This document shows positions 1 to 51,185 of a stretch of 51,185 nt of DNA, piece by piece. Where the stretch lies: NCBI GenBank assembly GCA_016869595.1, contig VGDT01000021.1:1-51185 (forward strand). The letters run 5' to 3'. A model generated the notes under the pieces. It saw only the letters and a program-made list of their open reading frames with translations, did no database searches and was not told the origin of the DNA. A program made the position numbers and the translations under genes. Numbering within the stretch: the first letter of the stretch is position 1; every line of letters begins with the position of its first letter. The DNA comes from Alphaproteobacteria bacterium. Lineage in GTDB: Bacteria > Pseudomonadota > Alphaproteobacteria > Rhizobiales > Beijerinckiaceae.

Positions 1-594
1 AAATATATTCCGCAGCCGGAGCGCCCGAAGGATCAGCCCTTCCTGATGCCGGTCGAGGACGTGTTCTCGATTTCGGGCCGCGGCACGGTGGTGACGGGGC
101 GCATCGAGCGCGGCGTGGTGAAGGTCGGCGAGGAAGTCGAGATCGTCGGCATCCGCCCGACGACCAAGACGACGGTGACGGGCGTCGAGATGTTCCGCAA
201 GCTGCTCGACCAGGGCGAGGCGGGCGACAATGTCGGCTGCCTGCTGCGCGGCACGAAGCGCGAGGACGTCGAGCGCGGCCAGGTTCTGTGCAAGCCGGGT
301 TCGGTGAAGCCGCACACGAAGTTCAAGGCCGAGGCTTACATCCTGACGAAGGAAGAGGGCGGCCGCCACACGCCGTTCTTCACCAATTATCGTCCGCAGT
401 TCTATTTCCGCACGACGGATGTGACGGGAATCGTCACGCTTCCCGACGGCGTCGAGATGGTGATGCCGGGCGACAATGTGACGATGGACGTTGTGCTGAT
501 CGTGCCGATCGCCATGGAGGAGAAGCTGCGCTTCGCCATCCGTGAAGGCGGCAGAACTGTCGGCGCCGGCGTCGTCGCCAGCATCATCGAGTAA
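1..594 (+). CDS. tuf: Elongation factor Tu, C-terminal part (5' end outside window)
   Basis: EF-Tu carries aminoacyl-tRNA to the ribosome as a GTP complex. The frame is open from the first base and ends at TAA 592-594, so about 197 residues are visible. They cover domain 2 (the [18 protein letters not shown] stretch) and domain 3 ([18 protein letters not shown], then the VMPGDN strand), ending VASIIE. The GTPase domain lies outside the window. It stands directly before rpsJ in the same direction, as expected for the str-S10 junction of alphaproteobacteria, where a tuf copy precedes the S10 cluster. Identification is secure; which tuf copy this is cannot be told. Confidence 0.98.
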
Positions 595-703
595 AGCGAA
601 TCCGGGCCGCGGGCTAAACGCTTGCTCTTGTGAACAAAGCCACGCGACATCGCGCGGCGCATGAAGGCGAGCAGAGCCGCTCGCGGTCCCAAAGGACGAG
701 ACA

Positions 704-1012
704 ATGAACGGTCAAAATATCCGGATTCGCCTAAAGGCGTTCGATCACCGGATTCTCGACACGTCGACGAAGGAAATCGTCTCGACGGCCAAGCGCACGG
801 GCGCTCAGGTCCGCGGCCCGATTCCGCTGCCGACGCGCATCGAAAAATTCACGGTGAACCGTTCGCCGCACATCGACAAGAAGTCGCGCGAACAGTTCGA
901 GATCAGGACGCATAAGCGCGTTCTCGATATCGTCGATCCCACCCCGCAGACGGTGGACGCGCTGATGAAGCTCGATCTCGCCGCCGGCGTCGACGTCGAG
1001 ATCAAGCTCTAA
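704..1012 (+). CDS. rpsJ: 30S ribosomal protein S10
   Basis: S10 is a head protein of the 30S subunit and, as NusE, also takes part in antitermination with NusB. The 102-residue length and the opening [18 protein letters not shown] are typical. The ATG at 704 follows an AAAGGACGAG ribosome-binding site at good spacing. It is the first gene of the S10 cluster, 109 bases after tuf; that gap holds the tuf tail and rpsJ leader, and I could not pick out a clear promoter in it. Nothing odd in the protein. Confidence 0.98.
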
Positions 1013-1070
1013 GGGAATTCAGGCGGCGCTCCTTTCAAGAAAGAGAGCGCGCTTTGCGAAGGATTGGATC

Positions 1071-1808
1071 ATGCGGTCGGGCGTCATCGCGCAAAAGGTC
1101 GGAATGACCCGCGTCTTTACGGAGGCGGGCGAGCATGTGCCTGTCACGGTTCTAAAGCTCGACGGCTGTCAGGTCGTCGCGCAGCGGACCAAGGAAAAGA
1201 ACGGCTACACCGCCGTTCAGCTCGGCATCGGCCGCGCCAAAGTGAAGAACGTCTCCAAGGCTGAGCGCGCGCGTTTCGCCGCGGCCTCGGTCGAGCCGAA
1301 GATGAAGCTCGCCGAGTTCCGCGTGAACGAGGAAGAGCTGCTGCCGATAGGCGCGGAGATCACGGCGGATCATTTCGTCGTCGGCCAGTTCGTCGACGTG
1401 ACGGGCACATCGACGGGCAAGGGCTTCGCGGGTCCGATGAAGCGCTGGGGCTTCGGCGGTCTGCGCGCATCGCACGGCGTCTCGATTTCGCATCGTTCGC
1501 ATGGTTCGACCGGCGGCCGTCAGGACCCGGGCAAGACCTTCAAGAACAAGAAAATGGCCGGCCATATGGGCGTCGAGCGCGTCACCACGCAAAATCTGCG
1601 CGTCGTGCAGACCGACCCCGATCGTGGACTGTTGCTCGTCGAGGGCGCGGTGCCGGGCACGGCCGGCGGCTGGATTTTCGTGCGCGACGCGGTGAAGCGC
1701 GTGCTGCCGAAGGATGCGCCGCAGCCGGGCAAATTCCGCCTCGGCGATGGGCAGGGCGAAGCCGCAGGTTCGGACGCCGCTCCGCAAGAAGAGAAGAAGG
1801 AGGACTGA
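1071..1808 (+). CDS. rplC: 50S ribosomal protein L3
   Basis: L3 nucleates 50S assembly and reaches toward the peptidyl transferase centre. The protein starts [16 protein letters not shown] and has the conserved loop [18 protein letters not shown], whose extended basic arm enters 23S rRNA. At 245 residues it is longer than the roughly 210 of E. coli because of an Ala/Glu/Lys-rich C-terminal tail after residue 220, which is usual in alphaproteobacteria. The ATG at 1071 follows GAAGGA. It lies 58 bases after rpsJ and 3 bases before rplD. Confidence 0.98.
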
Positions 1809-1811
1809 GCC

Positions 1812-2432
1812 GTGAAGATCGACGTCACGTCGTTCGACGGCCAGGCGGCCGGTTCGATCGAACTCTCCGATGAGGTCTTCGGCCTCGAGCCGCGCAAGGA
1901 CCTCATCTTCCGCATGATCCGTTGGCAGCTTGCCAAGCGGCGCGCCGGCACCCATGCGGTGAAGAACCGCGCCGACATCGCGCGCACGGGCAAGAAGCTG
2001 CATAAGCAGAAGGGCACCGGCGGGGCCCGTCATGGCTCTGCGCGCGCGCCGCAGTTCCGCGGCGGCGGACGCGCCTTCGGTCCAGTGGTGCGCAGCCACG
2101 CGCATGACCTGCCGAAGAAGGTGCGCCAGCTCGCGCTGAAACACGCTCTGTCCGCGAAGGCGAAGGACGGCGGCATCATCGTCTGGGAGAAAGCGGAGCT
2201 CGCCGAACCCAAGACGAAACTGCTCGCGTCCGGCTTCGCCAAGACGGGCCTCGAGAACGCGATCATCATCGTTGGCGGCGCGCCGCAGAATAATTTCGTG
2301 CTCGCTGCCCGCAATCTTCCAAAGATCGACGTTCTGCCCGTCGACGGCGTCAATGTTTACGACATCCTCCGCCGCGAGAAGCTGGTGTTGACCCGCGCCG
2401 CAGTGGATGCGCTGGAGGCGCGACTGAAATGA
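1812..2432 (+). CDS. rplD: 50S ribosomal protein L4
   Basis: L4 lines the peptide exit tunnel and in E. coli represses the S10 operon; whether it does so here is not known. The conserved tunnel loop [19 protein letters not shown] is present near residue 70. The start is GTG at 1812, set by the N-terminal KIDVTSFDG homology and the AAGGAGGA site that overlaps the end of rplC. The stop overlaps the rplW start (ATGA at 2429-2432), so the two are translationally coupled. 206 residues, normal length. Confidence 0.98.
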
Positions 2433-2725
2433 GCAAGGACGTTCGCCATTACGACGTGATCGTGTCGCCGGTCATCACCGAGAAGGCGACGCTCGCCTCG
2501 GAGAGCAATAAGGTCGTTTTCAAAGTCGCAAAGACTGCAACGAAGCCGCAGATCAAGGCGGCTGTCGAGGGTCTCTTCGACGTCAAGGTCGAGAGCGTCA
2601 ACACGCTCGTCCGCAAAGGCAAGATCAAGACGTTCCGAGGCCAGCGCGGCCAGCAGAGCGACGTGAAAAAGGCGGTCGTGACTCTCGCCGAGGGCCACAA
2701 GATCGACGTGACGACCGGACTGTAA
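2429..2725 (+). CDS. rplW: 50S ribosomal protein L23
   Basis: L23 sits at the tunnel exit and is the docking site for trigger factor and SRP. The 98-residue protein has the [18 protein letters not shown] opening and a basic loop around [20 protein letters not shown], both typical. The ATG overlaps the rplD stop by four bases. rplB follows after 21 bases. No anomalies. Confidence 0.98.
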
Positions 2726-2746
2726 GGAAGGCGTGAGGATAGAACT

Positions 2747-3586
2747 ATGGCGCTGAAGACATTCAAGCCGGTCACGCCGAGCCTTCGCCAGCTCGTCATC
2801 GTGGACCGCAGTGAGCTTTACAAGGGCAAGCCGGTCAAGACGCTGACCGAGGGCAAGACCTCAAACGGCGGGCGCAATAACGCCGGCCGCGTCACCGTGC
2901 GCTTTCGCGGCGGCGGTCACAAGCAGGCCTATCGCATCGTCGATTTCAAGCGGCGCAAGCTCGATGTTCCGGGCAAGGTCGAGCGGCTCGAATATGATCC
3001 GAACCGTACGGCGTTCATCGCCCTCATTCGTTATTCGGACAATGAGCTCGCCTATATTCTCGCGCCGCAACGGCTTGCCGTCGGCGATGAGGTGATCGCC
3101 GGCAATCAGGTCGACGTGAAGCCCGGCAACGCCATGCCGATCGCCAACATTCCCGTCGGCGCGATCGTGCACAATGTTGAGATGAAAATCGGCAAGGGCG
3201 GCGCCATCGCCCGTTCGGCTGGAACCTACGCGCAGATCGTCGGCCGCGACCAGGGCTATGTGATCGTCCGCCTGAATTCAGGCGAGCAGCGCCTTGTGCA
3301 TGGCCAGTGCTTCGCCACGATCGGCGCCGTGTCCAATCCGGATCATATGAACACGTCGATCGGCAAGGCTGGGCGTTCGCGCTGGCTCGGCCGTCGTCCG
3401 CACAACCGCGGCGTCACCATGAACCCGATCGACCATCCGCATGGCGGCGGCGAAGGCCGCACCTCGGGCGGACGTCATCCCGTCACGCCCTGGGGCAAGC
3501 CGACCAAGGGCAAGAAGACGCGCACCAATAAATCCACCGATCGTTTCATTGTGTCCTCGCGGCACAATCGCAAGAAGAAGGGCTAA
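2747..3586 (+). CDS. rplB: 50S ribosomal protein L2
   Basis: L2 is essential for subunit association and peptidyl transfer. The 279-residue protein starts [16 protein letters not shown], has the RNA-binding basic core, and near residue 228 the strictly conserved [14 protein letters not shown], containing the histidine thought to lie near the catalytic centre. The C-terminus is the usual basic tail ending RHNRKKKG. It is two bases from rpsS, so translation is coupled. Confidence 0.98.
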
Positions 3587-3588
3587 CC

Positions 3589-3867
3589 ATGTCTCGCTCG
3601 ATCTGGAAGGGCCCGTTCGTCGACGGCTATCTTCTGAAGAAGGCCGAGGCCTCGCGCGCCTCGGGCCGCTCAGAGGTGATCAAGATCTGGAGCCGCCGCT
3701 CCACGATCCTCCCGCAATTCGTGGGACTGACCTTCGGCGTGCACAACGGCCAGAAGCATATTCCCGTGTCCGTGTCGGAAGACATGATCGGGCACAAATT
3801 CGGAGAATTTGCGCCGACGCGCACGTTCCACGGCCACGCCGCCGACAAGAAGGCTAAGAGGGGCTAA
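3589..3867 (+). CDS. rpsS: 30S ribosomal protein S19
   Basis: S19 forms a heterodimer with S13 in the 30S head. The 92-residue sequence opens [17 protein letters not shown] and has the signature [19 protein letters not shown] and the [14 protein letters not shown] end. Length and motifs are normal. Separated by two bases from rplB and from rplV. Confidence 0.98.
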
Positions 3868-3869
3868 CG

Positions 3870-4256
3870 ATGTCGAAGGAAGCCAATCCGCCCCGGCTTG
3901 CGGAGAACGAAGCGAAGGCCGTCGCGCGCATGCTGCGCGTGTCGCCGCAGAAGCTCAATCTGCTCGCGCAGTTGATCCGCGGCAAGAAGGTGGATCGCGC
4001 GCTCGCCGATCTGGAGTTCTCCAGAAAGCGAATCGCGCATGAGGTGAAGAAGACGCTGGAAAGCGCCATCGCCAACGCCGAGAACAATCACGGCCTCGAC
4101 GTCGACGATCTCATCGTCGCTCAGGCATTCGTCGGCAAGGCGCTGGTGATGAAGCGCTTCCATGCGCGCGCCCGCGGACGGGCGAGCCGCATCGAAAAGC
4201 CCTTCGCCAATCTGACGATCATCGTGCGCGAAGTCGAAGCGCAAGCCAACGCCTAG
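3870..4256 (+). CDS. rplV: 50S ribosomal protein L22
   Basis: L22 lines the exit tunnel with L4 and contacts all 23S rRNA domains. The core [20 protein letters not shown] and the hairpin-tip region [20 protein letters not shown] are clear. 128 residues, slightly longer than E. coli at the N-terminus, as in other alphaproteobacteria. The ATG at 3870 follows AGAGGGG close to the end of rpsS. Confidence 0.98.
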
Positions 4257-4269
4257 AGGATTTAAAACC

Positions 4270-5025
4270 ATGGGTCAGAAGGTTAATCCGATCGGGCTGC
4301 GACTGGGCGTCAACCGCACCTGGGACTCGCGCTGGTTCGCCAATAAGGGCGAATACGCCAAGCTGCTGCACGAAGACATGGCGATTCGCGAGGCGGTGTC
4401 GAAAACCTTGAAGCAGGCGGCGGTGTCGAAAATCGTCATCGAGCGCCCGCACAAGAAGTGCCGCGTGACGATCCATTCGGCGCGTCCCGGCGTCGTCATC
4501 GGCAAGAAGGGCGCGGACATCGACAAGATCCGCAAGCTCGTCGGCAAGCTGACGGGCAGCGAGGTCGTCATCAATATCGTCGAAGTGCGCAAGCCCGAAA
4601 CCGAGGCCGCGCTCGTCGCCGAGTCGATCGCCCAGCAGCTCGAGCGCCGCGTCGCGTTCCGCCGCGCGATGAAACGCGCCGTACAGTCGGCCATTCGCCT
4701 GGGCGCGCAGGGCATCCGCATCAATTGCTCGGGCCGTCTCGGCGGCGCTGAGATCGCGCGTCTCGAATGGTATCGCGAAGGCCGCGTGCCGCTGCATACG
4801 CTGCGCGCCGACGTCGATTACGGCACGGCGACCGCGCACACCGCCTATGGCGCTTGCGGCATCAAGGTCTGGATCTTCAAGGGCGAAATCCTTGAGCACG
4901 ATCCGATGGCGCAGGACAAGAAGGCGGCCGAACAGGCGTCCGGCGGCGATCATCATGACCGCGATCGCGACCGCGGCGGCGAACGCCGCCGGCGCGAGCC
5001 GCGCGAACCGCGCGACGCGGCGTAA
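4270..5025 (+). CDS. rpsC: 30S ribosomal protein S3
   Basis: S3 binds the 30S head and helps form the mRNA entry channel helicase. The protein starts [16 protein letters not shown], and the KH domain is visible around residues 65-110, with [17 protein letters not shown]. After residue 215 comes a His/Asp/Arg-rich tail with repeated DRDRD and RRRE character, giving 251 residues; such charged tails are common in alphaproteobacterial S3. It lies 13 bases after rplV. Confidence 0.98.
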
Positions 5026-5049
5026 CGATAAAGATCAAAGAGCGCTATC

Positions 5050-5463
5050 ATGCTGCAACCCAAACGCACCAAGTTCCGCAAGGCCTTCAAGGGCCGCATC
5101 CGGGGCGCCTCCAAGGCGGGCTATTCGCTGGACTTCGGTCAGTTCGGCCTCAAGGCGCTGGAGCCGGAGCGCATCACCGCGCGCCAGATCGAAGCAGCGC
5201 GCCGCGCCATGACGCGTCACATGAAGCGCGCCGGCCGCGTCTGGATCCGCATCTTCCCCGACGTGCCGGTCTCCAAGAAGCCGACCGAAGTGCGCATGGG
5301 CAAGGGCAAGGGCGCGCCGGAATTCTGGGCGGTGCGCGTCGCGCCCGGCCGCATCATGTTCGAAATCGACGGCGTGCCGGCGCCGCTCGCGCGCGAAGCT
5401 CTAACGCTCGCCGCCGCGAAGCTGCCGATCAAGACGCGCTTCATCGAACGCATCGCTGAGTAA
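5050..5463 (+). CDS. rplP: 50S ribosomal protein L16
   Basis: L16 binds near the A site and is needed for late 50S assembly. The 137-residue protein opens [17 protein letters not shown] and contains the conserved [22 protein letters not shown] with the [10 protein letters not shown] segment. Length normal. It is followed after seven bases by rpmC with a strong AAGGGGG site. Confidence 0.98.
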
Positions 5464-5473
5464 GGGGGACGTG

Positions 5474-5686
5474 ATGAAATCCAAACAGCGCCTCTCCGAC
5501 ATCAAGACAATGAGCGAAGATCAGCTCAATGACGAAGTGCTGAAGCTCAAGAAAGAGCAGTTCAATCTGCGCTTCCAGCGTGCGACCGGACAGCTCGAGA
5601 ACACCTCACGCGTGCGCGTCGTTCGTCGCGACATCGCCCGCGCCAAAACCATCGCCGCGCAGAAGCGCACTGAAAAGCAAGGTTAA
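5474..5686 (+). CDS. rpmC: 50S ribosomal protein L29
   Basis: L29 lies at the tunnel exit next to L23. Residues [20 protein letters not shown] followed by the [17 protein letters not shown] helix identify the two-helix hairpin fold. I chose ATG 5474 rather than the in-frame GTG three bases earlier because AAGGGGG (5462-5468) is then five bases from the start; the GTG would leave only two. 70 residues, normal. Confidence 0.96.
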
Positions 5687-5692
5687 AGCGCC

Positions 5693-5935
5693 ATGCCGAA
5701 GCGAATTCTCCAGGGCGTCGTCGTCAGCGACAAGCAGAACAAGACCGTGGTGGTGAAGGTCGAGCGCCGGTTCACGCACCCGCTGTTCCAGAAGACGGTG
5801 CGCCGCACGAAGAACTATCACGCCCATGACGAGAACGGCGCGTTCAAGGTGGGCGATGCGGTGACGATCGAAGAGACCGCGCCGATTTCGAAGTTGAAGC
5901 GCTGGCGCGTCGTCGGAGAGGCGGCCAAGGCGTAG
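5693..5935 (+). CDS. rpsQ: 30S ribosomal protein S17
   Basis: S17 is a primary 16S rRNA binder with an OB fold. The sequence [20 protein letters not shown] and the later [19 protein letters not shown] are diagnostic. 80 residues. It starts six bases after rpmC and is followed by an 84-base gap before rplN, one of the larger gaps inside the spc part; no promoter is obvious there. Confidence 0.98.
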
Positions 5936-6019
5936 TTTGGGAATGAACTGTCCGGACGAAGTCGGCGCAGTCCAAAGCGGGCTTGCCGAAACCAGACCGG
6001 AATGAAAGGCGGGTAAGCC

Positions 6020-6388
6020 ATGATTCAGATGCAAACCAATCTCGACGTCGCCGACAACTCCGGCGCGCGCCGCGTGATGTGCATCAAGGTGCTGGGCGGC
6101 TCAAAGCGCAAATACGCCGGCGTCGGCGACATCATTGTCGTGTCGATCAAGGAGGCGATTCCGCGCGGCCGCGTGAAGAAGGGCGACGTGCTCAAGGCCG
6201 TCGTCGTGCGCACCTCGAAGGACATCAAGCGTTCGGACGGCTCCGTCATTCGTTTCGATTCGAACGCCGCCGTGCTGATCAATAATCAGAAAGAGCCGAT
6301 CGGCACCCGTATCTTCGGACCGGTGCCGCGCGAGCTGCGCGCCAAAAACCACATGAAGATCATCTCGCTCGCTCCGGAGGTTCTGTAA
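6020..6388 (+). CDS. rplN: 50S ribosomal protein L14
   Basis: L14 forms an intersubunit bridge and is the binding site of the silencing factor RsfS. The opening [20 protein letters not shown] and the [12 protein letters not shown] segment are characteristic. 122 residues, normal. The ATG at 6020 is preceded by AAAGGCGGG. The stop overlaps the rplX start by one base (TAATG). Confidence 0.98.
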
Positions 6389-6705
6389 TGGCCGCCAAAA
6401 TCAAGAAGGGCGACAAGGTCATCGTTCTCGCCGGCCGCGACAAGGGCCGCGGGGGCGAAGTGCTGCGCGTGATTCCAAGCGAAGGGCGCGCGGTCGTCGA
6501 CGGCGTCAATATGGTCAAGCGCCATCAGCGTCAGACCAAGGATCGCGAAGCCGGCATCGTCAACAAGGCCGCGTCGATCGACTTATCGAACCTCGCGCTC
6601 GCCGATCCCAAGGACGGCAAGGCGACGCGCGTCGGATTCAAGATTCTCGACGATGGCCGTAAGGTCCGCGTCGCCAAGCGTTCCGGAGAATTGATCGATG
6701 GCTGA
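6388..6705 (+). CDS. rplX: 50S ribosomal protein L24
   Basis: L24 is an assembly-initiating protein at the exit tunnel. The KOW motif is visible as [20 protein letters not shown] near residues 5-25, followed by [17 protein letters not shown]. 105 residues, normal. Its first base is shared with the rplN stop and its last eight bases overlap the start of rplE, so three genes are coupled here. Confidence 0.98.
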
Positions 6706-7447
6706 GGAAAAGAAGCCGAAGGCCGAAAAGCCCGCTAAGGCTCAAAAGCCCGCCGCCGAGGGCGCGGAGGCGAAGGAGCCGAAGAAGGCCGCCAAGCCCG
6801 CCGAAAAATCCGCCGACAAGCCCGCCGCCGCGAAGGAAAAGCCGGCGAAGGCCGAAGGCGAGGCGAAGCCCGCCAAGGCTCCGGTCGCTGGCGACGGCGA
6901 CGCCTATACGCCGCGCATGAAGAAGCACTACGACGAGGTCGTGCGCGAGGCGCTCACCAAGCAGTTCGGCTACAAGAACGCGCTTGAAGTGCCGACGATC
7001 GAGAAGATCGTGCTCAACATGGGCGTCGGCGAATCCGTCAACGACAGCAAGAAGGCGTCGGCCGCGGCGGCTGATCTCGGCCTCATTGCCGGGCAGAAGC
7101 CGGTCGTCACCCGCGCGCGCAAGGCGATTTCGACCTTCAAGCTGCGCGAGAACATGCCGATCGGCGCGAAGGTGACTCTGCGCAAGACGCGCATGTACGA
7201 GTTCCTCGACCGACTGATCACCGTCGCATTGCCGCGCGTTCGCGACTTCCGCGGATTAAATCCGAAGTCGTTCGATGGACGCGGCAATTATGCGCTCGGC
7301 ATCAAGGAGCACATCGTGTTCCCCGAGATCGACTACGACAAGGCCGAGTCGATCTTAGGCATGGACGTGATCGTCTGCACGACGGCCAAGAGCGACGAAG
7401 AGGCGCGCGCCTTGCTGAAGGCGTTCAATTTCCCGTTCCGGCAGTGA
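6698..7447 (+). CDS. rplE: 50S ribosomal protein L5 with a long N-terminal Lys/Ala/Pro-rich extension
   Basis: L5 binds 5S rRNA in the central protuberance. The normal L5 core starts at about residue 69 ([20 protein letters not shown]) and continues with [28 protein letters not shown] and the [17 protein letters not shown] loop. In front of it are about 68 residues made almost only of K, A, P and E in loosely repeated KPAKA/KPAE units, giving 249 residues against the usual 180-190. The ATG at 6698 overlaps rplX by eight bases. A Met just before the core (residue 73, RMKKHY) is inside the conserved part and has no visible ribosome-binding site, so the extension is probably translated. Confidence 0.95.
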
Positions 7448-7494
7448 GGGCTTAAGAGCTCCTCAAACGCGGATACCGAAAGGCGAAACTGGTA

Positions 7495-7800
7495 ATGGCG
7501 AAGAAAAGCGCGATTGAGAACAACAAGCGGAAGCAAAAGCTCGTGAAGTCCTACGCCGGACGTCGCGCGCGGCTGAAGGCGGCCGCCAAGGATAAATCGC
7601 TGAGCGTCGAAGAGCAGTTCGAGGCGCGTCTCAAGCTTGCGGAGCTTCCGCGCAATTCGGCGCAGGTGCGGGTTCGCAATCGCTGTGAAGTGTCGGGCCG
7701 CCCGCGCGCCTTTTATCGTAAGCTGAAAATGTCGCGCATCGCGCTGCGCGAACTCGGGTCGCGCGGCCTTGTGCCCGGTCTCGTGAAGTCGAGCTGGTAA
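7495..7800 (+). CDS. rpsN: 30S ribosomal protein S14, zinc-free type
   Basis: S14 completes the 30S head. The 101-residue protein starts [20 protein letters not shown] and ends with [21 protein letters not shown]. It is the long form without the CxxC pairs of the short zinc-binding S14 (only one Cys, in RCEVSGRPR), so it should not depend on zinc. It is preceded by a 47-base gap after rplE with AAAGG. Confidence 0.98.
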
Positions 7801-7812
7801 GGAGACGAACAG

Positions 7813-8211
7813 ATGGCGATCAACGATCCGTTGGGCGATCTCCTCACCCGCATCCGCAACGCGCAGATGCGCCGCAAGGACAAGGTGTCCTCGCCGGGCT
7901 CGAAGCTGCGCGGGCATGTGCTCGACGTGCTGAAGGAAGAGGGCTATATCCGCGGCTATAGCAGCACTGACTTTGGCAATGGCCGCACCGAATTCGAAAT
8001 CGAACTGAAATATTTCGACGGCCAGCCGGTCATCAAACAGATTGAACGCGTGTCGCGTCCGGGCCGTCGCGTCTACGCGGCGGTTGGCGCGGTGCCGCGC
8101 GTGGCGAATGGCCTTGGCGTCACCATCGTGTCGACGCCGAAGGGCGTGATGGCCGATCACGCGGCGCGCGAGAACAATGTCGGCGGCGAGGTGCTGTGCA
8201 AGGTCTTCTAA
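7813..8211 (+). CDS. rpsH: 30S ribosomal protein S8
   Basis: S8 binds the central domain of 16S rRNA and in E. coli is the spc-operon repressor. The protein opens [20 protein letters not shown]; the C-terminal [21 protein letters not shown] contains the STPKG RNA-binding loop. 132 residues. An AAGGAG site lies seven bases before the ATG. Confidence 0.98.
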
Positions 8212-8243
8212 GCCTTGCGCCTCATCAAACAGGATTTGCAACA

Positions 8244-8777
8244 ATGTCTCGTATCGGCAAGAAGCCTGTCGTCGTTCCCGCCGGCGTTACCGCCAAGGTG
8301 GACGGCCAGCTCGTGCAGGTGAAGGGCGCGAAGGGCCAACTGGAGTTTCTGGTTCCCGACGACGTTTCCGTCGCCCAGCAGGACAACGCCATCAAGGTTG
8401 AACCACGCGATGACTCAAAGCGCGCCCGCGCGCTGTGGGGCACGTCGCGCGCGCGGATCAACAATATCCTCGTCGGCGTGACGGCGGGATTTGAAAAGAA
8501 GCTCGAGATCACCGGCGTCGGCTATCGCGCTGCGGTGCAGGGCAAGACGTTGCAGCTCGCGCTCGGCTATTCGCATGACGTGAACTATCCGATCCCGGCC
8601 GGCATCGCGATTGTGACGCCGAAGCCGACTGAAATCACCGTCAGCGGCATGGATAAGCAGCAGGTCGGCCAGGTCGCCGCCGAAATCCGCGCCTTGCGCG
8701 GCCCCGAGCCTTACAAGGGCAAGGGCGTCAAATACGCCAATGAATTCATCTTCCGCAAGGAAGGCAAGAAGAAGTAA
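8244..8777 (+). CDS. rplF: 50S ribosomal protein L6
   Basis: L6 lies near the sarcin-ricin loop and stabilises the factor-binding site. I place the start at ATG 8244 ([15 protein letters not shown]), the family N-terminus; an upstream in-frame Met at 8196 would overlap rpsH and add 16 unrelated residues. The conserved [21 protein letters not shown] and the end [20 protein letters not shown] are present. 177 residues, normal. Confidence 0.97.
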
Positions 8778-8786
8778 GGACCCGCC

Positions 8787-9149
8787 ATGGCCAGGGATGT
8801 CAAAGTCGAACAGCGTCGCAAGGCGCGGGTGCGCCGGGCGATCCGCGAGCGCGCCAATGGGCGGTTGCGTCTGTCGGTGTTTCGCTCGTCGAAGCAGATT
8901 TATGCGCAGATCATCGACGATGAGAAGGGCGCGACGGTGGTCGCCGCTTCTTCGCTCGAGAAGGCGAACCGCGACGGTCTGAAGACCGGCGCGAACGTCG
9001 ATGCGGCGAAGGTCGTCGGCAAGCTCCTCGCTGAGCGCGCCGTCGCCAAAGGCGTCAAACAGGTCGTGTTCGACCGCGGCGCCTATATGTATCACGGCCG
9101 CGTCAAGGCGCTGGCTGAAGGCGCCCGCGAGGGCGGTTTGGAATTCTAG
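8787..9149 (+). CDS. rplR: 50S ribosomal protein L18
   Basis: L18 binds 5S rRNA together with L5. Typical segments are [25 protein letters not shown] and the C-terminal [28 protein letters not shown]. 120 residues. The stop at 9147-9149 is followed at once by a short palindromic repeat (9150-9178) that separates it from rpsE. Confidence 0.98.
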
Positions 9150-9178
9150 TTTTCCTTCTCCGGCTTGCGGGAGAGGGA
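9150..9178 (+). repeat. Partial palindromic repeat between rplR and rpsE
   Basis: The stretch begins immediately after the rplR stop with TTTTCCTTCTC and has the imperfect palindrome CTCCGGCTTGCGGGAG. It closely matches the first arm of the repeat after rpoA (14801-14829), which also begins right after a stop codon. It looks like a degenerate or truncated copy of the same family. Confidence 0.7.
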
Positions 9179-9231
9179 CGAACACGAAGCGAGCGGCGCA
9201 GCGACGCGCCGCGTAAGTGACGGAAGAGAAA

Positions 9232-9804
9232 ATGGCGCGTGAAGGAGAAGGCGGTCGCGGCCGCGATCGGGATCGTGAGGAGCGCGACAGCGAATTTGTG
9301 GATCGTCTGGTCCACATCAATCGCGTCGCCAAGGTGGTGAAGGGCGGTCGGCGCTTCGGCTTCGCCGCGCTTGTCGTCGTCGGCGACCAGAAGGGTCGCG
9401 TCGGCTACGGACACGGCAAGGCGCGCGAAGTGCCTGAGGCGATCCGCAAAGCGACGGAAGCGGCCAAGCGCGCGCTGATCCGCGTGCCGTTGCGCGAAGG
9501 CCGCACGCTGCATCATGACGTTCAGGGCCGCCATGGCGCTGGCCGCGTCATTCTGCGCGCGGCGCCGGCGGGCACGGGCATCATCGCCGGCGGTCCGATG
9601 CGCGCCGTCTTCGAGACGCTCGGCATGCACGACGTCGTGGCGAAGAGCCAGGGCTCGTCGAACCCCTACAACATGATCCGCGCGACCTTTAATGCGCTCG
9701 GCCGCGAGGACTCGCCGCGCTCTGTCGCGGCGCGCCGTTCGCTGAAAGTCTCGGTGCTGCAGTCGCGCCGTCAGGGCGTCGACGCCGACGCCGTCGACGC
9801 GTAA
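9232..9804 (+). CDS. rpsE: 30S ribosomal protein S5
   Basis: S5 contributes to the mRNA entry tunnel and to decoding accuracy. It has the double-stranded RNA-binding part ([39 protein letters not shown]) and the C-terminal domain ending with the [16 protein letters not shown] stretch. ATG 9232 gives [14 protein letters not shown], the usual alphaproteobacterial N-terminus; an in-frame GTG at 9217 would add five residues and cannot be excluded, but GGAAGAG in front of the ATG favours the later start. 190 residues. Confidence 0.96.
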
Positions 9805-9815
9805 GGAGGCGACCC

Positions 9816-10025
9816 ATGGCGAAGAGCAAACAGCAGATCGTCGTCGAGCAGATCGGCAGCCCGATCGGTCGTCCCGAGCGTCAGCGCCGCACGCTGCTCG
9901 GTCTCGGCTTGACCCGCATCGGCCGCCGCCGCGCGCTGGAAGACACGCCGGCCGTGCGCGGCATGATCGCCAAAGTGGCGCATCTCGTCAAAATCGTCGA
10001 CGGCAAAACCGTCGACGGGAAGTGA
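9816..10025 (+). CDS. rpmD: 50S ribosomal protein L30
   Basis: L30 is a small protein of the 50S central region. The sequence [20 protein letters not shown] and [21 protein letters not shown] is the family signature. 69 residues, slightly longer than the 59 of E. coli at both ends. A perfect AAGGAGG stands before the ATG. It sits between rpsE and rplO as usual. Confidence 0.97.
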
Positions 10026-10035
10026 GGACGCGGCC

Positions 10036-10512
10036 ATGAAACTCAACGAAATTTCCGACAATCCCGGCGCAAGCAAGAACCGCATGCGCGTCGGCCGCGG
10101 CATCGGCTCCGGCAAGGGCAAGACCGGCGGACGCGGCGTCAAGGGCCAGAAGGCGCGCACGGGCGTCGCGATCAAGGGCTTCGAGGGCGGTCAGATGCCG
10201 CTGCATCGGCGCTTGCCGAAGCGCGGATTCTACAATCCGTTCTCGGTCGACTACAACGAAGTCAACCTGGGGCGCATTCAGCAGGCGGTGGACGCCGGCA
10301 AGCTCGACGCCAAAGCCCCGATAACGCTCGACGCGCTGCTCGCAGCCGGCGTCGTCACCAAGCGGCGCGACGGGGTGAAGATCCTCGGCCAAGGCGAGTT
10401 GAAAGCGAAGCTCGCCTTCGAGGTTTCAGCGGCCTCGAAGTCGGCCGTCGCCGCCATCGAAGGCGCAGGCGGCTCCGTGAAACTTCTCGCTGGCGAGCCG
10501 CCGGCGGCGTAA
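10036..10512 (+). CDS. rplO: 50S ribosomal protein L15
   Basis: L15 is an early-assembly 50S protein. The glycine-rich segment [20 protein letters not shown] near residue 20 and the [19 protein letters not shown] stretch are diagnostic. 158 residues. It is the last gene before a strong intrinsic terminator at 10521-10555, so transcription of secY-adk may depend on readthrough or a separate start. Confidence 0.98.
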
Positions 10513-10520
10513 AGCAAAAC

Positions 10521-10555
10521 CGCGGCCGCTCTCGCATGAGCGGCCGCGTTGTTTT
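10521..10555 (+). terminator. Intrinsic terminator after rplO
   Basis: An 11-bp perfect GC-rich stem (CGCGGCCGCTC at 10521-10531 with GAGCGGCCGCG at 10538-10548), a six-base loop and the tail TTGTTTT form a classical Rho-independent terminator. It lies nine bases after the rplO stop, inside what is often a continuous spc operon in other bacteria. Confidence 0.85.
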
Positions 10556-10666
10556 ATATCAGCGCTTCTACTGGCTGGGCGGCCTCGCATAAGCCGCCTA
10601 CGCTCCGAGCGCTCCGCACAACAAAATGCGTCGCCTGTGAGAGCGGCGACATAGGGGAGTTCTTTC

Positions 10667-12007
10667 ATGGCATCGGCAGCCGAGCAACTCGCGGCCAACG
10701 TCAATCTCTCCGCCTTCGGCAAATCCGAGGAATTGAAGAAGCGCATCTGGTTCACGCTGGGCGCGCTGATCGTCTATCGCCTCGGCACTTACGTGCCGCT
10801 GCCCGGCATAGATCCGGAAGCCTTTGCGAAGAGCTTCTTTGGCCAGTCGAAGGGTATGTTGGAGCTCTTCAATATGTTCGCTGGCGGCGCCGTGCAGCGC
10901 CGCGCGATCTTCGCGCTCAACATCATGCCGTATATTTCGGCGTCGATCATCATCCAGCTGATGACCTCGGTCATTCCGACGCTCGAATCGCTCAAGAAAG
11001 AAGGCGAGCAGGGGCGTAAAGTCCTCAATCAATATACTCGCTACCTCACGGTCGCGTTGGCGACGTTCCAGGCCTACGCCATGGCGATCGGGCTCGAGGG
11101 CCAGCAGGGCGTCGTCACCGATCCGGGCATCTTCTTCCGCATCACAACGGTCGTGACGCTTGTCGGCGGCACGATGTTCCTCATGTGGCTTGGCGAGCAG
11201 ATCACCTCGCGCGGCATCGGCAACGGATCGTCGCTTATCATTTTCGCCGGCATCGTCGCCGCTTTCCCGTCGGCGATCGTGTCGACGCTCGAACTGGGCC
11301 GGCAAGGCGCGATTTCGACGGCGCTGATCATCGGCGTCATCGCCATGTCCTTCGCGGTCGTCGCCTTCATCGTGTTCATGGAGCGCGCGCAGCGGCGTCT
11401 GCTGATCACCTATCCCAAGCGCCAGCACGGCAACCGCGTCTATGAGGGGCAGACGTCCTTCCTGCCGCTGAAGCTCAACACCTCCGGCGTCATCCCGCCG
11501 ATCTTCGCGTCGTCGCTCCTGCTTTTGCCGACGACGGTGGCGAGTTTCTACCAATCGACCGGCAGCGAAAGCATTTTCGCGACGATCTCCGCCTATTTCG
11601 GCCACGGCCGGCCGCTTTATATGCTCGCCTATGTCGGATTGATCGTCTTCTTCGCCTTCTTTTACACCGCGATCGTGTTCAATCCGGTTGAGACCGCGGA
11701 CAATCTCAAGAAGCATGGCGGCTTCCTGCCGGGCATCCGTCCCGGCGAGCGTACGGCGAAATTCATCGACGACGTTCTAATGCGGATCACCGTGCTGGGC
11801 GCGGCCTATCTGGCGATCATCTGCCTCATTCCAGAGGGGCTGATCGCCTACGCCAATCTGCCATTCTATTTCGGCGGCACGTCGCTGCTCATCGTCGTCA
11901 GCGTCACCATGGATACGGTGGCCCAAATCCACGGCCATATGCAGGCTCAGCAATATGAAGGGCTGATCCGCAAGGCCAAGCTTCGTGGCGGGAAGCGCAC
12001 TCGATGA
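10667..12007 (+). CDS. secY: Protein translocase subunit SecY
   Basis: SecY is the channel of the SecYEG translocon in the inner membrane. The 446-residue protein has ten predicted hydrophobic segments, the N-terminal [20 protein letters not shown], the plug region PGIDPEAF, and the conserved cytoplasmic loop [19 protein letters not shown] around residues 240-262, followed by [20 protein letters not shown]. The ATG at 10667 has GGGGAG upstream. It follows the rplO terminator by about 110 bases, a spacer that must hold either a promoter I cannot define or rely on readthrough. Its stop overlaps adk. Confidence 0.98.
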
Positions 12008-12600
12008 GGCTGGTGCTGCTCGGTCCGCCGGGGGCCGGCAAGGGAACTCAGGCGGCGCGTTTGGTCGAGAAGCACGGCGTGCCGCAGCTTTCGACAGGCG
12101 ACATGCTGCGCGCCGCGGTCGCCGCGAGAACCCCGATTGGCCTTAGGGCCAAGGAGATCATGGACGCCGGATCATTGGTGCCGGACGAAGTCGTGATCGG
12201 ACTGATCGACGAACGACTCGATTCGCCAGACTGCGCTAACGGCTTCATTCTCGACGGCTTTCCGCGCACTGTGGCGCAGGCCAAGGCGCTGCAGAAGCTG
12301 CTCGACCGCAGAGGCCTGTCGCTTGACGCCGTGCTCGAACTTGCCGTCGACGAAGGCGCGCTCGTCGACCGGATGCGCAAGCGGGTCAATGAGACCCGCG
12401 CCGCGGGCGGCGCCGTGCGGGCCGACGACAATCCAGAAAGCTTCAAAACGCGGCTCGAAGCCTATCGCGCCCAGACTGCGCCGGTCTCGGCGCATTACGC
12501 GGGGCGGAGCGAACTGACCAAAATCGACGGAATGGCGCCAATCGATGAGGTGACGGCGGCGATTGATCGGGCGCTCGCCGGCGCCGCTGTCGACCGCTAG
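12004..12600 (+). CDS. adk: Adenylate kinase, short-LID type
   Basis: Adk interconverts ATP + AMP and 2 ADP. The P-loop [19 protein letters not shown] starts at residue 7; the AMP-binding segment [12 protein letters not shown] and the FILDGFPRT motif follow. At 198 residues it lacks the long zinc-type LID insertion, going from [20 protein letters not shown] directly to [11 protein letters not shown], as usual in alphaproteobacteria. The start overlaps the secY stop (ATGA), implying coupling. A promoter for the next unit starts about 20 bases after its stop. Confidence 0.97.
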
Positions 12601-12618
12601 TTATTTTCGTGAAGCCGC

Positions 12619-12647
12619 TTGACCCGAGGGCCATTCGCCCCTAAATA
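12619..12647 (+). promoter_or_regulatory. Sigma-70-type promoter before rpsM
   Basis: TTGACC (12619-12624) and TAAATA (12642-12647) are separated by 17 bases, a near-consensus housekeeping promoter located between adk and rpsM. It would start transcription near 12654 and drive rpsM-rpsK-rpoA-rplQ as a separate alpha unit with a leader of about 155 bases. Confidence 0.65.
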
Positions 12648-12667
12648 AGCGATCTTCACGTTGTTGG

Positions 12668-12788
12668 ACAGGCGGCTCCGGCTCCCGGCTTGGGGGGCGG
12701 GGCCTGTTTTCGTATGAAAACGGTTCGCAACCGTCCGCATGGGCCGGGCTCCACCGGACGCGGACGCAATACCGGAGCTTTACGCTCC
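12668..12788 (+). promoter_or_regulatory. Structured leader of rpsM (possible attenuator or autoregulatory RNA)
   Basis: The leader holds several potential stems: ACAGGC 12668-12673 with GCCTGT 12712-12717 followed by TTT, CGGTT/AACCG at 12721-12733, CGTCCG/CGGACG at 12732-12760 and GGAGC/GCTCC at 12774-12788 just before the start region. The first could end adk transcripts or act as an attenuator. In E. coli S4 represses this operon through a leader pseudoknot; no sequence match to that element is claimed. Confidence 0.4.
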
Positions 12789-12808
12789 TTCCCAAATGGA
12801 GAGACACT

Positions 12809-13177
12809 GTGGCCCGTATTGCTGGCGTCAATATCCCAACGAATAAGCGCGTCGTTATCGCGCTCCAATATATCCACGGCATCGGCGCCAAAAAGGCGGC
12901 GGAGATCTGCGAAAAGGTGAGCATCCCGTCGGAGCGTCGTGTGTCGCAGCTCACCGACGCGGAAGTCCTGCAGATTCGCGAGACGATCGACCGCGATTAC
13001 ATGGTCGAGGGCGATTTGCGCCGCGAGGTGGCGATCAACATCAAGCGCCTCATGGATCTTGGCTGCTATCGCGGCCTGCGCCATCGCCGTCAGCTCCCGG
13101 TGCGCGGCCAGCGCACGCATACCAACGCCCGCACCCGCAAGGGCAAGGCGAAGCCGATCGCCGGCAAGAAGAAATAA
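12809..13177 (+). CDS. rpsM: 30S ribosomal protein S13
   Basis: S13 is in the 30S head and contacts the P-site tRNA and the 50S subunit. The start is GTG at 12809 with an upstream GGAGAGA; the protein reads [25 protein letters not shown] and ends with the basic [17 protein letters not shown] tail that reaches the tRNA. 122 residues. First gene of the alpha part, downstream of its own likely promoter and leader. Confidence 0.97.
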
Positions 13178-13300
13178 TTCCGGCGGTCGCCAGTTGGGCT
13201 TCGGCAGTCGAACGATTGTCGATCGCCGCTCTGTCGACTGCCCCGTCAGGTGGAGCCGCTGGCGCTACGGCGGCGTTGATATCGAAAGGCAAACTGAACA

Positions 13301-13690
13301 ATGGCCAAGGACACAACGCGCGTTCGTCGCCGCGAGCGCAAGAACATCGTTTCCGGCGTCGCGCATGTGAATTCGACGTTCAACAACACGATGATCACCA
13401 TTACCGACGCACAGGGCAACACCGTGTCGTGGTCCTCTGCGGGCTCGATGGGCTTCAAGGGCTCGCGCAAATCGACGCCTTACGCGGCGCAGATGGCCGC
13501 CGAGGACGCCGCCCGCAAGGCCGGCGAACACGGCGTGCGCACGCTCGAAGTCGAGGTCTCCGGTCCGGGCTCTGGCCGTGAGTCGGCGCTACGGGCGCTG
13601 CAGGCGGCTGGTTTCACCGTCACGTCGATCCGCGACGTGACGCCCATTCCCCACAATGGTTGCCGGCCGCGCAAGCGCCGCCGCGTCTGA
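13301..13690 (+). CDS. rpsK: 30S ribosomal protein S11
   Basis: S11 forms part of the 30S platform near the E site. Conserved segments are [20 protein letters not shown] and the end [19 protein letters not shown]. 129 residues. It follows rpsM after a 123-base gap without another gene. The usual rpsD (S4) gene is absent from this cluster, as is normal for alphaproteobacteria. Confidence 0.98.
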
Positions 13691-13778
13691 GGCATTTCAG
13701 ATTGTCTGATTTGATTTCGCGCGGCGCGCGGCGCATGCCCCGACGCCGCATTCAGGAGCTTCAAGGAAAGGCCTCCAA

Positions 13779-14798
13779 GTGAGCATCCAGAAGAACTGGC
13801 AGGAACTCATCAAGCCGAACAAGCTCGAAGTCACGGCCGGAGATGATCCGAAGCGCGTGGCGACGGCTGTCGCCGAGCCGCTCGAGCGCGGCTTCGGCGT
13901 GACCCTCGGCAACGCCCTTCGCCGCATCTTGCTATCGTCCTTGCAGGGCGCGGCGATCACCTCGATTCACATCGATGGCGTGCTGCATGAGTTCTCGTCG
14001 ATCCCCGGCGTGCGTGAGGACGTGACCGACATCGTCCTCAACATCAAGGACATCGCCATTAAGTATCAGGGCGAGGGCGTGAAGCGCCTGACGCTCAAGA
14101 AGACGGGACCGGGCGTCGTCACCGCCGGCGACATCCAGGCGACCGGCGACGTCCAGATTCTGAACCCGGAACTCGTCATCTGCACGCTCGATGAGGGCGC
14201 GGAGATCCGCATCGAATTCACTGTGGCGACTGGCAAGGGCTATGCGCCGGCCGACCGCAACCGCGCCGAAGACGCGCCGATCGGCCTCATTCCGATCGAC
14301 AGCCTCTATTCGCCGGTCAAGAAGGTCAGCTATCGCGTTGAGAACACCCGCGAGGGCCAGGTTCTCGACTATGACAAGTTGACTCTGACGGTCGAGACGA
14401 ATGGCGCGATCAGCCCCGAGGACGCGCTCGCCTTTTCGGCGCGCATCCTGCAGGACCAGCTCAACGTCTTCGTCAATTTCGAGGAGCCGCGCCGCGAAGA
14501 GGCCGCCCCGTCGATTCCGCAGCTTGCCTTCAATCCGGCGCTCTTGAAGAAGGTCGACGAGCTGGAGCTTTCGGTGCGTTCGGCGAACTGCCTGAAGAAC
14601 GACAACATCGTCTATATCGGCGACCTCATCCAGAAGTCGGAAGCCGAAATGCTGCGCACGCCGAACTTCGGCCGCAAGTCCTTAAACGAGATCAAGGAAG
14701 TGCTGGCGCAGATGGGTCTGCATCTTGGCATGGAAGTTCCCGGCTGGCCGCCGGAGAACATCGACGATCTCGCGAAGAGGTTCGAGGAGCATTATTGA
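13779..14798 (+). CDS. rpoA: DNA-directed RNA polymerase subunit alpha
   Basis: The alpha subunit dimer scaffolds RNA polymerase assembly, and its C-terminal domain contacts UP elements and activators. The start is GTG at 13779 after AAGGAAAGG, giving [17 protein letters not shown]. The N-terminal domain has [24 protein letters not shown]; the C-terminal domain (about 255-325) has [20 protein letters not shown] and [17 protein letters not shown]. 339 residues, normal. Directly downstream is a palindromic repeat separating it from rplQ. Confidence 0.98.
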
Positions 14799-14800
14799 GT

Positions 14801-14925
14801 TTTCTCCTTCTCCCGCTTGCGGGAGAAGGTGTCGCGCGAATGCGCGACGGATGAGGGGGCAAGCAGTTGCCCTCACCCGACCCCGCTTCGCGGGGCCACC
14901 CTCTCCCGCGAGCGGGAGAGGGAAA
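14801..14925 (+). repeat. Composite palindromic repeat between rpoA and rplQ
   Basis: Four hairpins follow one another: CCTTCTCCCGC (14806-14816) with GCGGGAGAAGG (14819-14829); GTCGCGC/GCGCGAC (14831-14848); CCCCGC/GCGGGG (14881-14894); and CCCTCTCCCGC (14899-14909) with GCGGGAGAGGG (14912-14922). The two outer hairpins are near-identical and frame the element. It resembles the mosaic palindromic intergenic repeats spread through Hyphomicrobiales genomes. It begins within three bases of the rpoA stop. Confidence 0.8.
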
Positions 14926-14979
14926 TAATGGAGACGGCCGTTCCTTGGCACGGCGGCCGCATAATCAACGGAGAGCCGC

Positions 14980-15393
14980 ATGTATCACGGTCACAAGAAG
15001 CGCCGCTTCGGGCGCACGCATGAGCACCGCAAAGCAATGTTCGCCAATATGGCGCAGGCGCTCATCAAGCATGAACAGATTGTCACCACGCTGCCGAAGG
15101 CGAAGGATCTGCGTCCCGTCGTCGAAAAGCTCGTGACGCTCGGCAAGCGCGGCGACCTGCATGCGCGCCGGCAGGCGATCGCCCAGATCAAGGACGTGAA
15201 GCTCGTCGGCAAGCTCTTCGACGTGCTGGGACCTCGCTACAAGGGTCGCAACGGCGGTTATACGCGCGTGCTGAAGGCGGGTTTCCGCTATGGCGACAAT
15301 GCGCCGCTCGCCGTCATCGAATTCGTCGACCGTGACGTTGACGCCAAGGGACAGGATTCCGGGCCGGCGCAGACCGAAGAGACAGCGGCGTAG
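14980..15393 (+). CDS. rplQ: 50S ribosomal protein L17
   Basis: L17 sits at the rim of the exit tunnel. The 137-residue protein opens [23 protein letters not shown] and has the [27 protein letters not shown] stretch; it has a short Ala/Glu-rich end. The ATG follows GGAGAG. Last ribosomal gene of the window; no clear terminator follows in the 193 bases before the next gene. Confidence 0.98.
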
Positions 15394-15586
15394 TCGGCCA
15401 AACAGGACAGCTTCGGCCACAAGGGCCATCAGCAATCACGGCGTCGCTTCTCATTGTAACCGGGATGCGGCGCCGAAAACGTTCTAAGTCCAAGCAAACG
15501 TCGGCCGTGGCGCTCCGAAGCGCGTTCTTACCGTTTCGCTTCTTTGCGTCTATATACGCGGCGGGGATTAAGCTTATGAGCGCTTC

Positions 15587-17065
<1,479 letters not shown>

Positions 17066-17072
17066 GGTCGTC

Positions 17073-17390
17073 ATGAGCGGGCTCGCGATCCTCGTCACGA
17101 CAATTGATGATGAGGAAAAGGCGCGAGAACTCGCGCGCGCGGCGCTGTCCGCAAAGCTCGCCGCCTGTGTTCAGATACATCCCATTTGCAGCCATTACGT
17201 CTGGAAAGACGAGATGCGCGAAGAGCCGGAATTTCTGCTGCACATGAAAGCGCGCGCTGAAGATTATCCCGCGCTTGCGAATCTGGTTCGTCGTTTGCAC
17301 AGCTACGAGACGCCCGAAATCCTGCGGGTCGACGTCGGCGAAGCGGATCGTGACTACCTCGCTTGGGCGATGGAAGCGACGCGTCGATAG
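17073..17390 (+). CDS. cutA: CutA1-type divalent-cation tolerance protein
   Basis: CutA1 proteins are small trimers linked to copper tolerance in E. coli, with a PII-like fold; their molecular role is unclear. The 105-residue protein shows LVTTIDDEEKARELARAAL, the AACVQIHPICSHYVWKDEM segment with the family cysteine, and HSYETPEILRVDV. I start at ATG 17073 (MSGLAIL) after TGAGGTCG; an in-frame TTG at 17055 would overlap the protease end. Confidence 0.9.
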   Translation: MSGLAILVTTIDDEEKARELARAALSAKLAACVQIHPICSHYVWKDEMREEPEFLLHMKARAEDYPALANLVRRLHSYETPEILRVDVGEADRDYLAWAMEATRR

Positions 17391-17476
17391 GTCTGCGTCT
17401 TCCAAATTGCAGATCGCGGCATTACCTTGCTGATGCTGCGACGCAACTCGCGCCAGGCCAAGAAGCGGACTTCCCG

Positions 17477-18448
17477 ATGTCGACTCCCACGGACTATTTC
17501 GTTGATCGCCGAAGAATGCGCCGCAAGCTCGGCTGGTGGCGACTGGCCGCCCTTGTCGCGCTCGGCATAGCGGGTCTCGTCGCCGTTGTGCGGCTCGGCG
17601 GCGCCGACTCAGCCAATAAACTCACGCCGCATATTGCGCGCCTTGAGTTGCAGGGCCTCATTACCGGCGATGACGACACGGTCGATATGATCAAGAAGAT
17701 CGGAGAGTCCAGCCAAGCAAAGGCCTTGCTGCTGGAGATCGAGAGCCCCGGCGGCACGACGACCGGCTCGGAGCGCCTTTATGAGGAAGTGCGGCGCGTC
17801 GCCGAGAAGAAGCCCGTGGTCGCCGTGATCGGCACGGTAGCCGCGTCGGGCGCCTATATCGCCGCGCTTGCGGCGGATACGATCGTTGCGCGCGGCAATT
17901 CGCTTGTCGGCTCGATCGGCGTGCTGTTCCAATATCCCAATGTCTCGAAGCTGCTCAACAATTGGGGCGTCGAGGTCGAAACGATAAAATCCTCGCCGCT
18001 CAAGGCCGCGCCGAATGGTTTTGAGCCCACGAGCCCGGCGGCCCGGGAGGCGGTGGCGAGCCTTGTCGCCGACGCCTACGCCTGGTTCAAAGGCCTCGTT
18101 CAGCAGCGGCGCAACCTTGACGACGCCGAACTTGCGAAAGTCGATGACGGGCGGGTGTTTACCGCGCGCCAGGGCGTGCCGCTCAAGCTCGTCGATCTCA
18201 TTGGCGGTCAGCGCGAGGCCGTCGACTGGCTCGTCGCCAACAAGGGCGTCGCGAAAGACCTGCCGGTGCGCGAGTGGAAGAAAAAATCCAGTCTCGAGCG
18301 GCTTGGGCTTGTCGAGGGCGCCGCTGGGCTCGCGCGCGTCGCGGGACTAGAGTCAATCGCCGGTTTTTTAGAAAAATCAATCCTCCTCGAACGGAGCGGC
18401 GAGCTTGACGGCCTTTTGGCGATTTGGCAGCATTCGGCCGCGAACTGA
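17477..18448 (+). CDS. sppA: Signal peptide peptidase SppA, short S49 type
   Basis: SppA cleaves left-over signal peptides in the membrane. The start at 17477 gives [21 protein letters not shown], then a single membrane anchor at about 22-40 and the protease domain outside. The Ser/Lys dyad is visible: Ser124 in [12 protein letters not shown] and Lys176 in [10 protein letters not shown], 52 residues apart as in Bacillus SppA. 323 residues, the one-domain form rather than the 618-residue E. coli form. Gene order sppA-ihfB-lapA-like is common in this group. Confidence 0.92.
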
Positions 18449-18498
18449 CTCGGGCGTCGCGGATAAGGCTTTTCGACGCCAAGCTATTGGATCAGCTC

Positions 18499-18789
18499 AT
18501 GATAAAGTCGGAACTCATTCAGCGCATCGCGGGCCGAAACGGCCATCTGTACCAGCGCGACGTCGAGACGATCGTCAGCACGATTCTTGACGAGATCACC
18601 TCCGCCCTCGCGCGCGGCGATCGCGTTGAATTGCGGGGCTTCGGCGCTTTTTCGGTCAAGCGGCGCGACGCGCGCACGGGCCGTAACCCACGCACCGGCG
18701 CGCAGGTCTCGGTGCAGGAAAAGAGCGTGCCTTTCTTCAAGACCGGCAAAGAGATGCGCGAGCGCCTCAACGAGAATTATCACGGCTGA
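18499..18789 (+). CDS. ihfB: Integration host factor subunit beta
   Basis: IHF is a sequence-specific DNA-bending heterodimer acting in replication, recombination and sigma-54 promoters. ATG 18499 gives [20 protein letters not shown]; the beta-arm has GRNPRTG with the intercalating proline at residue 64, and the protein ends [18 protein letters not shown]. 96 residues, normal. A longer in-frame start at 18424 would overlap sppA and is unlikely. Confidence 0.95.
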
Positions 18790-18903
18790 GGCGTTTTAAG
18801 GCGGCTGCGTCCCCTCGATCTCGGGACGCGCGGCAGTGGCGTGCGGCGGCTCAATGTTGGGGCCGCCCAGCGTGTTGCGCGGCCCCGGCAAGAGGGAGAT
18901 GTT

Positions 18904-19239
18904 ATGAAGTCCATCCTGCGCGTCATCGTCTTCGTTCCGCTGGCGCTCATCATCCTGTTTTTCTCGATGGCCAATCGTGGCTCGGTGCGCATCGGGCTCG
19001 ATCCTTTTGCGCCGAACAGCGGACTATCGTTCGAAGCGCCGATTTTCCTCGTCGTTCTGGCGTCCATGGCCCTCGGCGTGCTGGCGGGCGGCGTTTCCTC
19101 CTGGCTCGGGCATCTGCCCGTTCGCCGCGCCGCGAAGGTCGCGCGCGCCGAGGCGCGCAAGACGCGCGTGGAGATTGAGAAGCTGCGCCAGCAGGCGTTG
19201 GACAGCCTGCCCGCGGACAAGAGACTGAAGAGCAGTTAA
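18904..19239 (+). CDS. LapA-domain (DUF1049) inner-membrane protein
   Basis: Two hydrophobic segments (about 4-22 and 43-66) are joined by a short periplasmic loop with MANRGSVRIGLDPF, the LapA/DUF1049 pattern; E. coli relatives help lipopolysaccharide assembly. The C-terminal part from residue 75 is a basic, probably coiled-coil cytoplasmic tail. 111 residues. The start at 18904 follows AGAGGGAGA. It is convergent with dnaE2, 21 bases away. Function here is inferred only from the family. Confidence 0.8.
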   Translation: MKSILRVIVFVPLALIILFFSMANRGSVRIGLDPFAPNSGLSFEAPIFLVVLASMALGVLAGGVSSWLGHLPVRRAAKVARAEARKTRVEIEKLRQQALDSLPADKRLKSS

Positions 19240-19260
19240 GCGTTCTTTGGCAAAGTCGTC

Positions 19261-22200
19261 TTAGTGAAAGTCCCGCGACTTCGGTAAAATTCGCACATTG
19301 CGCGGATGGCTGCGCGGATGCTGGGGGTGGATAAATTCGTCGGCGTGCGACACGGCGATTTCTGGACGATGCGCCTCTGACAGCCTATTGAGGTCCTGGC
19401 TGCGGTCGATAATGCGCTGCGCCATCAGATGCACGACATTTTCCGGGCTTTTCTGAACCCGGCCCTCCACCAGCATGAGCCGTGACGCCATCGTCTCGCG
19501 GCGGTAGCGCTCGAAGAGCCGCGTCCAGATGACGACATTGAGAATGCCGCTTTCGTCTTCGAGCGTGACGAAAATGGCGTTGCCTTGTCCCGGCCGTTGT
19601 CGCACCAGCACGACGCCGGCGCCGCGCGCAAAGGCGCCGTCGGCGAGCGCCGTAACTTCTGCGCAAGACATAATGCGTTCGCGCGCGAAAATCGGCCGCA
19701 GCACCGCCATTGGATGCGCTTTCAACGAAAGCCGCAGCGTCTGATAATCGGCCGCGACATGTTCGCCAAGCGACATTGGCGGCAACAGCGGATCTTCTTC
19801 TTTGGCGAGTTCGCGGGCGTCCGCCGCCGCAAAGAGCGGCATGGGCTTCGCGTCTGGAAGACGCCGCACGGCCCAGAGCGCGTCGCGGCGGTCGCTTTGC
19901 AAAGAGCGGAAAGCGTCGGCGTCGGCGAGCGCGCGCATCGTTGCGCCGTTGAGCGCCGCTCGCCTCGCGAGATCTTCGACGCTGTCATAGGGTTTCGTCC
20001 GCGCTTTTACGATGAATCTTCCTTCGCTCTCATGCACGCCGTCCGCTTGCCGAAAGCCGAGGCGCAGGGCCAGTTCGCCGTCTTCCGCGCGCTCCAGTGT
20101 ATTGTCCCATTCGCTGAAATTCACGTCGACGGCGCGCGCCTCGACGCCATGCTCGCGCGCGTCGCGCACGGTCTGCGCCGGCGCATAAAAGCCCATCGGC
20201 TGCGAATTGAGTAACGCGCAGGCGAAGATCGCCGGATGGTGGCATTTGATCCAGGAGGAGATGTAGACGAGCTTGGCGAAGGACGCGGCGTGGCTTTCCG
20301 GAAAGCCATAAGAGCCGAAGCCCTTGATCTGCTCGAAACAGCTTTGCGCGAAGGCGCGATCATAGCCGCGCGCCGCCATGCGCTCGACCATCATCGCCTC
20401 GAATTGATGGATCGTACCGACATTGCGGAAGGTCGCCATGGCGCGGCGCAGACGATTGGCTTCAACGTCGGAGAATTTCGCCGCCACCATGGCGAGCTTC
20501 ATCGCCTGCTCCTGAAAGAGCGGCACGCCTTTTGTCTTTTCGAGCACCTTGCGCAATTCGTCCGCCGGCCCGTGCTGCGGCGCGGGCGAAGGATAGGTCA
20601 CGGGCTCGATTCCGGAGCGCCGGCGCAGATAGGGATGCACCATATTGCCCTGAATGGGGCCCGGCCGCACGATCGCCACCTGAATGACGAGATCGTAAAA
20701 TTCACGCGGCTTCAGGCGCGGCAGCATATTCATCTGGGCGCGGCTCTCGACCTGAAAGACGCCAATCGAATCGCCTCTGCACAGCATGTCATAGGTCGCC
20801 GCGTCATCGGCCGGGACGTCGGCGAGGCCCATGTCCTTTCCTTCATGGGCGCGCAAATAATCGAAACATTTTCGGATGCAGGTGAGCATGCCGAGCGCCA
20901 GCACGTCGACCTTCATCAGGCCGAGCGCGTCGATGTCATCCTTGTCCCATTCGATGAAGGTGCGCTCAGGCATCGCGGCGTTGGCGATGGGCGTCAGCTC
21001 ATCGAGTCGCCCGCGCGCGAGAACGAAGCCGCCGACATGCTGAGAGAGATGGCGCGGAAAGCCGAGCAGCCGCGTCGCGAAATGAATGGCGCGGCGGATG
21101 ACTGGATTTTCGGGATCAAGCCCGGTCTGGCGGATGTAAGCCTGCGGAATGTTGGAGCCCCAACTGCCCCATTGCGTGCTGGCGAGCGCGGCGGTCACGT
21201 CCTCGGTCAGTCCGAAGACCTTGCCCACCTCGCGTATGGCGCTGCGCGGCCGGTAACTGATGACGGTCGCGACGAGGCCCGCGCGCTCGCGGCCGTATTT
21301 CGCGTAAATATGCTGGATGATCTCCTCGCGCCGCTCATGCTCGAAATCGACGTCGATGTCGGGCGGCTCCTTGCGCTCCTGCGAAATGAATCTCGCGAAG
21401 AGTAGATCATTCTCCGCCGGATCGACGCTGGTGACGCCGAGCACATAGCAGACGGCGGAATTGGCGGCGGAGCCGCGCCCCTGACAGAGAATCCCCTTGT
21501 CTTCGGCGATCCGCACGATGTCGTGAATGGTGAGAAAATAGCGTGCGTAGTCGAGCGACTTGATGAGCGACAGCTCTTCGTGCAGGAGCGTCGTGACCTT
21601 CTCCGGCACGCCGTCGGGATAGCGCATCGCCGCATGGCGCCAGGTCAGCTCTTCGAGCCATTCCTGGGGATTGCGCCCGGGGGGCACAGGCTCGTCCGGA
21701 TATTCATATGTCAATTGATCGAGCGAGAAATCGACGCGCGCCAGAAAACATTCGGTCTCCTCGATCGCCTCCGGCGCGTCGGCGAAGAGACGCGCCATTT
21801 CGTCGGGCGTCTTCAAATGGCGCTCGGCGTTGACCTCCAGCCGGCGCCCGGCGTGCGCGAGCGTCACGCCTTCGCGAATGCAGGTCATGACGTCTTGCAG
21901 ATCGCGCTGGCCGGGATCGGCGTAAAGCGCGTCATTCGTCGCGAGTAAAGGCGTCTGCGTTCGCGCGGCGATCTCCTTCAGCCTTGCAAGACGCCGCCTG
22001 TCGTCGCCGCGCCGCGGCATGGTCGCGCCGAGCCAGACGTCGCCTTGCGCAAGATCATTGAAACGCGCGAGCGTCGACGGCAGGCGCGCCAGATTGCGCG
22101 AAGGCATGACGATCAGCAGCAGATCGCGCGCGGCCTGCGCGAGATCGTCGACATAAAGATGGCATTGGCCTTTCCTGGCGCGAAGATTCCCCGTCGTCAG

Positions 22201-22557
22201 CAGTCGCGTGAGCCGCGCCCAGCCGTTGCGATTTTGCGGATATGCGACGATGTCTGGCGTCTCGTCGGCGAAGACGAGGCGCGCGCCGACGACGAGCTTG
22301 AAGGATTGGGTGCGCTCTGCGTCGAGCTGCGTGAGAAGCGCCGCATCGTCGCCAGCCGGCGGATCGCGCAATTTTTCGCGCAGCTCTTTAAGCGCCGCAT
22401 AGGCGCGCACGACGCCAGCGACGCTGTTGCGGTCGGCGATTCCGATGCCGTTCTGGCCGAGCCGCAGCGCCGTCAGAACCATGTCTGACGAATGCGACGC
22501 GCCGCGCAGGAAGGAAAAATTCGTCGCCGCGACGAGTTCGGCGAAAGGCGCGCTCAT
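19261..22557 (-). CDS. dnaE2: Error-prone DNA polymerase DnaE2 (ImuC)
   Basis: DnaE2 is the damage-inducible C-family polymerase that does mutagenic lesion bypass together with ImuA and ImuB. The 1098-residue protein has an N-terminal PHP domain (residues 1-70, FSFLRGASHSSDMV, GIADRNSV), the palm with PPDIDVDFEHERREE carrying Asp400 and Asp402, a finger domain and a C-terminal OB domain (VVLVRQRPGQGNAIFVTLED). Its start overlaps the imuB stop by four bases, marking an operon imuA-imuB-dnaE2 under the LexA box at 24830-24844. Confidence 0.96.
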   Translation of the reverse strand: MSAPFAELVAATNFSFLRGASHSSDMVLTALRLGQNGIGIADRNSVAGVVRAYAALKELREKLRDPPAGDDAALLTQLDAERTQSFKLVVGARLVFADETPDIVAYPQNRNGWARLTRLLTTGNLRARKGQCHLYVDDLAQAARDLLLIVMPSRNLARLPSTLARFNDLAQGDVWLGATMPRRGDDRRRLARLKEIAARTQTPLLATNDALYADPGQRDLQDVMTCIREGVTLAHAGRRLEVNAERHLKTPDEMARLFADAPEAIEETECFLARVDFSLDQLTYEYPDEPVPPGRNPQEWLEELTWRHAAMRYPDGVPEKVTTLLHEELSLIKSLDYARYFLTIHDIVRIAEDKGILCQGRGSAANSAVCYVLGVTSVDPAENDLLFARFISQERKEPPDIDVDFEHERREEIIQHIYAKYGRERAGLVATVISYRPRSAIREVGKVFGLTEDVTAALASTQWGSWGSNIPQAYIRQTGLDPENPVIRRAIHFATRLLGFPRHLSQHVGGFVLARGRLDELTPIANAAMPERTFIEWDKDDIDALGLMKVDVLALGMLTCIRKCFDYLRAHEGKDMGLADVPADDAATYDMLCRGDSIGVFQVESRAQMNMLPRLKPREFYDLVIQVAIVRPGPIQGNMVHPYLRRRSGIEPVTYPSPAPQHGPADELRKVLEKTKGVPLFQEQAMKLAMVAAKFSDVEANRLRRAMATFRNVGTIHQFEAMMVERMAARGYDRAFAQSCFEQIKGFGSYGFPESHAASFAKLVYISSWIKCHHPAIFACALLNSQPMGFYAPAQTVRDAREHGVEARAVDVNFSEWDNTLERAEDGELALRLGFRQADGVHESEGRFIVKARTKPYDSVEDLARRAALNGATMRALADADAFRSLQSDRRDALWAVRRLPDAKPMPLFAAADARELAKEEDPLLPPMSLGEHVAADYQTLRLSLKAHPMAVLRPIFARERIMSCAEVTALADGAFARGAGVVLVRQRPGQGNAIFVTLEDESGILNVVIWTRLFERYRRETMASRLMLVEGRVQKSPENVVHLMAQRIIDRSQDLNRLSEAHRPEIAVSHADEFIHPQHPRSHPRNVRILPKSRDFH

Positions 22558-24167
22558 GCGAAGAGCCCATGCAGGAACCAGCGCGGCGCGGCGGTTTCGC
22601 TTTCATAGAGGCCTTCGCGAAAGACCCAGAAGCGATGGCCTTCGCGATCCTCCAGCCGGTAATAGTCGCGCGTTCGCCTTTCGCGGCCGACCGCGTTGCG
22701 CCACCATTCCGGCGCGATGCGCTCCGGCCCTTCGGCGCGGGCGATCATATGGCGCACGCGGCGCCATTTGAAATGCATCGGCGGCCCGTCCGGCGTCTCA
22801 GCCATCGTTTCGATGGGCTGTGGCGGATCGAACAGAAACAGCGGACGCAAGGGCGGCTCGCCCGGCTCCGGCTTCTCCCAGAGAGTGGGCCGGGAAGAAG
22901 GAGACGCGGCAGCGTCAACATAGGAGGCGGCGCGCACGGGATCATGCGTCTCATGCGCCGCAAAGCGCAGCACGCGTTCGCGGCCAAATCGCGCCGCAAG
23001 GCGATCGACGAGATCGGCGACGTCGCTCTCCTGCGCGCTTTGCCGCTCGAAGCCGATCTGACTTTGCGCCAGAGTTTCGGCGCGCAAGACGCAAAAGCGG
23101 ATGACGTCGAAGCCGAATCCCGGATCGAGCGGATCGGCGAGCGAGTCGGCCTTGAGATGAAAGAGCCGCAGAAGCGCCTCGACATTGCGCGAGGGCGCGC
23201 CGGTTTCGAAATTGAGGGCCGCGACGGCGCCGTCCGTGCGAAAGAAGCGCGCTTCAAAAGCGCGGCCGCCCTCGCCACGCTTTTCGAGAATGCCCATCGC
23301 TTCCGCGATCAGCGGCCGCAGAACATTTTCTATCGCGGCGAGATCGAGAAAGGGCTCGGCGAAGCGCCGCTCGACCATGCATTCCGGCAAGGACCGCAAG
23401 GGCGTGATGCGCGCATCTTCGCGTCCCAGAATGCGCGTCAGCCGACGCATCGTTTCAGCGCCAAAACGCGCCGTCAGCGCGGCCGAGGAGCGATCGGCGA
23501 GATCGCCTAATGTCGTGAGGCCGGCGCGCGTCAGCGCGACGCTCGTTTCTCTTGGCGCTTCGAGCGCGGCGATGGGGAGCGGGCGGGTGAAAATTTCATC
23601 TTCGCCCGGAGGCGTGACGCCTTCTGCGCCAAAACGCGCCAGTGCGCGCGCGGCGTCGGGCGTTCCGGCGACGGCCGCGCAGCCCGTGAAGGAGAGGCGC
23701 GCCATCGCCTGTAGGACGCAGGCCCGCATCGCCGCCTCGCCGCCGAAAAGATGCGCGCAGCCTGTCGCGTCGAGCATAATGCCGCAAGGCGGATCGAGCG
23801 CCACGAGCGGCGTGAACTGTTCGCAAAAGGCGGCAAGCCGCAGCATCAGCCGCTCGTCGGCATCAGCGTCGGCCTGGGCGACGGCGAGATGGGGCGCGCG
23901 CGCCCTGGCGTCGGCGAGCGTCATGCCCGGCGTCAAGCCGAGCGCGATCGCCTTTCGATCGAGCGCGTCGATGCGCAGCGCGCTGCGTTCCTTTTTGACG
24001 AGGATAAGCGGCGCGTCATCCGAATTTGCGTTCGGCTGTCTGCGACGCGCCTTCGTCAGGCGCTCCGCCGACAAAAAGGGAAGCCACAGGGCCAGATAGC
24101 GACGGTGCGTCGAATGTTCTGTCCTCGAAGGCGCCACGGTCACGGTTCCACTCCACACGCCACTCAT
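22554..24167 (-). CDS. imuB: ImuB, inactive Y-family polymerase-like mutasome protein
   Basis: ImuB connects ImuA, DnaE2 and the sliding clamp. The N-terminal RRYLALWLPFLSAERL replaces the catalytic acidic motif of active DinB polymerases, so it should not polymerise DNA. The little-finger region and a long C-terminal extension with FLFDPPQPIETM and WWRNAVGRERRTRDYYRLED are typical. The start is uncertain: ATG 24167 is the nearest Met before the domain, but GTG codons at 24143 and 24137 would also do. With ATG 24167 it overlaps the end of imuA by about 150 bases in another frame. Confidence 0.9.
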   Translation of the reverse strand: MSGVWSGTVTVAPSRTEHSTHRRYLALWLPFLSAERLTKARRRQPNANSDDAPLILVKKERSALRIDALDRKAIALGLTPGMTLADARARAPHLAVAQADADADERLMLRLAAFCEQFTPLVALDPPCGIMLDATGCAHLFGGEAAMRACVLQAMARLSFTGCAAVAGTPDAARALARFGAEGVTPPGEDEIFTRPLPIAALEAPRETSVALTRAGLTTLGDLADRSSAALTARFGAETMRRLTRILGREDARITPLRSLPECMVERRFAEPFLDLAAIENVLRPLIAEAMGILEKRGEGGRAFEARFFRTDGAVAALNFETGAPSRNVEALLRLFHLKADSLADPLDPGFGFDVIRFCVLRAETLAQSQIGFERQSAQESDVADLVDRLAARFGRERVLRFAAHETHDPVRAASYVDAAASPSSRPTLWEKPEPGEPPLRPLFLFDPPQPIETMAETPDGPPMHFKWRRVRHMIARAEGPERIAPEWWRNAVGRERRTRDYYRLEDREGHRFWVFREGLYESETAAPRWFLHGLFA

Positions 24168-24822
24168 GCCACTCTTGCCCCGCCGCGCCGCCACGCTGGC
24201 GCAGCAGAAAAATCGCAAAGGCCGCAGACCCCGGCGCATTCGCTCCAAGCGCCCGGGAGGGCGCCGCGCGCACGAGCCAGCGGCTTGCGGCGGCGCTCGG
24301 CGCAGGGGAGGCGGCGACGCGCGTCATGAAGATCGGCGCGCCAGCGGCGCCCGCCGCGAGAGCCAGGCGCCGGCTCGCGGTCAAATCATAGGCGCGCGCT
24401 TCGCCGAAGAGTTCGATCAGCGTCGCGCCCACAGTTGCGCAACGACCGGCCTCGGCGCCCGCCTGCAGCGCCTCTTTGGCGTCGCGCACGCGGATGAAGG
24501 CGACGGCGGCGGGGTCGAGGCCGATGTCGGCAAGGCCCGGCGGATAGGGTGCGCCGGATTCGGCGGTCAGCGCCTCCTGCCGCGCCCAGAGCAGCGGCTT
24601 TTCGGCGCCCGCCATGGCGCGCCTGGCGAGCGCCAGGGCGAAGCCCGTCGCCGCCGGCGCGTCGGCCGCGGTCTCGGCATAGGCCTCGTGCAGCGCCGCA
24701 CGGAGAATCCCGCCGCCGAGCCGCCGATCGAGAGCGGGAGCGCCGAGCGCGATCGTCTCGGAAGTTACGGCCGGATAGGCGCAAGCCAAGCTTTTCCGCA
24801 GCGACGCCAGCGGATGGGTCAT
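24016..24822 (-). CDS. imuA: ImuA, RecA-like mutasome protein
   Basis: ImuA is a degenerate RecA/SulA-like protein required for ImuB/DnaE2-dependent mutagenesis. The 268-residue sequence has TSETIALGAPALDRRLGGGILRAALHE near the N-terminus, a family feature, then a RecA-like core that lacks a clean Walker A. It ends with the usual WHEWRVEWNRDRGAF stretch. It is first in the operon, and a LexA-type box lies eight bases before its ATG. Confidence 0.9.
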   Translation of the reverse strand: MTHPLASLRKSLACAYPAVTSETIALGAPALDRRLGGGILRAALHEAYAETAADAPAATGFALALARRAMAGAEKPLLWARQEALTAESGAPYPPGLADIGLDPAAVAFIRVRDAKEALQAGAEAGRCATVGATLIELFGEARAYDLTASRRLALAAGAAGAPIFMTRVAASPAPSAAASRWLVRAAPSRALGANAPGSAAFAIFLLRQRGGAAGQEWHEWRVEWNRDRGAFEDRTFDAPSLSGPVASLFVGGAPDEGASQTAERKFG

Positions 24823-24829
24823 CTCATAT

Positions 24830-24844
24830 GTTCCTATTATGTTC
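24830..24844 (-). promoter_or_regulatory. LexA (SOS) box of imuA-imuB-dnaE2
   Basis: GTTC (24830-24833), seven bases, GTTC (24841-24844) is exactly the alphaproteobacterial LexA direct repeat GTTC-N7-GTTC. It lies immediately before the imuA start and would keep the mutasome operon repressed until DNA damage. Read on the + strand; the gene is on the minus strand. Confidence 0.85.
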
Positions 24845-24940
24845 TTATAATGACTCCCGATGCGAGAGAGTCAAGCCGGGGGTTAGGGAGAACAATCAGG
24901 TGAAGGGCAGCTACACTCGCCTTCATGCTGAGGAGCACCC

Positions 24941-25000
24941 GCAAGTCGGGTAAACCCGACTTGCGCGTATAAATGTCGATCTTGGGCTTGCCCAAGATCG
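24941..25000. repeat. Pair of adjacent perfect palindromes
   Basis: Two perfect inverted repeats follow each other: 11-bp arms GCAAGTCGGGT and ACCCGACTTGC around AA (24941-24964), then 10-bp arms CGATCTTGGG and CCCAAGATCG around CTTG (24977-25000). Neither has a T-tract, so they are unlikely to be terminators. They look like parts of a palindromic intergenic repeat. Confidence 0.75.
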
Positions 25001-25044
25001 AGGCGCGTCTCGAAGCGCGAGGGCGAGGTCCCGGGGGCGGCGCA

Positions 25045-25107
25045 TGAAGGTTTCCTCGTCCTTCGAGACGCGTGCTGCGCACGCTCCTCAGGATGAGGAA
25101 ACCTTCA
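25045..25107. repeat. Palindromic intergenic repeat with CTCAGGATGAGG arm
   Basis: The ends TGAAGGTTTCCTC (25045-25057) and GAGGAAACCTTCA (25095-25107) are perfect inverted repeats; the inside contains CCTTCGAGACGCG and GCGCACGCTCCTCAGGATG. The motif combining CTTCGAGACGCG and CTCCTCAGGATGAGG is, as I recall, a very common dispersed repeat in Hyphomicrobiales. The half CTTCATGCTGAGGAGCAC at 24921-24938 seems a fragment of another copy. Confidence 0.75.
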
Positions 25108-25147
25108 CCCAATTATCAGGGAAGCGGCGGAGCGCCGCCCGCGCCGT

Positions 25148-26962
25148 TCACTTCGTCTTCAGATATTCGACAAGGGCCATGGCGCCGGCGACGTCGTCCG
25201 ACCAATCGAGCTTCATGGTCTTGCCATCCTCGACGACGTCCTTGTCGTGCCCCTTGTTGGAGAGCACGGGAAAGGACGTCGTGTCGAACCGATAGCCCTC
25301 GCGCGAGAGCGTCTGCGCCGGCTCCCAAGAGAAGCCGACGAGCTTCTTGTCATAGTCGAGCCGGCTCTTCACGAAGACGGCGGGACGCTCGCGCGGGACG
25401 AGAAGATGATAGAGCGTCGGCACTGAGCCATTGTGCAAATAAGGCGCTTGCGCCCACACGCCGCCAAGCGGAAGGGCGTTGTAGCCCTCATGCGTCGCGG
25501 GATCGGCCATGGAGACGTCCGCGCGGTTCTCTAGCGATACGCCTTCGAACTTCGCGCAGGGCGCGATCCGATCCCCTGAGGGCGGCATCTCGACAACTCT
25601 CGTCGGCGGACAAATCTTCGTGAAGCTGTCGCGGGCATTTTTCGCAATCGTATCGCTGACAACGCGGGCCCTGCCGAGATCCGTGCCCAGGTCATAGACC
25701 TTGCCGTTATGCGGCCGATGGCACGCCGCGCAATTTTCTTCAAAGAGCGCCGCGCCTTTTTTCGCGAGCGTGAGATCGACGGGGAAGGGGTAGACGGGCG
25801 CCGGCAGATCGCGCAGCAAATCCTCGCTGAAGGCGGCGATGCGAATGTCGGTGTCGGGTCCAAGTCCCAGCGTCAATTCGGCGGCAAGATTGCGGAAGAT
25901 CGGAATTGGAATATTGCCGTTCCATTGTCCGCCGCCGTCGATAAGCTGCGTGTGATCGGGGGACCAGCGCGCCAGACGCTTCTCCTGCTCCCAAACGGCC
26001 ATGAAGTCGGTGATGCCTGGCGTCGGCGGCAGGCTCGTCTTCGGATCGGGATTTTCGCCGCGCGCTTCTGCGGCGGCGTAAGCCATGGACGTGCTGACGC
26101 CGGTTGCGTCGGCCATCCCGCCGAAGCCTTGCGTCATCTGCTCCTCGAAACCTTTGTAGTTCTTATAGACGAGATCGAGGAGCGAGACGAATTCAAGTCC
26201 CGTGCGGGTGAGATATTTGCCGACGATCGCGGCCGCGTTCTGTTTGAACAGCTCGATCTGACGCGCCTCATAGGCGGCGTCGAATCGGCGGCCCGCAAAT
26301 GTGTAATTCTTGTAGAAGTAATTCCTGTCCTGCGCATGGACCTTGTCGAGCGCCGCAACGATCGCCTTCGTCGCCTCTTCGGTTTTCTCCTCGGGAGTCG
26401 TTGCGCCCGCGGTGATCTTCTTAATCGTGTTCCTGACCCTGACGCGATACTGAACGAGATTGAATTGCGCGTTCACGCCGCCGTCGAGATAGCGAAAACT
26501 GCCGTCATCGAGGCGCACGCGACCGATATGGCAGGCGCCGCAACTCAAAGCCGCGTAATCGAGGCGGCCGTTTGGATCGTCGCGCGCCAGTCCGGTCCAA
26601 CCAAAGCCGCGCGCAATGGGGTAGGCGGGGTCGCGCTCGTCAACGAAGAGGCCGGCGACGTCGAGAAAATTATTCGCGCTTCCCCATTCTTCGGGCGCGA
26701 GCTTCGGCAAGAGCTTCAGGATAATAAACGGCGCGCCGTCCGTGAGGCCAAAGGGAAAATCCGCAAACCACCGGTAGGCGACTGGCTTGCGGCTGATGTA
26801 GCCGTCGAGCGCATTCATGCGCCTTTCTTGTTCCGTCCGCCACTCGCCGGCAGGCGCCGTTTGCCCGAAAGCCGGCGCGTTGAAATAAGCGTACGACGCC
26901 TGCGCGAGGCACGCGATGAGCGAAACGCGCGAGAAAATGCGTGCGAGAGTCACCATGGCCAT
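25148..26962 (-). CDS. RoxA-like exported di-haem cytochrome c (peroxidase/oxygenase superfamily)
   Basis: About 604 residues with a signal peptide ending near residue 33, so periplasmic or secreted. Two haem-c sites are visible (numbered from the inner Met at 26956): CGACH 139-143 and CAACH 409-413, the second followed by HRPHNGK and the LGGVWAQAPYLHNGSVPTL stretch typical of CcpA/MauG-type C-terminal domains. The size and the wide spacing of haems resemble the RoxA family (rubber oxygenase and uncharacterised relatives) rather than classical 35-kDa CcpA. The ATG at 26962 overlaps the end of the catalase-like gene by 13 bases, so they are coupled. Substrate unknown. Confidence 0.75.
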   Translation of the reverse strand: MAMVTLARIFSRVSLIACLAQASYAYFNAPAFGQTAPAGEWRTEQERRMNALDGYISRKPVAYRWFADFPFGLTDGAPFIILKLLPKLAPEEWGSANNFLDVAGLFVDERDPAYPIARGFGWTGLARDDPNGRLDYAALSCGACHIGRVRLDDGSFRYLDGGVNAQFNLVQYRVRVRNTIKKITAGATTPEEKTEEATKAIVAALDKVHAQDRNYFYKNYTFAGRRFDAAYEARQIELFKQNAAAIVGKYLTRTGLEFVSLLDLVYKNYKGFEEQMTQGFGGMADATGVSTSMAYAAAEARGENPDPKTSLPPTPGITDFMAVWEQEKRLARWSPDHTQLIDGGGQWNGNIPIPIFRNLAAELTLGLGPDTDIRIAAFSEDLLRDLPAPVYPFPVDLTLAKKGAALFEENCAACHRPHNGKVYDLGTDLGRARVVSDTIAKNARDSFTKICPPTRVVEMPPSGDRIAPCAKFEGVSLENRADVSMADPATHEGYNALPLGGVWAQAPYLHNGSVPTLYHLLVPRERPAVFVKSRLDYDKKLVGFSWEPAQTLSREGYRFDTTSFPVLSNKGHDKDVVEDGKTMKLDWSDDVAGAMALVEYLKTK

Positions 26963-28089
26963 TTTGGAAATCCCGTTGGCTCTTTGGGCTGGGACCGGAA
27001 TTTGGAGGAGGCGATGTAGACGCCGCGACGCAGCCGATTGATTCCGCCGATCGGCTGATGCGCCGTCAACCCATGCCATGGCGTAAAGGCCATATGCTCG
27101 CATTCGGTCACCTGGAGCGGATTGTCAAAATTTTGCGGGTCGATCTCAATCGTCGCGACATTTTGCGGCGGCGCCGTCGTCTCGGGCCATTCAGCGGTCG
27201 CGTCTTCGACCGGCAGCGAATCGTCGTTGCGTAGCTGCACCTTGAAATCGAAGATGGCCGGCTTGCCAATTGCGGGATCGAGGCTTTTCTTCATCGCCTC
27301 GCGCAGATAATTCGTGCTTGGATTTTCCGGGACAGGCGTTTTCTCAGCGCTGCGTGGCGTGACGCTGAATTTCGCGACCTTGTCCGCGCCATAGAGGAAT
27401 GGCGCCGCGGAAAAATACGGACTCTCGAGGGGATTGCCGAGATTCGTTTGCTTGATTTTCTTGACGACCGCCGCCGTCTTCAATTTCTCGGGCGATAGGG
27501 GCGGCGCAAAAAATGACGAGATGTCGTCGTGCTTGGCGAGCTGAATTTTCGTGACTTGCAAATATTCGGACACATTGGGAAAGGCGAAGGCGGGAAGATT
27601 GATCAGCAGAAAATCCTGCGTCTCGGCGCCAGGTTCATTCAGTAGCGCATCGCCTTCGACGCCGATCAGCTTAATCGCCATGCCGCGGCTGTCGGGGCCG
27701 CCCTTGCCGAGATCAGGCGCGAGAAAGGGCGTGGCGTTCGAAAAGCGAATCCAAGCCGAATATTTTCGGCCGGGCGTTGCGAATACGCCAACTTTATAAT
27801 TCTCGGGAATGTCAGGATTGACCGTGAATGTCGCTTTGACGCAGCCATGATCCTTCGGATGTACGCCGCGCCGCGCCATGCCCTCCGGATAGCGCATCTG
27901 CAGAAGCTGCGTGGTGAGGTCAATGATTTGCGCAATCTGCTCGGCTTCGCCTTGCGGCGCTTTTTCGAATTTCGTCAGAGGAGACGACGTTGCGGCGCCC
28001 GCCTGTTCGGCTCGGGCGGCCTGATGCGGGGTGGCGAAAATTGCCAACAGGGTGGCCGCCCGGACCACCGCAGCGCGTCTCTTGATCAT
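26950..28089 (-). CDS. Exported catalase-like haem protein (y4iL-like)
   Basis: A signal peptide ends at about residue 27 (ARAEQ). The body is a small catalase-fold protein: HGCVKATFTVNPDIP with the likely distal His, KYSAWIRFSNATPF, DSRGMAIKLIGVEG, and near the C-terminus GINRLRRGVYIASSKFRS with the candidate proximal Tyr. At 379 residues it lacks the C-terminal domains of true catalases and belongs with the uncharacterised y4iL-like group. It is first in a two-gene unit with the di-haem cytochrome. Peroxidase-like activity is an inference. Confidence 0.75.
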   Translation of the reverse strand: MIKRRAAVVRAATLLAIFATPHQAARAEQAGAATSSPLTKFEKAPQGEAEQIAQIIDLTTQLLQMRYPEGMARRGVHPKDHGCVKATFTVNPDIPENYKVGVFATPGRKYSAWIRFSNATPFLAPDLGKGGPDSRGMAIKLIGVEGDALLNEPGAETQDFLLINLPAFAFPNVSEYLQVTKIQLAKHDDISSFFAPPLSPEKLKTAAVVKKIKQTNLGNPLESPYFSAAPFLYGADKVAKFSVTPRSAEKTPVPENPSTNYLREAMKKSLDPAIGKPAIFDFKVQLRNDDSLPVEDATAEWPETTAPPQNVATIEIDPQNFDNPLQVTECEHMAFTPWHGLTAHQPIGGINRLRRGVYIASSKFRSQPKEPTGFPKWPW

Positions 28090-28561
28090 GATTCCTCCCC
28101 TTCAAATTTTTCCTGTGATTGTGCGAAGGGATCGCTTGTCGCGACCGCAGGCCTGGCCGTAACGGACGTCGCCGAAAGCAGTTTGTCAAAAACACACTAG
28201 CCCGCCCCCATCTGAATAGACGAAATTAACTTCTCTCGATTTTGGAGCCAACAAAGTCGCACAGGCTCGCTGTCAGTGGGGAACGCGGAAACGCGCGTTA
28301 AGGTTCCGCCGGCGGCGCGTTTCGCACGACACGCAAGGAGACCTTTTAGCGCCACATGGCGCTCGCCAGTTGCGCCTCTTCTGCACGCCACTATAGTGAC
28401 AGTTCCCCAAATCGCAGGATGCTTTGCTGCACTGCAGATCGCCGCTTGCGATTGGTGCGGCGCTGCTCGGCAAAAAGCATTGGTTCTTGCGTGAGCGCGT
28501 CCGCAACGGCGCAGATGTCATCGAACGGTCGTGAAAAGCGGGCTTCGATGCGCTCCAGACA
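28090..28561. other. Divergent intergenic region between catalase-like gene and P-type ATPase
   Basis: No convincing gene lies in these 472 bases. A TTGACA on the minus strand (28184-28189) could be a -35 box for the catalase-like operon, but the -10 is weak. On the plus strand a better promoter pair is seen at 28370-28397. No riboswitch pattern was recognised. Confidence 0.5.
28370..28397 (+). promoter_or_regulatory. Possible sigma-70 promoter for the P-type ATPase operon
   Basis: TTGCGC (28370-28375) and TATAGT (28392-28397) are 16 bases apart and lie about 165 bases before the P-type ATPase start, in the right direction. The match is moderate and the leader it implies has no recognised structure. 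Confidence 0.35.
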
Positions 28562-31500
28562 ATGTGCTCAATGATCCTGGCCGAAACGGACGTAGACAAC
28601 GCCCCCATAAATACGCGTCGCTTCGGCGTCGAGGCTCGCGCGCAATTTGGCGCCGAGCTTATTCATAGCGCTTGTCCCGGCCGTGTGCGTATTCGCCATA
28701 TGGGGCTGCGCGGCCGGGCGCCGCTAGCGCGCGCCGTAGAGGGGCGGCTTCGGCGCCTTCCCGGCGTTCTCTATATTCGCGCAAGCGAACTGACGGGTTC
28801 GACTCTCATAGAATTTCAGGGGCCGCTCACAAGCGCGGGTCTGATCCAGGCGCTTGAAGCGGTCGTCGCTGAAGAACCTACGTGGGAGTCGGGCGAGGGC
28901 GGCGCGGCGCCAATAGCGGAACACGCCGCACATGCCGAGACCGCCGACGCGCTCGCCGCGCGACTGGAAACGGACATTGCTCAAGGCTTAACCAAAGAAG
29001 AAGCCACGGCAAGGTTGGAGAAATGGGGGCGCAACGAGCTCCGCCGCGCAGAACCGCGCTCGACTGCGAGCATTTTCGCTGAGCAGATGACCAGCCTGCC
29101 CGTCGCCTTGCTCGCTGCATCGGCGGCGGTGTCGCTGGCGACCGGCGGCGTCGCCGACGCGGTGATGATCGCCGCCGTGGTGCTCGTCAACGCCGGGATC
29201 GCCACGGCCACTGAGCGTCAGGCCGATCGCACGATTTCGAGCCTTGCTGGCGAGGAGCTGTCGGACGCCATCGTCATCCGCGATGGCGCGCGACTGGAGA
29301 TTGATGCGCGTGATCTCGCGCCGGGCGACCTCTTGTTGATCGAGCGCGGCGCTTTCGTTGCAGCAGACGCGCGCTTGATCGCCAGCGACGATTTGACGGT
29401 GAACGAATCGCCGCTGACCGGCGAGGCTCAACCCGCGCCCAAAGACGAAAAACTCGTTTTGTCGTTGGACACGGGGGTCCCGGATCGCCGCAATATGGTG
29501 TTTCGCGGAACAGCGGTGACTGGCGGATCCGGCGTGGCGATCGTCACTGCGGTTGGCGCGCACACGGAGATCGGCCGTGTGCAGCAATTGCTCGGCGCGT
29601 TGCGGCCGCCGCCGACTCCCATCCAACGCGAACTCGGCGAAGTTGAGCGCGAACTTGTCGTCATAAACGGGATTATCTGCGCGAGCGTCTTCGCTCTTGG
29701 CCTCTTACGCGGCCACGGGCTTATTCCCACTTTGCGCAGCGCGATCTCGCTTGCGGTGGCTGCAATTCCCGAGGGGCTGCCAGCGGTCGCGACAACAACG
29801 CTCGCCTTGGGCGTGCAGGACATGCGTAAGCGCAAGGTGTTGGTGCGCAAAATCGACGCCGTCGAAACGCTTGGGGCCATTGAAGCAATTGGGCTCGACA
29901 AGACTGGCACACTTACCGAAAATCGCATGGCGACGGTCGGCGTTCATGTGGATGGCGCGGCCTTCGAATTGCGAGACGGGCGCCTCTTGCGCGATGGGGC
30001 GGATGCGCCTGCCGAAACGATCGCTATTGCGCGCCGCCTGTTCGAGGTTGCGACTCTCTGCAGCGACGCCGGCGTAAGGCCTGCGTCAAAAGGCTGGGCG
30101 ATCGACGGCACGCCGACGGAAACCGCGCTGATCGAAGCTGGCGTGGCGATGGGGGTTGATCCTATCGCTCTGCGTCGGTCTGCCTTTACAGTGACGTGCG
30201 TTGCGCGCGGCGAAGGCCGCAAGCGCATGAGCACGCTCCACGAAGCAGGAGATGGTCCGCGCATTCTCTGCGTCAAAGGCGATCCGGTCGAGGTCCTCGA
30301 GCGCTGCGCAACGCTCAGGACCGCTAACGGAGTCATGCCCCTCGATGATGCGGCGCGCAGAGCCACTCTCAAAGCCAATGAACGCATGGCCGGAGACGCG
30401 CTGCGCGTTCTCGGGGTCGCGATCGGCGAAGCCGGTGGCGATCCCCGTAATGAGCGGGATCTCATCTGGCTCGGCCTCGCGGGCATGGCGAATCCTATTC
30501 GGCCGAGCGTCGCTCCGGCGCTCAAACAGCTGCATCGCGCCGGCGTGCGCACGGTGATGATCACCGGCGATCAGAGCGCGACGGCCTTCGCCATCGCGCG
30601 GCGGCTCGATCTCAATGACGGCGGCGAATTGCGCGTGCTCGAAGCCGGGCAGATGGCGAAAATGCAGCCCGAGATGCTCGAGGCGCTGGCGAGGCAGCCG
30701 CAAGTCTTCGCGCGCGTCAGCCCCGTCGATAAGCTCAACATTGTCAAGGCGTTGCAAGGACACGGCCATATCGTCGCGATGACTGGCGATGGCGTCAACG
30801 ACGGCCCCGCCTTGCGGGCCGCGGACGTCGGCATCGCCATGGGGGGAGAGGGCGCCGACGTCGCCCGTCAGGTCGCCGACATCGTGCTCGCCACAGACGA
30901 CATGGACGGCGTCGTCGAGGCCATAAGACTGGGCCGCGCCACATACGCCAATATCCGCAAGGTCCTGCGCTATCTCGTCTCGACTAATGCGTCGGAGACC
31001 ATCGTTATGTTCGGGGCCGCGCTTGTCGGCGGCGAGCCGTTGACGCCGATGCAGCTGCTCTGGCTCAATCTGGCGACCGACGCCCTGCCGGCGATTGCGC
31101 TGGGGGTGGAGCCGCCGGAGCCAGACGTGCTCGATAAGCCGCCGCATGATCCGAAGGCGCCAATTCTGGCGGCGTCCGATTTCCGTCGCGTCCTTCGAGA
31201 GGGATCAGTCATGGGCGCTGCGGCGCTCGCCAGCTACTTCAGTCTTGGCGGCGGGGCGGGCGGCGTACGCGCTAACACTATCACCTTTCATGGCCTGACC
31301 TGCGGCCAGCTGCTCCACAGCCTGTCCTGTCGTTCCGAGCTACGCGGCTTGAGTTCAGAGATTGGCAGGCCCCCCAATGCGGCGCTCTACGGAGGCGTCG
31401 GCGCGACCCTGCTGCTGCAGGCGGGCGTGCAGCTCTTTCCATTCACCCGGCGCCTTTTGGGCCTATCGCCGCTCGGAGCGGGCGATCTATTGCGGATCAG

Positions 31501-31603
31501 CGCAATCGCGCTCGGCAGTTCGCTCGCTAACGATATCATCGGCAGGATTGCGAATCGCGAAGAGGCGCCGCTGCGCGCCAACGGAGAAAGCCATGTCTCC
31601 TGA
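28562..31603 (+). CDS. P2-type (Ca2+-ATPase-like) cation ATPase with N-terminal HMA-like domain
   Basis: A 1013-residue ion pump. Residues 35-100 form a ferredoxin-like HMA-type domain (SACPGRVRIRHMGLRGR, LPGVLYIRASELTGSTLIEF) with no metal-binding CxxC. The pump body has LTGEAQP at 285-291, PEGLP at 403-407, phosphorylation Asp446 in DKTGTLTEN, MITGDQ and TGDGVNDGPAL. Residues that bind Ca2+ in SERCA appear kept: Glu in PEGLP, Asn and Glu in STNASETIVMF, Asn/Thr/Asp in LNLATDALPAIALG. Ca2+ or Mn2+ transport is therefore more likely than copper or zinc. The last 11 bases overlap the MAT-like gene, so they are co-translated. Confidence 0.85.
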   Translation: MCSMILAETDVDNAPINTRRFGVEARAQFGAELIHSACPGRVRIRHMGLRGRAPLARAVEGRLRRLPGVLYIRASELTGSTLIEFQGPLTSAGLIQALEAVVAEEPTWESGEGGAAPIAEHAAHAETADALAARLETDIAQGLTKEEATARLEKWGRNELRRAEPRSTASIFAEQMTSLPVALLAASAAVSLATGGVADAVMIAAVVLVNAGIATATERQADRTISSLAGEELSDAIVIRDGARLEIDARDLAPGDLLLIERGAFVAADARLIASDDLTVNESPLTGEAQPAPKDEKLVLSLDTGVPDRRNMVFRGTAVTGGSGVAIVTAVGAHTEIGRVQQLLGALRPPPTPIQRELGEVERELVVINGIICASVFALGLLRGHGLIPTLRSAISLAVAAIPEGLPAVATTTLALGVQDMRKRKVLVRKIDAVETLGAIEAIGLDKTGTLTENRMATVGVHVDGAAFELRDGRLLRDGADAPAETIAIARRLFEVATLCSDAGVRPASKGWAIDGTPTETALIEAGVAMGVDPIALRRSAFTVTCVARGEGRKRMSTLHEAGDGPRILCVKGDPVEVLERCATLRTANGVMPLDDAARRATLKANERMAGDALRVLGVAIGEAGGDPRNERDLIWLGLAGMANPIRPSVAPALKQLHRAGVRTVMITGDQSATAFAIARRLDLNDGGELRVLEAGQMAKMQPEMLEALARQPQVFARVSPVDKLNIVKALQGHGHIVAMTGDGVNDGPALRAADVGIAMGGEGADVARQVADIVLATDDMDGVVEAIRLGRATYANIRKVLRYLVSTNASETIVMFGAALVGGEPLTPMQLLWLNLATDALPAIALGVEPPEPDVLDKPPHDPKAPILAASDFRRVLREGSVMGAAALASYFSLGGGAGGVRANTITFHGLTCGQLLHSLSCRSELRGLSSEIGRPPNAALYGGVGATLLLQAGVQLFPFTRRLLGLSPLGAGDLLRISAIALGSSLANDIIGRIANREEAPLRANGESHVS

Positions 31604-32774
31604 CATGATCTTCACGTCGGAGTCGGTGACGCCGGGGCATCCCGACAAGCTCTGCGATCAGATCAGCGACGCAGCCATCGACGCGCTGCTGCGCGAAGAC
31701 GAGCGCGCGCACGCAGCCGTGGAGTGCGCTTTGGCGACGGGCATTTTGTTTCTTGCCGCACGGTACGCCGCCGACGCGGTCATCGATTTACCCGCGCTTG
31801 CCCGCGCGGTGATGCAAGACGCCGGCTATGCCGCCGGGATTTTCGACGCGCGAAATTGTTCGATTCTGACGAGCTTTGTCGAAATGCCGCTCGACGCGCG
31901 CGAGCCGCCGCTTTTGGAGCTCGACGATGACGAAGCGATCGGCAGGCGCGTCGCGCATGAGCAAGCCAATGTTTTCGGTTACGCCTGCCGCGATACGCCA
32001 GAATTCATGCCGGCGCCGATCAGTCTTGCACATAGAGTCGCGCGAGCGCTTGACGCCGCTCGGCGCAACGGATTTTCCTCGCTTTCGCCTGACGCCAAAA
32101 CGCAAGTGTCCGTGGAGTTTCACGGCGGCCGTCCATCGCGCATTCACGGCGTGTCGCTGACCGTGGCGTTCGATGGCGCGGCGATGGACGAAGACAAGTT
32201 CGAACAATTGCGTGCGATCGCGCTTGATGCTCTTTCTATTGGCAATATGGGGCCGGACGCTCAGACGAAGGTTCAGGTCAACGCCGGCGAACCGTTCGAA
32301 ATTGGAGGTCCCGCGCGTCATGCGGGGCTGACCGGACGCAAGAACGGGATCGACTCCTATGGCGAGATCGCGCGCCAGAGCGGCTCGGCGCTTTCCGGCA
32401 AGGACCCTTCGCGCGTCGAACGCGCCGGCGCCTATGCCGCAAGGCACGCCGCCAAGAACATTGTCGCGGCGGGGCTCGCAGAGCGCTGCGAAGTCCATTT
32501 GGCTTACGCGGCAGGGCAGGCGAAGCCGCTCAGCCTCTCGGTCGAGACTTTCGGCTCCGGGCGTCTTGGGGATGAGAAACTGGCGGGACGGGTCGGGGAG
32601 CTTTTGGATTTCCGGCCTGCTTCGATCGTCCGCCGCTTCGGCTTGCGCACGGCGCCTGCGGCGTCCGGCGCAGCCGGCTTTTATCTTCCGCTTGCGACCT
32701 ACGGACATTTCGGCCGCGCCGATCTCGACCTGCCGTGGGAAGCGACCGACTTCGCCGATGCGCTAAAGAGCTAG
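31593..32774 (+). CDS. Divergent S-adenosylmethionine synthetase paralogue
   Basis: 393 residues, the normal MetK length. It has ESVTPGHPDKLCDQISDAAID, PDAKTQVSVEF, GLTGRKNGIDSYG and SGKDPSRVERAGAYAARHAAKNIVAAGLA, so the fold and much of the active site are present. Differences from canonical MetK: the GAGDQG motif reads AHEQAN, the GDxGLTGRK loop reads RHAGLTGRK, and the QSPDI-type motif near residue 90 is missing. It is thus probably an altered or specialised MAT, not the housekeeping enzyme. Start ATG 31593 overlaps the P-type ATPase; MIFTS at 31605 is an alternative. It is convergent with the next gene, two bases away. Confidence 0.8.
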   Translation: MSPDMIFTSESVTPGHPDKLCDQISDAAIDALLREDERAHAAVECALATGILFLAARYAADAVIDLPALARAVMQDAGYAAGIFDARNCSILTSFVEMPLDAREPPLLELDDDEAIGRRVAHEQANVFGYACRDTPEFMPAPISLAHRVARALDAARRNGFSSLSPDAKTQVSVEFHGGRPSRIHGVSLTVAFDGAAMDEDKFEQLRAIALDALSIGNMGPDAQTKVQVNAGEPFEIGGPARHAGLTGRKNGIDSYGEIARQSGSALSGKDPSRVERAGAYAARHAAKNIVAAGLAERCEVHLAYAAGQAKPLSLSVETFGSGRLGDEKLAGRVGELLDFRPASIVRRFGLRTAPAASGAAGFYLPLATYGHFGRADLDLPWEATDFADALKS

Positions 32775-32776
32775 GC

Positions 32777-33220
32777 CTAATCGCCGTTGTCGCCGTCGCC
32801 GTCGAGCGACCAGATTCCGCCCAGGCGGCTCGCATACCAGAGCAGCGTGATCGCCGGCGGCCAGACGCGTTCCTTCGACATCTGCCAGAGCGCCGCGGCA
32901 AAGAGCGCGAGCGCCGCGACGATCTTCGGGTCGATCGAAATTTCAGCGGTTTCGCGCGTGATCTGCGGCGCTTCCCCGACGACAAACAGACGCGCTTCCT
33001 GCGCCGCGACGCCGATGCGCGCCAAGGGACCGCTGTGCTGGATGAGAATGCTGCCCGTCATCGGCGCCACTTCGACGGCGCGAACGCCGGCGATGGCCGA
33101 AAGGGCTTTTGACACTGAGGCGAAGTAAACGGCGTCGCCGCGACGGTCGGCGATGCGCAGCCGCGCCCGGCCCGGCATGGCGTGGGCGACTTGCGCCAAA
33201 GGCAGAATCGCGTCGCCCAT
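32777..33220 (-). CDS. Membrane protein with HMA-like domain
   Basis: 147 residues. Residues 12-75 (HAMPGRARLRIADRRGD, IAGVRAVEVAPMTGSILIQHSGPL) align plainly with the N-terminal domain of the neighbouring P-type ATPase: HxxPGRxR near the start, (L/I)xGV, and GS(T/I)LI...GPL at the end. There is no CxxC. A hydrophobic stretch at about 106-135 would anchor it in the membrane, and it ends DGDGDNGD, an acidic tail that could bind cations. Start at 33220 rather than upstream because the Arg-rich longer frame is a shadow of the preceding gene. Likely partner of the pump. Confidence 0.75.
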   Translation of the reverse strand: MGDAILPLAQVAHAMPGRARLRIADRRGDAVYFASVSKALSAIAGVRAVEVAPMTGSILIQHSGPLARIGVAAQEARLFVVGEAPQITRETAEISIDPKIVAALALFAAALWQMSKERVWPPAITLLWYASRLGGIWSLDGDGDNGD

Positions 33221-33221
33221 T

Positions 33222-33575
33222 TTAAGCGCTCTCGCCCGCCCGCGAGGCGGACGCTTCGCCCGCCGGGGCGCCGCTTTCGGACTTTGAGGCCTTTTCGGAC
33301 TTCGTTTCGCGCTTCGCTTGTGCAGCTTTCGCCTGAGCCGCGGACATTGCCGCCGCAAAAATATCGGCGGCAGCCTCGGTCTTCGCTTCGGCGAAGAGAT
33401 CCTCGGCGGCTTCGGCGAGCTCCGCGCCCTGCACGCGCGCCTCATGATAGGCCATCATCGCGGCTTTCAGCGCCGCTTTAGCGACCGGGCGAACGCGCTG
33501 CGTTCCCTGACGGTTGAGGAGCAAAACGGCGGCGTCCCCTGTCAGAGCGCCCAATGCAAATCCCAAGGGTTTCAT
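33222..33575 (-). CDS. Small Ala/Lys-rich protein, PacL/DUF5132-like
   Basis: 117 residues. A short hydrophobic N-terminus (KPLGFALGALTGDAAVLL) is followed by RVRPVAKAALKAAMMAYHEAR and an acidic-basic helix (ELAEAAEDLFAEAKTEAA) and a low-complexity KSEKASKSE end. The pattern of membrane-dipping start plus 'RP(V/L)AKxxLKxx' and an amphipathic Ala/Glu helix recalls DUF5132 and mycobacterial DUF1490 (PacL) partners of P-type ATPases. This is a resemblance by eye, not a proven homology. It is one base from the HMA-like gene and probably in one operon. No metal-binding motif is seen. Confidence 0.6.
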   Translation of the reverse strand: MKPLGFALGALTGDAAVLLLNRQGTQRVRPVAKAALKAAMMAYHEARVQGAELAEAAEDLFAEAKTEAAADIFAAAMSAAQAKAAQAKRETKSEKASKSESGAPAGEASASRAGESA

Positions 33576-33793
33576 CACTTCGACTCCGTCCGATCCGCTC
33601 CATGGTCCGCGCCAGGAAGCCAAAGCGGCGACGCAGGAACGTCCTCATTATGCAACGATTGATGCATCCGCGAAAAGCCCACGTAGTGTTAGGCGCGTCA
33701 CATCATTGTAATATGGCGCGTTCCTATGAGCTGCGGCTGTGCGGAGCATTCCCAGCCGAGAACCCTCGATTCTCCAAAAGCGCCACAAGAGCC

Positions 33794-34807
33794 ATGACCG
33801 TAATGTCCCGTATACTGACGCCTAACGACGCGCGGCCGGCGAACCAAAATGGCCAAGCGTTGCAGAACTATCTCGTGACGTCCGTTCCTGTGGCCGGGTG
33901 GTGGGAGAGGGCTGGCGAAGCGCGGGCGCGGTTCATCGGGCAACGATTTGAGGACGCCTCGCATGTTTTCGTGCTTTGCGAAGACAGCCGCCTCGTCGGG
34001 GTCGTCGCCATACGGGATCTTCTTGGCGCGGCCGAAACGACGTCGGTGCAGGACATCGCACGCGCGGCTGAGCCCTATAGCGTTTCCCTTGACGTCGATC
34101 GCGAAGATGCGGCGAGCGTCGCCATTCGCTCAGGGCTTTCGATATTGGCGGTCTGCGATGCGGAGGGAAGATTTCTCGGCGCCGTGCCGGCGCGCGCGTT
34201 AATGACGATCTTGCGTGACGAGCACATTGAGGATCTGCATCATATGGCGGGCATTCTCGGCAAGTCGGAGGCCGCGAAAGACGCGCTGACGGCGGCGCCG
34301 CATCGGCGCGCGTTTTATAGATTGCCTTGGCTGCTCGTCGGCATGACGGGCAGCGCCGCGGCGACCGCGATGATGTCGCGCTTTGAAGCCGCGCTGAGCG
34401 CCCATATCGCGGTCGCGTTCTTCATCCCGGCGATCGTCTATCTCGCCGACTCTGTCGGCACGCAATCGGAGGTCGTCGTCGTGCGCGGCCTGTCCCTGAC
34501 CGATTCGGCTCTGCTGCCGCTCTTCGCTGGGGAGCTCGGCACTGGCGCGCTGCTTGGCTCGATGCTTGGCTGTCTCGCCTTCCCAATCGTCTGGTTTTTC
34601 TTTTCGAGCGTCGGCCTCGCCGCGACCGTCGGAATTTCGCTCGCGGTCGCGAGCACGATCGCGACGGCGTTCGGATTTCTGATGCCCTGGTTGTTTGCGA
34701 GGCTCGGCTATGACGCGGCGCTCGGCTCCGGCCCGGTCGCCACCGTGGTGCAGGACACCTTCTCGCTCATGACCTATTTCGTTGTCGCCTCCTGGCTCGT
34801 GTTCTGA
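33794..34807 (+). CDS. MgtE-type divalent-cation transporter without the N domain
   Basis: MgtE channels import Mg2+. The 338-residue protein starts at ATG 33794, has a CBS-domain pair at about 45-150 (SRLVGVVAIRDLL, GRFLGAVPARALM), a linker helix, and a five-helix membrane domain from about 180. The family motif appears as IVYLADSVGTQSEVVVVRGLS, and GSGPVATVVQDTFSLMTYF retains the Asp of the ion path. The regulatory N domain of Thermus MgtE is absent. It is divergent from the PacL-like/HMA-like pair and convergent with the GH42 gene. Confidence 0.8.
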   Translation: MTVMSRILTPNDARPANQNGQALQNYLVTSVPVAGWWERAGEARARFIGQRFEDASHVFVLCEDSRLVGVVAIRDLLGAAETTSVQDIARAAEPYSVSLDVDREDAASVAIRSGLSILAVCDAEGRFLGAVPARALMTILRDEHIEDLHHMAGILGKSEAAKDALTAAPHRRAFYRLPWLLVGMTGSAAATAMMSRFEAALSAHIAVAFFIPAIVYLADSVGTQSEVVVVRGLSLTDSALLPLFAGELGTGALLGSMLGCLAFPIVWFFFSSVGLAATVGISLAVASTIATAFGFLMPWLFARLGYDAALGSGPVATVVQDTFSLMTYFVVASWLVF

Positions 34808-34818
34808 GCCGCGCGCAA

Positions 34819-36777
34819 TCAATCGCAGCGCCTGAAGGCGGCGACGCCGCAAGGTTCGAGTAAGCGCTCGCCGAGCAACAAAGTTTCTTCGCCGATGAGG
34901 GCCGAGATATCCGTTGTCTCGGCACCGTAATTGAAGATATAGCGCATCGCGCCATTGTCGCGGATGCGAATGTCCTCCGGAAGATCGAGCGTTGGTATTC
35001 GAGCGGCCTGGAAAATGCGACGCAGGACGCTCTTCAGCAATTCTTCATCGGGCCAGCCAGAAAGATAGAAAACATTGTCGCGTCGCGCGAGCGCAATTTT
35101 GCCGTCATCGGATGTCAGCTCGCGCTCAACGTTCTCGCCGACAATCAAAAATTCGCGCCACCTCACAAAGGCGCCAAATTCCGAGACCGGAACTCGTGCG
35201 CCGGAACGAAGGCTCTCCACTCGTTTAACGCGAATATCGATGAGGCTTCGCAGAACTCCGGGAGGCAAATCGGCGGGAATTTGAAAGTCGGCGGTCTTCG
35301 ATCCGGCGCGCGGACCAAGCAGTATCGTCGCGCCGCTTTTCGCCAGCGCCTCTGTGAACTCCTGCGAGGGCGCAAAGAGTGCGGGGACGACGATCAGCTT
35401 GCATTCGGCGACCGCCGCCGCCGTCGGCGGAACGACGTCGATGGAAAGGCCCGCGCGCCGCAGACCCCGATAGATGGACAGCACAAGATCGAAATAGGAA
35501 AAGTCTTGGCCTTGCGGTTCAATGCGCCACGCCCAGGCGCTTTCATAGTCGAAGATTAGCGCGACCGGCGCGCGGACTGTTTCGACTCGCGCATCGAGTG
35601 CGGCGAGCTCTTTCGAGATGCGGACGACGGCGTGATAGCCCTCATTCGGTGCGGCGTTCGGCAGCAGCAACCCTTCATGCATCTGTTCTTGCGCGAAGGG
35701 CGCCTGCCGCCAGCGGAAATAGCTCACCGTCTCCGCGCCGGCCGCAAAGGCCTCAAAAGTCCAGAGCCGCACCGCGCCTTCAGCGGGAGCGGGATTCCAT
35801 GGCGCCCAATTCACCGGACCCGGCTGCTGTTCCATCACCTGCCATCTGCCGCGCCCGCAAGCGCGGTAGAGGTCATGATGAAACGCCTGAAAGTCGGGAT
35901 CGCCGACGCGCATGTAGCGCAGCTTAAAGTCATCGCCGTGAGATGAACGCTCAAGAAAGCCGAGCGGGTAGCTGTCCCAGGCGACGAGGTCGAGGTCATC
36001 TGAAAGCGCGTAATGGTCAAAGTCGACGAATGACCCCATGAAATTGTGAAGGATCGTCGCGCCCGGGGCATGACGTCGGATGATCTGAGCATGGCGCCGG
36101 TTGAAGGCGATGACTTGATCTGACGAAAAACGCTGGAAATCCATCAGATGCGATGGATTGGCCTCGGTGACGGTCAAATTGGGCAGCTCGATTTCGTCGA
36201 AGCTTCGATATTCCATCGACCAGAAAACATTGCCCCATGCTGTGTTCAGCATTTCGATGGAACGGTATTTGGCCTCGCACCATTTGCGAAACGCCCGCAG
36301 CGCCGACGGCGAATAGCTCAGCACAGTGTCATGGCAGCCATATTCATTGTCGGTTTGCCACGCGGCTATAGCAGGATGCCCGCCAAAAGCGTGCGCCAGA
36401 CGCTCGACGATGCGCTCGCATTCTTGGGCATAGCCTTCGTGGCTGAAACAGTAATGCCGGCGTGAACCGAATTTGCGGGCCCGTCCCTCGGCGTCGAGCG
36501 CGGCCATATCTGGCATCTTGTCGACCAGCCATTTCGGCGGCGTCGCCGTTGGCGTTCCCAGCACGATCTTGAGGCCTGCGTGATCGAGTGCATCGATGGC
36601 GCGGCCTAGCCAAGCGAAATCATAGGCGCCCTCGCCCGGCTCCAGGCGCGACCAGGCGAATTCGCCGATGCGAACGAAGGAAAGACCTATCCCCTTCATC
36701 AGCTCGGCGTCTTCGCGCCAGCGTGACTCCGGCCAATGTTCCGGGTAGTAGCAGACGCCTAGGCGTTGATGTGTCAT
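34819..36777 (-). CDS. Beta-galactosidase, glycoside hydrolase family 42
   Basis: GH42 enzymes hydrolyse beta-galactosides. The 652-residue protein has no signal peptide, so it acts in the cytoplasm. It starts GVCYYPEHWPESRWREDAELM, the family N-terminus; the acid/base Glu145 lies in WQTDNEYG and the likely nucleophile Glu315 in VMEQQPGPVNW. A beta-galactosidase trimerisation domain follows (about 385-580) and a short C-terminal beta domain. It is divergent from galK, with an 86-base shared promoter region, and its product galactose would be the substrate of GalK and GalT. Confidence 0.92.
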   Translation of the reverse strand: MTHQRLGVCYYPEHWPESRWREDAELMKGIGLSFVRIGEFAWSRLEPGEGAYDFAWLGRAIDALDHAGLKIVLGTPTATPPKWLVDKMPDMAALDAEGRARKFGSRRHYCFSHEGYAQECERIVERLAHAFGGHPAIAAWQTDNEYGCHDTVLSYSPSALRAFRKWCEAKYRSIEMLNTAWGNVFWSMEYRSFDEIELPNLTVTEANPSHLMDFQRFSSDQVIAFNRRHAQIIRRHAPGATILHNFMGSFVDFDHYALSDDLDLVAWDSYPLGFLERSSHGDDFKLRYMRVGDPDFQAFHHDLYRACGRGRWQVMEQQPGPVNWAPWNPAPAEGAVRLWTFEAFAAGAETVSYFRWRQAPFAQEQMHEGLLLPNAAPNEGYHAVVRISKELAALDARVETVRAPVALIFDYESAWAWRIEPQGQDFSYFDLVLSIYRGLRRAGLSIDVVPPTAAAVAECKLIVVPALFAPSQEFTEALAKSGATILLGPRAGSKTADFQIPADLPPGVLRSLIDIRVKRVESLRSGARVPVSEFGAFVRWREFLIVGENVERELTSDDGKIALARRDNVFYLSGWPDEELLKSVLRRIFQAARIPTLDLPEDIRIRDNGAMRYIFNYGAETTDISALIGEETLLLGERLLEPCGVAAFRRCD

Positions 36778-36863
36778 GTGTAGATTATCATTTGAATTCC
36801 CTATTGCCGCGATTCGATGCGGCGTCGCCTTGACGGTTTGATGACAATGGGACTGTGGCTGGA

Positions 36864-38027
36864 ATGGAGTCGAGGATCGAGCGAGATCTGATTGCCGCCT
36901 TCCGCCAGAATTTCGAGCGCGAGCCGCGCCTTTTTCGCGCGCCTGGCCGCATCAACCTCATTGGCGAACATACCGACTATAACGACGGCTTCGTTATGCC
37001 GGCGGCGCTGGACCTCTCGATCTGGGCCGCAATTGCGCCGCGACCCGACCGCCGTCTGCGCATACGCTCGCTTATCATGAACGAAGTCGTCGAATTCGAT
37101 CTCGACGACTCGGCGGCGCAGCCGCGCGGCGACTGGAGCGATTATATCCGCGGCGTCGCCATCCTTCTCCAGAAGGCTGGCTACAGGCTGAGCGGCGCCG
37201 ATCTCGTCCTCGATGGGAATCTTCCAATCGGCGCAGGACTCTCAGCCTCGGCGGCTTTCGAAGTCTCAGCAGGCTTTGCGCTTTTGACGATTTCCGGGGC
37301 AGAGGTCGATAGAGTCGAACTCGCCAAAATCTGCCAGCGCGCCGAAAACCAATTCGTCGGCGTTCGCTGCGGCATTATGGATCAGTACATTTCATGCTGC
37401 GCCGTCGCAGGGAGCGCCCTGCTGCTTGACTGCCGCAGTCTCACGTCGCGCAAAGTTGCGATTGATCCAGAAGCGCGTCTTGTCCTTTGCGACACCATGG
37501 TGCGCCACCAGCTCGCGAGCGATGAATATAATTTGCGCCGCGAGGACTGCGAGCGCGCCGTCGCGGCGCTGTCGACGCGGATCGTAGGCATATCGGCATT
37601 ACGGGACGTGACATTCGCCCAATTGATGCGATACGCCGATTCGATGTCCGAACTCGTGTTTCGCCGAGCGCGTCACGTGGTCGGCGAGATTGATCGAACG
37701 CTACGCGCCGCGGCGGCGCTCGACGCTGGAGATCTCAAGGAATGCGGCCATCTCATGAATCTTTCGCATGAAAGCTTGCGTGACGATTATGAAGTAAGCT
37801 GCGCCGAGCTCGACCTGATGGTCGATATCGCGCGCAGCCTTCCTGGCGTCTATGGCGCGCGGATGATGGGCGGCGGTTTTGGCGGCTGCACCATCAATCT
37901 TGTTGAAGGGAAACACACGGATGTTTTCGTTCAGGCCATGGCTGAGAGATATCGAACGGCGATCGGCGTTACGCCCCCAATTCTCACTTGCATCCCGGGT
38001 CCGGGCGCCGGCCCCGCCGTACTATAG
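36864..38027 (+). CDS. galK: Galactokinase
   Basis: GalK phosphorylates galactose with ATP in the first step of the Leloir route. Signature GRINLIGEHTDYNDGFVMP is at about residues 27-45, the GHMP ATP motif LPIGAGLSASAAFEV at 115-130, GVRCGIMDQ follows, and the end has ARMMGGGFGGCTINLV. I chose ATG 36864 (MESRIERDL); a GTG nine bases earlier is possible. 387 residues, normal. galT follows after nine bases. Confidence 0.95.
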   Translation: MESRIERDLIAAFRQNFEREPRLFRAPGRINLIGEHTDYNDGFVMPAALDLSIWAAIAPRPDRRLRIRSLIMNEVVEFDLDDSAAQPRGDWSDYIRGVAILLQKAGYRLSGADLVLDGNLPIGAGLSASAAFEVSAGFALLTISGAEVDRVELAKICQRAENQFVGVRCGIMDQYISCCAVAGSALLLDCRSLTSRKVAIDPEARLVLCDTMVRHQLASDEYNLRREDCERAVAALSTRIVGISALRDVTFAQLMRYADSMSELVFRRARHVVGEIDRTLRAAAALDAGDLKECGHLMNLSHESLRDDYEVSCAELDLMVDIARSLPGVYGARMMGGGFGGCTINLVEGKHTDVFVQAMAERYRTAIGVTPPILTCIPGPGAGPAVL

Positions 38028-38036
38028 GAGCCGCGC

Positions 38037-39086
38037 GTGTCCTTGCTGAGCAGCGCTTCGCATCGCCGGCTCAATCAGCTCACTGGCGAATGGGTTCTTG
38101 TCTCGCCGCATCGGACGAGCCGCCCCTGGCAAGGCCAGGTGGAAAAGGTCCGCGATGCGGATCGACCCCGCTACGATCCGACCTGCTATCTGTGTCCTGG
38201 CAACCAGCGCGCGAATAGCGAACGAAACCCGCCATACACGGGCGTTTTCGCCTTCGACAATGACTTCGCCGCGCTCACGCCGCAGGCGCCAGCGAAGGAA
38301 TTCGCACGAGACGGATTGCTCATCGCCGAAGGCGAGCCCGGCCGGTGCCGCGTGTTGTGCTTCTCGCCGCGCCACGATCTGACTTTGTCGCGCATGACAG
38401 TTGCCGAAATCATTCCTGTCGTCGAGGCGTGGCGGGATGAGACGATGCGTCTTGGCGCTCTCGACATGATCAATTACGTCCAGATTTTCGAGAATCGCGG
38501 GGCAGCGATGGGCGCGAGCAATCCGCATCCGCACTGCCAAATCTGGGCGACGCACAGCATTCCGAACGAAGCTCTAAAGGAATCGCAGCGGCAAGCGGCA
38601 TATCTGGCGCAGAACGGATCTTGTCTCCTGTGCGACTATCTCGCGCTCGAAGAAAAACTCGCTGAAAGAATCGTTTGCCGTAACGAGCACTTCGTTGCGC
38701 TTGTCCCTTTCTGGGCGATCTGGCCGTTCGAAACGATGGTGTTGCCGACACGGCATATCGGCTCTTTCGTCGATCTTAGCGGCGAAGAGGCCGGCGCCCT
38801 GGCCGATATCCTTCGTCGTCTCATCATTCGCTACGACAATCTGTTTGAAACCGACTTTCCCTATTCTATGGGTTTTCACCAGCGCCCCACAGACGGCGCG
38901 CCTCACGCGAACTGGCATTTTCATGCGCATTTCTATCCGCCGCTGCTGCGCTCGGCGACGGTGCGAAAGTTCATGGTAGGTTTCGAGATGCTGGGCGAAC
39001 CCCAACGCGACATCACGCCGGAAACGGCGGCCGCGCGCCTTCGTGAGGTTTCCGAAACCCATTATCTCGATAAGGCGACCCGATGA
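38037..39086 (+). CDS. galT: Galactose-1-phosphate uridylyltransferase
   Basis: GalT transfers UMP from UDP-glucose to galactose-1-phosphate. The start is GTG at 38037 after AGGAG. Zinc ligands are in [13 protein letters not shown]; the nucleophilic histidine lies in [10 protein letters not shown], where the third position after HPH is Cys instead of the more common Gly. Also visible are [19 protein letters not shown] and [14 protein letters not shown]. 349 residues, normal. No galE is seen in this window, so the UDP-galactose epimerase must be elsewhere. Confidence 0.95.
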
Positions 39087-39176
39087 AGCTCGCACACGAT
39101 TGATCGTCACGGTGCCGCTACGCATATAACGCGGTAGGTCTTGTGAGGATCGCAGTGGGCGGGAAGGATCGTCGGA

Positions 39177-39836
39177 TTGAGCAAAAGCGCGATTACCCCC
39201 GAAGCCGCGGCGGCGCTCGTATTCGATGGCGCGAGCGTCATGATCGGCGGTTTCCTGGGCGTCGGGTCGCCAGATCGGCTGATCGACGCGCTCGTCTCGC
39301 GCGGCGCGCGCGGACTGACGATCATCGGCAACGACACCGCCTATCCAACTGTCGGCGTCGGCAAGCTGATCGAAGCGGGATGCGTCGCCCGCGTGGAAGC
39401 GTCGCATATCGGCACCAATGCGACGACGCAACGGCTGATGAGCGTGGGCGCGATCGACGTGGAGCTCGTTCCGCAAGGCACGCTTGCCGAACGCATCCGC
39501 GCCGGCGGCTCTGGGCTTGGCGGCGTTTTGACGCCCACTGGCGTCGGGACGATCGTTGCGCAAGGCAAGCAAGTTGTCGAGATCGACGGCGCGAGCTTTC
39601 TCATTGAAAAGCCGTTGCGGGCGGATTTCGCGTTGCTGCGCGCGCATGAAGCCGACTATTGCGGCAATCTCACCTATCGGCTGACCGCCGCCAATTTCAA
39701 TCCGATCATGGCGTTCGCAGCAGATTGCGTGATCGCCGAACCGGATGAGATCGTGCCGGTCGGAGTTATCCCGCCTGATGCGGTGCGCACGCCTGGCGTG
39801 CTTGTCACGCATCTCATCGCCAGAGCGCATTGCTGA
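39177..39836 (+). CDS. 3-oxoacid CoA-transferase subunit A
   Basis: The alpha subunit of a family I CoA-transferase (acetoacetate, 3-oxoadipate or similar). GGFLGVGSPDRLIDALV near residue 24 binds CoA, and IGTNATTQRLM and PQGTLAERIRAGGSGLGGVLTPTGVGT are typical. The start is TTG at 39177, after GGGAAGGAT; no ATG or GTG fits the family N-terminus. 219 residues. It overlaps the subunit B gene by one base (TGATG). The exact substrate cannot be told from sequence; neighbours give no ketone-body or aromatic pathway context. Confidence 0.88.
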   Translation: MSKSAITPEAAAALVFDGASVMIGGFLGVGSPDRLIDALVSRGARGLTIIGNDTAYPTVGVGKLIEAGCVARVEASHIGTNATTQRLMSVGAIDVELVPQGTLAERIRAGGSGLGGVLTPTGVGTIVAQGKQVVEIDGASFLIEKPLRADFALLRAHEADYCGNLTYRLTAANFNPIMAFAADCVIAEPDEIVPVGVIPPDAVRTPGVLVTHLIARAHC

Positions 39837-40495
39837 TGGACGCGAAGGAGATCATCGCGCGCCGCGTCGCCTTGGAGCTGCGTGACGGCATGCTCGTCAA
39901 CCTCGGGATCGGCCTGCCGACTCTCGTGGCGCGCTTCGTGCCAAAAGGAGTTTCCGTCGCTTTTCAGAGCGAGAACGGGCTTATCGGCTTCAGCGCCCCG
40001 CCGCCTGAAGGCATGGAGAACAGCGATCTCATCGATGCAGGCGGCGGATGGATCGCCGCGCTGCCAGGCGCCGCCAGTTTCGACAGCGTGACGAGCTTCG
40101 CATTAATTCGAGGCGGCCACGTCGACCTCGCGGTGCTCGGCGGGTTGCAGGTCGACGCCGCTGGACGTCTCGCGAGCTGGATGATCCCCGGAAAGTTCAC
40201 GCCGGGAATGGGCGGCGCCATGGATCTCGTCGCCGGCGCCAAGCGCGTCATCGTGGCCATGCAGCACGCCGCGAAAAACGAATCAAAGATCGTCGAGACC
40301 CTCACACTGCCGCCGACGGCGGCCCGGCGCGTCAGCCTCATCGTGACGGAGCTTGCCGTCATCGAGCCGACGAATGAAGGGCTCGTGCTCCGTGAACGCG
40401 CCCCTGGCGTCGGCATGTCGGACATTTTTGACAACACCGGCGCGCGGCTGATCGTGCCGGAAAATACGCCGGAAATGCCGCTCAGCAGCGACTAG
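39836..40495 (+). CDS. 3-oxoacid CoA-transferase subunit B
   Basis: The beta subunit carries the catalytic glutamate, seen in FQSENGLIGF near residue 46. It starts at ATG 39836 sharing a base with the subunit A stop; a TTG six bases earlier is less likely. LVNLGIGLPTLVARF, GGHVDLAVLGGLQVD and WMIPGKFTPGMGGAMDLV confirm the family. 219 residues, normal. The pair is complete and probably functional, used for ketone-body or 3-oxoacid activation. Confidence 0.9.
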   Translation: MDAKEIIARRVALELRDGMLVNLGIGLPTLVARFVPKGVSVAFQSENGLIGFSAPPPEGMENSDLIDAGGGWIAALPGAASFDSVTSFALIRGGHVDLAVLGGLQVDAAGRLASWMIPGKFTPGMGGAMDLVAGAKRVIVAMQHAAKNESKIVETLTLPPTAARRVSLIVTELAVIEPTNEGLVLRERAPGVGMSDIFDNTGARLIVPENTPEMPLSSD

Positions 40496-40604
40496 CGAGC
40501 GTCAGCGCTCGCACTTGATATCGGCGGCGCTCGATACAGGTATCGCTTTGGCCGCGCCTGCCTTGGGCCGCAGCGGTCAATCGTTAACAGCAAAGAGCCA
40601 AACT

Positions 40605-40832
40605 ATGAGCAAGCTGATTTTGATTCTTGCGGCCTTTATGGGCCTTGCCGCGCTCGCTCCTGGCGACGCTCTCGCCGCGAGAGATAGGCAGCGCGCGGCC
40701 TGCGAGCGCGATTCCCACAAATTCTGCGCGGCGGAAGAGCCCAATGCGATCGCGGTGGAAAAGTGCCTGCGCGAGCATATGGACGAGCTTTCAAAGGCGT
40801 GCAAACGCCAGTTCAAGGCGAGGGGCCGCTGA
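40605..40832 (+). CDS. Small secreted cysteine-rich protein
   Basis: 75 residues. The first 24 are a signal peptide (LILAAFMGLAALAPGDALA). The mature part has four cysteines in RAACERDSHKFCAAEE and VEKCLREHMDELSKACKRQF, spaced like one Cys-rich GLG1-type repeat (C-x7-C ... C-x12-C), probably with two disulphides. Start at ATG 40605; a longer frame from 40515 would put the signal peptide internally. Function unknown. A terminator-like hairpin follows at 40872. Confidence 0.75.
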   Translation: MSKLILILAAFMGLAALAPGDALAARDRQRAACERDSHKFCAAEEPNAIAVEKCLREHMDELSKACKRQFKARGR

Positions 40833-40871
40833 TCGGCCGTTTCATCTAGGACGATTGAGGCCATGCTGCGG

Positions 40872-40902
40872 GCGCCGGCGACTCGCCGGCGCTCGATTTA
40901 TT
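40872..40902 (+). terminator. Terminator-like hairpin after the Cys-rich gene
   Basis: A nine-base perfect GC stem (GCGCCGGCG 40872-40880, CGCCGGCGC 40884-40892) with a three-base loop is followed by TCGATTTATT. The T-tract is imperfect, so efficiency is uncertain. Confidence 0.5.
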
Positions 40903-40937
40903 GCGACGCTTTCTCTGCCTGACTAAAGTGCCGGGCG

Positions 40938-41780
40938 ATGACTACCTTTTCAAAAGGCGTCGCAATGTCCGGCGCGCTTCTTGCTGCCGGCGCATTGACG
41001 CTATTTGCGTGCAGCGCTGTCGCGCGCGCGGCGTCCTGTGGTTCGTCGGCGTCCGGCTTTAGCCAATGGCTTGAGGACGTCAAGCGAGAGGCTCAAGCAA
41101 ATGGTCTTTCGCAGCACACGCTCAATGCCGCTCTGGCGGACATATCTTATGATAACGCGGTCATTGGTCGTGATCGTGGGCAGCGGATTTTTCGCCAAAG
41201 CTTTGAGAAATTTTCGAGCCGCTTGGTGACGCCGAGTCGTTTGAGCAAAGGTCGGGCGCTGCTTGCCCGCCATGCGGCGTTGTTGCGACGGATCGAAGCG
41301 CGCTATGGCGTGCCCGCATCGGTGCTCGTGGCGATCTGGGGATTGGAAACCGGGTTTGGCGCGGATAATGGGCGATTCAAGACCGTGCAGGCGCTTGCGA
41401 CGCTCGCCTATGATTGCCGGCGCTTGGAGCAGTTTCGGGAAGAGCTGAATGATGCGCTGACGATCGTCGAGCGCGGCGATATGTCCGTGTCGCAGATGCG
41501 CGGCGACTGGGCCGGCGAAATCGGCCAGACTCAGTTCATGCCGTCGTCTTATCTCAAATATGGCGTCGATTTCGACGGCGACGGCAAGCGCGATCTCATA
41601 CGCTCAACGGCGGACGCGCTCGCGTCGACGGCGAATTTCCTCAAAAGCAAGGGCTGGCAAACGGGTGCCGGCTGGAACGAAGGCGAGCCGAACTTCACAA
41701 TCTTCCTCGATTGGAATCAGGCGCGCGTTTACGCCAAGACCATCGCTCTAATGGCGACGAAGCTCGATAGCGCGCAATGA
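40938..41780 (+). CDS. MltB-like lytic murein transglycosylase
   Basis: It cleaves the peptidoglycan glycan backbone with formation of 1,6-anhydro ends. A signal peptide with an ACS sequence at about 24-26 and a processing site near residue 31 indicates export; the Cys is not in a clear lipobox. The SLT_2 catalytic domain has Glu137 in IWGLETGFGADNGRFKTVQALATLAYDCRR, and GEIGQTQFMPSSYLKYGVDFDGDG. 280 residues, without the C-terminal peptidoglycan-binding domain of many relatives. ATG 40965 is an alternative start. Confidence 0.87.
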   Translation: MTTFSKGVAMSGALLAAGALTLFACSAVARAASCGSSASGFSQWLEDVKREAQANGLSQHTLNAALADISYDNAVIGRDRGQRIFRQSFEKFSSRLVTPSRLSKGRALLARHAALLRRIEARYGVPASVLVAIWGLETGFGADNGRFKTVQALATLAYDCRRLEQFREELNDALTIVERGDMSVSQMRGDWAGEIGQTQFMPSSYLKYGVDFDGDGKRDLIRSTADALASTANFLKSKGWQTGAGWNEGEPNFTIFLDWNQARVYAKTIALMATKLDSAQ

Positions 41781-41840
41781 GCGGCGTGTAATTGAAACCG
41801 GTCACGACTTTGCGAGGCCAGCAACGACAGGAGCCGACCC

Positions 41841-42185
41841 ATGTTTATCGCAATGAACCGCTTTAAGATCGTAAAGGGCAATGAACAGGCGTTCGAGGAC
41901 ATCTGGCGTTCGCGTCAGTCCAGACTTCAGGAAAGATCGGGCTTCATTGTTTTCCATCTGCTCAAAGGACCAGAGCGCGAAGACCATACGCTTTATACGT
42001 CGCACGCGTTGTGGGAGACTCGCCAGCATTTTGTGGACTGGACGCATTCCGAACATTTTCGCGAGGCTCATAAAAATGCCGGTCAGAACCGAAATCTCTA
42101 TCTTGGCGGCCCAGAGTTCGAAGGTTTCGAAACTGTTCTGACAGAGAAAAATCCGCAGTATGCGACGGCGACAGAATCGAGATGA
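41841..42185 (+). CDS. IsdG/HmoB-like ABM-domain monooxygenase
   Basis: A 114-residue protein of the antibiotic-biosynthesis-monooxygenase fold. The haem-degrading signature Asn-Trp-His seems present: Asn6 in MFIAMNRF, Trp in LWETRQHFVDWTHSEHF and His in REAHKNAG. That suggests haem degradation with iron release, but small ABM enzymes have other roles. AGGAG precedes the ATG at 41841. It is convergent with the regulator gene; no haem uptake genes are nearby. Confidence 0.72.
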   Translation: MFIAMNRFKIVKGNEQAFEDIWRSRQSRLQERSGFIVFHLLKGPEREDHTLYTSHALWETRQHFVDWTHSEHFREAHKNAGQNRNLYLGGPEFEGFETVLTEKNPQYATATESR

Positions 42186-42231
42186 CTTAAACGAATGCTG
42201 CATCAGCCGCTTTTCGCCAACGTAATTCTTC

Positions 42232-43125
42232 TCATCCCGCGCCATTAAAATGCACGGTCCCGAAGGCCGTGCAATCATAACCGCCGAAAGCTCTCGCACG
42301 TTCTTGAAACCGCTCCGTCGCGCAGAATCGAATGAGTTTCTGAAACGGCGGATCAAAAAAAGCTTTGCGCCAGACGAGCAGATCGAAGCGCTCGACGACC
42401 AGCGGCGTGAATTTGAGTTGAAATTGGCGCGCCGCCGCTTCAATGCCTAATCCAACATCGGCCCGCCCTGCGGCGATCGCCATAGCGAGATCAGTTTCCG
42501 AGCGCTCGATCGCGTCAACGGATTTCAGGTCTGATTTGCGCAATCCCTCTTTCGACAACAGAGCTGTCAGCACCAGTTCGCTGCCGGCCTCCGGCTGACG
42601 AGACTGAAACCGGAGTTCGCCGATGTCCGCGAGGCTCTTGATGGGACGCTTTAATTTCGGCGAATACATCAGACCGCGTGTGCGTCTCGTCCATTCGATG
42701 AGCGCGACCGGCTCCTTATCGAATGACCTCCTAACCGCCGGGATGTTCCAGTCTTCGAACTGCGACGTCGGGATATGCAGCCCGGCGGCGATACATGCAT
42801 GTTCTTGCATGCGCGCGAGACCGTCGAGCGCGCCATCCATTAAGGCGGCGATCCCCGAGCGCGATTCCCGTAAGGCCCACTCGAGCAAAGGATCGTGTCC
42901 GCCGGCCATCACCAGCGGAACATCCGCCGCCGCGGATCGCTTGTTTGACCGACCCGTGTCCGGACCACTCGCCGCGATCCAATCTTCGATCTCTTTTTTC
43001 GGGAAGAGAAGTTTTCCCGTGACGCGGCGGAAAGGGAGCGCCTCTTCCGAGACAAGGTCATAGACCTTGCGCTGTTTCACCCGCAGCAGGGCCGCCAGCT
43101 CGCCGGTGGTTAGATAATCGGTCAT
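42232..43125 (-). CDS. HTH regulator with molybdate-type PBP-like domain
   Basis: 297 residues. The N-terminal 55 residues are an excisionase-type winged HTH (TTGELAALLRVKQRKVYDLVSEEALPFRR, then FPKKEIEDWI). From residue 70 a type-2 periplasmic-binding-like domain follows without a signal peptide (PLVMAGGHDPLLEWALRES, RPIKSLADIGELRFQSRQPEAGSELVL, ADVGLGIEAAARQF), the PBP_like/COG1910 pattern related to ModA. It is divergent from modA across 221 bases, so a cytoplasmic one-component sensor of molybdate or tungstate for the mod genes is the simplest reading. No ModE gene is present in the window. Confidence 0.75.
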   Translation of the reverse strand: MTDYLTTGELAALLRVKQRKVYDLVSEEALPFRRVTGKLLFPKKEIEDWIAASGPDTGRSNKRSAAADVPLVMAGGHDPLLEWALRESRSGIAALMDGALDGLARMQEHACIAAGLHIPTSQFEDWNIPAVRRSFDKEPVALIEWTRRTRGLMYSPKLKRPIKSLADIGELRFQSRQPEAGSELVLTALLSKEGLRKSDLKSVDAIERSETDLAMAIAAGRADVGLGIEAAARQFQLKFTPLVVERFDLLVWRKAFFDPPFQKLIRFCATERFQERARAFGGYDCTAFGTVHFNGAG

Positions 43126-43346
43126 CCCATCGTCCTGCGCGCGTTGCGTAAAAATAGCCTAATCAAACATATAAAAGCAGGTTTGTCCGCTTCCTGATGC
43201 CCCAGGACCTGCCTCCGATCTGGGCAGCCACGGTGTTTGGGCTGCTCGAACTTTCCGCATGACTCAAATCAATCCAAAAATTATACACTAAATCACACAG
43301 TTTTCACCCGAAGCCGTGCACCGGAGCCGAGTCTAAGGAGCGTTTA
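43126..43346. other. Divergent intergenic region between regulator and modA
   Basis: These 221 bases should hold both promoters and the operator. AT-rich patches stand out at 43152-43178 (TAATCAAACATATAAAAGC) and 43268-43298 (AATTATACACTAAATCACAC), the latter a plausible -10 region for modA. Between them GCAGGT (43177-43182) and ACCTGC (43206-43211) form a spaced inverted repeat. No gene is seen. Confidence 0.5.
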
Positions 43347-44153
43347 ATGCTTGATTTTCGTAGCTGCGCTTTTGCTTTCATGACGCTTTTCGCGGCGACG
43401 CAGGTCCGCGCGGAGGCTCCGGCGACATCTGCGGCTCCGGGTGGCGGGACTGCATCTCCCACCATCACAGTTTTCGCCGCGGCCAGTCTGAAGAACGCGC
43501 TCGATGCTGCGGCCGCCGCTTACAAGAGCAAGACTGGGGTCGACACGACGATCAGCTATGCCGGCTCGATGGCGCTCGCCAAGCAGATCGAATCCGGAGC
43601 GCCTGCGGAGGTATTTCTTTCGGCCGATGTCGCCTCGATGGACTATCTCGCCGAAAGAAATCTTATCCAGCCTAAGACGCGCTTCGATCTTCTTGGCAAT
43701 ACGCTCGTCCTCATCGCGCCGCGCACATCGAAATTGGAGAAGGTGGCTCTTACGAAAGAGGCGCTCGCCTCCGCGATCGGATCAGGCAAAATCGCGACCG
43801 GCGATGTCGCCTCGGTCCCAGTCGGCAAATACGCAAAGGCGGCGCTGGACAAGCTCGGTCTCTGGAGCGTCGCTGAGCCGCATTTCGCCTTCACCGACAA
43901 TGTTCGCTCTGCGCTGATGTTTGTCGCGCGCGAGGAAGCGCCGCTTGGCATCGTCTATCTCACCGACGCCAAATCCGAGCCGAAGGTGAAAATCGTCGCG
44001 ACCTTTCCCTCGACCTCACATCCGCCAATCGTCTATCCAGTCGCTCTGACTGCAAGCGCGAAGGGCGACGCCCCAGCAAAGTTTCTCGTCTTCCTGAAGG
44101 GGCCAGAGGCGAGAGCGATCTTTGTAGAGCAGGGCTTCGTAACGTTGCACTGA
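43347..44153 (+). CDS. modA: Molybdate ABC transporter substrate-binding protein ModA
   Basis: ModA captures molybdate or tungstate in the periplasm. A signal peptide ends near residue 22 (VRA), followed by an Ala/Pro spacer and then TVFAAASLKNALDAAAAAYKSKTG, the family start with oxyanion-binding serine. VSYAGSMALAKQIESGAPAEVFLSAD-like residues (here ISYAGSMALAKQ) and the DVASVPVGKYAKAALDKLG segment complete the motif set. 268 residues. AAGGAG precedes the ATG. Unusually, an outer-membrane gene lies between modA and modB. Confidence 0.95.
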   Translation: MLDFRSCAFAFMTLFAATQVRAEAPATSAAPGGGTASPTITVFAAASLKNALDAAAAAYKSKTGVDTTISYAGSMALAKQIESGAPAEVFLSADVASMDYLAERNLIQPKTRFDLLGNTLVLIAPRTSKLEKVALTKEALASAIGSGKIATGDVASVPVGKYAKAALDKLGLWSVAEPHFAFTDNVRSALMFVAREEAPLGIVYLTDAKSEPKVKIVATFPSTSHPPIVYPVALTASAKGDAPAKFLVFLKGPEARAIFVEQGFVTLH

Positions 44154-44304
44154 GTTGCGTGTTATTGCGCAAGCGAAGCGTGTTTGAAAGAACCGACTCA
44201 AGCCGAGTTCGCATCATCTCAAATTAAGCGACGAACCGAGACGCTGCGCTTGTTGCAGATGCGCCGCCGCGCCGGCATGCTCTCAGCATCGAAGATGGTT
44301 GTTA

Positions 44305-44333
44305 TTGCGACTATTTTGCAACAGTTTTATAAA
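44305..44333 (+). promoter_or_regulatory. Sigma-70-type promoter of the outer-membrane gene
   Basis: TTGCGA (44305-44310) and TATAAA (44328-44333) stand 17 bases apart in an AT-rich patch, pointing to the outer-membrane gene and likely the downstream modBC. The start of transcription would be near 44340, leaving a leader of about 110 bases. Confidence 0.65.
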
Positions 44334-44369
44334 GAATGCTGATGTCTAAAACATAAGCTTAACAAGCGG

Positions 44370-44396
44370 GTTATATTCACCTACTCGATATATAAC
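44370..44396 (+). promoter_or_regulatory. Inverted repeat resembling a molybdate-responsive operator
   Basis: GTTATAT (44370-44376) and ATATAAC (44390-44396) are perfect 7-bp inverted repeats 13 bases apart. The arms look like those of the E. coli ModE site (GTTATATT ... ACATAAC), although the spacing is larger. It lies just after the predicted transcription start, suitable for repression. Confidence 0.45.
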
Positions 44397-44451
44397 AAAT
44401 TTACATGTCGGTTTGGCTGCCGATCTTTGAGCGGTGCGCGGAGAAATGGCG

Positions 44452-46989
44452 ATGTCGCTTGGACGAAACAACAAGAAGCTGGCGTCTGCCTCGCTCAGCG
44501 TCCTCGTCGGCGCCGTTCTAGGCGTTCCTGACGTAACGCTCGCTGGGGAAAAGGAACCGAGCATAGTTTCCGCGAAGGCGGACAAGTCCAATGCCGCAAA
44601 AACGGATGCGCCGCAAAAAGGGTCGGTGAAGACGAAGACTGATCCGAAGACCGCAGCGGGTCCCGCGGCGGCGGCGGTCGTCGTCGAGAAGAAGAGCTAT
44701 TACGTTCCAACGCGCGGCTATCGTCTGGAGCCGCAGCCCGACATTCCGCCCTATGTGCGCAATCTCGGCAAGACCTACAAGGAATTCGAAGGCATCGACT
44801 GGCTGAACGTCGGCCTCGATTCGCGCGTGCGCTTCGAATATCGCAAGGACGATTACCGGCCGTGGACCGACATGACGGTCAATCCGCCGGCCTCGCAGCG
44901 AAAATATTTTCCGAACTCGCTGTGGCTGTCGCGCACGCGCGCCTATCTAGGCGTCCAAAATATCCTCGATCCCTTCCGCTTTGTCGTCGAGCTCCAGGAC
45001 TCGCGCGCCTACAACAGCATCTATCAGTATCAGGGACAGGAGATTAATCAGACCGAATTGATCTCGGCCTATGGCGAACTCTTTTTCAAGGACGCTTTCG
45101 GCAAGGACGATCTCGGCAATGATCGGCCTTTGACGCTTCGCGCGGGGCGCTTCCATCTCGAACTGCTCGACCGTCGTCTGATCGCCGAGAATGAGTTCCG
45201 CAACACGACCAACACGTTTGACGGCTTCCGCGTAAAGATCGGCAAGAAGGACAACGACTGGGATATCGACAGTTTCGTGATGCGGCCGGTCATACGCTAT
45301 CCGGATTGGTTCGACCGGCCTGACTGGCAGAACTGGATTTACGGATCCGTGTTCAGCATTCGCCGCTGGTCGGAATATGCGACGATCCAGCCCTATTTCC
45401 TTGGCCGCAAACAATACGCCGATCCGCTCAACGTCTCGAATGCGCTGAAGGTCCATCGTGACACTTATGCGCCCGGCCTTCGCGTCTATGGCGTGATCAA
45501 AGACTTTGACTACGACTTCGATATCAACAAACAATTTGGCGAAACGGGCGAATTCCGCCAACTCGGAAATGTCCAAAACGCGGTGCAGACGACGGTGCAA
45601 CACGACGCCATCGCCTATGCGTTCGAGGCCGGCTACACATTTTCAGACCATCCATGGAAGCCGCGCATCAGCGCCAATTACGCCTATGGCTCGGGCAATA
45701 AGAGTCCCTTCGACAGCGTCAATCAGACCTTCGATATTTTCTACGGCTTCAATCAGCCGTTCTCGCGCAACGACTACTTTGCCTGGAACAATATTAAAGC
45801 CCCGAAGGCGCGTCTGGAGTTTTCGCCCTTCAAGAATCTCCAGATCGACACCGCGTTCAGCGCCTTCTGGCTGGCGAGCGCCGCGGCCGCTTGGGACCGC
45901 GCCAATTTGGTGGCGCCGCTCGGCAATAGGGGCACGTTTCTGGGCACGGAATATGATCTGCGCATCCGCTATAAACTGAACCAATTCATCAATATGACCG
46001 CGAGCTATGCGCGGTTCTGGCCGGGCTCGTTCACGTCAAGCTTTGCGCCACCGGTCAACCTGCAGCCCTTCTTCCCACAGTCTTTCCCTGGACAGACCAC
46101 GACGACGAATGGGCTCACCGCGCGGCCGACCGATTTCTTCTATCTTGAGGTCACCGCCAACGCCTTTGGCGACGGCAATCCGATCACCAAGCCGCCGGGC
46201 GCGGATTTCCTCGCTCTCTTTTCGCTTGAGGGGCCTCCGCCGCCTCCGCCGCCGCCGAGTTGGTGCGATGTTTATGTCGGCCTCAATGCCGGCGGCGCCA
46301 GGTCGAATCCCCGGTCGATTGTGCAGCCATGGCCCTTTGGCGGCGCTATCGCCAGTCCAACAGTCGCCATCGGCGCGACGCCAATCGACCAGACAAACCA
46401 TCTCGCCGGTTTCCTCGGCGGTTTTCAGCTTGGCGCCAATTGGAAATTCGCCGACAGCATCCTCGTCGGCGGCGAGGCGGATCTCCATGGCGTCTCGGGC
46501 AATACCGACACCAGATGGCAAGCGACGTTGAGCGCCGCCGGCGGCAATAGTTTCGCGACCTATGCGCAGCGCACGGCGACGCTCAACTATCTCGGCGCCA
46601 TCCGAGGCCGATTGGGCTATCTCGTCACCCCGACGCTCGCCGTCTACGGTACGGGCGGCATGGCCTATGGCGGCGTCATCTCCAACGGCGCGATCTTCAC
46701 CCGCCGCATCGGCGGGACCAACCAGACGCTGGTCAATCCGGTCTATCAGGACAGCTTGATCGGCTGGACGGCGGGCGGCGGCGCCGAATGGATGTTTACG
46801 CCTGAGTGGAGCGTCAAGGTCGATTATCTTCGCTACGATCTCGGCGCTGCCCAGGGGTTCAATTACGCGGCGCAGTCGGCGGGTTTCTATGACTATGGCG
46901 CGACAAGCTCGACGCGCTTCAATGGCAACCTCGTCCACGCCGGCGTCAACCGCCATTTCGATCTCGTTAGCGTGCTCCAAGCAAAATAG
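44452..46989 (+). CDS. Outer-membrane protein fusing an AlgE-like barrel and an Omp25/31-like barrel
   Basis: 845 residues. A signal peptide (to about residue 31) is followed by a Lys/Ala-rich linker (35-80). Residues 85-590 match the alginate-export (AlgE-like) porin type: LNVGLDSRVRFEYRKDDYRPW, SLWLSRTRAYLGVQNILDPF, LRAGRFHLELLDRRLIAENEFRN and further alternating aromatic strands. A run of eight prolines (595-602) then leads to a second complete barrel pattern: WCDVYVGLNAGGAR, GGFQLGANWKF, LNYLGAIRGRLGYLVTPTLAVYGTGGMAYGG, WTAGGGAEWMFTPEWSVKVDYLRYDLG, ending VHAGVNRHFDLV. Start ATG 44452 has GGAG eight bases upstream; ATG 44446 and GTG 44434 are too close to it. It lies inside the mod locus, which suggests oxyanion passage across the outer membrane. 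Confidence 0.8.
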   Translation: MSLGRNNKKLASASLSVLVGAVLGVPDVTLAGEKEPSIVSAKADKSNAAKTDAPQKGSVKTKTDPKTAAGPAAAAVVVEKKSYYVPTRGYRLEPQPDIPPYVRNLGKTYKEFEGIDWLNVGLDSRVRFEYRKDDYRPWTDMTVNPPASQRKYFPNSLWLSRTRAYLGVQNILDPFRFVVELQDSRAYNSIYQYQGQEINQTELISAYGELFFKDAFGKDDLGNDRPLTLRAGRFHLELLDRRLIAENEFRNTTNTFDGFRVKIGKKDNDWDIDSFVMRPVIRYPDWFDRPDWQNWIYGSVFSIRRWSEYATIQPYFLGRKQYADPLNVSNALKVHRDTYAPGLRVYGVIKDFDYDFDINKQFGETGEFRQLGNVQNAVQTTVQHDAIAYAFEAGYTFSDHPWKPRISANYAYGSGNKSPFDSVNQTFDIFYGFNQPFSRNDYFAWNNIKAPKARLEFSPFKNLQIDTAFSAFWLASAAAAWDRANLVAPLGNRGTFLGTEYDLRIRYKLNQFINMTASYARFWPGSFTSSFAPPVNLQPFFPQSFPGQTTTTNGLTARPTDFFYLEVTANAFGDGNPITKPPGADFLALFSLEGPPPPPPPPSWCDVYVGLNAGGARSNPRSIVQPWPFGGAIASPTVAIGATPIDQTNHLAGFLGGFQLGANWKFADSILVGGEADLHGVSGNTDTRWQATLSAAGGNSFATYAQRTATLNYLGAIRGRLGYLVTPTLAVYGTGGMAYGGVISNGAIFTRRIGGTNQTLVNPVYQDSLIGWTAGGGAEWMFTPEWSVKVDYLRYDLGAAQGFNYAAQSAGFYDYGATSSTRFNGNLVHAGVNRHFDLVSVLQAK

Positions 46990-47272
46990 GAGGCCAGGAA
47001 AGCGACTTCTTATGCGATGGCGGTTGCGGTTGTCGCCCCGGAATCGCCCGGAACGCCAGCGGATTCGCCGGCGCTAGCCAAAGCCTTTCTGTTCCGCCAA
47101 TATATAGCGCCAACAAACCATCGCCGCTCGGTTGCACTGTTGCTTTCTCGCGCATCCGTCGTTCGAGCGCGAGCGAAGGCGCGATGCATCGGGGCGCGCT
47201 CGTCTCAACCTAATTAACGGCGGGATCGCTCTTCAAAACCTACTATATCCGAGGTCGCCAAAGGACGCAGCA
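46990..47272. other. Spacer between the outer-membrane gene and modB
   Basis: The 283 bases hold no supported gene. A CGCCAATATATAGCGCC patch (47096-47112), reading GGCGCTATATATTGGCG on the other strand, recalls a molybdate-type operator half-site and could be a second control point. An AAAGGA just before 47273 sets the modB start. Confidence 0.45.
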
Positions 47273-47989
47273 TTGCCCGACTTCCCCGCCGCACTTTTCG
47301 AATTGTCGCCCGCTGAATGGACAGCGATACGGCTCTCTCTGCGGATCGCAACAGTGGCGACTCTCGCGAGCCTGCCCTTTGGCATTCTCACGGCTTATGC
47401 GCTTGCGCGTTGCCAGTTTCCTGGCAAGACCCTTGTCAACGGCATGGTCCACCTGCCCTTGGTTCTGCCGCCAGTGGTCACGGGCTTTGTGCTGCTCATG
47501 TTGCTCGGACGCAAAGGCGTTTTTGGTCCCTTTCTCGCAGAGATTGGCGTCGTTTTCTCCTTTCGCTGGACTGGCGCGGCGGTCGCTTGCGCCGTCATGG
47601 CGTTTCCTCTGATGGTCCGGGCAATGCGGCTGTCTTTCGAAGCGATTGATCGACGCTTGGAGCTCGCGTCGGAGACGCTGGGCGCCAACCGAATTTGGAC
47701 GTTCTTCCTGATCAACCTCCCGCTCGCAGTTCCAGGAATTATCGTTGGAGCCATTCTCGCTTTTGCAAAGGCCCTGGGAGAGTTCGGGGCGACGATCACC
47801 TTCGTCTCCAACATTCCCGGCGAGACTCAGACGATTTCAGCTGCGATATACAGCTACACGCAGGTTCCGGGCGGTGACGCGGCCGCAATGCGTTTGACGA
47901 TCGTCGCGGTCTTCATCGCCTTTTCCGCTCTTGTGGCTTCCGAAATCATTCAGTGGCGAGCTGCGAAACGTCTCGGGAACGTCGAATGA
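47273..47989 (+). CDS. modB: Molybdate ABC transporter permease ModB
   Basis: The inner-membrane channel subunit. Starting at TTG 47273 after AAAGGA gives MPDFPAALFELSPAEWTAIRLSL and 238 residues, the usual size; a longer frame to 47132 would add 47 residues without homology. Five to six membrane helices and the EAA loop ASETLGANRIWTFFLINLPLAVPGI are visible, which contacts ModC. Its stop overlaps the modC start (ATGA). Confidence 0.93.
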   Translation: MPDFPAALFELSPAEWTAIRLSLRIATVATLASLPFGILTAYALARCQFPGKTLVNGMVHLPLVLPPVVTGFVLLMLLGRKGVFGPFLAEIGVVFSFRWTGAAVACAVMAFPLMVRAMRLSFEAIDRRLELASETLGANRIWTFFLINLPLAVPGIIVGAILAFAKALGEFGATITFVSNIPGETQTISAAIYSYTQVPGGDAAAMRLTIVAVFIAFSALVASEIIQWRAAKRLGNVE

Positions 47990-49089
47990 TCGAGGTCGAC
48001 GTCAGGTTGCAGGTCGGAGCGTTTTCTCTGGATGTCGCTTTTGCAAATGGCGCGGGCGTAACGGCGCTGTTCGGCCAATCCGGATCCGGCAAATCGCTGA
48101 CGCTCAGCATCATCGCGGGATTGATAAAGCCCGACGCGGGTTACGTCAGGCTGGACGGCGATACGCTTGTTGACGTCGCGACGGGCGTTTTCGTGCCCGT
48201 GTCGCGCCGGCGCATCGGCCTCGTATTCCAAGATTCCAACCTGTTCCCGCACCTTAGCGTAAAGCAAAATCTACTGTACGGACGATGGTTTGCCCCAGAG
48301 GGCGAACGCCGGATCGATTTCGACGCCGTTGTTGAAACTCTGGGAATTGCAAACCTCGTCTCGCGCTCGCCAACGCGTCTCTCGGGCGGCGAGAGACAAC
48401 GCGTCGCGATCGGCCGCGCTTTGCTGTCCTGCCCGAGGCTGCTGCTACTGGATGAGCCGCTCGCGGCGCTGGACATGCAGCGAAAGCTCGAGATCCTGCC
48501 ATTGATCGAGCGCGTCAGGGACGAGTTCGACGTTCCCATCATTTACGTGTCCCACGCTGTCGAAGAAGTGCTTCGTCTCGCCTCCCGCGTCGTTATCATC
48601 GACGCTGGCCGGGTGACGTCGGTCGGCGAGCCCGCCGAGGCGTTCAATCGTATCGCTGGGGCGCCGGCGGCAAACCGCTTTGACCGCTCTTCCATTCTGG
48701 CGGCCACGGTAGAACAAACATCTGTTGCGCATGGATTGACGAAGCTAAATCACCCTGCCGGCACGATCTGGGTCGCGGGTTCGGCGGGAAATTGCGGAAG
48801 CCTTGCGCGTGTCATCGTTAAAGCGACGGACGTCATATTGTCGCGTGTTTTGCCTCAAGAGATCAGCACGCGTAGCATTCTTTCGGGTAAGGTCGCCAAT
48901 ATACAATTCGACGGCGCAATCGCGACGATCGAGATTGAGCTTAAGGACGACGGACGGCTTCTGGCCACCATTACGCGGGGCGCTCTGGAGGATCTCGCGC
49001 TCAAACCCGGTTCTTACGTCTATGCACTGTTCAAGACGGCTGCTCTCGACGAGCGATCTATCGGCATGGCTAGCGCTCAAGTCGAGTGA
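47986..49089 (+). CDS. modC: Molybdate ABC transporter ATPase ModC
   Basis: Energises molybdate import. Walker A GQSGSGKS is at about residue 32, signature LSGGERQR and Walker B LLLLDEPLAALD follow, then the SHAVEEV switch. The C-terminal 110 residues form a TOBE/Mop domain (SLARVIVKATDVILSRVLPQEISTRS) that usually binds molybdate and regulates the pump. 367 residues. Start ATG 47986 overlaps modB. Its stop is followed within six bases by the remnant of an MgtA gene. Confidence 0.95.
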   Translation: MIEVDVRLQVGAFSLDVAFANGAGVTALFGQSGSGKSLTLSIIAGLIKPDAGYVRLDGDTLVDVATGVFVPVSRRRIGLVFQDSNLFPHLSVKQNLLYGRWFAPEGERRIDFDAVVETLGIANLVSRSPTRLSGGERQRVAIGRALLSCPRLLLLDEPLAALDMQRKLEILPLIERVRDEFDVPIIYVSHAVEEVLRLASRVVIIDAGRVTSVGEPAEAFNRIAGAPAANRFDRSSILAATVEQTSVAHGLTKLNHPAGTIWVAGSAGNCGSLARVIVKATDVILSRVLPQEISTRSILSGKVANIQFDGAIATIEIELKDDGRLLATITRGALEDLALKPGSYVYALFKTAALDERSIGMASAQVE

Positions 49090-49094
49090 ATTGA

Positions 49095-49301
49095 TCTACA
49101 CCCGCTAATCTGCCGTTCACCCCGCTCGCGTCCTATTTCGGCTTCGTGCCGCCGCCGGGTCGATTTTATATGATACTTGCGGCGATGGTGGTCGCCTATC
49201 TTGTGATCGTCCAATTCGCCAAGAAGGCTTTTTACCGATGGTTCAAAAGATCGCGCACGCCGATGCGCGCCGACTTCGCCCCTGGCGCGCGCGCTGGGTA
49301 G
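49095..49301 (+). pseudogene. Remnant of an MgtA-type Mg2+ P-type ATPase (C-terminal tail only)
   Basis: A reading frame from 49095 to TAG 49299-49301 encodes NLPFTPLASYFGFVPPPGRF and then a hydrophobic helix and AKKAFYRWFKRS. This matches the last transmembrane helix and tail of MgtA, whose E. coli end reads ALPFSPLASYL ... LVKGFYSRR as I remember it. The frame has no start codon of its own with a ribosome-binding site at the left end, and the rest of the roughly 900-residue pump is missing; modC lies in its place. It is thus a truncated relic left by deletion or insertion. Confidence 0.75.
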
Positions 49302-49398
49302 AGCGCTCCAGACCCGGGCCAATGCGCGAAATCAATTCTCTAGTGCATCTCCGCCCTTACGCGTCCTGGGCAACAATCCTTGTCCATAAGTCCGGTCT

Positions 49399-50133
49399 CT
49401 ATGAGACCGCAGCGTCGAAAATAGCGCTCGCTTCGCTCAGATCGAATTCAGGAATGCGAGCGGACGCCAAGGGATCCTGTCCTGATAGCCATTGTTCAAG
49501 CGCATTCGGCGCTGAGAGCGCACAATTGAGAGCTCCGTTGAGCTCGTAGAGTCCCCAGGCCAGCCCGGCGCGACGAAGCGCCGCCATCAATGCGTTCTGG
49601 ACGAGGCTGCGGACAACGAGATGCGCTGCAGAGACGGGTGTTTCGACGGCCTCGCCTCGCGCAGCGGAAACGCATAGATCCTTGTCGAAGGCGGCGTGAC
49701 CACGGCAAGCGAGCGGACGAACTTTATAGGCGAGGCATAATCCGGCTTCGATCAGCGGACAGGCATGTTGGACCGATATTCGCTGTTCTTCCGACAACCG
49801 GCCAACCGCTCGATCGGCGTCGGCCACGCGTTTTTCGAGCATTACCCCACGCTCGGCGAAGGCGGCGGCATTGACCGAAACAAAGCGCGCGAGAAGAAAT
49901 ATTTCTGGCGCCGAAGCGACGACGCGCAGGCGACAGCAGGCTTCGCACTCTCCCTGGCAGGCGAGAGCAGGTTCGCCCTCCGCCTGTATTGCAACGTTTT
50001 TCGTGAATGCGTCGAAAGCTTGCGCGCAAAGCAGCGCGACAAGCTCCGGTCGCGTCCGGCCGGAACTTATCGTTTCGCCAAAGGCATGCGACGTGGCCTT
50101 GAAGAAGGCAGAGGGACCAAAATCTCCGCTCAT
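49399..50133 (-). CDS. YkgJ-family cysteine-cluster protein
   Basis: 244 residues. The central CQGECEACCRLRV pattern and later CPLIEAGLCLAYKVRPLACRGHAAFD give the Cys cluster of the YkgJ (zinc- or iron-chelating) family; a metal cluster is likely, but the function is unknown. ATG 50133 (MSGDFGPS) has GGGGGAG upstream and is preferred to the TTG just before it. The stop codon lies in a short hairpin CGGTCTC/GAGACCG (49393-49409). Confidence 0.8.
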   Translation of the reverse strand: MSGDFGPSAFFKATSHAFGETISSGRTRPELVALLCAQAFDAFTKNVAIQAEGEPALACQGECEACCRLRVVASAPEIFLLARFVSVNAAAFAERGVMLEKRVADADRAVGRLSEEQRISVQHACPLIEAGLCLAYKVRPLACRGHAAFDKDLCVSAARGEAVETPVSAAHLVVRSLVQNALMAALRRAGLAWGLYELNGALNCALSAPNALEQWLSGQDPLASARIPEFDLSEASAIFDAAVS

Positions 50134-50535
50134 CAATCTTCTCCCCCTTTAAGCAAGCCGTTTATCGCCCTTTGAAGACCGCCTTCCGGAAGCACAGGCA
50201 CGCTTACTTTGTTCGATACGCGGCCAGTCCGGGATGACCTGAATTTCCCCAGCGCCGCATTCCCGACAGACGAAATCGCCGCGTATTCGGCGGATCGATA
50301 AAGACGAAGTCCGCAGGCGCTCCGATCGCGGCGGGGGCACGACCTCAAAGTGCTGGCAGGCAAGGATTAAGCACCATATACGCGCTCTGGACGCGCTCGG
50401 CGTGAATATCGACGATCATCGGTGGTATATTTTGAAATTCTCACTTCTGCTTACCGCTCGCTTACCGCTCGCTTACCGTCGCTGCGGCAACTGCCTCTAC
50501 CGTTGCGCATCTTCTAACTGGAAGCTTGATTTTCT
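50134..50535. other. Intergenic spacer with a possible zinc-ribbon remnant
   Basis: No intact gene is seen in these 402 bases. On the minus strand at 50149-50340 a short frame contains GDFVCRECGAGEIQVIPDWP, which looks like half of a zinc ribbon, but it has no good start and could be a relic. A tandem 11-bp repeat lies at 50449-50480. Confidence 0.4.
50449..50480 (+). repeat. 11-bp tandem repeat, nearly three copies
   Basis: GCTTACCGCTC occurs at 50449-50459 and 50460-50470, followed by the partial copy GCTTACCGTC to 50480. Possible recombinase arm-type sites or simple slippage; the position 56 bases before the tRNA fragment is suggestive only. Confidence 0.6.
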
Positions 50536-50582
50536 TGGTGAGCGCGCCGGGGCTCGAACCCGGGACCCCCTGATTAAAAGTC
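50536..50582 (-). tRNA. 3' part of a tRNA-Lys(UUU) gene, probable attachment site
   Basis: Read on the minus strand, the sequence begins GACTTTTAATC (anticodon loop CTTTTAA, anticodon TTT), continues through a variable loop and the T-arm CCGGGTTCGAGCCCCGG, and ends CGCGCTCACCA, with CCA encoded. The 5' half is absent: the bases before it do not pair in the anticodon stem, and no D-arm or acceptor partner GAGCGCG is found. A 47-base 3' tRNA piece next to a recombinase gene is typical for an att site left by integration into tRNA-Lys. Confidence 0.75.
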
Positions 50583-50729
50583 TCATTTCGAAGCTCTTCC
50601 ACAATATCCGCCTCTACGCCATAGCACGATAAGCAAATGATATTACGTATAATTTGCTTCGCCATCGTTTCCGGCTGCAAGCTGTGATTTTCTTTCTTGT
50701 GGTCACCATATGGTCACCAAGGATTGCCT

Positions 50730-51134
50730 ATGACCGAACGGACTGGGAAGCTGACCAAGCGGATGGTGGACGCCGCCGCGCCCGAGGCGGAACGTTACAT
50801 CGTCTGGGATAGCGTGTTAAAGGGCTTTGGTCTGCGGATCGAACCCTCCGGGACCAAGACGTTTCTAGTTCGCTACCGCGCCGCTGGCCGCAAGCGCTTT
50901 GTCGCCATCGGCCGTTTCGGCCAGTTGACGCCCGAGCAAGCGCGCGGCCTCGCCCAAGAGACGCTGGCCGACGTTCGGCGGGGGCGCGACCCGGCCGATG
51001 AGAGACGCCGCGAGCGGGCGGCGCTCTCGGTCGCCGATCTCGCCGCCCGTTTCCTCGACGAACATGTCAGCGCCAAGCGCAAGGGGGATGTCCCGCTCGC
51101 TGTTGAAAAGCGAGCAGCGGGCGTCGTTGGTTGA
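50730..51134 (+). pseudogene. Tyrosine recombinase (P4-type integrase), truncated
   Basis: MTERTGKLTKRMVDAAAPEA, YIVWDSVLKGFGLRIEPSG, KTFLVRYRAAGRKRFVAIG and FGQLTPEQARGLAQE are the arm-binding N-terminal domain of P4-like integrases. After SVADLAARFLDEHVSAKRKG the similarity stops and the frame ends at residue 134, where about 270 more residues with the catalytic Arg/His/Tyr are expected. The start ATG 50730 follows AAGGA. Probably inactive in its own right, unless the rest lies beyond a further insertion or a frameshift outside the window. It lies 148 bases from the tRNA-Lys fragment. Confidence 0.75.
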
Positions 51135-51185
51135 AAGACTATGCTGCCCTCGCGGCATCGGCAAGATTCGAGCTGGCTGAAGTGA

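Follow-up and report, generated by a model that had tools for sequence, protein, structure and literature searches.

What would a protein made of two outer-membrane barrels do inside a molybdate transport locus? The question is raised by a gene on the + strand of the window, the whole stretch of 51,185 nucleotides analysed here, from a methane-eating bacterium of the genus Methylocystis, where it lies between modA (43347-44153) and modBC (about 47225-49089). We propose that its product forms an outer-membrane pore for tetrahedral oxyanions, which would serve both ModABC and CysPTWA and, where an operator is present, would be made under molybdenum shortage; we put the probability of this reading at about 0.6.

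The frame is open from a GTG at 44434 through the stop codon at 46989, and encodes 845 amino acids from the ATG at 44452 or 847 from the ATG at 44446. In an alignment with relatives, their start methionine corresponds to M3, i.e. ATG 44452, in agreement with the gene start (44452-46989) chosen in an earlier note on this DNA. Behind a putative Sec signal peptide (44452-44547, + strand), read by eye from the sequence, come a large N-terminal barrel region (residues 85-590, 44698-46215) and a small C-terminal barrel (46258-46959) with about eight strands in the model. The earlier note expected two outer-membrane barrel families in one frame, and the separate profile search of both regions returned them: the first region carries a Pfam Alginate_exp match (PF13372; TC 1.B.13) at residues 119-530 (44800-46038), covering positions 2-381 of the 395 of the profile (1.9e-75, 254.6 bits against a cut-off of 25.2), and the second an OMP_b-brl match (PF13505; TC 1.B.4 in part) at residues 654-810 (1.4e-10, 42.1 bits against a cut-off of 28.7). 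No NCBIfam family was found for the fusion protein itself. For one small-barrel paralogue, C3:56112-56912 (frame 583), the ORF list of L188 has no entry. The eight prolines pointed out between the barrels are indeed there (residues 597-604, 46234-46257), but their conservation is limited to the clade of the window, linkers in other clades having few or no prolines, and the run was rejected as the defining linker of the fusion. The aromatic C-terminus announced for the protein did not hold up: the last strand stops at F838, with a nine-residue tail (46960-46986) behind it, so that the chain does not close with an aromatic residue; a tail is present in each of the 34 complete fusion copies. The large barrel holds 31 arginines invariant across 14 sequences, and 228 of its 506 residues are invariant in 14 relatives; its net charge is only +1 and therefore provides no argument for anion selectivity.

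Structure prediction failed for the large barrel, and the models are of too low confidence for two closed barrels, or a single one, to be read from them. With 14 close sequences in the alignment, AlphaFold reached a mean pLDDT of 40.7 on the full chain and, with as many, 40.1 on the large barrel alone; values of 70-87 were attained only by the small-barrel strands of the full-chain model. The nearest folds of the small barrel are Ail, OmpA and OmpX, which superpose on it loosely (TM by target 0.47-0.56, rmsd about 11-12). The same three head the Foldseek results for the low-confidence full-chain model, in which AlgE takes ranks 38, 40 and 44 (E close to 1e-4); coming from such a model, these AlgE matches were not counted for the large barrel. 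Sequence searches of the PDB gave best E values of 1.4 and 0.94, which are not significant, and no match for the large barrel.

A profile search for the large barrel in 39 Methylocystis genomes located it at 36 places in 29 of them, the ten genomes without a copy being in part incomplete; because many of these genomes are close relatives, this and all following counts are inflated and do not represent independent events. Thirty-four of the 36 places are complete frames, all with both barrels, and two are cut by contig ends. A contig search retrieved 14 fusion loci, most from Methylocystis, and in a neighbouring genus the fusion occurs in one of ten genomes, in two copies. Across a wider sample of the order, 44 of 397 genomes have an Alginate_exp match, but frames longer than 800 aa give a strong match in only three cases, all from the genus of the window; a 1193 aa frame in G541 has a weak match (24.9 bits). 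The window genome has a single Alginate_exp match in total. Identity to the window in 13 relatives is 63-94% for the large barrel and 49-88% for the small one. Forms with three barrels are also found, in the order large-small-small in G057 and G178 and small-large-small in G146.

The earlier note knew of no molybdate-specific porin with this build; the build as such is already described. In 2016, fusions of the AEP-BRP and BRP-AEP-BRP types were published for Methylosinus and Methylocystis (TC 1.B.4.1.2 and 1.B.4.1.1) with no function assigned (PMC4827864), so the two-barrel architecture was already known. Both families and their succession in the chain agree with the fusion, as do the two genera; with an AEP domain followed by a BRP domain in one Methylocystis chain, the fusion is likened by description to TC 1.B.4.1.2, and the three-barrel TC form of 1115 aa matches a frame of 1115 aa in L053 by length and build. 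That paper is silent on substrate, neighbours and regulation, and neither "molybdate" nor "sulfate" appears in its main text. A link between the double-barrel fusion and molybdenum or sulfate uptake was not found described in the open-licence PMC literature. New here are cysPTWA as commonest neighbour, near-identical copies in cys and mod contexts, and the ModE-type operator.

The position of the fusion between modA and modB, as first described, is confirmed by NCBIfam, which identifies modA, encoding the molybdate-binding protein (TIGR01256, 192.3 bits, cut-off 62.5), modB, encoding the permease (47225-47989, start uncertain; PRK09421, 338.9 bits, cut-off 262), and modC, encoding an ABC ATPase with a TOBE domain (47986-49089; TIGR02142, 396.2 bits, cut-off 285), all on the + strand. 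Upstream of modA, a divergent regulator gene (42232-43125, - strand) combines HTH_17 and PBP_like domains (Pfam 1.3e-11 and 1.4e-52); its product is a possible molybdate sensor, and relatives of it adjoin modA in L110, L051 and L112. A conserved block before modB (47085-47109, + strand) holds the half-site TATATAGCG and has three mismatches to the full operator described below. A sigma-70 scan of the region upstream of the fusion (44150-44452) gave no promoter-like site, and a search of the window genome for a hydrogenase small subunit was empty.

Over the genus, the commonest neighbour is a sulfate importer: cysPTWA, or part of it, lies directly upstream of the fusion at 24 of the 36 places (the partial cases are L098, with cysP alone, and L115, cut by a contig end), usually with a gene resembling trans-aconitate methyltransferase (tam) in between. 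Genes of the mod system adjoin the fusion at seven places, belonging to several lineages (L051, L110, L112 and the window); L099 and L100 have both mod and cys genes. At two of the seven, a molbindin gene (mop), encoding a protein with a Mo-pterin-binding domain, separates the fusion from modB. Binding-protein pairs, one member of which is ModA by NCBIfam, adjoin it at three further places, and at one place a weak sulfatase-like gene (59.6 bits, cut-off 481) faces the fusion. None of these neighbours was seen at the remaining three (L054, L114, L117). The family and order surveys also supplied 20 stand-alone Alginate_exp loci; when these were searched by tblastn with mod and cys proteins, no mod or sulfate-permease neighbour appeared, and the sole matches, in L181 and L055, were to generic ABC ATPases.

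Seven Methylocystis genomes have two copies of the fusion. In three of them (G150, G114 and G164) one copy is cys-linked and the other modA-linked, and the coding DNA of the two is 99.3%, 99.4% and 96.9% identical, respectively, while the upstream DNA, with 41-57% identity, is unrelated; the same protein thus occurs in sulfate and in molybdate settings. A main or exclusive link to mod genes, as a molybdate-specific porin would call for, is not borne out by the ratio of seven mod-linked to 24 cys-linked places.

A link to molybdate shows in the region upstream of the gene as well. A ModE-type operator, CGATATATA-N7-TACATGTCG, lies at 44386-44410 with one mismatch to the genus motif CGNTATNTA-N7-TANATANCG, and is centred 48-54 bp upstream of the two candidate ATGs; in many fusion copies a dyad CGATATGTA-N7-TACATATCG is found about 80 bp upstream of the start codon. 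The E. coli ModE consensus, as quoted in PMC545781, is ATCGNTATATA-N6-TATATANCGAT, from which the genus motif differs only by a spacer of 7 instead of 6. The operator suspected earlier exists in kind but not in place: the perfect 7-bp dyad GTTATAT-N13-ATATAAC (44370-44396) overlaps the conserved site and was rejected, since none of the other upstream regions compared with the window has it. Of 36 such regions, 13 have a perfect motif and four one mismatch (17/36), and the other 19 have four to six mismatches, i.e. chance level; shuffled upstream sets gave none at two or fewer mismatches and 0.2 per set at three. Scanning all 39 genomes yielded 48 sites at one mismatch or less, against 14 for a backwards control. 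All 13 perfect sites precede the fusion, which accounts for 17 of the 48, and 12 more have a ModE homologue at a distance of 0.4-1.4 kb. Of the remaining 19, five were inspected (L120, L126, L130, L132 and L133). Two of these are clearly molybdenum-related: one is located some 120 bp upstream of vnfD (985.7 bits, cut-off 823.1), the other at a similar distance from a NifA-like activator. The L120 site precedes a hybrid-cluster gene, and the L126 and L130 sites gave no clear picture. The single such site of the window genome is that of the fusion, none being found upstream of modA in the window or within 4 kb of the modE of this genome. By genome, the operator is present in 15 of 22 single-copy genomes, among them M. 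rosea SV97 with a perfect site at a cys-linked fusion, and absent in seven; in two-copy genomes it is found at one copy in G150 (the mod-linked one) and G017 (the non-cys one), at neither copy in G114, G164, G152, G153 and G167, and thus at no cys-linked copy of the seven. Cys-linked copies taken together have it in 13 of 24 cases and lack it in 11.

A putative regulator is available for these sites. ModE homologues are encoded in 34 of the 39 genomes, including that of the window, where the protein (contig C17) consists of an HTH_1 domain and two TOBE stretches and scores 96.3 bits against TIGR00637, just below the cut-off of 98.5; this curated ModE cut-off is reached in none of the 39 genomes. 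In Rhodobacter capsulatus, the ModE homologues MopA and MopB repress modABC, anfA and morAB via Mo-boxes when molybdenum is present, according to sections of PMC6925177, which fits the sites at vnfD and the NifA-like activator. The genes preceded by, or near, such sites here are modE, vnfD, the NifA-like gene and the fusion; the regulon of R. capsulatus differs in that "porin" and "outer membrane" have no occurrence in that paper. A refutation by lack of any conserved mod link in relatives had been envisaged, and the operator at 17 of 36 places and mod genes at seven speak otherwise. A conserved link to molybdate finds support in these same two counts, but the dedication to molybdate that was first proposed does not, given cysPTWA at 24 of 36 and the near-identical copies in both contexts in three genomes.

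From the fusion, its neighbours, the operator and the ModE homologue we infer the pore activity, the substrates, the direction of regulation and the role of the small barrel. The pore, likely formed by the Alginate_exp barrel, would let tetrahedral oxyanions of small size (molybdate and sulfate, perhaps also tungstate) through by diffusion, and would feed periplasmic ModA and, in most relatives, also the sulfate-binding protein of CysPTWA. The OMP_b-brl barrel would be a fused accessory module, acting as an anchor, an assembly aid or a second small pore. At copies that have the operator, molybdate-loaded ModE may bind it and repress the fusion gene, and the pore would therefore be made when molybdenum is short.

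Could the fusion instead be chiefly a porin for sulfate that belongs to the cysPTWA operon, with its location in the mod locus of the window and its ModE site being secondary, for example in balancing sulfate against molybdate entry? With cysPTWA as the prevailing neighbour and operator-less cys-linked copies being common, this is unlikely without being far-fetched; it has to face the ModE-type site at more than half of the cys-linked copies, the concentration of all perfect sites of the scan at the fusion, and mod-linked copies that arose in several lineages. A general porin or structural outer-membrane protein, adjacent to transporters by accident, would suit the ten genomes without a copy and the abundance of OMP_b-brl barrels in these genomes, and is made improbable by the ModE-type operator and by oxyanion importers recurring beside the fusion in the genus, against none at the 20 stand-alone Alginate_exp loci.

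Several observations count against the oxyanion pore, among them that AlgE-like family membership alone would point to polymer export, that the operator is missing at 19 of 36 places, and that neither transporter is near the fusion at three. An AlgE-like channel exporting a polymer, or a Mo-binding metallophore released under molybdenum shortage, for which Mo-type regulation would be suitable, would agree with the family resemblance; since importers adjoin the fusion in relatives, and a Pfam scan of its eight window neighbours contained no alginate genes nor any for polymer or metallophore biosynthesis, we consider it very improbable. A sequencing or assembly artefact joining two genes, which the earlier note had named as a possible refutation, can be given practically no weight: nothing was found in its favour, both barrels share one frame in each of the 34 complete copies of the genus, complete genomes included, and the architecture is already in print (PMC4827864).

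The oxyanion pore may be compared with several known systems. OprP-type porins, anion-specific pores induced by scarcity of their anion, would work like the proposed one but belong to a different family, with no match in the Pfam scan of the fusion. AlgE of Pseudomonas aeruginosa, the alginate exporter encoded in an alginate operon, belongs to the Pfam family of the large barrel and stands alone, whereas the fusion chain carries a second barrel. The AlgE barrel has 18 strands (PMC4827864). MnoP of Bradyrhizobium japonicum likewise has two fused barrels, one of them OMP_b-brl, and likewise serves trace-element (Mn) uptake beside a specific inner-membrane importer, as stated in parts of PMC4827864 and PMC11941057. 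It differs by a large barrel of the OprB rather than the Alginate_exp family, by its domain order and by a cation as substrate instead of an oxyanion. MnoP is under metal-responsive control. Multi-barrel outer-membrane proteins were reportedly treated by Solan et al. in 2021. Several barrels per chain, as in the fusion, are also reported for such proteins, including GfcD, in a portion of PMC11494523.

Passage of molybdate across the outer membrane is usually attributed to general porins, and nitrogen fixation and formate oxidation in methanotrophs depend on molybdenum. We tentatively suggest, at somewhat less than even odds, a ModE-regulated oxyanion pore of two, sometimes three, barrels common to molybdate and sulfate importers, with one Mo-controlled pore for both anions in single-copy species and, in some two-copy species, near-identical proteins under separate control of the sulfate and molybdate loci. 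If true, bacterial molybdate uptake would have a dedicated outer-membrane step, and a class of multi-barrel proteins so far described only by sequence would have a function; this is a first functional lead for the fused barrels of Methylocystis and Methylosinus catalogued in 2016 without substrate. A ModE-type site that precedes a porin-like gene and matches perfectly in 13 genomes of a single genus makes such a step testable, and the natural pairs that are 97-99% identical on the cysPTWA and modA sides allow regulation to be separated from protein.

The arrangements in relatives suggest how the fusion came to lie inside mod. The order is modA-cysPTWA-tam-fusion-mop-modBC in L100, modA-cysPTWA-tam-fusion up to the contig end in L099, and modA, a 3' remnant of tam (its final 32 residues), fusion, mop and modBC in L097; in the window it is modA-fusion-modBC, and no tam or mop remnant was found when looked for in this mod locus. 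As the simplest account, a cysPTWA-tam-fusion cassette would have entered between modA and modB, with later loss of cysPTWA there in the window, whose fusion is probably a leftover of this insertion, the order of events being one that we infer from the relatives. A cysPTWA-tam set is present in the window genome on a different contig, C29, which resembles relatives up to about the fusion start codon and continues with other sequence to the contig end; a second, cys-linked copy was considered here, and it is at about this codon that the sequence diverges. The part beyond was tentatively read as an IS630-type transposase; its Pfam match is weak (E 0.21), and the 177 bases occur once in the assembly. 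Among the other two-copy genomes, the copies are further apart in G152, G153 and G167 (72-74% identity), and in G017 identity is 97.7% over the last 700 bases and only 84.1% over the first 1500, a pattern as after gene conversion.

Further candidate barrel fusions are encoded by the Methylocystis genome that carries the window. An open reading frame of 617 aa on contig C44 (L190:128-1978, + strand) has an OprB domain by Pfam in its C-terminal part, while its N-terminal part aligns with the small barrel of the modA-adjacent fusion, and this frame therefore resembles fusions of the MnoP type, the OMP_b-brl and OprB fusion of Bradyrhizobium japonicum. Another frame, of 596 aa, on contig C15 (L189:751-2538, + strand) has a Pfam OMP_b-brl match at 349-552, and its barrel-like N-terminal half has no Pfam match.

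Other multi-barrel frames are present in other genomes. A ShlB/FhaC-type two-partner secretion pore with a POTRA domain is joined to two OMP_b-brl barrels in G016 (L192:672-4214, - strand, 1181 aa) and in G056 (L193:936-4442, - strand, 1169 aa). G146 harbors a small-large-small barrel chain (L053:6579-9923, + strand) that is equal in length, at 1115 aa, to the catalogued three-barrel chain TC 1.B.4.1.1 (PMC4827864). At four loci (L009, L107, L108 and L109), the first small barrel is a gene of its own, lying immediately upstream of the fusion.

The two fusion copies of G017 (L048 and L049) share 97.7% identity in the last 700 bases against 84.1% in the first 1500 bases, counted from residue 85, an uneven distribution that looks as it would after gene conversion. 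On contig C29 of the window's own genome (L047, bases 1 to about 180), similarity to the relatives' copy beside the cysPTWA sulfate importer stops at about the start codon, and is followed by other, weakly transposase-like sequence up to the contig end.

Ahead of modB, a block with the half-site TATATAGCG (window 47085-47109) is kept in L097 and L100 although the surrounding DNA has diverged. A ModE-like site with one mismatch also lies in G114 (L120), about 30 bp ahead of the frame at 1552, a hybrid-cluster (prismane) protein gene. Divergently from modA, the window encodes an HTH_17 and PBP_like protein (42232-43125, - strand). Its relatives adjoin modA in L110, L051 and L112, and the protein is possibly a second molybdate sensor besides ModE. 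Finally, close to where the window ends (50697-51134, + strand), a domain search identified the beginning of a phage-type integrase through its Arm-DNA-bind_3 domain.
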